Part shown: positions 1 through 40,330 of the stretch, one piece after another
Numbering within the stretch: the stretch's first letter is position 1
Layout: every line of letters begins with the position of its first letter
From: Candidatus Giovannonibacteria bacterium RIFCSPLOWO2_12_FULL_43_11c
Lineage (GTDB): Bacteria > Patescibacteriota > Minisyncoccia > JACPKW01 > UBA11713
DNA: 40,330 nucleotides
Reading direction: 5' to 3'
Assembly: GCA_001780775.1 (NCBI GenBank)
Contig: MFIO01000032.1
Span: forward strand, 1-40,330
Notes under the pieces: model-generated
Seen by the model: only the letters and a program-made list of their open reading frames with translations
What the model was told of the DNA's origin: nothing
The model's database searches: none
Program-made: the position numbers and the translations under genes

Positions 1-1143
1 TAACCATTGAAATTGTAGTAAATTTTTTCCTCGCAAAAGCAAAAATGATTTGTCATTATCATTACTAGAAAACATTTTTTCCACAGATTTCATTAGCGCT
101 TTCTCGGAATTAGGCAAATGTTTAAAGTTATCAAAAAATTCAATGAGTATCCGGTCGCCCTTAACAGCAAACGTATCTACGGCCGCCTGAAGTATGGAAT
201 TCGCGTCCTTCAATTTTTTATATTTTTGGAAGTGAATTAGAGCTCCTTCGGGAAAATCAGAAGCCGCCTTCTTTATATAATCATGGGTCCACTCAACATC
301 AACAAAACTAGAAGCGCTTTCCAGCAGCACTGAATTAAATCGTGTTCTCGTCCTCCCTTCCAAAGATTTTTTTAAAAATGTCTCCGCTCCTATATAATCC
401 TTATAACTTGAATAATACTTAATGAGGTCTGATTGGCGTTCTACATCTATAGAATTAGCGGCTTTTTCAAAAATTTCCTTAGCTTCAGGGAGGTCTTTAT
501 AAGAATATGCATACTTCAGTAACGCTTCATTCCCGGCCTTCCCTATCGATTCTCTAAGAATTTTTTCGGAGTAAGGAAAACTTTTATATTTCTTATAGTA
601 GTAAAGCGGATATTCGGCCGACACTTGAGAGGTCATTTTTTCCAACAAAGCCTCCCCATCAGCATCAGAAAAATATTTAAGAAATTTGTCCACTTTCGAA
701 TAAGCCTCGTCAGGCTTAAGCTCTGACAGAATTAATATGAATTCCTTGCCCCAGTCTTTTAGCAAAAAATTTTCAGCATTATCAAAAACAAATTCAGCGT
801 AATTATTAGAAAAAGAGGATTGCTCTCCCAATTTTAATTTTTCTAATTGTTTTTTTAATTTTTCAAGATCGTCCTTGGTATAAACCTGGCCCGCAACTTC
901 AACATTATTTCTGGATTCAATCGTCTCATATGCTTTGTAGGCGCCAAAGCCACCAACTATCAGAGATGTTAGAAGGATCGACGCGCGACTAAACCTCTTT
1001 GCTCTTTCAGAAAAACTGAATTTAAGAAGAGTTTCTTTCTCATCAACGGCAATATCCTCAATTTTTTGATTTTCACCAGTAGAAATAGCAGGTTCTTTTG
1101 ATTCATCCGAAAAATCCTCTATAGGGGGGCGTTCTTGCATCAT
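1..1143 (-). CDS. Membrane-anchored helical-repeat protein, 3' end outside window
   Basis: The frame starts at an ATG ATG pair (1143) and stays open for 381 codons to the window edge, so the C-terminus is missing. Residues 1-52 are acidic and probably cytoplasmic. A single hydrophobic segment at about 54-72 is followed by a short charged coiled-coil-like stretch, then by alpha-helical units of roughly 35-40 residues with a recurring Tyr-Lys-(Asp/Ser)...Ala pattern, which suggests a HEAT/TPR-like solenoid outside or alongside the membrane. I recognise no catalytic motif. No Shine-Dalgarno is evident ahead of the start. Function unknown; the solenoid reading is an inference from periodicity seen by eye. 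Confidence 0.75.
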   Translation of the reverse strand, partial: MMQERPPIEDFSDESKEPAISTGENQKIEDIAVDEKETLLKFSFSERAKRFSRASILLTSLIVGGFGAYKAYETIESRNNVEVAGQVYTKDDLEKLKKQLEKLKLGEQSSFSNNYAEFVFDNAENFLLKDWGKEFILILSELKPDEAYSKVDKFLKYFSDADGEALLEKMTSQVSAEYPLYYYKKYKSFPYSEKILRESIGKAGNEALLKYAYSYKDLPEAKEIFEKAANSIDVERQSDLIKYYSSYKDYIGAETFLKKSLEGRTRTRFNSVLLESASSFVDVEWTHDYIKKAASDFPEGALIHFQKYKKLKDANSILQAAVDTFAVKGDRILIEFFDNFKHLPNSEKALMKSVEKMFSSNDNDKSFLLLRGKNLLQFQWL

Positions 1144-1271
1144 TGATTGTATTTTACCTAAATTTAAGCAAACTCAACAAACAATTAAGATAGCTTCGTT
1201 CAGTGATTTGCAAAAGCAAAATTTGAATTATAATAATTATTCGCGATCGCCTCTTCGGCAAATCAAGCGTG

Positions 1272-1355
1272 TGCGCGGGGGGAGATTTGAACTCCCATGG
1301 GATTACTCCCGCTACCACCTCAAGGTAGTGCGTCTGCCGATTTCGCCACCCGCGC
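1272..1355 (-). tRNA. tRNA-Leu (anticodon GAG)
   Basis: The minus strand folds into a cloverleaf with acceptor GCGCGGG/CCCGCGC, an anticodon stem CTACC/GGTAG around loop TTGAGGT (anticodon GAG), a long class II variable arm and a T arm GGGAG/CTCCC with TTCAAAT. The discriminator is A and CCA is not encoded. It lies 12 bases downstream of rplS and may be transcribed with it. Confidence 0.95.
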
Positions 1356-1367
1356 AATATAAATATA

Positions 1368-1778
1368 TTACTCCGTGGCTGGGCCTTCAGCCGCCGGAGT
1401 TTCCTCTTTTGGTTTTGTATACAAAGTCTGCTTCATTTTTCGTCGCGCTTCGGACTGCGCTTTCTCTCGCACATAGTAAAGCTTTGCCCGCCTGACTTTG
1501 CCGCGCCTCAAAATTTCTATTTTTTCGATAACAGGAGAATAAAGCGGGAAAACCCGCTCAATGCCGATCCCATCGGAAACCTTACGGACGGTAAAAGTTG
1601 CCCCTGCCTCTGTCCCATGCTTTCTGGCCAATACTAATCCTTCAAAAGCCTGAAGCCTAGTCTTGTCCCCCTCTTTAATTTTCTGCCAAACGCGAACACT
1701 ATCTCCGGGCCTTAAATCAAGCTTTTTCCTTGCTTCAATATCAATCGGCGAAAATTTTATATCTAAAACTGTGGTCAT
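1368..1778 (-). CDS. rplS: 50S ribosomal protein L19
   Basis: This 136-residue protein has the L19 core: an N-terminal [23 protein letters not shown] region, a central [11 protein letters not shown] motif and the [12 protein letters not shown]...[17 protein letters not shown] signature region. L19 sits at the 30S/50S interface. The C-terminal tail (about residues 115-136) is a low-complexity Glu/Pro/Ala extension. Its ATG overlaps the TGA of the upstream pseudouridine synthase gene by four bases, so the pair is probably translationally coupled, and tRNA-Leu follows. The family assignment is secure. Confidence 0.97.
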
Positions 1779-2419
1779 GATTCGTTATTTTTATCATCTT
1801 TGGTAATTTCTTGCAAGGCTACTCGCAAATCCTCCGGCATATCCGCTTCAAGCTTGATTTTAGTTCCGCTCTGTAGCAAAAACTCTATCGAGGAGGCGTG
1901 CAAGAACTGGCGCAAAAGGCCTCCGGGACATGTAAATCTTTTTCCGGAATAAAGCTTGTCGCAGACGACAGGATGCCCGATCGCGACAAAATGTGAACGG
2001 ATCTGGTGAGTGCGTCCGGTTTTTGGCAAAGCCTCAACGAATGTGAAATTGGCAAATTTTTTCAGGACTCTATATTCAGTAATTGCTTCTCTGATTGTTC
2101 CCCTTTTTTCCCCGATAGCCACCCGTTTCAGTGGCGTTTTTTTAGATCGGCCGATTGATAATTCGATTTTCCCTGAATTATCTTTAATCTTGCCAACAAC
2201 CAAAACTTTATAGCTCTTCTGAATCTGGCGCGTTTTAAAAAGATCACACAGATATTCTTGAGCTTTTTCATTTTTCGCGAAAAGAATTACTCCCGATGTA
2301 TCTTTGTCGAGCCGATGCACAACTAAAAGTTCCGGCCTTTTTCTAAGCGCCCAGTCAAAATCAACTCCCGCGGGTTTATTTAAAGCCGCGAGATCGTCGT
2401 CTTCGTAGATAATCTGCAT
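1775..2419 (-). CDS. RluA-family 23S rRNA/tRNA pseudouridine synthase
   Basis: The 214-residue protein carries the RluA-family motif HRLDKDTSG with the catalytic Asp at about residue 38, a GRTHQIRSH motif near residue 133 and a HAS-containing C-terminal strand. It isomerises uridine to pseudouridine in structured RNA. It lacks the N-terminal S4 domain found in RluC/RluD and is close in size to RluA, so which uridine it modifies cannot be told. The ATG directly follows the stop of the upstream membrane-protein gene, and its TGA overlaps the rplS start, giving a tight membrane protein, pseudouridine synthase, rplS, tRNA-Leu operon. Confidence 0.93.
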
Positions 2420-2953
2420 TTATATCTTAATTTGGTCGGAGCTAGACACGGTAGACGTAGCTTTGGCATGCATTCTATTCACCGCCACTCCCCCTCCTAT
2501 CAGTATCAGGGCCACAACCAAACCAACGCCAAATTTTACGGCATCGTCAGCGCCTTCCCACCCCAAAGCATATCCATATACAATCCCAAACGCTCCAGAC
2601 AAGATAATTCCAACGCCGATATTGGTCCCGAGTCCTACTCCAAAACATAATATGCCTAAGAGAAGAACGATTATCCCCACAACATTAGCAGCTATAAAAA
2701 TTTTACCGCCGTAAGTTTTGCTTTGTTCCGTATAATCTTTTTGTCTATTCTGCTGCTCCCTCTGTTGCCTTTCGTAGCAAGCCTGGTCTCCGGTTCCGCA
2801 AGAATTATAATCATAAGAATAACTCGGATATTCTGGAGGAGGTATGAAAATTTTCAAACCTAAGACGAGGAGGGTCGAAACTATTACCGCGATCGCTCCG
2901 CCGATAATAAAATTCATAATCTTATATTTCCACATTGGATCGTTCCTAAACAT
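2420..2953 (-). CDS. Small multi-pass membrane protein, unknown function
   Basis: This is a 177-residue protein with about four predicted membrane segments: one near residues 13-34, then three between about 83 and 160. The loop between the first and second (about 38-80) is rich in Tyr, Gln and charged residues and holds two cysteines (CGTGDQAC) that could form a disulfide outside the cell. The short C-terminal tail is Ser/Thr rich. No family is recognised. The stop codon abuts the ATG of the pseudouridine synthase gene, so the two are co-transcribed. Confidence 0.8.
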   Translation of the reverse strand: MFRNDPMWKYKIMNFIIGGAIAVIVSTLLVLGLKIFIPPPEYPSYSYDYNSCGTGDQACYERQQREQQNRQKDYTEQSKTYGGKIFIAANVVGIIVLLLGILCFGVGLGTNIGVGIILSGAFGIVYGYALGWEGADDAVKFGVGLVVALILIGGGVAVNRMHAKATSTVSSSDQIKI

Positions 2954-2983
2954 ATTTTTATATTATTTTATTAATAATAACCT

Positions 2984-3529
2984 TTAAAAAATTGGAAACA
3001 ATAAATTGGTGAAAGGTGGCCGGCTAAGGCGCGAGTCTACCCGTGAAGGTATTTCGATCCTCCGATCATTTTCAAACTGCAAGCTTGTTAATTCATAGGT
3101 GACCTTGCCCGCCCATTCAGAAGATACTTTTGCTCCACCGAACGGGAACTCCTTTATATAGTTTGGCTTGAGCGTATCGTTTACCGAAACAATCTCCTCC
3201 CAAATGCCTTTTCCGTCCTTGTCTAAATAATAAACCTTGATGCCAATATAATTTACAGTTTTATTTCCTGTATTTTGCGCTTTCCCAACATATGTTCGCA
3301 AGCGCGGATTGGATTGATAGATATCCGGCGGGTAAACTTCATTCGTGAAAGTCACTTTTATTTTTGAGGAATAATTTTCAGCTTCGTTCGCTTGAGGAGC
3401 TTCTTCTTTTTCGCTGTTCAAAGAGTCCCCATTGCCTGCTTCGCGATAATAAACTATAAAAGCCAACCCTAAAACAATCGCTACGGCAAGCAGGATGCCC
3501 AGACTCTTAAGCTCTTTATCTTTTGCCAT
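2984..3529 (-). CDS. Membrane-anchored protein with FxLYD-like domain
   Basis: The 181-residue product has a signal-anchor at about residues 8-27 followed by an acidic linker. From about residue 55 comes a beta-rich domain in which the stretch VGKAQNTGNKTVNYIGIKVY resembles the FxLYD fold of extracytoplasmic domains of unknown function. The C-terminus is rich in Arg, Pro and Phe. It probably faces the outside of the cell. Only 30 bases separate it from the next leftward gene, so the two may be co-transcribed. Domain similarity is judged by eye; function is unknown. Confidence 0.75.
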   Translation of the reverse strand: MAKDKELKSLGILLAVAIVLGLAFIVYYREAGNGDSLNSEKEEAPQANEAENYSSKIKVTFTNEVYPPDIYQSNPRLRTYVGKAQNTGNKTVNYIGIKVYYLDKDGKGIWEEIVSVNDTLKPNYIKEFPFGGAKVSSEWAGKVTYELTSLQFENDRRIEIPSRVDSRLSRPPFTNLLFPIF

Positions 3530-3590
3530 CTTCTAAATTATACAATTTATTTAACAATACTTCCAGGCGGGACTTCGGAATCCAGTGAAA

Positions 3591-3842
3591 TCATTCCAAA
3601 TACGCATTATCTATCCAGCACCAGGTCCACGAAAGCGGTGTGCCGATTGGAAGAGGAATAATTATAGGGTGATCGGTTTCTTTAAAATGTTCTCGGTTAT
3701 GGGCTTTATGCGACTCGCAACAAAAAACCGACCAGCAAGATGTGCAGAGCCTCAGATTCGTAGATATTTCGCATTTCTTCGCATCCGAAGAAGTAATTTT
3801 CATCTCGCCCAGATGCGGGCAATTTGATCTGCTAATTTTCAT
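3591..3842 (-). CDS. UBP-type zinc-finger protein
   Basis: This 83-residue protein shows the zinc ligand pattern of UBP/BUZ fingers: CPHL near the start, a central CTSCWSVFCC cluster, then HKAHNREHF and a final TDH. UBP fingers bind the C-terminal tail of ubiquitin in eukaryotes; the role in bacteria is not established. The start is fixed by the need to keep the first cysteine. The ATG lies only two bases after the discriminator base of tRNA-Val(GAC), leaving no room for a separate leader, so the mRNA is probably released by tRNA 3' processing or translated without a leader. An upstream in-frame extension is just the tRNA gene. Confidence 0.82.
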   Translation of the reverse strand: MKISRSNCPHLGEMKITSSDAKKCEISTNLRLCTSCWSVFCCESHKAHNREHFKETDHPIIIPLPIGTPLSWTWCWIDNAYLE

Positions 3843-3844
3843 AG

Positions 3845-3916
3845 TGCGCGATAGAAGGATCGAACTTCTGGCCTCGTCGATGTCAACGACGCGCTCTACC
3901 ACTGAGCTAATCGCGC
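3845..3916 (-). tRNA. tRNA-Val (anticodon GAC)
   Basis: The minus strand gives acceptor GCGCGAT/ATCGCGC, D arm GCTC/GAGC, anticodon stem CGTCG/CGACG with loop TTGACAT (anticodon GAC) and T arm AGAAG/CTTCT with TTCGATC. The discriminator is A; CCA is not encoded. The zinc-finger gene begins two bases beyond the discriminator. Confidence 0.96.
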
Positions 3917-3922
3917 ATCTTA

Positions 3923-4255
3923 TCAATTTTTCAAAATAATTCCTATCCGCTTCATCGCCACGAATCCGTATCCCCAGACAACAGGAAGCCATATTGGAAT
4001 TCCGAGAAAATCTGGCTCGATAAAAGATTGATACCCGCTTACTTGGGTGCCGATGACTTCCACTAATCCTCCAATAATAATGCCGTAAATAAAAATGACA
4101 AACTCTGAATTATCTCGATGCCATAAGATTAATACTACGGATAAAACTATGTAGATCATAAAAAGTAATAAACTATTCTGCCAAAAAAGATAGGAAAGTA
4201 AAATCCCGAAAAGAATCGGGAGCGTTTCGATAAAAACATTGAATACCTTACTCAT
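3923..4255 (-). CDS. Small integral membrane protein
   Basis: A 110-residue, very hydrophobic protein with three or four membrane helices and a conserved-looking segment GLVEVIGTQVSGYQ followed by GIPIWLPVVWGYGFVAM, a pattern shared by several small bacterial integral membrane proteins of unknown function. It overlaps the end of the upstream carbinolamine dehydratase gene by four bases (ATGA), so the two are translationally coupled, and it is followed within seven bases by tRNA-Val. I cannot assign a reaction. Confidence 0.8.
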   Translation of the reverse strand: MSKVFNVFIETLPILFGILLSYLFWQNSLLLFMIYIVLSVVLILWHRDNSEFVIFIYGIIIGGLVEVIGTQVSGYQSFIEPDFLGIPIWLPVVWGYGFVAMKRIGIILKN

Positions 4256-4590
4256 TTTATTTGATCAATTTTTGCTGCCATAATGAAATCGTTTTCCGAG
4301 AGGCCGCCGATGGCGTGCGTCCAGAGATTCAGTATCACTCTATTATATAAAAGCGCAAAGTCTGGATGATGCCCTTCCTCCTCTGCTAATGCGCCGACTT
4401 TGTTCGCAAACGCCAAAGCTTCTTTAAAATTCTTAAACTTAAATTCTTTGAAAATTTTCTCGGCCCTGACCAAATTCCACCCCTTAACTTGATTTAGGTA
4501 CGGCTGTATGTCCTCTGGCGAGAGCGGCTTCGTCCCGCCCTCGCACGGAATGCATTTTTTGGAAAGTAAATCCGCTTGATTATGAACCAT
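4252..4590 (-). CDS. Pterin-4a-carbinolamine dehydratase
   Basis: The 112-residue protein matches the PCD/DCoH family in length and motifs: an N-terminal CIPCEGGTKPLSPEDI segment, then EEEGHHPDFALLYNRVILNL with the catalytic His pair and the terminal HAIGGLSENDFIMAAKID helix. The enzyme dehydrates 4a-hydroxytetrahydrobiopterin. No aromatic amino-acid hydroxylase is visible nearby, so its physiological role here is open; members elsewhere also act in molybdopterin or folate metabolism. It is transcribed divergently from tRNA-Glu, with only 25 bases between. Confidence 0.95.
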   Translation of the reverse strand: MVHNQADLLSKKCIPCEGGTKPLSPEDIQPYLNQVKGWNLVRAEKIFKEFKFKNFKEALAFANKVGALAEEEGHHPDFALLYNRVILNLWTHAIGGLSENDFIMAAKIDQIK

Positions 4591-4615
4591 ATTTTATATA
4601 CTATAACCTGATTAC

Positions 4616-4690
4616 GGCCCCATCGTCTAATAGTTAGGACAGCGCTCTTTCAAGGCGTAAATCCGGGTGCGATTCCCGGTGGGGTCACCA
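4616..4690 (+). tRNA. tRNA-Glu (anticodon UUC), CCA encoded
   Basis: The plus strand gives acceptor GGCCCCA/TGGGGTC, D arm GTCT/AGGAC, anticodon loop CTTTCAA (anticodon TTC) on a stem with two G-U pairs, and T arm CCGGG/CCCGG with TGCGATT. Discriminator A and CCA are encoded (4687-4690). A possible promoter lies upstream: TTGATT at 4576 and TACTAT at 4599, 17 bases apart. A single C separates the CCA from the ATG of tsaD. Confidence 0.95.
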
Positions 4691-4691
4691 C

Positions 4692-5753
4692 ATGAAAATC
4701 CTTGCCATAGAGACATCATGCGATGAGACCGCGATCGCAGTTCTTAAAGTTCAGAAAACAAAAATCGGCGTTGATTTTGATATTCTTTCAAACCAAATCG
4801 CATCCCAAATAAAAATCCACGCGCCTTTTGGAGGAGTCGTGCCAAACCTTGCGAAACGAGAACATATTAAAAATTTACCGATTTTGCTTAAGCGCGCGCT
4901 TAAAGAGGCTAAGCTACCAAATGGTAGCTTAGCCTCTAAGTCAGACGCTGTCGCCGTCACATACGGCCCGGGGCTTGAGCCCGCGCTCTGGACCGGAATT
5001 ACTTTTGCAAAAAAACTCGCAAAAAAATGGCGCGTTCCGCTTGTGCCGGTTAACCACTTAGAAGGACATATATACTCAGCGCTAATGCAAAGGTCAAAGT
5101 TCAAAATTCAAAATAAAGGTATTTTCCCGATGCTTACATTAATAGTCTCCGGAGGGCATACGGAATTAGTGCTTACAAAAAATCACCTACGATATAAAAT
5201 TCTGGGAGAAACGCTCGATGACGCCGCGGGCGAGGCATTCGATAAAGTCGCGCGGATGCTCGAGCTCGGATATCCCGGAGGTCCCGCGATCTCTAAAGTG
5301 GCTAAGCCACTAAGTGGTGGCTTAGCCACTAAATTAAAGCTGCCGAGGCCTATGATAAATTCTAAAGATTTAAATTTTTCTTTTTCTGGTTTGAAAACTG
5401 CGGTTCTTTATTTGCTCCGAGACCTTGAGAAACAAAAAATAGATATTGCAAAACTGAAACCAGAAATAGCTCATGAATTTCAGGAAGCAGTTGTTGATGT
5501 CCTCATCAGAAAAACAATCAAAGCAACGGAACAGCATAAACCGCGCACGATAGCCCTCGGGGGAGGCGTCGCGGCAAACGATCGCCTCCGCGAAGAACTC
5601 GCCAAAAAATTTCCAGATATTCTTTTGCCGGAAAAACGTTTTACCGGCGACAATGCCGCTATGATCGCCGTTGCGGGATATTACCGTTTCACAAAAAGGA
5701 AATTCGATAATAATCCCAAGGCGACAGGAAATCTAAGGCTTTCAAAAAGCTAG
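4692..5753 (+). CDS. tsaD: tRNA t6A threonylcarbamoyltransferase subunit TsaD
   Basis: TsaD, with TsaB and TsaE, transfers threonylcarbamoyl from TC-AMP to A37 of ANN-decoding tRNAs. The 353-residue protein starts with the ASKHA signature MKILAIETSCDETAIAV, has the metal-binding pair in NHLEGH (residues 122 and 126), VSGGHTELVL, the FSFSGLKTAVL motif and a C-terminal GGGVAAND...TGDNAAMIA region. It is slightly longer than the roughly 340 usual residues because two related palindromes are inserted in frame at variable loops (around residues 72-82 and 203-213). The start is set by the family N-terminus; the ATG sits one base behind the tRNA-Glu CCA, with no independent ribosome-binding site except GGTGGGG inside the tRNA. 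Confidence 0.97.
   Translation: MKILAIETSCDETAIAVLKVQKTKIGVDFDILSNQIASQIKIHAPFGGVVPNLAKREHIKNLPILLKRALKEAKLPNGSLASKSDAVAVTYGPGLEPALWTGITFAKKLAKKWRVPLVPVNHLEGHIYSALMQRSKFKIQNKGIFPMLTLIVSGGHTELVLTKNHLRYKILGETLDDAAGEAFDKVARMLELGYPGGPAISKVAKPLSGGLATKLKLPRPMINSKDLNFSFSGLKTAVLYLLRDLEKQKIDIAKLKPEIAHEFQEAVVDVLIRKTIKATEQHKPRTIALGGGVAANDRLREELAKKFPDILLPEKRFTGDNAAMIAVAGYYRFTKRKFDNNPKATGNLRLSKS
4904..4937 (+). repeat. In-frame palindrome 1 in tsaD
   Basis: The arm AGAGGCTAAGCTACC (4904-4918) pairs perfectly over 15 bases with 4923-4937, leaving AAAT as the loop. It encodes part of the stretch KLPNGSLASK, which lies in a loop where TsaD proteins are usually a few residues shorter. Its core GGCTAAGC/GCTTAGCC is shared with the second tsaD palindrome. 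Confidence 0.85.
5297..5330 (+). repeat. In-frame palindrome 2 in tsaD
   Basis: AGTGGCTAAGCCAC (5297-5310) is the exact reverse complement of 5317-5330, with loop TAAGTG. It encodes KPLSGGLATK between the PGGPAI and PRPM motifs of TsaD, again adding residues in a variable region. The core matches palindrome 1, so the two look like copies of one small element. Confidence 0.85.
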
Positions 5754-5774
5754 AAAAATTGGCATAATTCAGAA

Positions 5775-7943
5775 ATGCCAAGCGAATTCGACAAACCCTA
5801 CGATCCAAAATCGGTAGAGCCCGAGATGTATAAAAAATGGGAAGAATCCGGGTTTTTTAATCCGGATAATTCACCAGGAAAACGCACTAAGCCCTTCACA
5901 ATCATAATGCCGCCGCCAAACGCGAATGGCTCGCTCCATATTGGTCACGCGGTTTTCGTCACGCTTCAGGATATTATGATCCGATTCGAAAGAATGCGCG
6001 GTAAAAAAACTCTTTGGCTTCCCGGGGCTGATCATGCTGGATTTGAAACGCAGGTGGTTTTTGATAAGAAACTTGAGAAAGAGGGCCGAAACAGATTTAA
6101 AATTCCGCGAGAAAAACTTTACCGAGAGATGCTGAACTTCACCGCGGAAAATAAAACGGTAATGGAAAATCAATTACGCAAGCTCGGAGCTTCCTGCGAC
6201 TGGTCGCGCGAAAAATTTACACTCGACAAAGATATTATTGAAATTGTCTATAATACCTTCAAAAAACTTTACAATGACGGACTCGCCTATCGCGATAGCA
6301 AAATCGTTAACTGGTGCACCAAACATCAAACCACATTGTCAGATGTCGAAATAAAATATGTTGAGCGCAAAGATCCGCTTTACTATATTAAATATGGCCC
6401 GGTAACGCTTGCCACCGTGCGCCTTGAGACAAAATTCGGGGATACGGCCGTGGCGGTTAATCCAAAAGACAAGCGTTATAAAGATTTAGTTGGAAAAGAA
6501 ATAGAAATACAGACATTGCTTGGCCCGGCCAAGATAAAAGTTATCGCGGACGAAATGGTGGATCCGAAATTCGGAACTGGCGCGGTTAAGGTTACTCCCG
6601 CCCATGACCCAAACGACTTTGAGGTGTGGCGCAGGCACAAAAACGAAATTCCCGGACCGCGTCCGGTTATAGACCAGTATGGACGGATAGATTTAAGCGG
6701 ATTTTCGAATCGCCCAGCCGCTCAAAAATATCATGGGCTCAAAATTTTGGAAGCGCGAAAAATCATGGAGGAAGACATGCAAAAAGAAGGCCTGATGGTA
6801 AAAATAGACCCAGATTATATGCACACCGTCGCAACTTGCTACAAATGCGGAACTATTTTGGAACCGCGAATTTTACCGCAATGGTTTATCGCAATGACTG
6901 CAAAACCAAAAGGCGGGGGAAAATCCTTACGGGATCTAGCAATCGAGGCTGTTAAAAAAGGGGAAATTAAATTCATGCCTCAGCGTATGGAAAAAATCTT
7001 TATGCATTGGATGAAAAACCTCCGCGACTGGAACATTTCCCGCCAGATCGTCTGGGGTATTCAAATTCCTGCATGGTACCGTAGCGAGGAAACCTATGTG
7101 GGAAAAGATAAGCCTGCTGGAGAAAATTGGACGCAAGATACAGATGTTTTTGATACATGGTTTTCATCCGGACAATGGCCGTTCGCGACCTTGATGGCTA
7201 CTGGCAAAAATGACTTTAAAACTTTCTATCCCACAAATGTGCTGGAAACTGGATGGGATATTTTATTTTTCTGGGTGGCGCGCATGATTATGCTCGGGAA
7301 ATACAGCACTGGAAAAATTCCATTCAAAACTGTCTACCTTCATGGACTCGTCCGTGACAAAGACAGGCAAAAAATGTCCAAATCAAAAGGCAACGTTATC
7401 GATCCTTTGGGCATGGCGGAACAATATGGAACAGATGGATTGAGAATGGCGCTTGTGATTGGGAATCTTCCCGGAAACGACGTGATAATCTCGGAGGAAA
7501 AAATCCGTGGTTATAGAAATTTTGCAAACAAAGTCTGGAATGCATCTCGCTTCGTGCTTATGCATGTCGCAAAAGCCCCGATCAAAAATAAAATTAAATA
7601 CAGTAAACAGAAAAAGCAAATGCTAGAGAAACTAAAAGAATGCAATAAAAAAGTGACTAAACATCTTGAAGAGTATAAATTTCACCATGCCGCAGACACA
7701 CTCTATCACTTCTTCTGGCATTACTATGCCGATAAAGTTATTGAGCATCTGAAAAAAGATTTGGATTCGGAAGACGGCACAGTTGAAAAAGAGACAGCCA
7801 AAGCGTTACTACTAAAATTTCACACGACATTAATTAAACTCCTCCACCCCTTCATGCCGCACATCACAGAGAAAATCTGGGAACATATCCCCAAAGAAGG
7901 CGAGAAAAAACTCCTTATGATAGAAGAATGGCCCAAACTTTGA
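5775..7943 (+). CDS. valS: Valyl-tRNA synthetase (short form)
   Basis: This class I synthetase charges tRNA-Val. The HIGH motif is in NANGSLHIGHAVF near residue 51 and the KMSKS motif in RQKMSKSKGNVIDP near residue 535. The CP1 editing domain is present (LETKFGDTAVAVNP, GTGAVKVTPAHDPNDFEV) and a CYKCGTILEPRILPQWF segment with a Cys pair precedes the second half of the catalytic core. At 722 residues it is far shorter than the roughly 900-950 of typical bacterial ValS and lacks the C-terminal coiled-coil tRNA arm, as expected in reduced genomes. CATAAT at 5763 ends seven bases before the ATG and no Shine-Dalgarno is present, so a leaderless mRNA is possible. It overlaps the next gene by 16 bases. 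Confidence 0.96.
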   Translation: MPSEFDKPYDPKSVEPEMYKKWEESGFFNPDNSPGKRTKPFTIIMPPPNANGSLHIGHAVFVTLQDIMIRFERMRGKKTLWLPGADHAGFETQVVFDKKLEKEGRNRFKIPREKLYREMLNFTAENKTVMENQLRKLGASCDWSREKFTLDKDIIEIVYNTFKKLYNDGLAYRDSKIVNWCTKHQTTLSDVEIKYVERKDPLYYIKYGPVTLATVRLETKFGDTAVAVNPKDKRYKDLVGKEIEIQTLLGPAKIKVIADEMVDPKFGTGAVKVTPAHDPNDFEVWRRHKNEIPGPRPVIDQYGRIDLSGFSNRPAAQKYHGLKILEARKIMEEDMQKEGLMVKIDPDYMHTVATCYKCGTILEPRILPQWFIAMTAKPKGGGKSLRDLAIEAVKKGEIKFMPQRMEKIFMHWMKNLRDWNISRQIVWGIQIPAWYRSEETYVGKDKPAGENWTQDTDVFDTWFSSGQWPFATLMATGKNDFKTFYPTNVLETGWDILFFWVARMIMLGKYSTGKIPFKTVYLHGLVRDKDRQKMSKSKGNVIDPLGMAEQYGTDGLRMALVIGNLPGNDVIISEEKIRGYRNFANKVWNASRFVLMHVAKAPIKNKIKYSKQKKQMLEKLKECNKKVTKHLEEYKFHHAADTLYHFFWHYYADKVIEHLKKDLDSEDGTVEKETAKALLLKFHTTLIKLLHPFMPHITEKIWEHIPKEGEKKLLMIEEWPKL

Positions 7944-8677
7944 CAATCGAAGGGCTTTCCATAGTTTTGGTAACCGGCCTGCTTCCGCCGCTTCTATGGC
8001 TTTGGTTCTGGCTTAAAGAAGATACGCACAAAGAGCCCAAGGGCGCTATAATGAAAAGCTTCGTCCTCGGGATGGCTTCAGTTCCGATTGTTTTGTTATT
8101 AGAATACGCATGGTGCAGTTTTTCGCTTAATTACGGATTTGTCCAAAACTGCGATTCTTCCACCACAACCGGTTTCGCGAGCCTATGGCTCTTAGCACCC
8201 TGGGCTTTCATTGAAGAAGTATCTAAATTTTCTGTCGCGTGGTGGGCGGATCTTAGGCGCTCGATATACGAAGCGCCAATAGACGCTGTCATATACCTTA
8301 TAACCGTTGCGCTTGGCTTCGCGGCCATGGAAAATATCCTCTTTCTGCTTAAGGTTCATACAGGAGGGGAGAAAATGCTCGCAATTCTGGCCGTAGCCGA
8401 TTTGCGTTTCGTCGGGGCCACTATTTTGCATACCGTAACGTCCGGAATTGTCGGAGTTTCTATAGCTTTTACCTTCTTTCACCCAGAAATCCACGCTCGT
8501 AATATATGGGGCGGGCTTATTTTAGCCACGGTATTGCACACAGTCTTCAATAAACTTATAATAGGTGCAGGGAGTTCGAGTTCCGTATTCCAATCTTTTT
8601 TAATAATCTGGACTCTCGCATTAATACTCATCTTCTTTTTTGAGAAAGTAAAAAGAATAAAGCCACAAAATATATGA
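7928..8677 (+). CDS. PrsW-like intramembrane metalloprotease
   Basis: The 249-residue membrane protein has about seven or eight hydrophobic segments and the PrsW-family motifs: FIEEVSK near residue 97, GFAAMENILFLL near residue 138, RFVGATILHTVTSG and a final VLHTVFN. PrsW in Bacillus cleaves an anti-sigma factor inside the membrane; here the substrate is unknown. The gene overlaps valS by 16 bases and its stop overlaps the Hsp20 ATG (ATGA), so valS, the protease and Hsp20 form one coupled unit. Pairing a membrane protease with a small heat-shock protein suggests an envelope or protein-damage response, which is inference. Confidence 0.87.
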   Translation: MAQTLTIEGLSIVLVTGLLPPLLWLWFWLKEDTHKEPKGAIMKSFVLGMASVPIVLLLEYAWCSFSLNYGFVQNCDSSTTTGFASLWLLAPWAFIEEVSKFSVAWWADLRRSIYEAPIDAVIYLITVALGFAAMENILFLLKVHTGGEKMLAILAVADLRFVGATILHTVTSGIVGVSIAFTFFHPEIHARNIWGGLILATVLHTVFNKLIIGAGSSSSVFQSFLIIWTLALILIFFFEKVKRIKPQNI

Positions 8678-9141
8678 AAGAACCTAGATCTTTTTTTGAA
8701 AAATTAACCGGATCTGCCAGAATAGATGACCAATTGGACGACAGTCCTGCGCCGACGTTTGCGAAAGCTTCACGCATTCCACAAAATTCAAATTGGCCCG
8801 ATGCTGGTGAGGAAGGCGAGTTGACTGTGGATGTTTTCCAAACCCCTGATGAAATAGTTATCCAATCCACCGTTGCTGGCGTAAAGCCAGATGAACTTGA
8901 TGTGACAATTACGCAAGATATGGTAACTCTAAAAGGCAAAAGGCAACGCTCAAACGAGGTTTCCGAAAAAGATTTCTACTACAAAGAGCTTTACTGGGGA
9001 ACTTTTTCCAGATCGATTTTATTGCCCCAAGAAGTTGACGCCGACGCCGCGCAGGCCTCTCTCAAAAATGGTCTCATCACGATAAAACTTCCCAAGCTCG
9101 ACAAACAAAGAACCCAGCGCTTGAAAGTAAAAATGGAATAA
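8674..9141 (+). CDS. Hsp20/alpha-crystallin family small heat-shock protein
   Basis: This 155-residue holdase-type chaperone has a variable N-terminal arm of about 48 residues followed by an alpha-crystallin domain: ELTVDVFQTPDEIVIQSTVAGV, VTLKGKR, then YWGTFSRSILLPQEVD and the characteristic LKNGLITIKLPK. Small heat-shock proteins form oligomers that hold unfolding proteins for refolding. The C-terminal tail is short (KVKME) without an obvious I-x-I motif. It is the last gene of the valS unit, followed 18 bases later by a strong terminator. Confidence 0.95.
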   Translation: MKEPRSFFEKLTGSARIDDQLDDSPAPTFAKASRIPQNSNWPDAGEEGELTVDVFQTPDEIVIQSTVAGVKPDELDVTITQDMVTLKGKRQRSNEVSEKDFYYKELYWGTFSRSILLPQEVDADAAQASLKNGLITIKLPKLDKQRTQRLKVKME

Positions 9142-9159
9142 AGATAAAAACAATAAGAT

Positions 9160-9199
9160 AAAATCAAAAACCCCGCTTGGAGCGGGGTTTTTGATTTTT
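9160..9199 (+). terminator. Rho-independent terminator, bidirectional
   Basis: An 18-base perfect stem (9160-9177 with 9181-9198) with a three-base loop has the core ACCCCGCT/AGCGGGGT, flanked by A runs on one side and T runs on the other. It ends the valS to hsp20 unit and can also serve the leftward transcript from 9654. Confidence 0.92.
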
Positions 9200-9792
9200 G
9201 GTGCAAGTTTTTCTTTGGAACGCTAAACGTTCTTTGGCGGCATACTCTTTATGCTTAATGTACCTTCCATCTCACGTCCCCACTAAATTATTTAGGAAAA
9301 TTTTATGAAGAGAAGGATGCTCAAGAGGATAAAAATCACTAATGCAGAAAGAATCCCCTGTGCGAAGTACTTGAATCTGTGGCGAGATAAAAACCATGCC
9401 AAGATGATGACAATGAGGCTAATTAGAAATGAGAGTAAAATTGTTAATTCACTGGGTCCCAAAACATCTCCACCACACCCACCTTGAGCTACTACGCCCA
9501 AAGTAGTCCCACATGAATCGAGAATTATAGCACCGATAAATGTCAACAAGGGAATGACTCCCACCAAAAATAGCCCCGCGATAAATCTAAGACTTTTTTG
9601 GAAAGTAGGAATGCTATAGATTGAACTATCTTTGTTTTGAGGGTTGATGGTCATAATTATTTCTTAAATAACTCTTTCGAATAATTATTGAGAAATTTGG
9701 CGACGCCGTTGCAACAAAGTCCCTATGAAAAAATTTTCTTTCCCCCGCCGAAAGATTCAATTCAGGCGAGCAGGTAAAATATGGTTCTGGAT
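9199..9792. mobile_element. Decayed relative of the two recombinase elements
   Basis: TGGTGC at 9199-9204 equals the att core of element 1. Directly after it, 9204-9250 on the minus strand matches the recombinase codons for EYAAKEKL, interrupted by an 11-base insert flanked by an 8-base duplication (CCAAAGAA). A leftward membrane-protein gene follows, and at 9726-9786 comes a degraded copy of the inverted-repeat block edge (AAAAAATTTTCTTTCCCCC, then AAAATATGGTTC). The order left arm, leftward cargo, block edge is that of elements 1 and 2, but the recombinase is gone. Boundaries are approximate. Confidence 0.6.
9292..9654 (-). CDS. Small membrane protein, probable cargo of decayed element
   Basis: A 120-residue protein with three hydrophobic segments (about residues 24-48, 68-91 and 98-117). 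The loop between the first and second contains a Cys/Gly-rich stretch (CGTTLGVVAQGGCGGD) that could carry a disulfide. No family is recognised. It sits between a recombinase-derived left arm and a block-edge remnant in the same place and orientation as the cargo genes of elements 1 and 2, which suggests it was carried in by the lost element. It shares no visible sequence similarity with those cargo proteins. Confidence 0.7.
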   Translation of the reverse strand: MTINPQNKDSSIYSIPTFQKSLRFIAGLFLVGVIPLLTFIGAIILDSCGTTLGVVAQGGCGGDVLGPSELTILLSFLISLIVIILAWFLSRHRFKYFAQGILSALVIFILLSILLFIKFS

Positions 9793-9794
9793 TA

Positions 9795-10046
9795 CTATTT
9801 GAAGCTATCCCTAAGCATCAATTTTAATGCTCTTTTCCCTTGATTAGTTTTAAGATACTTCTTCCTCCGTTTAGCGTCAAGCCTAGATTTATATGCTTCG
9901 TAGAAAACAAGTTCAAAAGGGCAATAGGGTTTTGTGGCAGATGAGTGGCCACCTTGATGTTTTTGAAATCGCTTTTTTAAATCAGAAGTGTACCCAGTAT
10001 ATAACCAATCTTGCTTTTTACTTTTCAATAAATAAATGTAGTTCAT
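9795..10046 (-). CDS. GIY-YIG domain endonuclease-like protein
   Basis: This is a small stand-alone GIY-YIG nuclease domain: MNYIYLLKSKKQDWLYTGYT at the N-terminus (the GIY/YIG pair reads IYLL...YTGYT), SDLKKRFQKHQGG with the family Arg and His, and the central FYEAYKSRLDAKRRKKYL with its conserved Glu-containing strand. Such 80-90 residue proteins of the UvrC/YhbQ type are common; substrates are mostly unknown. I chose the ATG at 10046 because the family begins MNYIYLLKS; an in-frame ATG at 10061 would add five residues. It is probably a resident gene: element 1 is inserted between it and tRNA-Phe. Confidence 0.85.
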   Translation of the reverse strand: MNYIYLLKSKKQDWLYTGYTSDLKKRFQKHQGGHSSATKPYCPFELVFYEAYKSRLDAKRRKKYLKTNQGKRALKLMLRDSFK

Positions 10047-10097
10047 ATGTGTTAGATCCATGGTGGCCTAAACCAGAACTAAGTACGGTTCAGGCTT

Positions 10098-10135
10098 ACC
10101 ATGAACCGTGTCCTTCCAGGACTCTGGTTCATGGT
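10098..10135. repeat. Hairpin overlapping left attachment site of element 1
   Basis: ACCATGAACC (10098-10107) is the exact reverse complement of 10126-10135, and inside it GTCCT/AGGAC form a second stem around TCC. The right arm runs into the att core TGGTGC. Before integration this hairpin would have lain directly downstream of tRNA-Phe, perhaps as a terminator or processing signal. A further copy of the motif, ACGGTTCA at 10085, overlaps it. Confidence 0.65.
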
Positions 10136-10260
10136 GCGCTATTTTAAAGATAGTTCGAACACATTTCGTGGCCGAAGGCCGCGAGAAAATCCCCCTGCGA
10201 AATCCCGAACCCGCGGCTCCGCCGCTCTGATGACAATTTCAAGTTTTTCTTTGGCGGCAT
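10132..10260. repeat. Left arm of element 1 (attL side)
   Basis: After the core TGGTGC the arm resembles the left arm of element 2 and, inverted, the middle of block 10882-11167. Read rightwards from the core it is an open frame (AILKIVRTHFVAEG...) that ends at TGA 10228-10230. Its inner end, 10232-10260, is the reverse complement of recombinase 1 codons 31-40 (11276-11304) with a single mismatch. Confidence 0.8.
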
Positions 10261-10263
10261 TCC

Positions 10264-10878
10264 TTATTTAGTAAGTGACGGACAGAATAGATCTTTTATA
10301 GTCGTACCAAGAACTCGGCAGAATGTGTAGTTATTGCTTGTATATTTACACTCACTGAGACGATTGAAATTATTAGTTGGGTCTGAATAAGTATTAAAGA
10401 TAATATTAATACTGCACCCACTTTTATAGTATAGAGGTTCGGCAAGGAAGGCATAGGATGTTGTTAAAAAGATTATTAGAATAGCCGTTGATAGTCCATG
10501 AAAACATACTTTCTTGATAGCCGAAATCTCACCGCCTTTCCTTTTAGCCACGAAGTAACTAATAAATAATATAAAAACGAGTACGAAAAATGCTGTGGTT
10601 AGGAAATTAAACATTTCAAAAATATCATAGATCGGAACAAAAATATCAATGAGAAGAACTAGTATGACCGAAATTATTATATCAATGGCTACAAGAAAAG
10701 GATTGGATCTTTTGCGGAGTAAATAAGCAGCAAGTACGGGAATAAACAGGCCCACTAAAACAACAATGAATATTAATGCCATTATCACTAAAAAAGCAGC
10801 TCCTCCAGTACTTGCAAACGCAAAAGAGGGAATCAATAAAGAAAATATGGATATTGCCAATAATTTACTTTTGTTCAT
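10264..10878 (-). CDS. Element 1 cargo: multi-pass membrane protein
   Basis: I place the start at MNKSKLLAISIF (10878), giving 204 residues. A signal-peptide-like segment ending in PSFAFAS is followed by three more hydrophobic stretches (about 30-52, 62-84, 88-108) and one near 125-142, then a C-terminal region with four cysteines (GCSIN, SECKY, FCRVL, LFCPS) that would suit disulfides outside the cell. The frame is open a further 88 codons upstream, but that part is the inverted recombinase-end sequence in the block, so it is not taken as coding. The stop lies four bases from the left arm. No family is recognised. Confidence 0.72.
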   Translation of the reverse strand: MNKSKLLAISIFSLLIPSFAFASTGGAAFLVIMALIFIVVLVGLFIPVLAAYLLRKRSNPFLVAIDIIISVILVLLIDIFVPIYDIFEMFNFLTTAFFVLVFILFISYFVAKRKGGEISAIKKVCFHGLSTAILIIFLTTSYAFLAEPLYYKSGCSINIIFNTYSDPTNNFNRLSECKYTSNNYTFCRVLGTTIKDLFCPSLTK

Positions 10879-10881
10879 GAT

Positions 10882-11167
10882 GATTAAAAAATTTTCTTCC
10901 CCCAAAATTAAAATATGGTTCGAGCCGATGTTTTTCTCCGGGTTCTTTTGCGGTTTTGAGCGGTGCGGCTCCGCCGCCTTTCCGAATTTTCGCGGGGGGA
11001 TTTTTTCGGAAAAGTGCGTTCGGACTAATTCAAGAATACTGCACCACGTAGGAAAAGTCAAAGAGTTTTGGTTCGCCTCGCTTCGCTCGGCGACTAATTT
11101 GTATTCAATTTTGGGGGTAAAAACGAATTCACGATTTCGCATTTTGGGGGAAGAAAATTTTTTAATC
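10882..11167. repeat. Element 1 inverted-repeat block with attP-like junction
   Basis: The block is bounded by a perfect 27-base inverted repeat (10882-10908 and 11141-11167; core TTTTCTTCCCCCAAAAT). Next to its left edge, 10909-10936 is the exact reverse complement of recombinase 1 positions 12519-12546 (28 bases). The middle carries core GCACCA (11041-11046); on its left lies a copy of the left arm and on its right a copy of the recombinase 3' end, both inverted. The block fills the space between the divergent cargo and recombinase starts and must hold both promoters. Confidence 0.88.
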
Positions 11168-11184
11168 CTTAATTTCTAAAACTT

Positions 11185-12819
11185 ATGAAATACATACTTT
11201 ACGCAAGAAAATCTACCGAAGAAGATGACCGACAGGTTTTAAGTATTGAAGCTCAACTTGTTGAGTTGCAAGAGTATGCCGCTAAAGAAAAACTTGAAAT
11301 TGTCGGTCCGACTTTTGTCGAGACCAAAACTGCCAAAGAACCCGGGCGAATGAAATTCGCAGAAATGTTGTCATTGATTGAGAGGGGGAAAGCAGATGGA
11401 ATTATTTCTTGGCATCCCGACAGGTTGGCTAGAAATAGTGTTGATGGCGGAAAGATCATCCACTTTGTAGATCGTGGCTTGATTAAATCATTAAAATTCC
11501 CTACGTTCTGGTTCGAGCCAACTCCGCAAGGATTATTCATGCTCAACATCGCGTTCGGCCAATCAAAATATTTTGTAGATAATTTGCGAGAGAATGTGAA
11601 ACGAGGATTGCGGCAAAAAATCAGAAACGGAGTTTGGCCAGGTTGGGCTCCGGTGGGTTACATGAATAATCTAAAAACGAGAGGCATAGATATTGACCTC
11701 GATAAGTCTCCAAAGGTGCAAAAAATGTTTGAGCTTTATTCCACGGGAAGCTACACGCTTTTATCTCTCGCAAATTGGTGTAAGGAGAATAATTTGCGCG
11801 GAAATCTTGATAAAGAGATGTCTATCAATACGGTCTACAAAATTCTCCAAAATATTTTCTACATTGGCCTCATGAAATATAACGGGGAAATTTTCGAAGG
11901 AACTCACGAGTCGTTAATTTCAAAGAAACTTTTTGATTTATGCCAAGAAGTGATGAGCAAAAGAGGAAAACAAAAAGAAATACGAAAACATAATTTTTCT
12001 TTTCTTGGCTTGATGAAATGCACATGCGGAGCTTCAATCACAGCCGAAACACAAAAGGGTTTTGTTTATTATCGTTGCACGAAAAAGAAAGGGCTATGCC
12101 AAGAAAAGCATTATCTTCGTGAAGAATCACTTACCGAGCAAATCACTTCTTTTCTTCAAAAAGTTTCTTTGTCGAGCCAAGACACCGAGAAAGTTTTGGC
12201 GGCTTTAGACCAAGAACAAGAGAAGGCACGACAGGATTCTCAAGCCGAGGTTAATGTATCGAAAGCACAGTTATCACAGGTCGAGATAAAACTCCAAAAG
12301 TTGCTAGATATCTACCTTGCCGACGCTTTATCCACAGAAGAATACGCCGCCAAAAAACAAAGTTTGTTATCCCAAAAAATGTCGTTGAGCGAAAAAATCA
12401 CCGACTTTGAGCAGAAAGGGTTGTCTTGGCTCGAACCGGCTCGTGAGTTCGTAAAATCCTTAAATCAAGCCGCGAAATTGATGAGATCAGAAAACAAAAC
12501 CGAAATGACAACATTTCTGAAAAACATCGGCTCGAACCATATTTTAGAAAACCGCCAATTCAAATTTTCGGCCAAAACGCCGTATGATTTGGTCGCCGAA
12601 GTCCGCCAACCGGCGGACGAGGCGAGCCCCGTGGACTGGACTTTTACTAGGTGGTGCCGCGGGGGTGAATCGAACACCCGACCAATCCCTCTTCAGGGGA
12701 ATGCTCTACCACTGAGCTACCACGGCATTTTATTGATTCTAAAGTATTTTATTGAATTTTCAAAGTCCCCTCCCAAACATCGTTTCTCCAAGTCCAATCG
12801 CGCCCCATGCCGCCCATGA
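11185..12819 (+). CDS. Large serine recombinase, element 1 integrase
   Basis: The 544-codon frame has the resolvase/invertase catalytic domain (ILYARKS with nucleophile Ser10; HPDRLARNSVDGG), a recombinase domain (YKILQNIFYIGLMKYNGEIF), a zinc ribbon and a coiled-coil region (about residues 340-410). The ribbon's first knuckle reads CTC (C-x-C), where recombinase 2 has CASC. It is closely similar to recombinase 2. Beyond about codon 489 the frame runs through core TGGTGC and antisense across tRNA-Phe (CRGGESNTRP) into the kelch gene; that tail exists only in the integrated state. In a circle the same frame would continue as AILKIVRTHF and stop 31 codons later. No Shine-Dalgarno is evident. 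Confidence 0.92.
   Translation: MKYILYARKSTEEDDRQVLSIEAQLVELQEYAAKEKLEIVGPTFVETKTAKEPGRMKFAEMLSLIERGKADGIISWHPDRLARNSVDGGKIIHFVDRGLIKSLKFPTFWFEPTPQGLFMLNIAFGQSKYFVDNLRENVKRGLRQKIRNGVWPGWAPVGYMNNLKTRGIDIDLDKSPKVQKMFELYSTGSYTLLSLANWCKENNLRGNLDKEMSINTVYKILQNIFYIGLMKYNGEIFEGTHESLISKKLFDLCQEVMSKRGKQKEIRKHNFSFLGLMKCTCGASITAETQKGFVYYRCTKKKGLCQEKHYLREESLTEQITSFLQKVSLSSQDTEKVLAALDQEQEKARQDSQAEVNVSKAQLSQVEIKLQKLLDIYLADALSTEEYAAKKQSLLSQKMSLSEKITDFEQKGLSWLEPAREFVKSLNQAAKLMRSENKTEMTTFLKNIGSNHILENRQFKFSAKTPYDLVAEVRQPADEASPVDWTFTRWCRGGESNTRPIPLQGNALPLSYHGILLILKYFIEFSKSPPKHRFSKSNRAPCRP
12519..12657. repeat. Right end of element 1 (attR side)
   Basis: The 3' part of the recombinase frame is repeated inverted in block 10882-11167: 12519-12546 perfectly, and the stretch ahead of core 12652-12657 with changes (for example ACTTTTACTAGGTGGTGC against ACTTTTCCTACGTGGTGC). 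The core overlaps the last bases of tRNA-Phe. Confidence 0.82.
12601..12618. repeat. Palindrome in recombinase 1 end
   Basis: GTCCGCC pairs with GGCGGAC around AACC. The three other copies of this region (blocks 1 and 2 and the right end of element 2) have GAGCGAAGCGAGGCGA here with no such insert, so this is an occupied site compared with three empty ones. Confidence 0.75.
12652..12726 (-). tRNA. tRNA-Phe (anticodon GAA), CCA encoded
   Basis: The minus strand gives acceptor GCCGTGG/CCGCGGC (one G-U pair), D arm GCTC/GAGC, anticodon stem TTCCC/GGGAT (outermost pair T-T mismatched) with loop CTGAAGA (anticodon GAA) and T arm GGGTG/CACCC. Discriminator A and CCA are present. Its 3' GCACCA is the crossover core of element 1, whose integration keeps the tRNA intact. 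Confidence 0.88.
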
Positions 12820-13846
12820 TGTAAATTTTGTCGCGAAAAATCACTGTCGTAAAATCTTCTCTGCCGTCCCAAGGCAAATCCGCGCCAGCTTTTTTCCAAC
12901 TCTTTCCGTCTTCTGAATACCAAGCGTCGTTAGTTCCTCCATATTCATAATCGTCAAGCCTGCCCAAAAGCCAGAGTTTTCCTTCAAAATTTATCGCGCT
13001 TGCCCCTTGCCTGGATTGCCACGGCGGAGAATCGATTTCAAGCGTCCAATTTATACCGTCAGAAGATGACCAAACATCACTGTATAATTTTCCAGTCAAA
13101 TCCATGCCAGCAATCAGGTAAAATTTATCTTTGTAGACAGCAAGCGAGTGATCCCATCTTCCGGCCCAAAGCGCCCCGACCCCGGTCGGGGTTGCCAGAA
13201 CCCAATCAATTCCGTCTTCCGTATACCAAACATCGTCAAAAACTTTTCGCTTGTCGTAATTTACCCCTCCCATCATCCAAAGTTTCCCATCCAAAATTTC
13301 CGCGCTCTGCCCTTCTCTCGCGGGAAACGCGGCTTTCGTTTCAACTCTTGTCCAATTTACTCCATCGTCGGAATTCCAAATGTCGTTCACATATCCTCCG
13401 GCCTTACTCCATCCGCCAAACATCCACAATTTATCTTTAAAAAATAGAATCGACATGGATCTCCTCGGCGTCCAGATATTTTTGCTCTCTATCTTCGTCC
13501 AATTTGCGCCGTCTTCTGAATTCCAGATGTCGTTGAAATGCGGGGCGGTCCAATACGCGATGAAATGATTCTTGTCGACAAGCCCGTTGCCGTTAAGCCC
13601 CCCGATAAGCCAGATTTTATTCTGAAAGATAAATGTTTCGTGTGAATCTCTAGGCGCCCAAGGAGCCCCGACCGGGGTCGGGGTCAACTCTTTCCATTCC
13701 AGTGACGGCTCTTTAGAGATAATTTCATCTTTTTTCCCAGCATCCACGAAATTTCCATCGCTGTTATTTTTATCAACAGACAAAAACGAAAGAACCGCCA
13801 GCGCGGCTAGGGCCAATAAAATTTTTGTGAGGTCTTCCTTTTGCAT
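12749..13846 (-). CDS. Membrane-anchored kelch-type beta-propeller
   Basis: The 365-residue protein begins with a signal-anchor (about residues 8-24), a charged linker, then about six kelch-like blades with repeated D(V/I)W.S.DG..W and (K/R)(L/I)W..GG motifs, consistent with one extracellular propeller. Kelch propellers usually bind proteins or glycans; the ligand is unknown. The ATG follows the encoded CCA of tRNA-Val(UAC) by a single A. Two 18-base palindromes, reverse complements of each other, lie in matching loops of two blades (TPTPVGAPWA and TPTGVGALWA). The gene lies between the reconstructed ends of elements 1 and 2, so it is a resident gene, not cargo, and it is followed by tRNA-Phe. 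Confidence 0.87.
   Translation of the reverse strand: MQKEDLTKILLALAALAVLSFLSVDKNNSDGNFVDAGKKDEIISKEPSLEWKELTPTPVGAPWAPRDSHETFIFQNKIWLIGGLNGNGLVDKNHFIAYWTAPHFNDIWNSEDGANWTKIESKNIWTPRRSMSILFFKDKLWMFGGWSKAGGYVNDIWNSDDGVNWTRVETKAAFPAREGQSAEILDGKLWMMGGVNYDKRKVFDDVWYTEDGIDWVLATPTGVGALWAGRWDHSLAVYKDKFYLIAGMDLTGKLYSDVWSSSDGINWTLEIDSPPWQSRQGASAINFEGKLWLLGRLDDYEYGGTNDAWYSEDGKSWKKAGADLPWDGREDFTTVIFRDKIYIMGGMGRDWTWRNDVWEGTLKIQ
13174..13191. repeat. In-frame palindrome A in kelch gene
   Basis: CCCCGACC and GGTCGGGG form an 8-base stem around CC. It encodes the PTGVGA part of one blade loop and is the exact reverse complement of the palindrome at 13666-13683. Confidence 0.85.
13666..13683. repeat. In-frame palindrome B in kelch gene
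   Basis: CCCCGACC and GGTCGGGG around GG: the same 18-mer as at 13174 in opposite orientation. It encodes PTPVGA in the loop ahead of the first blade, the place equivalent to palindrome A. Confidence 0.85.
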
Positions 13847-13847
13847 T

Positions 13848-13922
13848 TGGTGCGCGCTCGAGGGATCGAACCCCGGACCTACCCGGTGTAAACGGGTCGC
13901 TCTACCACTGAGCTAAGCGCGC
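13848..13922 (-). tRNA. tRNA-Val (anticodon UAC), CCA encoded
   Basis: The minus strand gives acceptor GCGCGCT/AGCGCGC, D arm GCTC/GAGC, anticodon stem ACCCG/CGGGT with loop TTTACAC (anticodon TAC) and T arm CGGGG/CCTCG (one G-U pair). Discriminator A and CCA are encoded. One A separates the CCA from the ATG of the kelch gene. Before element 2 arrived it lay about 15 bases downstream of tRNA-Arg. Confidence 0.96.
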
Positions 13923-13937
13923 GATTTCTCTATATCC

Positions 13938-14065
13938 TGTCCAGTATTCTTGAAATAGTGCGAACCGTTTTCGCCCCGCCACGGCGGGGCGAGGAAAGCC
14001 CCCCGCAAAATTCCGAAATCGCGGCGGAGCCGCACCGCTAACAATTTCAAGTTTTTCTTTGGTGG
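13938..14065. repeat. Left arm of element 2 (attL side)
   Basis: From the core, 13938-14003 matches the reverse complement of block 15288-15617 nearly perfectly and contains the GC-rich stem CGCCCCGCC/GGCGGGGCG. Read from the core it is an open frame (SILEIVRTVF...AAEPHR) ending in TAA at 14039. The inner end 14041-14062 is the reverse complement of recombinase codons for AKEKLEIV. Confidence 0.85.
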
Positions 14066-14079
14066 TTAAAGTTTGTGGA

Positions 14080-15252
14080 TTATTCTACCGCTTCCACTAT
14101 CCACCAGAGTTCTTTGCCAATTCGCGCACCGTAGGAAATAGACCCTCCGTCAGGACTAAAGGTGGGTTGCCAAATACCATCATATTTCTTCCTCTCTCGA
14201 TCATTTACCACAAGCATTACTTGGTCTCCGTCTTCTCTGCCTTCACTTGCGACAAAAGCAAATTCCCCAGTGGGTCCGAAGACTAAATTAGAAACCCAAC
14301 GGTATGCCTTATGTGGGGTGCCGTTGACTACAGCCGATGACACGCCAAGTTTGTCGGATGGGTCTTGTCCCACATAGCCAAGTTGCTTACCATCTGGACT
14401 AATTGCCAAAAATCCGCCGCCTCGAGGAATAAACAAAAGGTTTCCATATAATGGATGTGACCCGCTGTATTCTACTCCGTCCACCACTAAAAGTTTTTTG
14501 AGTGGCGCCGATCCTGACTTCGACCACGCCCAATAAGCAAATGATTTACCGTCAGGGCTGAATGTGATATTGGATAGGATATCGTAGTATTCTTTTCCTC
14601 GTTGACCGTCAACCACTACGCGGCGCTTGCCGTATTCTCCGTTGCTGACATACGCAAGTTGCGTTCCATTAGGACTCCACGTGATACCAACTATTGACCC
14701 GCTCTCATCGTATTTCTTAGTACCGTCAACGACTAAAAACTTTTTATCTTTTTCCAGTACGCCATATGCAAGATGTTGACCGTCTGGGCTAAACGCAAAA
14801 CCAGTGATTCCATCATAAGGTCCGCGCTCCTCTCCATTAAGTATGAGAAAAACTCCCCTTCCTCTTTCTAACGCGACGTAAGCAAAGTTTTTCCCGTCAG
14901 AACTGAAAGGTTCAAAGGAGAAACCTGAAACATCATCATATGTTTTCCCCTTCTGCCCATCCCGTATTACTAATGACTTTCCGTTTTCTGTAACAACATA
15001 CGCAAATGACTTCCCGTTAGGAGTAAAAGCCATTCTATTTACGCTGGCTCGTCCAGGGGAACCAGGAGGAAAGTTGCTTGGCAAAGTTGCTAACTTTTTT
15101 GATAACGAATTTTCACTACCCTCTGTCCGGCTAGAACTGGGCGCGGGACTTAAGGATGATTTTTTTGAAACAAACAAAAAGCCGCCTATGCCTACAACAA
15201 GGCCAATCAATATTACAAATAAGATTATGTTTGCAAATCCTTTTTGATTCAT
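14080..15252 (-). CDS. Element 2 cargo: membrane-anchored PD40/WD40-like propeller
   Basis: The 390-residue protein has a short N-terminal motif MNQKGFANI and one membrane helix (about residues 9-28), a Ser/Pro linker, then about seven beta-propeller repeats of the TolB/PD40 type with recurring FSPDG(K/Q)..AY and VVDG motifs. It is expected to face outside the cell. The start follows the family-like N-terminus; no Shine-Dalgarno is present. It is transcribed away from the recombinase, from the edge of block 15288-15617, exactly like the cargo of element 1, but is unrelated to that cargo in sequence. Ligand and function are unknown. Confidence 0.85.
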   Translation of the reverse strand: MNQKGFANIILFVILIGLVVGIGGFLFVSKKSSLSPAPSSSRTEGSENSLSKKLATLPSNFPPGSPGRASVNRMAFTPNGKSFAYVVTENGKSLVIRDGQKGKTYDDVSGFSFEPFSSDGKNFAYVALERGRGVFLILNGEERGPYDGITGFAFSPDGQHLAYGVLEKDKKFLVVDGTKKYDESGSIVGITWSPNGTQLAYVSNGEYGKRRVVVDGQRGKEYYDILSNITFSPDGKSFAYWAWSKSGSAPLKKLLVVDGVEYSGSHPLYGNLLFIPRGGGFLAISPDGKQLGYVGQDPSDKLGVSSAVVNGTPHKAYRWVSNLVFGPTGEFAFVASEGREDGDQVMLVVNDRERKKYDGIWQPTFSPDGGSISYGARIGKELWWIVEAVE

Positions 15253-15287
15253 ATTCTTACAATTTAGTTAATAATTTTCAACTTTAT

Positions 15288-15617
15288 GATTAAAAATTTT
15301 TCCGTCCCCCAAATTCAAAACATGGTTCACGCCGATGTTTTTCTCCGTGTTCTTTTGCGGTTTTTATCGGTGCGGCTCCCAGCCTGCGCCGAGGCTTCGG
15401 CGGGCAGGCGCCGCATTTCGGATTTTTCGCGTGGGGCTTTCCTCGCCCCGCCGTGGCGTGGCGAAAACGGTTCGCACTATTTCAAGAATACTGGACACTT
15501 TAGAAAAAGGCAAGCCAGAGGTAGTCGCCTCGCTTCGCTCGGCAACCATTTCGTATTGAATTTTGGGGGCAAAAACGAATTGGCGATTTCGTTTGGGGGA
15601 CGGAAAAATTTTTAATC
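15288..15617. repeat. Element 2 inverted-repeat block with attP-like junction
   Basis: The block is bounded by a perfect 26-base inverted repeat (15288-15313 and 15592-15617; core TTTTTCCGTCCCCC). Its layout is that of block 10882-11167: inverted copy of recombinase codons for KNIGANHI near the left edge, then left-arm copy, core GACA at 15494-15497, then inverted copy of the recombinase 3' region (15494-15585 against 17017-17108). A 30-base palindrome is inserted in the left-arm copy. No gene in the block is supported apart from the reading frame of the junction itself. Confidence 0.88.
15382..15409. repeat. Palindrome inserted in block 2
   Basis: GCCTGCGCCGA and TCGGCGGGCAGGC form an imperfect stem around GGCT. 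Block 1 and the left arm of element 2 carry the same flanks (GCGGTGCGGCTCC then GCCGC) without it, so the insertion point is visible directly. Confidence 0.85.
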
Positions 15618-15636
15618 AATCTTAATCAACAAAACT

Positions 15637-16953
15637 ATGCGTTATGTAATCTATGCTCGCAAATCAACGGAAGATGATGACAGACAAATTCTCTCCATTG
15701 AAGCTCAACTTGTTGAGCTTCAAGAATTTGCCGCCAAAGAAAAACTTGAAATTGTCGCCTCTTTTCAAGAGGCGAAAACCGCAAAAGAACCCGGGCGAAT
15801 CAAATTCGCAGAAATGTTGTCATTTTTGGAGAAAGGAAAGGCGGAGAGAATACTCTCATGGCACCCGGATCGCCTTGCGAGAAATTCCGTTGATGGCGGG
15901 AAGATAATCCACATGATAGATAAAGGTTTAATTCGTTCCCTCAAATTTCCAACTTTTTGGTGCGAACCGACACCACAAGGATTGTTTATGCTGAACATTG
16001 CTTTTGGCCAAAGCAAATACTATGTGGACAATTTGCGAGAGAATGTAAAAAGAGGGCTGCGTCAAAAAATCCGAAATGGAGTATGGCCTTCTTGGGCTCC
16101 AGTGGGATACTTGAACAATGCCAAAACAAGGGGAATTGATGTTGATAAAGAAAAGGCACCTAAAGTCAGAAAACTTTTTGAAATGTATTCTACCGGAAGC
16201 TACACATTCATTTCTCTCGCAAATTGGTGCAAAGAAAATGGTTTGCGTGGAAATCTCGGCAAGGAAATTTCAGTAAGCAATGTTCAGCATATTTTACAAA
16301 ATCCATTCTATTTCGGACTTATGCGGTACCGAGGAGAGATATTTGAGGGAACGCACGAGCCGTTAGTATCAAAGAAACTTTTTGATTTGTGCCAAGAAGT
16401 TATGGCTAAGCGCGGCAGGGTACAGGAAGTAAAGAAACATCGCTTTTCTTTTCTTGGCTTAATGAAATGTGCTTCATGTGGCTGTTCTATCACGGCACAA
16501 TACGCCAAGGGCAACGGTGGCATTTACACCTATTACCGATGTACAAAAAAGAAAGGCGTATGCCAAGAAAAACATTATATCCAAGAAAATGAGTTGGCCG
16601 CGCAAATCAAAACACTTCTTCAAAAAGTTTCTTTGTCGAGCCACGACACCAAGAAAGTTTTGGCGGCGTTGGATAATGAGCAGGAGAAAGCAAAACAAGA
16701 AGCCCAAGACAAAGTTGATATTTTGAAAAACCAATTAGCTCAAAATGAAACAAAACTCCAAAAACTGCTTGACGTGTATTTAGACAATGCGCTAACTCAA
16801 CAAGAATACGCCACCAAAAAAGAAAAATTTATGTCCGAGAAAATACGCTTAGCAGAGAAAATTACCGATTTCGAACAAAAAGGTTTGTCGTGGCTCGAAC
16901 CGGCTCGTGAGTTCGTTTTATCCTTGAATCAAGCCGAAAATCTGCTTTCCTAA
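15637..16953 (+). CDS. Large serine recombinase, element 2 integrase
   Basis: The 438-residue protein has the serine catalytic domain (VIYARKS with Ser10; HPDRLARNSVDGG), a recombinase domain (QNPFYFGLMRYRGEIFEGTHEPL), a zinc ribbon with a full CASC knuckle and a coiled-coil segment. It is nearly collinear with recombinase 1, differing by scattered substitutions. A TAA at 16951-16953 ends it; the same frame then reopens directly and reads the conserved tail (MTTYLKNIGANHIL...AAERSEA...LPFSKVS) up to the att core, which in recombinase 1 is joined without a stop. So either the stop is a recent mutation or the tail is dispensable. No Shine-Dalgarno is evident. Confidence 0.93.
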   Translation: MRYVIYARKSTEDDDRQILSIEAQLVELQEFAAKEKLEIVASFQEAKTAKEPGRIKFAEMLSFLEKGKAERILSWHPDRLARNSVDGGKIIHMIDKGLIRSLKFPTFWCEPTPQGLFMLNIAFGQSKYYVDNLRENVKRGLRQKIRNGVWPSWAPVGYLNNAKTRGIDVDKEKAPKVRKLFEMYSTGSYTFISLANWCKENGLRGNLGKEISVSNVQHILQNPFYFGLMRYRGEIFEGTHEPLVSKKLFDLCQEVMAKRGRVQEVKKHRFSFLGLMKCASCGCSITAQYAKGNGGIYTYYRCTKKKGVCQEKHYIQENELAAQIKTLLQKVSLSSHDTKKVLAALDNEQEKAKQEAQDKVDILKNQLAQNETKLQKLLDVYLDNALTQQEYATKKEKFMSEKIRLAEKITDFEQKGLSWLEPAREFVLSLNQAENLLS

Positions 16954-16976
16954 AACGATTATCCAAAAATGACAAC

Positions 16977-17108
16977 ATATCTGAAAAACATCGGCGCGAA
17001 CCATATTTTGCGAAACCGCCAATTCATTTTTACCCCCAAAATTCAATACGAAATGGCCGCCGAGCGAAGCGAGGCGACTATCTCTGGCTTGCCTTTTTCT
17101 AAAGTGTC
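16977..17108. repeat. Right end of element 2 (attR side)
   Basis: This stretch is in frame with recombinase 2 but behind its TAA. Positions 17017-17108 match the inverted 15494-15585 at 87 of 92 bases, and the part ahead of it matches the left edge of the block. The terminal TGTC overlaps the tRNA-Arg 3' end. Confidence 0.85.
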
Positions 17109-17178
17109 TCCCCACGAGGAATCGAACCTCGATCTGCTCCTTAGAAGGGAGCCGTTCTATCCGTTGAACTATGGGGAG
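17107..17178 (-). tRNA. tRNA-Arg (anticodon UCU)
   Basis: The minus strand gives acceptor CTCCCCA/TGGGGAG, D arm GTTC/GAAC, anticodon stem GCTCC/GGAGC with loop CTTCTAA (anticodon TCT) and T arm CGAGG/CCTCG. Discriminator A; CCA is not encoded. Its last bases GACA are the crossover core of element 2. Confidence 0.95.
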
Positions 17179-17216
17179 CAAAAAGTTGGCAGTCAAGTTA
17201 AAATATTCTATCTTAT

Positions 17217-17528
17217 TTACGACGGATCTTCAATAATAAGGTTATTTTTGTAATCATTGAATTTTTCCTTCTTTTTTTCGATTCTTTCAATTGCTTTATT
17301 GAAACTCTTGGTTTTAAGGATCGCGGCTTCTGGCAAATCCGCGGCTTCTGAATCATTAAAATAGAAGCGGTAGAAAACCCATCCGTTGAACGCGAAAGTG
17401 ATCATGGCAAAAAATATCAAAACCCATATGAATTTTTTCCAGAGCTTTTCCGGTTCCAAAAAAAGGCTCCTCTTAGCTTGGCCGGATTTGAATAAAAACG
17501 CCTTCAGTTTGGAAAAATCAAAATTCAT
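17217..17528 (-). CDS. Single-pass membrane protein at end of pilus operon
   Basis: A 103-residue protein with one membrane helix (about residues 34-54) and a basic N-terminus, followed by an extracytoplasmic tail rich in Lys, Glu and Asn. The start overlaps the PilO-like gene by 11 bases, so it belongs to the pilus operon as its last gene. Its place suggests an accessory factor of the PilMNO inner-membrane assembly (a PilP-like position), but no PilP sequence features are visible. Confidence 0.7.
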   Translation of the reverse strand: MNFDFSKLKAFLFKSGQAKRSLFLEPEKLWKKFIWVLIFFAMITFAFNGWVFYRFYFNDSEAADLPEAAILKTKSFNKAIERIEKKKEKFNDYKNNLIIEDPS

Positions 17529-18039
17529 AACTCAATAACTTAATTATGTAATCCCCTCGCCACGGCGCGTCCACGTCTCCAGTTTTATCGATATCTATTT
17601 TCTCAAAAGCAATTTCATAAGGGAGATTTTCAAGCAGCATGGAATATTTAAATACCGAGGAAAAATTGCCCCGAGCTTCGAGATGCAACGATGGGCCGAT
17701 GTCCTTTGGGCTCGCCGCTAGATTGGCGGACTCCACCCGCACATCAACACCGACATCCCTTCCGACCCTTTCCAAATCTTCGATGAACATAACTAATTCG
17801 TCTCGGTTTATAAAAGCTTTCTCCAACAATAACTTCTCGTTCTCGGTATCCGCGATATAATTTTCGAAAACCCTTAGATCCTTAATCTGGGAGTTGAAGA
17901 TCGCGATCTGTCCCCTTGTTTCGCTAGATTCGCCAGAGAATCTTTCCATGATTTTATACAAGAAAATCAAGCAGAGCACCAATGCGATAAGAAAAACTAT
18001 GGATGCGGGCAATAATAATTTGGAATTCTTTATTATCAT
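17518..18039 (-). CDS. PilO-like type IV pilus inner-membrane protein
   Basis: The 173-residue product has an N-terminal membrane helix (about 9-29), a coiled-coil region (about 35-75) and a ferredoxin-like alpha/beta C-terminal domain, the architecture of PilO. PilO pairs with PilN to link the PilM ring to the outer parts of the pilus machine. Sequence similarity is weak, as is normal for this family; the assignment rests on architecture and position after PilM and PilN. Confidence 0.75.
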   Translation of the reverse strand: MIIKNSKLLLPASIVFLIALVLCLIFLYKIMERFSGESSETRGQIAIFNSQIKDLRVFENYIADTENEKLLLEKAFINRDELVMFIEDLERVGRDVGVDVRVESANLAASPKDIGPSLHLEARGNFSSVFKYSMLLENLPYEIAFEKIDIDKTGDVDAPWRGDYIIKLLSYEF

Positions 18040-18041
18040 AA

Positions 18042-18581
18042 TTATTTAAGGTCTAGATTAATCACAAAATCAATATCATTCTTCTTCAAGATATTGGAAA
18101 TCGGAAAGTCAACCTTTTTGAAAAGATCTGAGTCGTTCAAATTTTTTTGGAACCCCAAAAGACTTTCTCTTGTACCAGCTCTGCCTTGAAGGCTCATCTT
18201 CCCCTGCCCGGGAACTCCTTGCCCAGCAAAAGATAGACTGTTTATTTTAATCCCGTCGGGAGTCAAGCTCAATATTTTTTTAAAAATTTCGAGGTTAGAC
18301 ACGCTTTTTGCGGAAGATTCAATGATGGATAATTCGGCATTTATTTTTTTAATTTCATTTGTAACCTCCGTAATTTTCTCAGCAGTCGTCCCCTGTTTCA
18401 ATAAATCCTCCTCTCTCTTTAAGTTCAAACTTTCTTGATAGCTGAAAATATAGACCGGCATCATAAGCAATATGCACACCAAAAAAACTGAAGAGAGAGA
18501 AAAAACTGCCACGATCAGAAACCTCCTGAGTCCTTCTCGTTCCACTTCTTTTTTATCTTCGTAAGGCAGGAGGTTTATCAT
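18042..18581 (-). CDS. pilN: PilN-like type IV pilus inner-membrane protein
   Basis: This 179-residue protein opens with MINLLPYEDKKEVE, the conserved cytoplasmic PilN motif (INLLP) that docks into PilM, then a membrane helix (about 21-48), a coiled coil and a C-terminal alpha/beta domain. Its ATG overlaps the pilM stop by four bases, as expected for the stoichiometric PilM/PilN pair. Confidence 0.88.
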   Translation of the reverse strand: MINLLPYEDKKEVEREGLRRFLIVAVFSLSSVFLVCILLMMPVYIFSYQESLNLKREEDLLKQGTTAEKITEVTNEIKKINAELSIIESSAKSVSNLEIFKKILSLTPDGIKINSLSFAGQGVPGQGKMSLQGRAGTRESLLGFQKNLNDSDLFKKVDFPISNILKKNDIDFVINLDLK

Positions 18582-19669
18582 AAAGATTTTGAAGATCTAA
18601 GCGCGAGCCCCAATGCCGTGGCATATGACAAGGATTCGTTCGCGGTTACGGCCGGGATATATTTTTCAAACGACGAAATATTTACCCAGGGATTCGCGAT
18701 TTGGACTGGAAGTTTAAGGTCGTATGAAAGATATTCCGAGAGGCCAGTCAGATTGGATTCCCCTCCGCAAAGATACAATCTCGATATTTCTCCCTTCGGA
18801 TAGTGAACGTGCTCCGCATGATTTTGCCAATACATCAAATGCCTGAAAATTTCCTCTTTGATGGCGGAAACGACCGGCAAAAGAGCGTTGAAAATTTCCT
18901 GGTTTTCTTTAGTTCGGACAAATCCTCTTTCTTTCTTAAGCCGCTCCGCGGAAAATAAGTCTATATTAAAAACTTTCGCAAGCGAAGCGTCCAATGATTC
19001 CCCGGCTACGCTCACGGTGGAAGTGAATCTTATCATGCCGCCGGAAACTATGGCGAAGCTGGTCCTGGTGCGGCCGAAATCCATTACCATAATTGTTCCT
19101 TCTTCATCTTTCGGTAAAATAGATCTGACTAATGCCGCTGTCTCCATTTCAAAAACATAAGGCCTTAGCCCGACGGCTTTAACGACATCGCTGTAATCTT
19201 CGACGAGTTTTTTGGGAAGCGCCACCAAAATAACGTCGAGGTGGTCTTTCGAATCAGTCGAGGAAGGAATAAGCTCAAAATCAAAGACGGCGTCCGTGGC
19301 GGAAAGAGGGATATGCTCTTCGAGTTGAACTTCAAGCACTTCGTGTATATTAGCTTCGGGCATAAATGGAAGCGTCACCAAACCCACAAATACTTTTTCC
19401 TCCGGAAGAGATAAAGCTATTTCCCTTCCCTTAAATTCCTCGAGATTTAATTTCAGATATTCTACAAGCGCGTTCTTATTAACTATTTCCCCAGATTTGA
19501 TAAAGCCGTCTGGAATTATCCGGGATCCGAATTTTTCAAGCTCCAGGTGGCCGTTTTTTAATGCAAGTTCAACATATTTAAGCGAACGGTCGGAAATATC
19601 CAGTCCGAGCACTGGGGGCTCTATGTATTCCGGCACTGGAAAAATTCTTATTAAATCTGGTAATTTCAT
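18578..19669 (-). CDS. pilM: PilM, actin-like type IV pilus assembly ATPase
   Basis: PilM is a cytoplasmic ASKHA-fold protein that binds the PilN tail and connects the pilus motor to the inner-membrane platform. Visible motifs are VLGLDISDRSLKYVEL (phosphate 1), VMDFGRTRTSFAIVSGG (phosphate 2) and LYLCGGESNLTGL (adenosine). I chose the ATG at 19669, preceded by AAGAAGGAT and giving 363 residues; an in-frame GTG at 19714 would add 15 residues and overlap the upstream gene. Its stop overlaps pilN. Confidence 0.92.
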   Translation of the reverse strand: MKLPDLIRIFPVPEYIEPPVLGLDISDRSLKYVELALKNGHLELEKFGSRIIPDGFIKSGEIVNKNALVEYLKLNLEEFKGREIALSLPEEKVFVGLVTLPFMPEANIHEVLEVQLEEHIPLSATDAVFDFELIPSSTDSKDHLDVILVALPKKLVEDYSDVVKAVGLRPYVFEMETAALVRSILPKDEEGTIMVMDFGRTRTSFAIVSGGMIRFTSTVSVAGESLDASLAKVFNIDLFSAERLKKERGFVRTKENQEIFNALLPVVSAIKEEIFRHLMYWQNHAEHVHYPKGEISRLYLCGGESNLTGLSEYLSYDLKLPVQIANPWVNISSFEKYIPAVTANESLSYATALGLALRSSKSL

Positions 19670-19695
19670 ATCCTTCTTTAAGAGTAGTTTAAATT

Positions 19696-21150
19696 TTAAG
19701 GCACTTCTAGCCACCAGATAATATCAAATCCCCCAGTCGGGCCGGAAAATTGGGTTGAGGCAAGTCCGCTTTCATAAGTAACTGTGGCTGTGTTTTTAAG
19801 ATTAAGCTGATAGGCCGTGACTTCTTTTAAGGCAACCGAATTTTCCAATTCAATTAGGCCGTGCCTGGCGTAATATATCGAAGCGTCAACGCTATTTTTT
19901 GGCCTAATCGCAACTTCGATGCCTCCCGTTTCCGCCGAATTATTGCCGGATATCAGGGCAATGTAACTGCCTGCGGACCCAGAACCAAGGACCCGCACCG
20001 TATTTTCAAGCGAAATTTTTCCGGATGTAGCTCTATTTGAAATCTTATCGGCGATTATGACATCGGAATTTGCACCGTAACTTGGATCCAGTTTTAATTG
20101 CGCAGTATTCTTCATTGTGAAGTTGCCACTGACCCATATTGGCCCTCTCATATTAATTATCGCATCATTTTCTATCGTAAGATCACAATTTATCTTGATT
20201 GGTCCAAGGTTTACGGTGCCGTCATCTATAACATACGGGCATGGGGATGAATGAACCCCGCCCGCGGCGGCAACATTCTCCCAATTTGTAACTTGCTCGT
20301 CGGTTATCGGAAAATCCACCTCCGGAAGATCTGATGGAGGCGTTGATCCGGGATAAGTCGCTCCCCCAACTGTGCTCCCGGTAATTGAGGTCAGATAGTA
20401 AGCGTCTTTCGTGATTGAACTTGAGGAAATTGAATTGGCATACGCATTTACGCCTATAGTGCTGTCTGAAATTGAAGTAGTTGAGGAAGCGCTTTTGCTC
20501 ACCGTGACTTCGTTAATCAAATGGGCTCTAGTGTTACCGCTCACTAAGAAACTGTTATCTCCGGTTATGGATGAATCTGAAGCCGCAAAAGCGTCTCCCG
20601 TAATTTCTGCTGTATTTTTGCCCGATATATCTCCATTTGAATAAACGCTGCCGATTATTTTCGAAGAATTTTCGAGAGTGATCCCCCCTCTTCCAACCTG
20701 AACCGCATAAGAAAAACTGACCCCGGTTCCCTGCTTAATAGTAGATTTAATTATCCTATGGACATTATTTATATTAGAAGCACTTTCTATCTCCTTGCCT
20801 CCGGCGATATTGGTAACTGTTATTGCCGTATTCGCGTCGTATAGGGAAATCGTATATGATGCCGGCAAAAATTTTCCGCGCTTCGCCCTATAAAGCGCGT
20901 CCTCAATTCCGGCTTCAGCGAGAAAATATGAGCGCTTCGATTTGAAATCAATTTCCGATATTTTTATGCCGCGGTACGCAAAAGTCGATATAATCCCGAT
21001 CAATGCGAGCGTAGAAAAAAGAACAAATAAAATAACGACTAAAAACGCCTGCCCGGCTTCCTTTGGCCTGCTTAAATCAATATTTTGCGCGGAGGACCGC
21101 TGATCCATAAAATGCGTGAGACTTATAATTTTTTTGATCTCCGGATTCAA
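19696..21150 (-). CDS. PilX-like pilus protein with repetitive beta-rich domain
   Basis: The 484-residue protein has a hydrophobic helix (about residues 34-57, GQAFLVVILFVLFSTLALIG) of the PilX/minor-pilin type. From about residue 140 it shows many short Gly/Ser/Asn/Thr repeats (for example SVYSNGDISGKNTAEITGDA, LENSVALKEV) that suggest a beta-solenoid like polymer-forming or adhesin domains. It lies among the prepilin genes and overlaps the previous one by 74 bases; a later ATG at 21108 is possible. A tip adhesin or minor pilin is the likeliest role, by inference. Confidence 0.78.
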   Translation of the reverse strand: MNPEIKKIISLTHFMDQRSSAQNIDLSRPKEAGQAFLVVILFVLFSTLALIGIISTFAYRGIKISEIDFKSKRSYFLAEAGIEDALYRAKRGKFLPASYTISLYDANTAITVTNIAGGKEIESASNINNVHRIIKSTIKQGTGVSFSYAVQVGRGGITLENSSKIIGSVYSNGDISGKNTAEITGDAFAASDSSITGDNSFLVSGNTRAHLINEVTVSKSASSTTSISDSTIGVNAYANSISSSSITKDAYYLTSITGSTVGGATYPGSTPPSDLPEVDFPITDEQVTNWENVAAAGGVHSSPCPYVIDDGTVNLGPIKINCDLTIENDAIINMRGPIWVSGNFTMKNTAQLKLDPSYGANSDVIIADKISNRATSGKISLENTVRVLGSGSAGSYIALISGNNSAETGGIEVAIRPKNSVDASIYYARHGLIELENSVALKEVTAYQLNLKNTATVTYESGLASTQFSGPTGGFDIIWWLEVP

Positions 21151-21580
21151 TTGTCAACTTAACCGAAACCAAGCTGGAGGTTGTCGTGGCGGAATTCCAG
21201 AAAATCAAACTTGTAATCCTGGCTTCGGGAGGCGTAAGCAACTCGCTCGCTCCGTCATCGTTTTTCTGGAGCCTCTCGGACGAAAGTGAAAATATCCTCG
21301 TTATTATCGTCGAGCTGCCGGGGTCCTGCGGGATCCTAAGAGCCAGCGCTCCAGGATTTGTCCCGAAAGTGCTTGACCCTAAGGCAATATCGGTAGATTG
21401 CCGGATGTCGCGCAAAATCGTCTCCATAGCCCCTTCGCCGGCCGTAAAAATTCTCCTCTCAACCCTCATTTCCGAAACGCTTCGGGCAGAAATAAGCACA
21501 ATCTCCACCGCAGACAATACGATGGCTGCGAGAAGCGCTACATAAATTATTATTTCAATAAGGGTAAATCCTTTCTTCAT
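21077..21580 (-). CDS. Type IV prepilin-like protein 1
   Basis: This 167-residue protein starts with a textbook class III leader, MKKGFTLIEIIIYVALLAAI: two basic residues, the Gly-Phe cleavage site for prepilin peptidase and Glu at position +5 of the mature protein, followed by the hydrophobic polymerisation helix. The C-terminal domain is not conserved. The length and a PulJ/PilW-like acidic middle suggest a minor pilin. It starts right after the stop of the next prepilin gene. Confidence 0.9.
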   Translation of the reverse strand: MKKGFTLIEIIIYVALLAAIVLSAVEIVLISARSVSEMRVERRIFTAGEGAMETILRDIRQSTDIALGSSTFGTNPGALALRIPQDPGSSTIITRIFSLSSERLQKNDDGASELLTPPEARITSLIFWNSATTTSSLVSVKLTIESGDQKNYKSHAFYGSAVLRAKY

Positions 21581-22120
21581 TTAATTTGCAAAAAGGTCCG
21601 TTAAATATGTTTCAGCTGTGATTGATTGGTTTTTATTTTTATACGACCAATCAACTTTAACTGTAACTTTTCTGGTTCCTGGGTCATTATTAGCGGCATT
21701 ATAAGTTGTTTCGATATTAGAAGAACCATCTCTTGATACATTCTCGACTTTAAAACTTCTTTCAAAAAGGCCTTCGATCGGCGGTTGGGCAGAAAAGCTT
21801 ACGATCCACTCGGAAGTCGCGGGCAAAAATATGAGGTAATAATCGGCGCCTGGAGATAACAATGCCATATTCCTGGACCATCCCGAGTCGCGCGTGAATC
21901 TTAACACCTCGAGCCCTTCTTCAGCGAGATAGGAAGCTTGAAGCTTTTGCGTAGAAAATATGATGGTGTCCCGCGACAGAAGAAAAATAGACACCAGCGC
22001 AAAAAGAGTTCCCCCTATTATTGCGGAAGCAATGACTATTTCCAAAATCCCGAATCCCTGCCTGCCTGCGCAGGCAGGCCTGCGCAGGCAGGCCCGTTTA
22101 TTCGGCAAGTCCTGAGGCAT
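21581..22120 (-). CDS. Type IV prepilin-like protein 2 with palindrome in leader
   Basis: The 179-residue protein carries the prepilin motif RQGFGILEIVIASAIIGG (Gly-Phe cleavage site, Glu+5) but about 20 residues in, behind an unusually long leader. That leader (ACLRRPACAGR) is encoded by GC-rich palindromes at 22061-22092, so it has probably been lengthened by palindrome insertion. Cleavage by prepilin peptidase would remove it, leaving the pilin unchanged. A PilV-like minor pilin is likely. It overlaps the upstream gene by 23 bases. Confidence 0.85.
   Translation of the reverse strand: MPQDLPNKRACLRRPACAGRQGFGILEIVIASAIIGGTLFALVSIFLLSRDTIIFSTQKLQASYLAEEGLEVLRFTRDSGWSRNMALLSPGADYYLIFLPATSEWIVSFSAQPPIEGLFERSFKVENVSRDGSSNIETTYNAANNDPGTRKVTVKVDWSYKNKNQSITAETYLTDLFAN
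22061..22092. repeat. Tandem GC-rich palindromes in prepilin leader
   Basis: CCTGCCTGCGCAGGCAGG (22061-22078) is a perfect 18-base palindrome, followed at once by a second unit CCTGCGCAGGCAGG. Both lie inside codons for the leader of prepilin 2. Confidence 0.9.
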
Positions 22121-22550
22121 AAATATTTATCGTTGTGCTCGCCTGAGAGTTCGAGGTGAGCTCGATTCTAATCGACCCGATATTCCCAGTTCTTCCGGTC
22201 AGTCTCTCAAAAATAACTTCTGTCTGTCCGCCCAAATTAATGGAGCTTATTGTCGTTCCGGCAGGCAGGTCTATTGGAACATTTGACGTGTCTGACGAAG
22301 AATAAGAAGACCCCTTAAACCTAACCACTCTTGATGTTTCGAAGTGAACCCCCCATGATGATTTATTTTCCGAAGCCAGCGTTTCGGACCTTGCATAATT
22401 TAGCTCTGAGATCACTCTGGCCCTGGCTTCGCCAAGAAGAGAATTCTTACTGTAATTGGAAAAAGCCAAAACAGCGATTGCACCCAAGATAAAAAGTATC
22501 GAGAGAGCTACGATTATTTCCAAAAGAGTAAGTCCCTTATTCATAATCAA
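22098..22550 (-). CDS. Type IV prepilin-like protein 3 (FimT/GspH type)
   Basis: The 150-residue protein has the leader MIMNKGLTLLEIIVALSILFILG with a Gly-Leu cleavage site, Glu+5 and a hydrophobic helix. The ELNYARSETLAS segment after the helix is typical of FimT/GspH pseudopilins, which prime pilus assembly or bind DNA in some naturally competent bacteria. Its start overlaps the pilC stop by four bases. Confidence 0.9.
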   Translation of the reverse strand: MIMNKGLTLLEIIVALSILFILGAIAVLAFSNYSKNSLLGEARARVISELNYARSETLASENKSSWGVHFETSRVVRFKGSSYSSSDTSNVPIDLPAGTTISSINLGGQTEVIFERLTGRTGNIGSIRIELTSNSQASTTINIYASGLAE

Positions 22551-23755
22551 AATGCCCCGACGATGTTATATAGCGGTTGGATCATCGAAACCGCGAAAAG
22601 CCCGACCACAGCGCCGATTATTACCATGAGTGCGGGCTCGATTATTGTTGAAAGATCTTTTGTAGCCTGCCCGACCTCGCTTTCGTAAAAAACAGCGAGC
22701 CTGTGAAGCATTTCGGAAAGTTTCCCCGTCTCTTCCCCAATTGCCATCATCTCTCCTACGAGCGAAGGATAATATTTAGAATTTTGAATGAAAGTTTTTG
22801 AAATTGGCTCCCCTTTTTCGACAATTCCGCGCGACTCCTTCAAAATAGTTTTATAGTAATGGTTTTGCAGGACGTTCTGTGTAATTTCAAGCGCGTCCAA
22901 GATATCCACTCCTGCTCCGATTAAAGATCCTAATGTCCTGCAAGTCCTGGCGGCGTTATTCCTTTTGACAAGCCCAGATATGACAGGTACTTTCAGCAAG
23001 ACTGCGTCTATAAAATCATGCCCGCGATTACTTTTGGCGGCAAAATAAATTCCAAAAATAAAAATCAGAATCATCAATAATCCCAAGATTAGATTATTTA
23101 CCAGAAAATCGCTTATCCCTATGACAATCCTCGTCAAAAGCGGGAGCTCGATATTCAAATCTTTGAAAGTGCTGATCAGCGTCGGGACTACAAATACCAG
23201 CATCAGAGCGGCAATCGCGATCATGGCGAAAATTATCACGGAGGGATAAATCATCGCCCCCCTAATTTTCCTTCTTAAGTCATATTCTCGCTTAAGCTGG
23301 AAGGCTATAAGCTTCAATGCCTCCTCTAATTTTCCGGTTTTCTCCCCGGCCGATACCATGGCGACAAAAAGGGAAGAAAATATATTGGGAAATTCTTTCA
23401 AAGACTGGGAAAAATTGGCTCCCCTGCTTATGGAAGCGGCGACAGATAAAAGTACGTTGCTGAACTTCGCGTTTCTTGATTCGTGCGACAAAATTTCAAG
23501 GCTTCTTGCCAGCGGTAGCCCAGCCGCGACCATCACAGAAAGATTTCTTGCAAAAAGCATCCGCTCCGCCACTGAAATGTGCGAGAAAAAATTAATTGAG
23601 AAAATATTTTTCGCCTCTCTTTTCTCCTCCGCGCTTATCAATGTGTATCCTTCCCCGCGCAAAGTTTTAGCGAGCTCGAATTTATCCTTCGCTTCCCGCG
23701 AGCCCTTTTGCTCCTCGCCCGCCATATTCTTTGCCGCGTAAGTAAATACAGGCAT
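22547..23755 (-). CDS. pilC: Type IV pilus inner-membrane platform protein PilC (GspF family)
   Basis: PilC is the membrane platform on which the PilB motor acts. The 402-residue protein has the two GspF domains (about 68-190 with GLPLARSLEIL and VSAGEKTGKLEEAL, and about 265-390 with GVDILDALEI and AIGEETGKLSEML) and three membrane helices. Its length is typical. It starts four bases after the pilB stop and overlaps the first prepilin gene, so it is in the same operon. Confidence 0.96.
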   Translation of the reverse strand: MPVFTYAAKNMAGEEQKGSREAKDKFELAKTLRGEGYTLISAEEKREAKNIFSINFFSHISVAERMLFARNLSVMVAAGLPLARSLEILSHESRNAKFSNVLLSVAASISRGANFSQSLKEFPNIFSSLFVAMVSAGEKTGKLEEALKLIAFQLKREYDLRRKIRGAMIYPSVIIFAMIAIAALMLVFVVPTLISTFKDLNIELPLLTRIVIGISDFLVNNLILGLLMILIFIFGIYFAAKSNRGHDFIDAVLLKVPVISGLVKRNNAARTCRTLGSLIGAGVDILDALEITQNVLQNHYYKTILKESRGIVEKGEPISKTFIQNSKYYPSLVGEMMAIGEETGKLSEMLHRLAVFYESEVGQATKDLSTIIEPALMVIIGAVVGLFAVSMIQPLYNIVGAF

Positions 23756-23759
23756 GTTT

Positions 23760-25523
23760 TTATTCCGTCGTTACGCGCAGGATTTCTTCAATTGTCGTAA
23801 TCCCTTGCACGGCTTTTATAATTCCGTCTTCGAGCATAGTCATCATTCCTTCTTCTTTCGCGCGTTTTTCGATCGCATCTGAAGTCGCATTTGAAATTAT
23901 CATTTGTTTTATGCTCTCGGTTACTTCGAGCACTTCGTGTATGCCGATCCGGTCGTGATATCCGTCCAAAGATTCCGCGGCTGGCTCCGGTTTATAAAAA
24001 TCAATTGTTGCCCAATCGGCCTCCTTTTTGACGATATTATTTTTTTTCATTGCTTCTAAAACTCTGTCTAAATCGACTTCTTTTCTTAATTCTTCGATTC
24101 CACTTTTCGTAAGCTTATACGGTTTTTTGGATTTCCAAAGCCTGCGAACAAGCCTCTGCCCGATTATCACATTCACCGTCGAGGCGATCAGAAACGGCTC
24201 GACTTTCATATCCAAAAGCCTCGGTAGCGCGCCGGCGGCGGAATTTGTATGCAGAGTTGATACGACCAAGTGTCCTGTAAGTGACGCGTTAATCGCCAAA
24301 GACGCTGTTTCATTGTCGCGGATTTCTCCAACCATTATTATGTCCGGGTCCTGCCGGACAAGCGAGCGTAAACCATCCGCGAAGGTAAAGCCGATGTCCG
24401 GCCTGACTTGGGTTTGGTTCACTCTCGGCATACGATATTCAATTGGATCTTCAATCGTAGAAATATTAACCTCCGGAGTATTTAGGATATCTAAAATTGT
24501 GTAGAGAGTGGTGGTTTTCCCTGAACCCGTCGGCCCGGTCGCGAGAAGCATACCCACGGGCTTTTTTATTGCTTTATGGATTTTTTCCAAGCCGTCTCCG
24601 AAAAATCCGAGAGTCTCCAAGGTAAAACTTTTTGAATTTTCAATCAAAAGGCGCATAACCGCCTTTTCTCCTTCGGAAACTGGAAGAATAGAAACCCTGA
24701 AAGAAATTTTGTATTCATTTGATTCAATCTTAAATCTCCCGTCTTGAGGCAATCTATGCTCATCTAGCTTTAAACTCGAAAGAACTTTTATTCTGGCAAT
24801 TATTCCCATCGCTACTTGTTTTGGCAAAACCATAGCGTCCCTTAAAATTCCGTCAATCCGGTATCTGACAATTACTTCCTTTTCTAGGGGCTCAATATGT
24901 ATATCGGACGCCCTCTCGACTATCGCGTGCTGTAGAAGCGTGTCGACTATCCGGACTATCGGCAACTCTTGAGCAGTTTTCTCCAAATCCTCCGGCGTAT
25001 CTCCCTCGCCCCCTGCGGGGACGGCCGTAATCGGCGTGGATAAAATTACGTCTTTGCTGTCCTTTTTTATTATGTCGCCGAATTCAGCTTCAAGAGATCT
25101 TCTATATTGTGAGAGTGCGTTTTTTATTGACTTTTTTGACGTAAGGCGCGACAAAATTTTTAAGTTCGAGGTTTTCTTTATAAATTCAATAGTTTCGAGA
25201 TCCTGCGGGTCGAGCATCGCAACTTCCAGATTATTGCCTGTCTTTTTATAAGCGATGATGTTATGCGTTCTCGCGATCGGTTCGGGGATTATCCTCAAAA
25301 TATCTTCTGGAATTTTTTCATTTTCCAAATTAACAAAAGGTAGGCCTAAAATATAGCCTTGCATTCTTGCCAAATCATCCTCGCTAATTTTCCCCTCGGT
25401 CACCAAAATATCGGACAAATCCTTGCCCTTGGTAACTTTTTTTTCTGCTCCCGCTAAAGTCTTTTCATCAATAAGGCCGGCGTCAAGCAAAAAAGACTTG
25501 AGTCTTTTTGTTTCTAGCTTCAT
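23760..25523 (-). CDS. pilB: Type IV pilus extension ATPase PilB (GspE family)
   Basis: This hexameric ATPase powers pilus extension. The 587-residue protein has two N-terminal MshEN-like regions (about 1-150), a PAS-like N2 domain and a RecA-like core with Walker A GPTGSGKTTT, an Asp box (STIEDPIE), Walker B IIMVGEIRD and a His box (GHLVVSTLHTN). The tetracysteine zinc site usual in PilB/GspE is absent from the region after GQRLVRRLW. No retraction ATPase PilT is visible in the window. AAGGAT lies 12 bases ahead of the ATG. Confidence 0.96.
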   Translation of the reverse strand: MKLETKRLKSFLLDAGLIDEKTLAGAEKKVTKGKDLSDILVTEGKISEDDLARMQGYILGLPFVNLENEKIPEDILRIIPEPIARTHNIIAYKKTGNNLEVAMLDPQDLETIEFIKKTSNLKILSRLTSKKSIKNALSQYRRSLEAEFGDIIKKDSKDVILSTPITAVPAGGEGDTPEDLEKTAQELPIVRIVDTLLQHAIVERASDIHIEPLEKEVIVRYRIDGILRDAMVLPKQVAMGIIARIKVLSSLKLDEHRLPQDGRFKIESNEYKISFRVSILPVSEGEKAVMRLLIENSKSFTLETLGFFGDGLEKIHKAIKKPVGMLLATGPTGSGKTTTLYTILDILNTPEVNISTIEDPIEYRMPRVNQTQVRPDIGFTFADGLRSLVRQDPDIIMVGEIRDNETASLAINASLTGHLVVSTLHTNSAAGALPRLLDMKVEPFLIASTVNVIIGQRLVRRLWKSKKPYKLTKSGIEELRKEVDLDRVLEAMKKNNIVKKEADWATIDFYKPEPAAESLDGYHDRIGIHEVLEVTESIKQMIISNATSDAIEKRAKEEGMMTMLEDGIIKAVQGITTIEEILRVTTE

Positions 25524-25531
25524 AAAAAACG

Positions 25532-25903
25532 TTATCCTTCAAGAACCTCTTTTACTTTTTTTAGAATCTCGAGGAGAGAGTAATTCGCCTTAACTAAATA
25601 AGCTTTAATGCCGAATGAAGAAGCCTTTTCGATATCGTGCGGACTTTCCAAATTAGTTAGAACGATGACCGGGATAGATTTCAATTCCGGATTTTTCTGT
25701 AAATCTTCCATAATTTTAAAGCCGTGTTTTTTCGGCAAAACAAGGTCAAGTAAAATCAGATCAGGCTTTTTTTCTTCAGCCTGCCGAAAACCCGCCTCGC
25801 CATCGTGGCAAACTAGAACTTCTATGCCACCGGCCTTTATGGTGTTGGAAAGATTCTCGGCAAGGAGCGTATCGTCCTCAATAATTAAAACTTTTTTTGC
25901 CAT
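25532..25903 (-). CDS. Single-domain response regulator (CheY-like)
   Basis: The 123-residue receiver domain shows acidic residues at 10-11, phospho-acceptor Asp53 in LLDLVLPK, the switch Thr in VIVLTN and a conserved Lys in YLVKA. There is no output domain, so it must act by protein contact, as CheY/PilG proteins do. It lies 11 bases downstream of the histidine kinase gene and eight bases upstream of pilB, suggesting that the pair controls pilus activity. Confidence 0.95.
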   Translation of the reverse strand: MAKKVLIIEDDTLLAENLSNTIKAGGIEVLVCHDGEAGFRQAEEKKPDLILLDLVLPKKHGFKIMEDLQKNPELKSIPVIVLTNLESPHDIEKASSFGIKAYLVKANYSLLEILKKVKEVLEG

Positions 25904-25914
25904 TGCTTATAATA

Positions 25915-26862
25915 TTAAGCTTTTGATTTAGGGAGGGAGAAATAAAAAGTTGACCCATGCCCCTCGAGTGTCCTGAAGCCGACTGTTCCTCCGGACGCTT
26001 CGATAATGTATTTAGAAAGATATAACCCAACCCCCAGGCCCTCGGTTTGGTAACGCAAAATATTGGAAGCTCTGAAAAACTTTGAAAAAATATTTTTTAC
26101 CTCTTCGACCGGTATTCCAGCGCCCTGATCAGTTATCGTCCAGCGGACATAAAAATCGGCGTCTTCTATAGTAATTGTTATCTCCCCGGAAGATGTCGAA
26201 TAGCGTATGGCATTGTCTATAAATCTTGAAATAACTGATTTTATTCTTGTCTTATCTGCTTTAACCCAAGCTTGCGATTTTGGTGTCAAAATCATAAATT
26301 TTAAATTTGATGCAGCGGCGATGGGCTCATAAAACTTCGCAAGTTCCCCCGTCATATCATTCAAAGAAAAAATCTCAAGAGAAAGCTGAAATTTTCTATC
26401 CTCTATGCGATTTACGTCCAAAAGGTCGTTTATCAAACTGATCATTTTTTCATTCGCGTGATTCACTATTTTAAGAGAATTTTTATATTCGTCCGCGGAA
26501 ACCTCTGCCTTTTCAAAAATAGCGTCGAGTTGCCATTTTATGGAAGAAAGTGGATTTCTAAGGTCGTGGGATATAATAGCTACAAATTCTGATTTTAGCT
26601 GGGAAGCTTCGGCCACTTTTTCAAAAGCGCGCACAACGGCATTGCCAACAACCAACAAAAAGACAGTAACAATAAATATTATCGAGACTACGGTTTCAGG
26701 CTCCGCGTAATAACTCGCGACGATATGGGTCGTTACGATTGCGATTGAAATTACAACACCCATTAATACAAATAGGAAATGCGGGCACTGAAACAACCCG
26801 ACATGTAGCTCCCGGCAACGGTCAATCACGTTCAAGGCCTCGAAAAATCCCCTTTTTTTCAT
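25915..26862 (-). CDS. Membrane histidine kinase
   Basis: The 315-residue sensor kinase has two membrane helices (about 27-50 and 58-78) with almost no outside loop, so the signal is probably sensed in or near the membrane. HisKA follows with SHDLRNPLSSI (His99), then HATPase_c with N box RFIDNAIRYST, G1 DQGAGIP and G2 GLGVGLYLSKYI. TATAAT at 26872-26877 (minus strand) ends nine bases before the ATG, so the mRNA is nearly leaderless. It appears to head the leftward kinase, regulator and pilus operon and is divergent from nusA. Confidence 0.95.
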   Translation of the reverse strand: MKKRGFFEALNVIDRCRELHVGLFQCPHFLFVLMGVVISIAIVTTHIVASYYAEPETVVSIIFIVTVFLLVVGNAVVRAFEKVAEASQLKSEFVAIISHDLRNPLSSIKWQLDAIFEKAEVSADEYKNSLKIVNHANEKMISLINDLLDVNRIEDRKFQLSLEIFSLNDMTGELAKFYEPIAAASNLKFMILTPKSQAWVKADKTRIKSVISRFIDNAIRYSTSSGEITITIEDADFYVRWTITDQGAGIPVEEVKNIFSKFFRASNILRYQTEGLGVGLYLSKYIIEASGGTVGFRTLEGHGSTFYFSLPKSKA

Positions 26863-26897
26863 ATTAAATACATTATAGGGTAAAATTGTCTATTCCC

Positions 26898-26926
26898 TTG
26901 TGTATTTTTAATATCCTTGCTATACT
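26898..26926 (+). promoter_or_regulatory. Predicted nusA promoter
   Basis: TTGTGT (26898) and TATACT (26921) are 17 bases apart in the gap between the divergent histidine kinase and nusA genes. The expected leader would be about 40 bases. Confidence 0.55.
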
Positions 26927-26974
26927 GATAATAGTCCGTTCTCGAAGCGGACTTTATTTATTCCATTAGATTAT

Positions 26975-28165
26975 ATGTCATTAGATTTAAAAAACTTTCA
27001 AAGCGCACTGGAGGAAGTCCTTACGGAGCGAGGGATCTCCAGGGAAAAAATCCTAGAAACCATAGAGATGGCCTTGGCCGCCGCGTATAAAAAGGATTAC
27101 GGCAAAAGGGGGCAAATAATCAAGGCTAAATTCAATTCGACCAAAGGCAAAGCCGAGTTCTATCAAGTAAAAATCGTTGTGGACGAGAGCATGCTGAAAC
27201 CCGCCGAAAGTGAGGTGGAAGGCGACATTCAGGCGGGCAAGGAAGATGAACTGGAAGAAGTTGAAGGAGAAATTAAAAAAGTCAGGTTCAATCCGGAGCG
27301 CCATATTATGATCGAGGAAGCAAAAAAAATAAAAGCCGACGTAAATGCCAGCGAAGAACTTATTTTCCCTCTCGAAACTAAAGAGGAATATGGAAGAATC
27401 GCGGCGCAAACGGCGAAACAAGTGATTATCCAGCGCATCCGCGAAGCGGAGAGAGAATCCATTTACACGGAATATGCCTCAAAACAAGGGGAAATTGTAT
27501 CCGGAATAGTGCAGAGAATTGAAGGTAAGAATGTTTTCCTGGATTTGGGCAGAGCGACAGCTCTTCTCCCAAAAGAAGAACAAGTTCGCGGAGAGAGATA
27601 CAGGATTGGCGAACGAATAAAAGCTTATCTGCTCCTAGCGGAAAAAAATCCGCGCGGTCCAGGCCTTTACCTTTCACGCTCGCATCCAAAATTCGTGGCA
27701 GAACTTTTTAAAACCGAGGTTCCCGAAATACATACTGGTATCGTGGAAGTCCGCGCGATAGCAAGAGAAGCTGGGCTTAGAACGAAGATCGCCGTAAGTT
27801 CCAAGGAAGACGGGGTGGACCCCGTCGGTTCGCTCGTGGGACAGAAAGGAATTCGCGTCGGAACAGTCATCTCGGAGCTTGGAGGAGAAAAAATAGATAT
27901 CATAGAATGGAGGAAGAACCTGGAAGAATTTATAGCAAAATCTCTATCGCCCGCGAAAGTTCTCGAAGTAGATATTAACCCCGAAAGAAAAGAGGCGCAG
28001 GTTAAAGTTGCCGAAGACCAGCTTTCTTTGGCCATAGGCAAAGCTGGACAGAACGTCAGACTTGCGGCGAAACTTACCGGATATAAAATCGACATTCGCT
28101 CGCGCACCGGAGAAACAGTCGCCTCCGTATCCGAAGAAGGTGAGGAAATACAAAAACATGAATAA
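26975..28165 (+). CDS. nusA: Transcription termination/antitermination factor NusA
   Basis: NusA binds RNA polymerase and modulates pausing, termination and antitermination. The 396-residue protein has the polymerase-binding N-terminal domain ([29 protein letters not shown]), an S1 domain ([21 protein letters not shown]), and two KH domains ([19 protein letters not shown] and [23 protein letters not shown]). The N-terminal domain holds an acidic insert at about residues 75-100. The C-terminal acidic repeats of E. coli are absent, as in many bacteria. The last eight bases overlap hppA. Confidence 0.97.
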
Positions 28166-30149
28166 TTTTCCGCTTTATTTATCAGGAGTCAGTATTATCG
28201 GGATACTCTTTTCTCTTTGGGCCTGGCTCAAAATAAAAAAATCCCCGTCGGGAGATCAGAAGATGGAAGAAATCTCGCGCGCTATCGAGGAAGGATCGCG
28301 GGCTTTCATCAAGAGACAATATAAAGTTGTCGGGATTGTCGCTTTGCTAATAGCTATTTTGCTTTATTTCTTTATTGATTTCATATCCGCGATCGGGTTT
28401 TTGGTTGGCGGAGCCGCATCGGCTCTTGCAGGATATTTGGGAATGATGACCGCGGTTAAATCCAACGTCAAAGTCGCCGAGGCCGCAAAAAAAGGGCTTG
28501 CTCCCGCGTTTTCCCTCGCCTATCTCGGAGGTTCTGTAACCGGATTTCTCGTCGTATCGCTCGGCTTATTGGTAATAAGCCTTTTCTGGCTTATTACCAA
28601 AGATCTGCCCGGACTTCTTTCGCTCGGATTTGGAGGGTCTCTCATCTCCGTCTTCGCGAGACTGGGCGGAGGAATTTATACGAAGGGGGCGGATGTTGGG
28701 GCTGATTTAGTCGGGAAAGTTGAAGCGGGAATCCCTGAAGACGATCCACGCAACCCAGCGGTTATCGCGGATTTGGTCGGGGACAACGTCGGGGATTGCG
28801 CTGGCATGGCCGCAGATCTTTTTGAAACCTACGCCGTAACGTTAATCTCGACAATCCTTCTCGGAACTCTTCTCTTCCCTGGAAATAACGAGGCCGCAAT
28901 ATTTTATCCCTTAACCTTGGGTGCGGGCGCGATTTTGGCTTCAATTATCGGTTCGTTTTTCGTCAAAGCCGAGAAAAAAGAAAACATAATGCCTGGGCTT
29001 TACCGCGGGCTCATCGCGAGTGCGGCCATATCGCTTGCGCTTTTCTGGCCGATTACAAAATATTTCGCGCCCCTATTCGGAGCTGAAGGTCCCTGGGATC
29101 TCTATTCTTGCGCTTTCATCGGGATACTCGTCACAATTTTAATGGTCGTCTTCACTGAATACTACACTTCGAAAAAATTCAGGCCGGTTCGCGCTATCGC
29201 AAAAGCTTCCACCTCCGGGCACGGGACGAATATCATAATGGGGCTCGCAGTATCAATGGAAGCGGTAGCGCTTCCTATCGCGGCGATCGCCCTTGGAAGT
29301 TATTTTTCCTTCCAACTTTTCGGCCTCTACGGAATCGCAATCGCGGCAACATCAATGCTTTCTTTGGCCGGGATAATCGTCGCGATTGATTCATTTGGAC
29401 CGATTACGGACAACGCTGGCGGAATTTCCGAGATGGCGGGGCTTCCTCCAGAGGTGCGTGATATCACGGACGCGCTCGACGCCGTCGGCAACACAACGAA
29501 AGCGATCACCAAAGGATATGCAATCGGCTCCGCCGGTCTCGCCGCACTCGTCCTTTTCGGCGCGTATGTTTCAGAAATGGAAGCTCTCGGCAAAAAAACT
29601 GTTTTTGAACTTCAGGATCCTCTAGTAATTTTAGGAATATTCATCGGTGGGATTCTTCCATATATCTTCGCCTCTCTATCTATGCTTGCGGTCGGCAAAG
29701 CCGCGGGATCAATTGTTGAGGAAATTAGAAGGCAATTTCGAGAGAAGAAAATTATGGAAGGGATCGATAAGCCGGACTACGCGGCAGCAGTTGATATCGT
29801 AACAAAAGCCGCTTTAAGAGAAATGATCTTGCCCGCGATACTGCCAATCGCGGTAACAATTTTTGTCGCATTTGTCTTCGGCCCAAAAGCGCTCGGAGGA
29901 CTTCTAATAGGGGTAATCGTCACTGGTCTTTTCCAAGCTATTGCCATGACCTCCGGAGGAGCCGCGTGGGATAATGCCAAGAAATATATTGAAGAAGGAA
30001 ATTACGGAGGGAAAAAATCTCCCGCGCACCAGGCCGCCGTCACAGGCGATACTGTCGGCGATCCGTATAAAGACACAGCCGGCCCAGCGATTAACCCCAT
30101 GATCAAAATCGTAAATATTGTGGCGTTGCTTCTCGTCCGGTTTCTCTAA
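28158..30149 (+). CDS. hppA: Membrane-bound pyrophosphatase (H+ pump type)
   Basis: The enzyme couples pyrophosphate hydrolysis to ion pumping. The start [10 protein letters not shown] (28158) gives 663 residues with about 16 membrane helices, the normal size. Substrate motifs are [29 protein letters not shown] (split over loops) and [10 protein letters not shown]. The position that decides K+ dependence reads [10 protein letters not shown], with Lys instead of Ala, pointing to the K+-independent, proton-pumping class. It overlaps nusA by eight bases and has GAGGAAAT about ten bases ahead of the ATG. A hairpin is inserted in frame near residue 140. Confidence 0.96.
28569..28600 (+). repeat. 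In-frame palindrome in hppA
   Basis: TTGGTAATAAGCC (28569-28581) is the exact reverse complement of 28588-28600 around TTTTCT. GGCTTATT also occurs as a direct repeat at 28563 and 28588. It encodes hydrophobic residues of one membrane segment and its turn. Confidence 0.75.
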
Positions 30150-30190
30150 ATAAAATAAAAAAAATAGCCTTCATAATAAAGACTAAGTTT

Positions 30191-30235
30191 AGGAAAGGAG
30201 GAGAGAAAGTTTAAGACCTTCTCTCCTCCTTTCCT
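30191..30235. terminator. Long hairpin between hppA and convergent gene
   Basis: A perfect 17-base stem (30191-30207 with 30219-30235; arm AGGAAAGGAGGAGAGAA) with an 11-base loop. There is no clear T run, so a terminator role for the two convergent genes is likely but not certain. The arm is a very strong Shine-Dalgarno-like sequence. Confidence 0.6.
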
Positions 30236-30250
30236 GTTTAAACGGCTGCG

Positions 30251-30613
30251 CTACTTTGCTTTCAAAGATTCGTCGGCATAAGCCCTGATCGCATCAGGCC
30301 CGCCCTTCTCCGTGAGCTGGGCCGCGTATCCGCTAAGATACTTTCCCTGTATTGCAAGGGCGATAACCCTGTTTATGCGGACGTTGACTTCTGACTTTTT
30401 TGCATCGATCCTGATTGCCTCGACAGCAGTGGGGATGAAATAATCCGTGAAGCTCCCTCTCGCATCCCTCCCTCGCTCCGTAGCATTGAGATCTCGATCC
30501 ATCATACTCAACAGAAATCTGGGATCTTTCTCGAGATATTCCTCAAGAGTGCGGACGTCTGTTTTGAGCGCATCAAACTGCTCCTTTAACCGGTTGAATG
30601 CTTGCGCGTCCAC
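30251..30613 (-). CDS. Unknown small helical protein
   Basis: A 120-residue protein starting at GTG, with GAGGA six bases ahead of the start. It is mostly alpha-helical and charged, without membrane segments or cysteines: an N-terminal coiled-coil-like part (FNRLKEQFDALKTDVRTLEE) and a C-terminal half with Ala/Arg-rich helices. No family is recognised. It is divergent from hicBA and lies at the start of the accessory island. Confidence 0.65.
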   Translation of the reverse strand: MDAQAFNRLKEQFDALKTDVRTLEEYLEKDPRFLLSMMDRDLNATERGRDARGSFTDYFIPTAVEAIRIDAKKSEVNVRINRVIALAIQGKYLSGYAAQLTEKGGPDAIRAYADESLKAK

Positions 30614-30680
30614 AGCTTCCTCAGCCTTCCGAAAAATAAAGGGTTTTAGTCCCCGTGGAGTTTTTAACTATAAGAAAATA

Positions 30681-30709
30681 TTGACCTATATAGTTAGTCA
30701 ATCTAAAAT
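30681..30709 (+). promoter_or_regulatory. Predicted hicBA promoter, leaderless
   Basis: TTGACC (30681) and TAAAAT (30704) are 17 bases apart. The expected transcription start coincides with the hicB ATG at 30716, so the mRNA would be leaderless. Confidence 0.6.
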
Positions 30710-30715
30710 AAAGAC

Positions 30716-30964
30716 ATGTCCCGCAAATTTGATAAGATAAACTCATATTTTGCAGTTTTTGAGCCGGCTATCGAAGGAGGGTATAATGTTTCTTTCCCTG
30801 ATTTTCCAGGCTGTCTAACTTTTGGAAAGACTTTTGAAGAGGCTAAACAAATGGGAGCTGAAGTATTGGAACTTTGGATTGAAGAATTGAACTCGCAAAA
30901 ACTAGCCGTGCCCAAACGAAGTTCGCGTCCAATCATAGACGAGATCGAAGTCTCTGTTCGATAA
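30716..30964 (+). CDS. hicB: HicB-family antitoxin
   Basis: The 82-residue protein has the HicB fold signature: YFAVFEPAIEGGYNVSFPDFPGCLTFGKTFEEAKQMGAEVLELW spread over its first half, a partially degraded RNase H-like domain. HicB antitoxins bind and inhibit the HicA mRNA interferase and often repress their own promoter. The C-terminus (VPKRSSRPIIDEIEVSV) is short and has no evident helix-turn-helix. Its TAA overlaps the ATG of hicA by one base, and the antitoxin-first order is the less common arrangement. Confidence 0.9.
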   Translation: MSRKFDKINSYFAVFEPAIEGGYNVSFPDFPGCLTFGKTFEEAKQMGAEVLELWIEELNSQKLAVPKRSSRPIIDEIEVSVR

Positions 30965-31176
30965 TGCGTCCGCTTAACGCAAAGCGTATCGCAAGAATTC
31001 TAAAAGAAAACGGTTTTGTGCTGTCCCGTCAAAAAGGCAGCCATATGATTTGGAAAAATGCAGAAACCGGCAACATAGTGCCGGTGCCTTTTCATAATAG
31101 AACAAGGCCTATACCAGTTGGGACTTTTCTTGCCATCGTCAAACAATCAAAACTTCCAAAAAATAAGTTCCAATAA
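30964..31176 (+). CDS. hicA: HicA-family toxin (mRNA interferase)
   Basis: The 70-residue dsRBD-like toxin begins MRPLNAKRIARILKENGF and has the catalytic His27 in RQKGSHMIW, followed by VPVPFHNRTRPIPVGTFLAIVKQ. HicA cleaves mRNA and is neutralised by the adjacent HicB. All key residues are present, so the toxin looks active. Confidence 0.93.
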   Translation: MRPLNAKRIARILKENGFVLSRQKGSHMIWKNAETGNIVPVPFHNRTRPIPVGTFLAIVKQSKLPKNKFQ

Positions 31177-31499
31177 TTAATTTCTTAATATATCCGCCAC
31201 AGGGCCGGGAGCCAGCGAGGAGAGAGATTTAACTCTGACTCCGCGGCCCTATAAGGGCTAAAGATTTTTACTCTCAGGGCTCACAAAATTTTATGAACCC
31301 AATCGAGTGGGGGAAGAAAGCAAAGCTTTCTTCCCCCAAAATTCGAGTGACTATAAAGAACATTTTCCATCTTACATTCTTTTTTTGATGAACTTCGATG
31401 GAATCGCGATGACCTCATCGCTTGCGCCGTTTCAAGTCTTGCGACTTCTGCCGGCACCGAGCAGGATTCCGAGTTTTACGACATCGGTATGTCGCCTGC
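31177..31499. other. Non-coding gap with two hairpins
   Basis: Two stem-loops stand out: AGGGCCG with CGGCCCT across 31201-31250 (loop includes GAGGAGAGAG), and a perfect 13-base stem GGGGGAAGAAAGC (31309-31321) with 31325-31337 around AAA, followed by AAAATTCGAGTG. The second shares CTTCCCCCAAAATT with the inverted repeats of the recombinase blocks. No gene in this gap is supported. Confidence 0.6.
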
Positions 31500-31982
31500 C
31501 TATTTTATGAGCTTTGGGAGCTTTTCCCTTTCCTCGCGAAGCTCGTCACGGCAGTAGTGACAAATTGCGAGGTGGCGCGGTAGGGAGGGATCATTTTTAG
31601 CCGACCCATTTTTAGCAAACGCCCTTAGCTCGGCTTTTGTGCGGCAAGCAACCCTTCGCTCAACCGCATCAGCAATAGCAAGCCCCATTATTTTCTTCCA
31701 CGCCTCTTCCTCCTCCGCCTCTTTCAATTCCGTCTTCAGCTTCTTCACTGAAAACTCCGTAGGCGGTTCTTTAAGAATCGTTTTCACTTCATCCCTGCAA
31801 AGCATGCAAGTAGAAGCATGTTTCTTGGCTGTTGTGGAAGGAATCTTCCGTTTCCTCCCCACATATTCCAACTGTTTAAGCGTTAAGCAGTTGGACCGGT
31901 CGGTTGGCAATCCCCTTTTTTCAAGTAACGTTTCCGTTACTAACCTTACGATGAATGTCCCGCTGATAGTTTGCTTTCCCAT
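31500..31982 (-). CDS. Unknown protein with two H-x3-C-x2-C zinc-binding motifs
   Basis: The 160-residue soluble protein holds two copies of a His/Cys motif, HASTCMLCRDEV (about residue 55) and HLAICHYCRDEL (about residue 139), like the zinc-binding anti-sigma (zf-HC2) knuckle but duplicated and without a membrane segment. Between them is a charged helical stretch (about 75-105). It has a strong AAGGAG sequence six to seven bases ahead of the ATG. It may regulate by binding another protein, but no partner sigma factor is present nearby. Function unknown. Confidence 0.7.
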   Translation of the reverse strand: MGKQTISGTFIVRLVTETLLEKRGLPTDRSNCLTLKQLEYVGRKRKIPSTTAKKHASTCMLCRDEVKTILKEPPTEFSVKKLKTELKEAEEEEAWKKIMGLAIADAVERRVACRTKAELRAFAKNGSAKNDPSLPRHLAICHYCRDELREEREKLPKLIK

Positions 31983-32238
31983 TTCATCTCCTTGCCCATT
32001 TTTTTAAATAACTTTCCTACTCTGAACTTACGAACACAATTATTCGCAAACTCGGTTGTAGGAGGGAAAGTTTTTGCAAACCTTCCCTCAAACTTTTTGA
32101 GTGAAGACATGATTTGATTGCTCAAATCTTTCTGGCCAAGTCGGTGGCCTTCAAAGAACTACAGCTAGTGATCACTTTCATCTCAATGGAGAGAAAGTTT
32201 AGAAATGCTTGCAGGTCACTAGAAACCCCTGTTGCTCC

Positions 32239-33258
32239 TTACTTCTTACAACGAGGAGCATATTTGTAGCAGTTTGGGCAGGCCTCGATGTCTGCCCAAT
32301 TTAGCCCTTGCTGTCCGATCGGTGGCGGAGTGACCGGTCCTCCAACGTGAGTGATACACTCATCGTCGGGGAAAACTCCGGCGTAACAGTAGTGGCTTTG
32401 GTCAAGCCATCCACAGGTGCATCGCACATGGTCAGTGACAATTTTGATAATTGTCTCCGTGAAAACCACACACTCCTCTCCCTGTGGCGAGCCGATAATG
32501 TTGGCTCCACCACCCCATCCCGGTTCTATTTCCTGAAGATCTTCGAGCACTTCTCTGATGGGGAAGGGAATGTGCTCTGACCTACGAGCTATCGAAACTT
32601 TCCGATGGGGCTCTCCGTTCTGAAAACGGAAAGCCGGGTTGATCGCTACGATAACGTCTGTCTCAAACGCTTCGTAGTCAAACACACCGGGCAACGTTGC
32701 CTCAACCACCACGAAGGACTCGTGGCGATCGACTCTGGCGGTCGCGAGAAGTTGTTTCTTCTGCTCTGCTCGCTCAGCCAGTGCCTGGTAGATGAACTCT
32801 TTCCCGCCGCCTCTCAAAATCTCGGAAGCGAGCAGGATTTTCTCTGCAAGCGGGCGCTTGTCAGCAAGCGCCAGTCGGGACAACGCCGAGAACACTTCGC
32901 TGTGCTCGCGCGGCATTTCTCCAGCGTTGGGTCCGAGTCCGTCAATTCTCGAAATCGACACCACAAGAAATGGGTCAACTCCGAAAATTCCTTTCTCGAG
33001 CAACGCGAATGCTGTGAGGCTATCCGCGTCGAGCCGTACTGTCCCCACTGTCTTCGCGAGGACAAGCCCCGGATCCTCTGATTCCAACCTCTCGTGCACT
33101 ACCGCGCACGCGGCCGGAACAGGTTTGCCATTTGACCCATGCTGCGGATCGATATCCACCTCGCACAGTCCTTTTAGTGCCGGGACGGTCACCTCAATAC
33201 CCACATCCACCGCCGGGTTTTCTTTCCCCGGACGCGGATCGAACAAAAAGAAATCCAT
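32239..33258 (-). CDS. Unknown 339-residue protein with Cys-rich C-terminus
   Basis: No family is recognised. The first 230 residues look like an alpha/beta enzyme domain (DVGIEVTVPALKGLCEVDID, TVGTVRLDADSLTAFALLEKG) with faint similarity of layout to DHH-type phosphoesterases. The last 70 residues contain two possible metal sites, CTCGWLDQSHYC and CPNCYKYAPRC. Base composition and codon choice look less AT-rich than in the flanking genes, and a strong GAGGAG lies eight bases ahead of the ATG, both unlike the resident genes. Acquisition by transfer is plausible. Confidence 0.7.
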   Translation of the reverse strand: MDFFLFDPRPGKENPAVDVGIEVTVPALKGLCEVDIDPQHGSNGKPVPAACAVVHERLESEDPGLVLAKTVGTVRLDADSLTAFALLEKGIFGVDPFLVVSISRIDGLGPNAGEMPREHSEVFSALSRLALADKRPLAEKILLASEILRGGGKEFIYQALAERAEQKKQLLATARVDRHESFVVVEATLPGVFDYEAFETDVIVAINPAFRFQNGEPHRKVSIARRSEHIPFPIREVLEDLQEIEPGWGGGANIIGSPQGEECVVFTETIIKIVTDHVRCTCGWLDQSHYCYAGVFPDDECITHVGGPVTPPPIGQQGLNWADIEACPNCYKYAPRCKK

Positions 33259-33501
33259 CTTTTTCTCCTCTCGTCGGTTTTGAATTTCCGCTGTGCGGAT
33301 GCCAACGAGACGGCTACAAACTAAACCGTTCCTTTGCAGGAATTATTCTTCTAGAGCTTTGCGGGTGCCGTATTTCCGCATTGCCCTTTTCTTAACTTAA
33401 AGAACTTCCAGCTCACTTTCTCCTCCGCATAAAGCTTCGGAAGGACGCAGTGAGCCGAGATGAGATTACAAGTTTTTGCTTCTAACCTCGTCTCGACCTA
33501 C

Positions 33502-33529
33502 TTGATTTTTGGCAAGACTCAACTATCAT
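33502..33529 (+). promoter_or_regulatory. Possible vapBC promoter, leaderless
   Basis: TTGATT (33502) and TATCAT (33524) are 16 bases apart. The expected start is at or next to the vapB ATG (33537). Confidence 0.4.
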
Positions 33530-33536
33530 AAGAGAT

Positions 33537-33713
33537 ATGGATCAAACATTGGCCAAAAAACGAAATACGCAACTTTTGCTGGGCGTTCGTCCTGAAGAAA
33601 CTAAAAAAATTCTAGAGGAGACGGCGGGGCTTTGGCGTGGCCGCAAGATAGGCCCAATATCCTATCAGCGCGCTGCTCGAAAATCGTACGCAACGCTTCG
33701 CCAGCGGGAATAG
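33537..33713 (+). CDS. Small antitoxin upstream of VapC
   Basis: A 58-residue open frame, MDQTLAKKRNTQLLLGVRP onward, ends at TAG five bases before the vapC ATG. It is basic, with a helical middle (EETKKILEETAG) and an Arg-rich C-terminal tail, as expected of a VapB-like antitoxin with a toxin-binding tail. I see no clear known DNA-binding fold, so the assignment rests on size, charge and position. Confidence 0.72.
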   Translation: MDQTLAKKRNTQLLLGVRPEETKKILEETAGLWRGRKIGPISYQRAARKSYATLRQRE

Positions 33714-33718
33714 AAGAT

Positions 33719-34096
33719 ATGCAGTCTTTTGTCATTGATTCCAATATCCTGATATACCATCTCAAGGATGATGTTGGCGTCACTAAATCTTTAAACGAAT
33801 GGCTGATGGGCGGGAGCAAACTATGTATATCCGCGATAACCCGAATAGAGCTTTTGGCCGCTCCGGTTATGCGCGAGGGCGAAGAAGAAAAAATTCTCCG
33901 TCTTCTCGACAAATTCGTCATGATCCCAGTAGATGCGCGTATTGCGGATACTTCTGCCCGCATTCGCAGAAAATATCATCTGGAACTCGGGGATAGTATT
34001 ATTGCGGCGACTGCTATGTTGATGGATTCAACACTCGTCACACGGAATATTCGTGACTTCAGGAAAATAATCGAATTACAACTACTCAAGCTTTAA
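33719..34096 (+). CDS. vapC: VapC-family PIN-domain toxin
   Basis: The 125-residue PIN-domain RNase starts at MQSFVIDSNILIYHL with the first catalytic Asp at residue 7. Further acidic residues are in ISAITRIELLA and LELGDSIIAATAML. PIN toxins cleave tRNA or rRNA and are held by the upstream antitoxin. An earlier in-frame ATG would overlap the antitoxin gene and is not used. All catalytic residues are present. Confidence 0.92.
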   Translation: MQSFVIDSNILIYHLKDDVGVTKSLNEWLMGGSKLCISAITRIELLAAPVMREGEEEKILRLLDKFVMIPVDARIADTSARIRRKYHLELGDSIIAATAMLMDSTLVTRNIRDFRKIIELQLLKL

Positions 34097-34542
34097 TTTT
34101 TCTCAAAGAACACTTCGACTCGTTTATGAGCCGGGATGAATAGAGAACTAGGTATTCGATTCTCTCCTCATCCCTGCTCACGCAGGGGTCACTCATTTAC
34201 ATTTAAGATTCGCTTTGTACTCTCTCCTCTAGGCGACTACTTCGTGGCAATCGCACAAAAGAATCCAAAGTTTTGAACCTTACCTCCTTATTTAATGAAA
34301 GAACTATTTTTTAATTTCTATCTGATCTCTCCTCTAGAGTTGGAGAGGGGGATTGAGAAGTTTTGGCCTCTGAATCCCTCTTCCCACCTTGATATAAACA
34401 GCATACCATCTTTTTGATTTTATGTCAATTATAATGTCTAATTATACATAAACTCCTTATGAAATAAGGATTTAGTATAGTATATTTTTGTCAATCCACC
34501 GTGACAACTTGCAAACTTTGACAGATTTTATATGCTATATAT
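34097..34542. other. Non-coding gap with hairpins and operator-like palindrome
   Basis: Behind vapC a hairpin pairs GGGATGA..AGAGAA with TTCTCT..TCATCCC (34131-34172), then CCCTGC/GCAGGG around TCAC. Further on are two CTCTCCTCTAG copies (about 34218 and 34328), the second in a hairpin with GGAGAG. TCCTTAT/ATAAGGA (34454-34470) is a 7-base palindrome upstream of the TrmB-type gene and could be its operator. TTGACA at 34518 lies close to the ATG. No gene is supported here. Confidence 0.55.
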
Positions 34543-35283
34543 ATGAACGAAGAAACACTCAAGAAGCTTGGCCTATCCGAGGGGGAGGCCGTCGCCTATA
34601 GCTACCTCCTCGAAAACGGCGAAAGCTCCGTGGGCCAAATGATAAAGAAGCTCCCTATTAAAAGGGGAAATCTCTATAACGTCCTTCGGGGGCTCGTATT
34701 TAAAGGATTAGCCGAAGAATTCAAGAAAAATAAGGTGGTCGAGTTCCGAGTAACGCACCCTTCGCAGATCAAGTACTTTCTCGCGAAATCCGAAGACGAG
34801 CTCGAAGCGCGTAAAAAACTCGCAAACGATCTTATGCCCGAGATGACTTCGAAATATACGCTTAACTACTCGAAGCCCGCGGTTCATTATTTCGAGGGCA
34901 AAGAGGGAATTAAGAAGATCTATGAAAACACGATTATCTCAAATCCGTCAAAAGAAGTTCTAGTTTTCAGGTCACATCTCGATGATAAAACGATGGGGAT
35001 CAAATTCTTCCAAAATTATGGGAAAATAAGAGCAGAGCACGAAATAAAAACTAGAATTATCTCTCCGACAAGTCAGACCGATGAAAAGAAAAAAGAAGAT
35101 ATGGCACTTAAAAGAGAAAGAAAACAATGGGAAAATTTACAAATCCCGGCCGAGATTGATATCTATGACAATAAAGTAGCTATTATATCATTCGAAAATC
35201 ATATAGTCGGCACAATAATCGAAAACAAAGCAACCGCAGATACTTTACGGGAAATTTTTGAGAAAATTTGGAATACACTCTAG
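34543..35283 (+). CDS. TrmB-family transcriptional regulator
   Basis: The 246-residue protein has an N-terminal winged helix of the TrmB type (LKKLGLSEGEAVAYSYLLENGESSVGQMIKKLPIKRGNLYNVLRGLVFKGL, residues about 5-57), a short coiled coil (about 80-100), and a C-terminal ligand-binding-like domain (VHYFEGKEGIKKIYENTI, then IDIYDNKVAIISFE) of the kind seen with phospholipase D-like TrmB C-termini. Target genes are unknown. No Shine-Dalgarno precedes it, and a palindrome at 34454-34470 suggests self-regulation. Confidence 0.85.
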   Translation: MNEETLKKLGLSEGEAVAYSYLLENGESSVGQMIKKLPIKRGNLYNVLRGLVFKGLAEEFKKNKVVEFRVTHPSQIKYFLAKSEDELEARKKLANDLMPEMTSKYTLNYSKPAVHYFEGKEGIKKIYENTIISNPSKEVLVFRSHLDDKTMGIKFFQNYGKIRAEHEIKTRIISPTSQTDEKKKEDMALKRERKQWENLQIPAEIDIYDNKVAIISFENHIVGTIIENKATADTLREIFEKIWNTL

Positions 35284-35288
35284 TGCAA

Positions 35289-36719
35289 TCAATAGCTCTT
35301 TGATTCAAGATACTCTTTGAATGTTCCAGCAATTTTCTCAAATACGTCTTCCTTAGCAAAACGCTCGTCAAATGATTTTGGATTATGGTGGCCAATTTCT
35401 GTGCTCAATTGAAGTGTTCTTCCCAAGATATCGCCTTCGCGAGTTAATTCATCTTTTTTCATAGGCCCTCTTCCCAAATCCAAAGAAACACGAGGAGGAT
35501 CATAAAACGTATCTCTGTCAATGCCGATGCGCAGAGAATGATGGAGAGATTGCCTTTCTCTTCCCCCTACTTTTCTAATTATTTGGTGGCGGAAAGCCTG
35601 GCGAAGTTTTTCATCTGCTTTCACTGTATCGAAATTAAGCTCAATATTTATTCTGGCTTGTTTTCCAGTCTCGCTCTTTGGCCTCGCAAAAACTTTCAAT
35701 TCATACTGTCGTCCAGTTTGTTTATTCTCGGCAGTAAAGACATTAGTTCCCTCTCCTCGAAGTTCTTTTTTTGTAATACGGTATTGTGTATTTGTATCTT
35801 CCAAACTTCTAAAAACGCCGAGCAGAGTATCGAGCCCTTCTAAGGAATTAATTACATCCCTAATCTCGAGTTCTTTCTTTTTTTCTACGGCTATTGAATA
35901 TGCCGACATAAGCACATCTTTACTTCTTCTTAAAATTGCTTCTGAAACTTCCACAGGAAAACGCTCTTTTAACTCATCATCAATTTCTATATTTTTAAGA
36001 GCCCTTTCCCGAAGCAGAGTTTCAATACCGCGTGAGGAATCAACGATATTTGAATAAGAATGAAATAGAGAATCTAAATCAGATTCGCCAAGTTTTTCAG
36101 CTAGCGCAAGAATTTTTTCTCCGCTATTGTCATCATATTCCGCAGTAAAGAATGTACGCACCCCTTCCTCTCCAAATCTTTCAGCGAATTTGAGAAATCT
36201 TTCGTACATCTTTTTCTCCGACAAGAAATGTGCCGATTTTGAAATGACAAATTGTTCTCTTATATCTTCCTTATGCAGAGAGACATCTTTTAATGAGAGG
36301 TCGTTCGATAATTTCAGCATAAAATTAAAACCCAATACTGAATCAACTCTTAATTTATATTCATCCTCCGTTTCGTCAGCTCTTCTAGGATACGAGACTT
36401 GTTCAGGAGAAAAGGCTGCGACTTGAGTTGCTCCTTTCATGGCCAAGCCCTCATTCCCAGATCTTTTTGGCGCAGTTTCCCTTTTAAAAATTCTGAAAGT
36501 ATGTGTGAGATTTTCGGAACCATCTTCAGATATTTTGGCAACTCCTCCCAAATCTTCCGCTAATTTATATATTTTTATCGGCTTATCTACAAAATTCCTG
36601 CCGAGGTAATGTCTCGTTGCATTAAACATAACCATCCCATCCGGCGTTACTTTTGTACGACTTGCGCGAATCTCTTCCGAATGTCTGTACCCGGATTGCA
36701 TGCCAAAATCTTCAGGCAT
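35289..36719 (-). CDS. Unknown 476-residue protein
   Basis: A soluble, charged, mostly helical protein with no membrane segment or signal. The C-terminal 130 residues look alpha/beta (QYELKVFARPKSETGKQARINIELNFD, then RQSLHHSLRIGIDRDTFYDPPRVSLDLG). No catalytic motif is recognised. AGGGGA lies about seven bases ahead of the ATG. It follows the gene at 36765-37583 by 45 bases and the two are probably co-transcribed. It converges with the TrmB-type gene, whose stop is only five bases away. Confidence 0.7.
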   Translation of the reverse strand: MPEDFGMQSGYRHSEEIRASRTKVTPDGMVMFNATRHYLGRNFVDKPIKIYKLAEDLGGVAKISEDGSENLTHTFRIFKRETAPKRSGNEGLAMKGATQVAAFSPEQVSYPRRADETEDEYKLRVDSVLGFNFMLKLSNDLSLKDVSLHKEDIREQFVISKSAHFLSEKKMYERFLKFAERFGEEGVRTFFTAEYDDNSGEKILALAEKLGESDLDSLFHSYSNIVDSSRGIETLLRERALKNIEIDDELKERFPVEVSEAILRRSKDVLMSAYSIAVEKKKELEIRDVINSLEGLDTLLGVFRSLEDTNTQYRITKKELRGEGTNVFTAENKQTGRQYELKVFARPKSETGKQARINIELNFDTVKADEKLRQAFRHQIIRKVGGRERQSLHHSLRIGIDRDTFYDPPRVSLDLGRGPMKKDELTREGDILGRTLQLSTEIGHHNPKSFDERFAKEDVFEKIAGTFKEYLESKSY

Positions 36720-36764
36720 AAGTATCCCCTTAGAAACAAGGTTTGGAAAAAAGTGCCGAATTGC

Positions 36765-37583
36765 CTACCGCGTATTGCGCCCCTTCATTAATGTTGATGG
36801 AGCAAATCCATAATCCTTAATTGTCTCGGTTGAAATTTTACGAAAATCTCTCGTTTTTGCATCGCGAATTAACAAATCTCCTTTTTGATCGCGATAACCT
36901 TCACCTCTCGAGGGATGATAAATAACCGCAGCCATTTTTGTTTCAAACCAATTCAGACCTTCTCCTTCTTTAACGGGATGTTCCCTTAGTATAGAATTGG
37001 CTTTCACAATATCCCAAATGAATGTCTGAAATTCGGCATCTCTAATTTTTTCAGGGGAAAGCGCGTCTTCTCGATTTTCCGGAATATAGAAGAGGGGTTT
37101 TTCTTTATAATCCTTATCAGAAAGTTGCTCGCGAGAAAGTACTTTTTTCCCGGCAAATACTTCAAAAAGTGTATCGGCTTTATTTTTCTTCCCATAAGCA
37201 GAATGAAAAAATATTGGTCCTAATTTCTGAAGATCAACCTGCTTCAGTGCTACTAATTTTTCGAGATCGACGACAATAGATTCTCCCTTCTTCTCAGGAT
37301 TCAACGCACGCTGAACAACTCCGCTTTTTTCAAGATAATTAAATGCGCGATCCACTAATTTATTTCGCTCTGGTATGTTTTCAATTGCTTCAGCGGCTTC
37401 TTTCGAAGTTATTTTTCCTTCCATGAATAGGCCCGCGTACGAAGCGGCTGCTTGCGATTTTCTGGCAATAAGCGACTCTCTCATTTCTGAAAGTGCTCCT
37501 TCTGGCATTTTTACTGCTTCCCTTTTTTCAATTTTTGCGGGTTCTTCTATGTGATTGTCTGGCAAAGGCATTGATTCATTCAT
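36765..37583 (-). CDS. Unknown 272-residue protein
   Basis: A soluble protein with an acidic, Pro-rich N-terminus (about residues 1-28), then a helical region (MPEGALSEMRESLIARKSQAA...ENIPERNKLVDRAFNYLEKSG) and a mixed C-terminal domain. No family is recognised. TAATAT ends nine bases before the ATG on the minus strand, so the mRNA may be leaderless. It is divergent from clpP and probably shares a transcript with the following 476-residue protein. Confidence 0.7.
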   Translation of the reverse strand: MNESMPLPDNHIEEPAKIEKREAVKMPEGALSEMRESLIARKSQAAASYAGLFMEGKITSKEAAEAIENIPERNKLVDRAFNYLEKSGVVQRALNPEKKGESIVVDLEKLVALKQVDLQKLGPIFFHSAYGKKNKADTLFEVFAGKKVLSREQLSDKDYKEKPLFYIPENREDALSPEKIRDAEFQTFIWDIVKANSILREHPVKEGEGLNWFETKMAAVIYHPSRGEGYRDQKGDLLIRDAKTRDFRKISTETIKDYGFAPSTLMKGRNTR

Positions 37584-37645
37584 AGCTATATATTAGAACT
37601 TTCTTGACTTATATTGAATGCGGGAGTAACTTTATGACTATGAAT

Positions 37646-37722
37646 CCCGTTAGAAAACTAATATATGTTATAGATTCACGCCTTTATAGTCGTGGAGGCC
37701 GATTTAACCTTTTTCTAACGGG
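37646..37722 (+). promoter_or_regulatory. Inverted repeat abutting the clpP start codon
   Basis: CCCGTTAGAAAA (37646-37657) is the exact reverse complement of 37711-37722, and the right arm ends on the base before the clpP ATG. In RNA the 12-base stem would close a 53-base loop over the initiation region. The left arm may also serve as a protein-binding operator. Confidence 0.65.
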
Positions 37723-38349
37723 ATGAACGACGAATACAACCAAGTTTTGATTCCGACAGTTATCGAAAAAACTAGTTTCGGCGAGAGGGCGTATGATATT
37801 TACTCGAGATTGCTCAAAGAGCGGATTGTTTTCTTGGGTGGGGCAATCAATGACCCGGTTGCCAATACTGTAATCGCCCAGCTTTTGTTTCTACAGCATG
37901 AAGATCCAAAAAAAGATATAAGTTTATATATAAATTCCCCGGGGGGATCGGTAACGTCTGCTCTTGCGATCTATGACGCGATGCAATACGTCAAACCGGA
38001 CGTTTCAACTATCTGCGTAGGCTTTGCCGCCTCGGCAGCAGCAGTTTTAATGGCCTCGGGCGCTCCGGGAAAGCGCTACGCTCTTCCAAATTCGGAAATT
38101 ATGATCCATCAAGTGTTCGGCGCGGCGGAGGGACAAGCGGCAGATATAAAAATCACTGCCGACCATATTATTCATATAAGAGAAAAAATTAATAAAATAT
38201 TGGCCCGTCACACAAATCAGCCTCTTTCCAAAATAGAAAAGGACACCGACCGGGATTTTTACATGGACGCTATTGAAGCCAAAAACTACGGAATAGTGGA
38301 TCAGATAATCAAAGGAAAAAACGGGGAGAAAGAAAAGAAATCCAGATAG
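37723..38349 (+). CDS. clpP: ATP-dependent Clp protease proteolytic subunit
   Basis: ClpP is the tetradecameric serine protease that degrades substrates fed by ClpX/ClpC. The 208-residue protein has the catalytic triad: Ser104 in [15 protein letters not shown], His129 in [12 protein letters not shown] and Asp178 in TDRDFYMDA. The start region ([24 protein letters not shown]) is typical and no propeptide beyond a few residues is evident. There is no Shine-Dalgarno; an inverted repeat abuts the ATG. Confidence 0.97.
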
Positions 38350-38354
38350 AAGGT

Positions 38355-38449
38355 CGGAAGTAGGAGGAGTCCCCTCAATCCCTCCTTTTGAGGGCCCTTC
38401 ACGGGGATGATGGCCTTGTGCCTAAGACCTCTCTTACTTCCGGGTTTTT
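38355..38449 (+). terminator. Structured terminator region between clpP and gpmI
   Basis: CGGAAGTA (38355-38362) pairs with TACTTCCG (38435-38442), directly followed by GGTTTTT. Inside the long loop CCCTCAA/TTGAGGG and TCCCC/GGGGA can form alternative stems. It probably terminates clpP; its length is unusual for a simple terminator. Confidence 0.6.
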
Positions 38450-39998
38450 ATATTAGCTCATCCAAAAGGCTCACTCCCGTCATGTCGGCGGGCTTTTCGA
38501 TTCCCATGAGCTCTAAAATCGTCGGGGCGACGTCAGAGATGACCCCGCCGACTTTGCTATATTGTTTTAAAATCTCGGATTTATCTCTGGACTCTTTTCT
38601 CTCAAATTTTTTGCCAATCAGGAAAAAAGGCACGGGGTTTACGCTGTGCTTGGTTTTTCTCTCCCCGGTGAAGCGGTATCTTTTCTCTTCCGCGTTTCCG
38701 TGATCTCCTGTGATAATAGCAATACCGTCGTTTTTTAAGACCTCTTGAACTATTCTTCCGACTTCCCTATCCAAAATTTCAATCGCTTTCGCGGTCGCCT
38801 CGAAATCTCCCGTGTGCCCAACCATATCCGCGTTCGCAAAATTGACCAAGATGAAATCGTAATTTTTTATTCTTGAAATGACTTCGTCCGCGATTTTCTC
38901 CGCGCGCATCTCGGGATACTTATCATAATGAGATTCGTGCAGAGATTCCACCAAAAAGTGGTCCTCTTCTGGATATGGGGTCTCATTCCCGCCATTGAAA
39001 AAATAGGTAACGTGAGCGTATTTATCTGTTTCCGCGATATGAAATTGTTTTAAATTCTTATCAGAAAGAACCTTTGCAAGCGGCTGAGAAACGTTTGGCG
39101 TAGAAAAAGCTGCCAAGCTCGATAATTTTTTTTCATATTCCGTCATTGTAACGAATTCGAGATTAGAAATTTTCTCACGCGGGAATTTATCAAACCCTTC
39201 TTCAATAAAAGCCTGGGTCAACTCCCGGGCGGAATCTTCGCGGAAGTTGAAAAAAATTGCCGCGTCCCCTTCCTTAATCCTCGATTCGTTTTCCCCGTCC
39301 CATCCTGTCTCGATAAATTCGTCTGTAATCCCTTTTTTATATTGGTCTTCTAGATAGCTAACTGGGTCTTTGAATTTATTTCCCTCACCTTTTGTGAAAA
39401 GGTTATAGGTTTTTTCGATCTTCTCCCAGTCCCCATCCCGATCCATTGAGAAATCCCTGCCGATAATCGAACTCATTCGCGCGAATGGATATAATTTGGA
39501 GATTCTTTCTTCGAGAAATCCAAAAAAATTGCCTGCTTCTTTTGGGGAGGCGTCGCGCCCGTCCGTGAAAAGATGGAGATAAACCTTATCGAATTTTTCG
39601 CGCTTTGCAAATTCCAAAAGAGCGTAAAGATGGTCGGGGTAAGCGTGGACCGAACCCGATGAAAAAAGGCCTATTAGATGCAGAGCGCTGTTGTTTTTCT
39701 TTACCTGCCTTAAAGCTCTCTTGAACGCCGGGTTTTCAAAAAATGAGCCGTCTTGTATGGATACGGATATCCTCGGAAGATGGTGGTATATGGTTTTCCC
39801 GGCGCCTAAAGTCAGATGCCCAACCTCTGAATTCCCAGCCTCCCCCCAAGAAAGCCCGACGGCTATGCCAGAGGCCTGAAGCGTGGTAAAGGGGTATAAT
39901 TTTTCGAAACCTTCGAAATTTTTCCGTCCCGCGGCCCAAAAAGTCGATTCTGGGTCATCGCTTATTCCAAAGCCGTCCAATATGATTAACGTGACCAT
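38448..39998 (-). CDS. gpmI: 2,3-bisphosphoglycerate-independent phosphoglycerate mutase
   Basis: This glycolytic enzyme interconverts 3- and 2-phosphoglycerate using two Mn ions. The 516-residue length is normal. Motifs: LIILDGFG at the N-terminus (metal), GEAGNSEVGH with nucleophile Ser57, LHLFTDGRDASP, MSSIIGRDFSMDRD, and the C-terminal metal motifs NFANADMVGHTG and ITGDHGNAEE with KHSVNPVPF. No Shine-Dalgarno is present; TAGAAT ends six bases ahead of the ATG on the minus strand, again compatible with a leaderless message. Confidence 0.97.
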   Translation of the reverse strand: MVTLIILDGFGISDDPESTFWAAGRKNFEGFEKLYPFTTLQASGIAVGLSWGEAGNSEVGHLTLGAGKTIYHHLPRISVSIQDGSFFENPAFKRALRQVKKNNSALHLIGLFSSGSVHAYPDHLYALLEFAKREKFDKVYLHLFTDGRDASPKEAGNFFGFLEERISKLYPFARMSSIIGRDFSMDRDGDWEKIEKTYNLFTKGEGNKFKDPVSYLEDQYKKGITDEFIETGWDGENESRIKEGDAAIFFNFREDSARELTQAFIEEGFDKFPREKISNLEFVTMTEYEKKLSSLAAFSTPNVSQPLAKVLSDKNLKQFHIAETDKYAHVTYFFNGGNETPYPEEDHFLVESLHESHYDKYPEMRAEKIADEVISRIKNYDFILVNFANADMVGHTGDFEATAKAIEILDREVGRIVQEVLKNDGIAIITGDHGNAEEKRYRFTGERKTKHSVNPVPFFLIGKKFERKESRDKSEILKQYSKVGGVISDVAPTILELMGIEKPADMTGVSLLDELI

Positions 39999-40083
39999 TG
40001 TATTATTCTACCGCGTCTGTTATCATTTATATATTACTTATATCCATTTAACTTGGAATTAATCTTAATAAATCGCAAATGCT

Positions 40084-40330
40084 ATGATTTTAACGTCACC
40101 GGTGCTGGTGGCGCTCGTATCGGTTCTTGTGGGAATTGTTTTAGGCTACATACTCCGCCAGGTAATGGCGCAGTACAAGAAGAATTCTCTGGAAGTAGAA
40201 GTAAAAAAAATACTCCTGGATGCTAAAGACCAGGCCGTAAAAACATTAGACGAAGCAAAAAAGAAATCTGAAGAAGTCTTAGAACAATCAAAAAAAGAAA
40301 CAAAAGAGCGCGAAGGCCAGATTAGAAAAT
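40084..40330 (+). CDS. rny: Ribonuclease Y, N-terminal part
   Basis: The frame opens at ATG 40084 and runs off the window after 82 codons. An N-terminal membrane helix (about residues 5-22, VLVALVSVLVGIVLGYIL) is followed by a long charged coiled coil rich in Lys, Glu and Gln (LDAKDQAVKTLDEAKKKSEE). This is the membrane anchor plus coiled coil of RNase Y, the endonuclease that starts mRNA decay. The KH and HD domains lie beyond the window, so the call rests on the N-terminus alone. Confidence 0.85.
   Translation, partial: MILTSPVLVALVSVLVGIVLGYILRQVMAQYKKNSLEVEVKKILLDAKDQAVKTLDEAKKKSEEVLEQSKKETKEREGQIRK

Follow-up and report, generated by a model that had tools for sequence, protein, structure and literature searches.

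The window, i.e. the whole stretch of 40,330 nucleotides that was analysed, contains two elements, E1 (10132-12657) adjoining a tRNA-Phe gene and E2 (13938-17108) adjoining a tRNA-Arg gene, which each encode a large serine recombinase (LSR). Very probably (about 80%), they represent the recombinase-bearing form within a widespread family of small integrative elements in CPR bacteria (Patescibacteria) that operates like a gene-cassette system. Sequence comparisons show insertion, a three-site architecture, homogenised arms, a 5-bp motif shift, target switching and recombinase-free cassettes. In addition, we infer a circular intermediate, mobilisation in trans, promoter activity and a role of the middle attP. 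E1 comprises a sole leftward cargo gene and a sole rightward LSR gene:

10132-10137, + strand: left core TGGTGC, the attL crossover region, same as 11041-11046 (inverted) and 12652-12657
10138-10231, + strand: left X arm, the P' half of attP, with TCGAAC as T-loop motif; decayed compared to the middle copy
10232-10260, - strand: scrap A', antisense of recombinase nt 92-120 (97%; 100% to the E2 recombinase)
10264-10878, - strand: cargo ORF, 204-aa membrane protein
10882-10908, - strand: L' leader, a perfect inverted copy (27/27) of the recombinase leader 11141-11167
10909-10936, - strand: scrap M', recombinase nt 1335-1362
10938-10957, - strand: scrap K', recombinase nt 138-157
10958-11140, - strand: middle inverted attP with X' arm, core GCACCA (11041-11046) and Y' arm
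11033-11061, - strand: promoter-like TTGACT-N17-TATTCT that extends across the attP core and faces the cargo
11185-12819, + strand: LSR, a 544-aa ORF that continues across the core and the tRNA-Phe antisense
12652-12657, + strand: right core TGGTGC (attR)
12652-12726, - strand: tRNA-Phe (GAA), target of E1 (tRNA call)

The arms of E1 have the same layout as those of E2 and are more decayed. E2 contains:

13938-13941, + strand: left core TGTC (attL)
13942-14026, + strand: left X arm, inverted match to the middle block
14041-14065, - strand: scrap A', antisense recombinase piece
14080-15252, - strand: cargo, the single leftward gene, a 390-aa PD40 beta-propeller with an anchor (MNQKGFANI...) ahead of the propeller
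15287-15313, - strand: L' leader, inverted-repeat match
15316-15343 and 15345-15364, - strand: scraps M' and K', recombinase pieces
15409-15591, - strand: middle inverted attP (X' 15409-15493, core GACA 15494-15497, Y' 15498-15591)
15637-16953, + strand: LSR, stopping early at a nonsense codon after residue 438
17011-17108, + strand: right Y arm, 3' end of the recombinase coding sequence, 94% to the middle copy
17105-17108, + strand: right core TGTC (attR)
17106-17178, - strand: tRNA-Arg (TCT), target of E2 (tRNA call)

The two recombinases are 74-75% identical and contain Resolvase, Recombinase and Zn_ribbon domains, all above the gathering cut-offs in a profile search. Their cargoes are unrelated: the membrane protein of E1 has no match in Pfam or NCBIfam, and E2 encodes the PD40 beta-propeller. 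The sequence-only reading of this DNA had already described similar recombinases with unrelated cargoes as well as two precise insertions with tRNA-terminal cores. Both descriptions hold: the cores were found at both ends and inverted in the block between cargo and recombinase, and they are backed by the arms. By themselves, the cores are too short to carry meaning, and their significance derives from the arms. In E2, 13938-14026 is complementary to 15409-15497 (89 nt, 89%), and 15494-15591 is complementary to 17011-17108 (98 nt, 94%). The latter match and the conservation of the arms across the family rule out chance repeats. The E2 core GACA is not a CCA end, and the tRNA-Arg here encodes no CCA. 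In both elements, the 3'-terminal part of the recombinase coding sequence forms the right arm. The nonsense codon of the E2 recombinase aligns with a sense codon in relatives, and the frame of the tail persists as ORF 16969-17253. Because of this codon and the decayed arms of E1, the two copies may be inactive. A third locus lies to their left:

9199-9790, - strand: probable remnant of an older, decayed cassette, with TGGTGC (9199-9204) and A'-like (9205-9218), L'-like (9725-9745) and M'-like (9776-9790) sequences
9292-9654, - strand: membrane ORF of this remnant, 120 aa

At Rfam gathering thresholds, tRNAs alone were detected in the window and no conserved small RNA. A phage origin was ruled out: a scan of viral contigs yielded no relative, and the cargo consists of one or few non-viral genes.

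The elements have a left end core-X, a middle X'-core-Y' and a right end Y-core. The sequence-only reading had noted an inverted-repeat block in the middle. The block is present; it is no plain repeat but a second attP, complete and inverted. This three-site plan is kept in nearly all relatives with at least 45% recombinase identity and a covering contig, and it extends over many CPR lineages. Within one element, the arms are often 98-100% identical; across the family, the inverted Y arms (77-138 nt) mostly match at 93-100% and the X arms mostly at 84-100%. With tRNAs for Arg, Phe, Ile, Leu, Tyr, Ser, Gln, Gly, Glu, Lys and Val as targets, the core in the middle is the same as that at the right end. 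Since arm identity is often 98-100% and the middle core follows the current tRNA, the arm copies of an element are homogenised. The L/L' leaders also form inverted pairs, perfect in many elements, yet their sequence varies between elements. Likewise, the antisense scraps of 20-28 nt fit their own recombinase better than others (mismatches 1.5 vs 3.5 for K, 0.8 vs 3.9 for M and 1.6 vs 2.5 for A). That the scraps are promoter motifs was ruled out: they are pieces of recombinase coding sequence with fixed coordinates. As single-stranded DNA, the middle block folds much better than shuffled sequences (z -8), and at two loci (L133 and L135) one half has collapsed into a palindrome. The inverted internal attP stays identical to the ends and is updated for each new target.

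In nearly all loci that have a tRNA, the recombinase faces the tRNA 3' end, which in the near clade lies about 157 nt past recombinase codon 437. In 22 of 26 cases, the T-loop sequence TCGAAC of the X arm is exactly 5 bp more distant from the core than its tRNA counterpart; no corresponding motif was noticed on the Y side. In serine integrases, the zinc-ribbon (ZD) motif is shifted by 5 bp between attP and attB and located closer to the centre in attB (PMC3783163). The 5-bp offset of the T-loop explains how at least 11 isotypes can serve as targets. The isotype switches at least 17 times in a tree of 36 recombinases, and the E2 recombinase clusters with those from Azambacteria and Brennerbacteria. 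A single recombinase seems to recognise a loop present in every tRNA and to insert individual genes at tRNA ends, either together with its own gene or without it, similar to the movement of cassettes by integrons. Neither the attP nature of the block nor the use of many tRNAs by the enzyme had been part of the sequence-only reading.

The following course of events is proposed. A circle with attP (Y-core-X) would meet a tRNA 3' end (attB). The zinc-ribbon domain of the recombinase would sit on TTCGAA, the universal T-loop sequence, which is separated from the core by 15 bp in the tRNA and by 20 bp in attP, so that any tRNA could be used if its acceptor-end nucleotides match the core. The crossover would yield flank-core-X and Y-core-tRNA and leave the tRNA intact. 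Y is the 3' end of the recombinase gene itself, so the recombinase ORF continues into the tRNA. The second complete attP, inverted, precedes the recombinase gene. In the clade represented in the window, this attP also resembles a promoter with its -35 box in Y and its -10 box in X, across the crossover and towards the cargo. Integration would split this promoter at the element ends, and the middle copy would remain whole. Recombinase-free cassettes (core-X-gene-Y-core) would probably be moved in trans and could accumulate as arrays. Ordinary serine integrases require an excision (directionality) factor; no gene for such a factor is evident within the elements.

Several explanations for the middle attP have to be weighed. 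The promoter-like TTGACT-N17-TATTCT straddles the crossover of the intact attP and is directed at the cargo; its counterpart in E2 is TTGCCT-N17-TATTCT. Of the 20 attP sites with at least 57% recombinase identity, 19 have such boxes at this position and 17 nt apart, and several recombinase-free cassettes have a TATNAT box in this slot (weak statistics). Furthermore, cargo and recombinase diverge from the middle attP in all clear cases. This would fit a middle attP that is merely regulatory, comprising cargo promoter and recombinase operator, with its similarity to the ends kept by ordinary gene conversion, which we consider possible but somewhat doubtful. The deeper clade (46-55% identity) lacks the boxes at that position and keeps the inverted attP, so a promoter is not its whole purpose, and regulation needs neither the core nucleotides of the current tRNA nor 100-nt distal arms. 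Alternatively, the middle attP might be a splint in a single-stranded stage (e.g. DNA uptake), when a folded strand pairs both ends to form a double-stranded attP, similar to the paired inverted CTXphi sites or folded attC sites. Such folding would account for the matching correction of all inverted pieces, i.e. both arm halves, the L/L' leaders and the scraps. The strong folding of the block, the two half-collapsed palindromes and the constant orientation are consistent with it, too. Still, a splint is quite unlikely: simple cassettes occupy tRNA ends without a middle site, serine recombinases cleave both strands so that a folded substrate would yield hairpin ends, and long arms could be homogenised by double-strand gene conversion as well. 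Since the circle would hold two complete inverted attP sites, these could also delimit two invertible halves for copy-number amplification or switching, as do the FRT sites of the yeast 2-micron plasmid. This is very improbable: no replication gene is present, and serine integrases do not recombine attP with attP (PMC3783163). Inversion of this kind was rejected, as the orientation of cargo and recombinase is invariant in the clear cases. The most far-reaching form of the cassette reading, an integron-like LSR exchange system of CPR bacteria that reads the tRNA T-loop and places single-gene cassettes at almost any tRNA, with the self-homogenising inverted attP and the covarying antisense recombinase pieces reflecting a folded single-stranded stage, is put forward only tentatively and is rather unlikely.

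Single-gene cassettes without recombinase that have the same ends were found at many tRNAs, mostly with no recombinase gene nearby. The sequence-only reading had treated recombinase and cargo as an inseparable unit, against which it would count arms and cargo lacking the recombinase; such loci are common. It had rightly expected a variable cargo slot, and its restriction to membrane or surface proteins has to be dropped: Na/Ca exchanger, NUDIX, PP2C and methyltransferase genes are among the cargoes. A few cargo segments (L008, L016, L031) contain plus-strand ORFs, which are probably spurious. It might be argued that these cassettes are just decayed recombinase elements and that, instead of a cassette system, there is a set of integrative elements that have decayed to different degrees. 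Some cassettes have no clear right end, several contain pieces of the recombinase 3' end, the microhomology CCCCCAAAATT in L' and Y could remove the recombinase part, and the collapse of one half is seen in L133 and L135. Some recombinase-free cassettes could indeed be deletion remnants. As an account of the whole family, decay is nevertheless unlikely, as at least 20 recombinase-free loci retain both ends, core and tRNA. In addition, the site of E2 is occupied in G005, a genome of the same family, by several cassettes in tandem, whose Z-core-X junctions are intact and whose right end Z is unlike the recombinase gene except for the last bases. The cassettes of this array (L075) contain single genes and share one orientation. 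The same cargo occurs with and without recombinase in different genomes (L014/L151, 84%; L011/L130, 95% nucleotide identity), and in L151 minimal ends enclose a gene also known from a recombinase element.

Genomes of the same genus lack both E1 and E2, and empty sites were found in G001, G002 and G004, as had been proposed from the sequence. The gap between tRNA-Arg and tRNA-Val is 13 nt in G001 and 8 nt in G002, and tRNA-Phe is present there without the element. Since the flanks of the E1 and E2 sites differ in relatives, the empty sites place the joins only approximately. In G001, the sequence after tRNA-Arg is ACACTTTAG, which may be a scar. Empty-site comparison showed that the tRNA of the tRNA-Leu cassette in G001 is inverted relative to G000; for the tRNA-Ile cassette, it gave no match.

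E1 and E2 share the Resolvase-Recombinase-Zn ribbon order, the attP x attB logic and the 5-bp shift of the zinc-ribbon motif (PMC3783163) with LSR elements and phages of the A118/LI, phiC31 and Bxb1 type. Furthermore, attL and attR share a short core, and relatives contain an empty attB. In contrast to these systems, a second, inverted attP lies inside the element, the Y half lies within the recombinase ORF, one recombinase clade uses many tRNA isotypes, and recombinase-free single-gene cassettes occur. With integrons, the family has in common single-gene cassettes in one orientation, tandem arrays and the probable movement of cassettes in trans, with the recombinase gene located next to an attachment site. 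However, a serine recombinase replaces the IntI-type tyrosine recombinase and is located on the mobile unit, scattered tRNA ends replace the single attI platform beside the recombinase gene, and the ends are of the double-stranded attP/attB type instead of attC hairpins. SCC elements (CcrA/CcrB/CcrC) employ large serine recombinases, too. The best-named NCBIfam neighbours are Ccr and XisF, far below the cut-offs, and CcrA/CcrB scores of 70-85 bits versus cut-offs of 700-900 place E1 and E2 outside SCC. Like the cassettes, SCC elements occur in tandem at one site and include ccr-less forms, but they comprise tens of kb and target rlmH, compared to about 1-3 kb and tRNA targets here. No inverted attP is known for SCC. 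CTXphi carries two inverted attachment sites (attP1/attP2) on one element, similar to the plan of E1 and E2, but in CTXphi a folded single strand is the substrate of XerC/XerD, whereas here a serine recombinase is encoded. In IS911-type circle junctions, too, the -35 box lies on one side of the joined ends and the -10 box on the other; in E1 and E2, it is an attP that is formed by joining, and an additional intact copy inside the element faces the cargo. IS607-type transposons have a small serine transposase that lacks target specificity; the match to this type is weak and partial (24-28 bits; cut-off 110), and the precise tRNA targeting also sets E1 and E2 apart from this class. Among the open-licence papers searched for CPR serine recombinases, tRNA cassettes and integrons, there was no description of such elements, in agreement with the sequence-only reading, to which they were unfamiliar.

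The genomes of CPR bacteria are tiny, and few vehicles for gene transfer have been recognised in them. Elements of 1-3 kb that insert individual genes at tRNA ends would be a major means by which this group acquires genes. With one arm type alone, the family is found in about a quarter of the surveyed genomes of the class (X 22-mer in 67 of 286; reversed control 0), and it would readily explain variable genes adjoining tRNAs. Reading of the T-loop also suggests that such a serine integrase could be programmed if the core is fitted to the tRNA of choice.

The two serine-recombinase elements of the window lie at the following positions:

10132-12657: E1, with leftward cargo and rightward recombinase, at tRNA-Phe
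13938-17108: E2, with the same arrangement, at tRNA-Arg

Both have the order core (the short tRNA-terminal crossover sequence), X arm, leftward cargo, inverted-repeat block, rightward recombinase, Y arm, core and tRNA, X and Y being the two attP halves. Their recombinases are 74-75% identical and match the Resolvase, Recombinase and Zn-ribbon profiles; the nearest named NCBIfam models, XisF and Ccr recombinases, all score far under cut-off. The E2 cargo is a PD40 beta-propeller, membrane-anchored at its N-terminus; no family match was obtained for the E1 cargo. In the same-genus genomes G001 and G002, tRNA-Phe carries no element and the gap between tRNA-Arg and tRNA-Val measures 13 and 8 nt, respectively. 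G004 lacks both elements. In the same-family genome G005, the tRNA-Arg/tRNA-Val slot holds 5.4 kb of several tandem cassettes without a recombinase. Neighbouring cassettes are joined there as Z-TGGTGC-X (Z, right cassette end), an attP-like junction.

On the plus strand, the left end reads core-X, the middle X'-core-Y' and the right end Y-core, where primes denote inverted copies. Judged from its sequence, the inverted-repeat block is thus an inverted attP, the exact reverse complement of the Y-core-X junction expected in a circle. The arm matches of E2 comprise 89 nt at 89% and 98 nt at 94%. Among relatives, excluding loci truncated at contig ends or partially decayed, Y arms (77-138 nt) are mostly 93-100% and X arms (about 86-273 nt) mostly 84-100% identical, and they remain alike although recombinase identity falls to 45%. 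Below about 40% recombinase identity, no inverted arm of this kind was found, while the tRNA location is mostly retained. The middle core has the nucleotides of the core at the current tRNA: mostly TGGTGC, but TGGCGG for Ser, TGGAGC for Gly, TGGCTG for Gln, TGGCAG for Glu and TGTC(C) for tRNAs without an encoded CCA. Therefore, similarity among the copies is maintained, and the middle one is updated upon target change. The Y arm doubles as the 3'-terminal part of the recombinase coding sequence (tail ...LKNIGSNHILRNRxFxF...LTFPTWC). This ORF lacks a stop codon of its own in nearly all complete relatives and terminates within or past the antisense strand of the target tRNA; E2 is the exception, its recombinase being interrupted by a nonsense codon following residue 438. 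At L133 (4644-4713) the cargo is gone and its half reduced to a palindrome, X-27 nt-X'; at L135 (about 7250-7300) the recombinase is gone and its half reduced to Y'-Y. Both look as though hairpin loops had been deleted.

Targeting probably relies on the T-loop. TCGAAC starts 20 bp from the core on the X side and 15 bp from it in the tRNA T-loop; of 26 comparable loci, 22 show this offset of exactly 5 bp. Rutherford et al. (2013, PMC3783163) showed for LI integrase that attB has the zinc-ribbon motif 5 bp closer to the centre than attP does. We infer that the recombinase would read the T-loop, which lies almost equally far from the 3' end in every tRNA, and that the choice among isotypes would be made by the core nucleotides. 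A tree built from 36 recombinases shows at least 17 switches of target isotype, among 11 isotypes. Hosts from quite different lineages of the Candidate Phyla Radiation are intermixed, and E2 clusters with Azambacteria and Brennerbacteria.

Why an inverted attP precedes the recombinase gene can be explained in several ways. A regulatory region combined with gene conversion ranks first, with about one chance in three. In attP of the window's clade, TTG(A/C)NN is followed after 17 nt by TATTCT, the -35 box lying in Y and the -10 box in X. Of the 20 attP whose recombinase identity is at least 57%, 19 have these promoter-like boxes at one and the same position; over all 34 attP, mean matches at that offset are 5.97 of 12 compared to at most 3.76 in 1000 shuffles. 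They are whole in the middle copy, where they are aimed at the cargo, and are split at both ends by integration. Since the deeper clade lacks such boxes at the corresponding attP position, promoter-like use probably arose later or is one of two purposes of the site. In two deeper-clade elements (L182, L176), the cargo gene closest to the middle attP encodes an XRE-type regulator (50% identical between both), a candidate element repressor.

A single-strand, folded stage ranks second and is rather doubtful; other or combined causes come below both. In the 54-100% clade, the cargo half contains antisense pieces of its own recombinase at fixed coordinates: nt 92-120 adjoins the left X arm, nt 138-157 and 1335-1362 adjoin the middle X' arm. 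These scraps match their own recombinase better than those of others (mismatches to own versus other recombinases: K, 1.5 versus 3.5 of 20; M, 0.8 versus 3.9 of 26; A, 1.6 versus 2.5 of 28). L and L', the leaders, are inverted pairs, perfect in many elements, whose sequence varies from element to element. Covarying scraps and leaders would fit either single-strand folding or regeneration in each cycle.

Cassettes without a recombinase are widespread. Of 286 genomes of the class, 67 contain the X 22-mer with up to 2 mismatches permitted (reversed control, none). About 60 of these loci were read. Most lack a recombinase and have one gene, pointing leftward, between X and a tRNA some 0.8-1.3 kb distant; a right half and core can still be recognised in at least 20, and some (L123, L161) are scars of 46-47 nt. 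Pfam-matched cargoes include Na/Ca exchanger, dihydroorotate dehydrogenase, nitroreductase, PP2C, NUDIX, methyltransferase, RDD and DUF218 proteins. Two cargoes are common to a recombinase element in one genome and a recombinase-free cassette in another (L014/L151, 84% identical over 1042 nt at the nucleotide level; L011/L130, 95% over 685 nt). In the G005 array (L075, 3376-8804), cargoes have a common, prepilin-like N-terminus, MNQKGFANI..., found also in the E2 cargo and several other cassettes, a shared anchor with variable bodies behind it. Between the right end of this array and the intact tRNA-Arg, a partial tRNA-Arg-like 3' fragment (8745-8790) looks as if carried in by an incoming element.

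Left of E1, 9199-9790 comprises a core, an A'-like piece, a 120-aa membrane ORF and L'- and M'-like pieces, probably the remnant of an older cassette, which suggests that elements accrete at tRNA-Phe. Small stand-alone GIY-YIG endonuclease genes adjoin the same kind of tRNA sites (window 9795-10061; beside tRNA-Leu, L139, about 2094-2340; beside tRNA-Phe in G001, L071, 2856-3092) and may be another tRNA-end colonist. In two same-genus genomes, tRNA-Leu(CAA) has opposite orientations beside the same parB-like gene (L139 in G001, L198 in G000:C8), and the inverted copy bears a cassette. The family is probably under-represented in assemblies, because many contigs end within or next to its elements (e.g. 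G000:C2 and G000:C26 ends; L125, L128, L142, L146, L155).

The enzyme class and its integration at tRNA ends are already known. In the open-licence papers that could be searched, no description was found of an internal attP in inverted orientation, of T-loop recognition spanning several isotypes or of single-gene, recombinase-free cassettes belonging to a serine recombinase. For this family, precise tRNA-end integration, T-loop targeting and the separability of cargo and recombinase are well supported, and circular intermediates and mobilisation in trans are likely.
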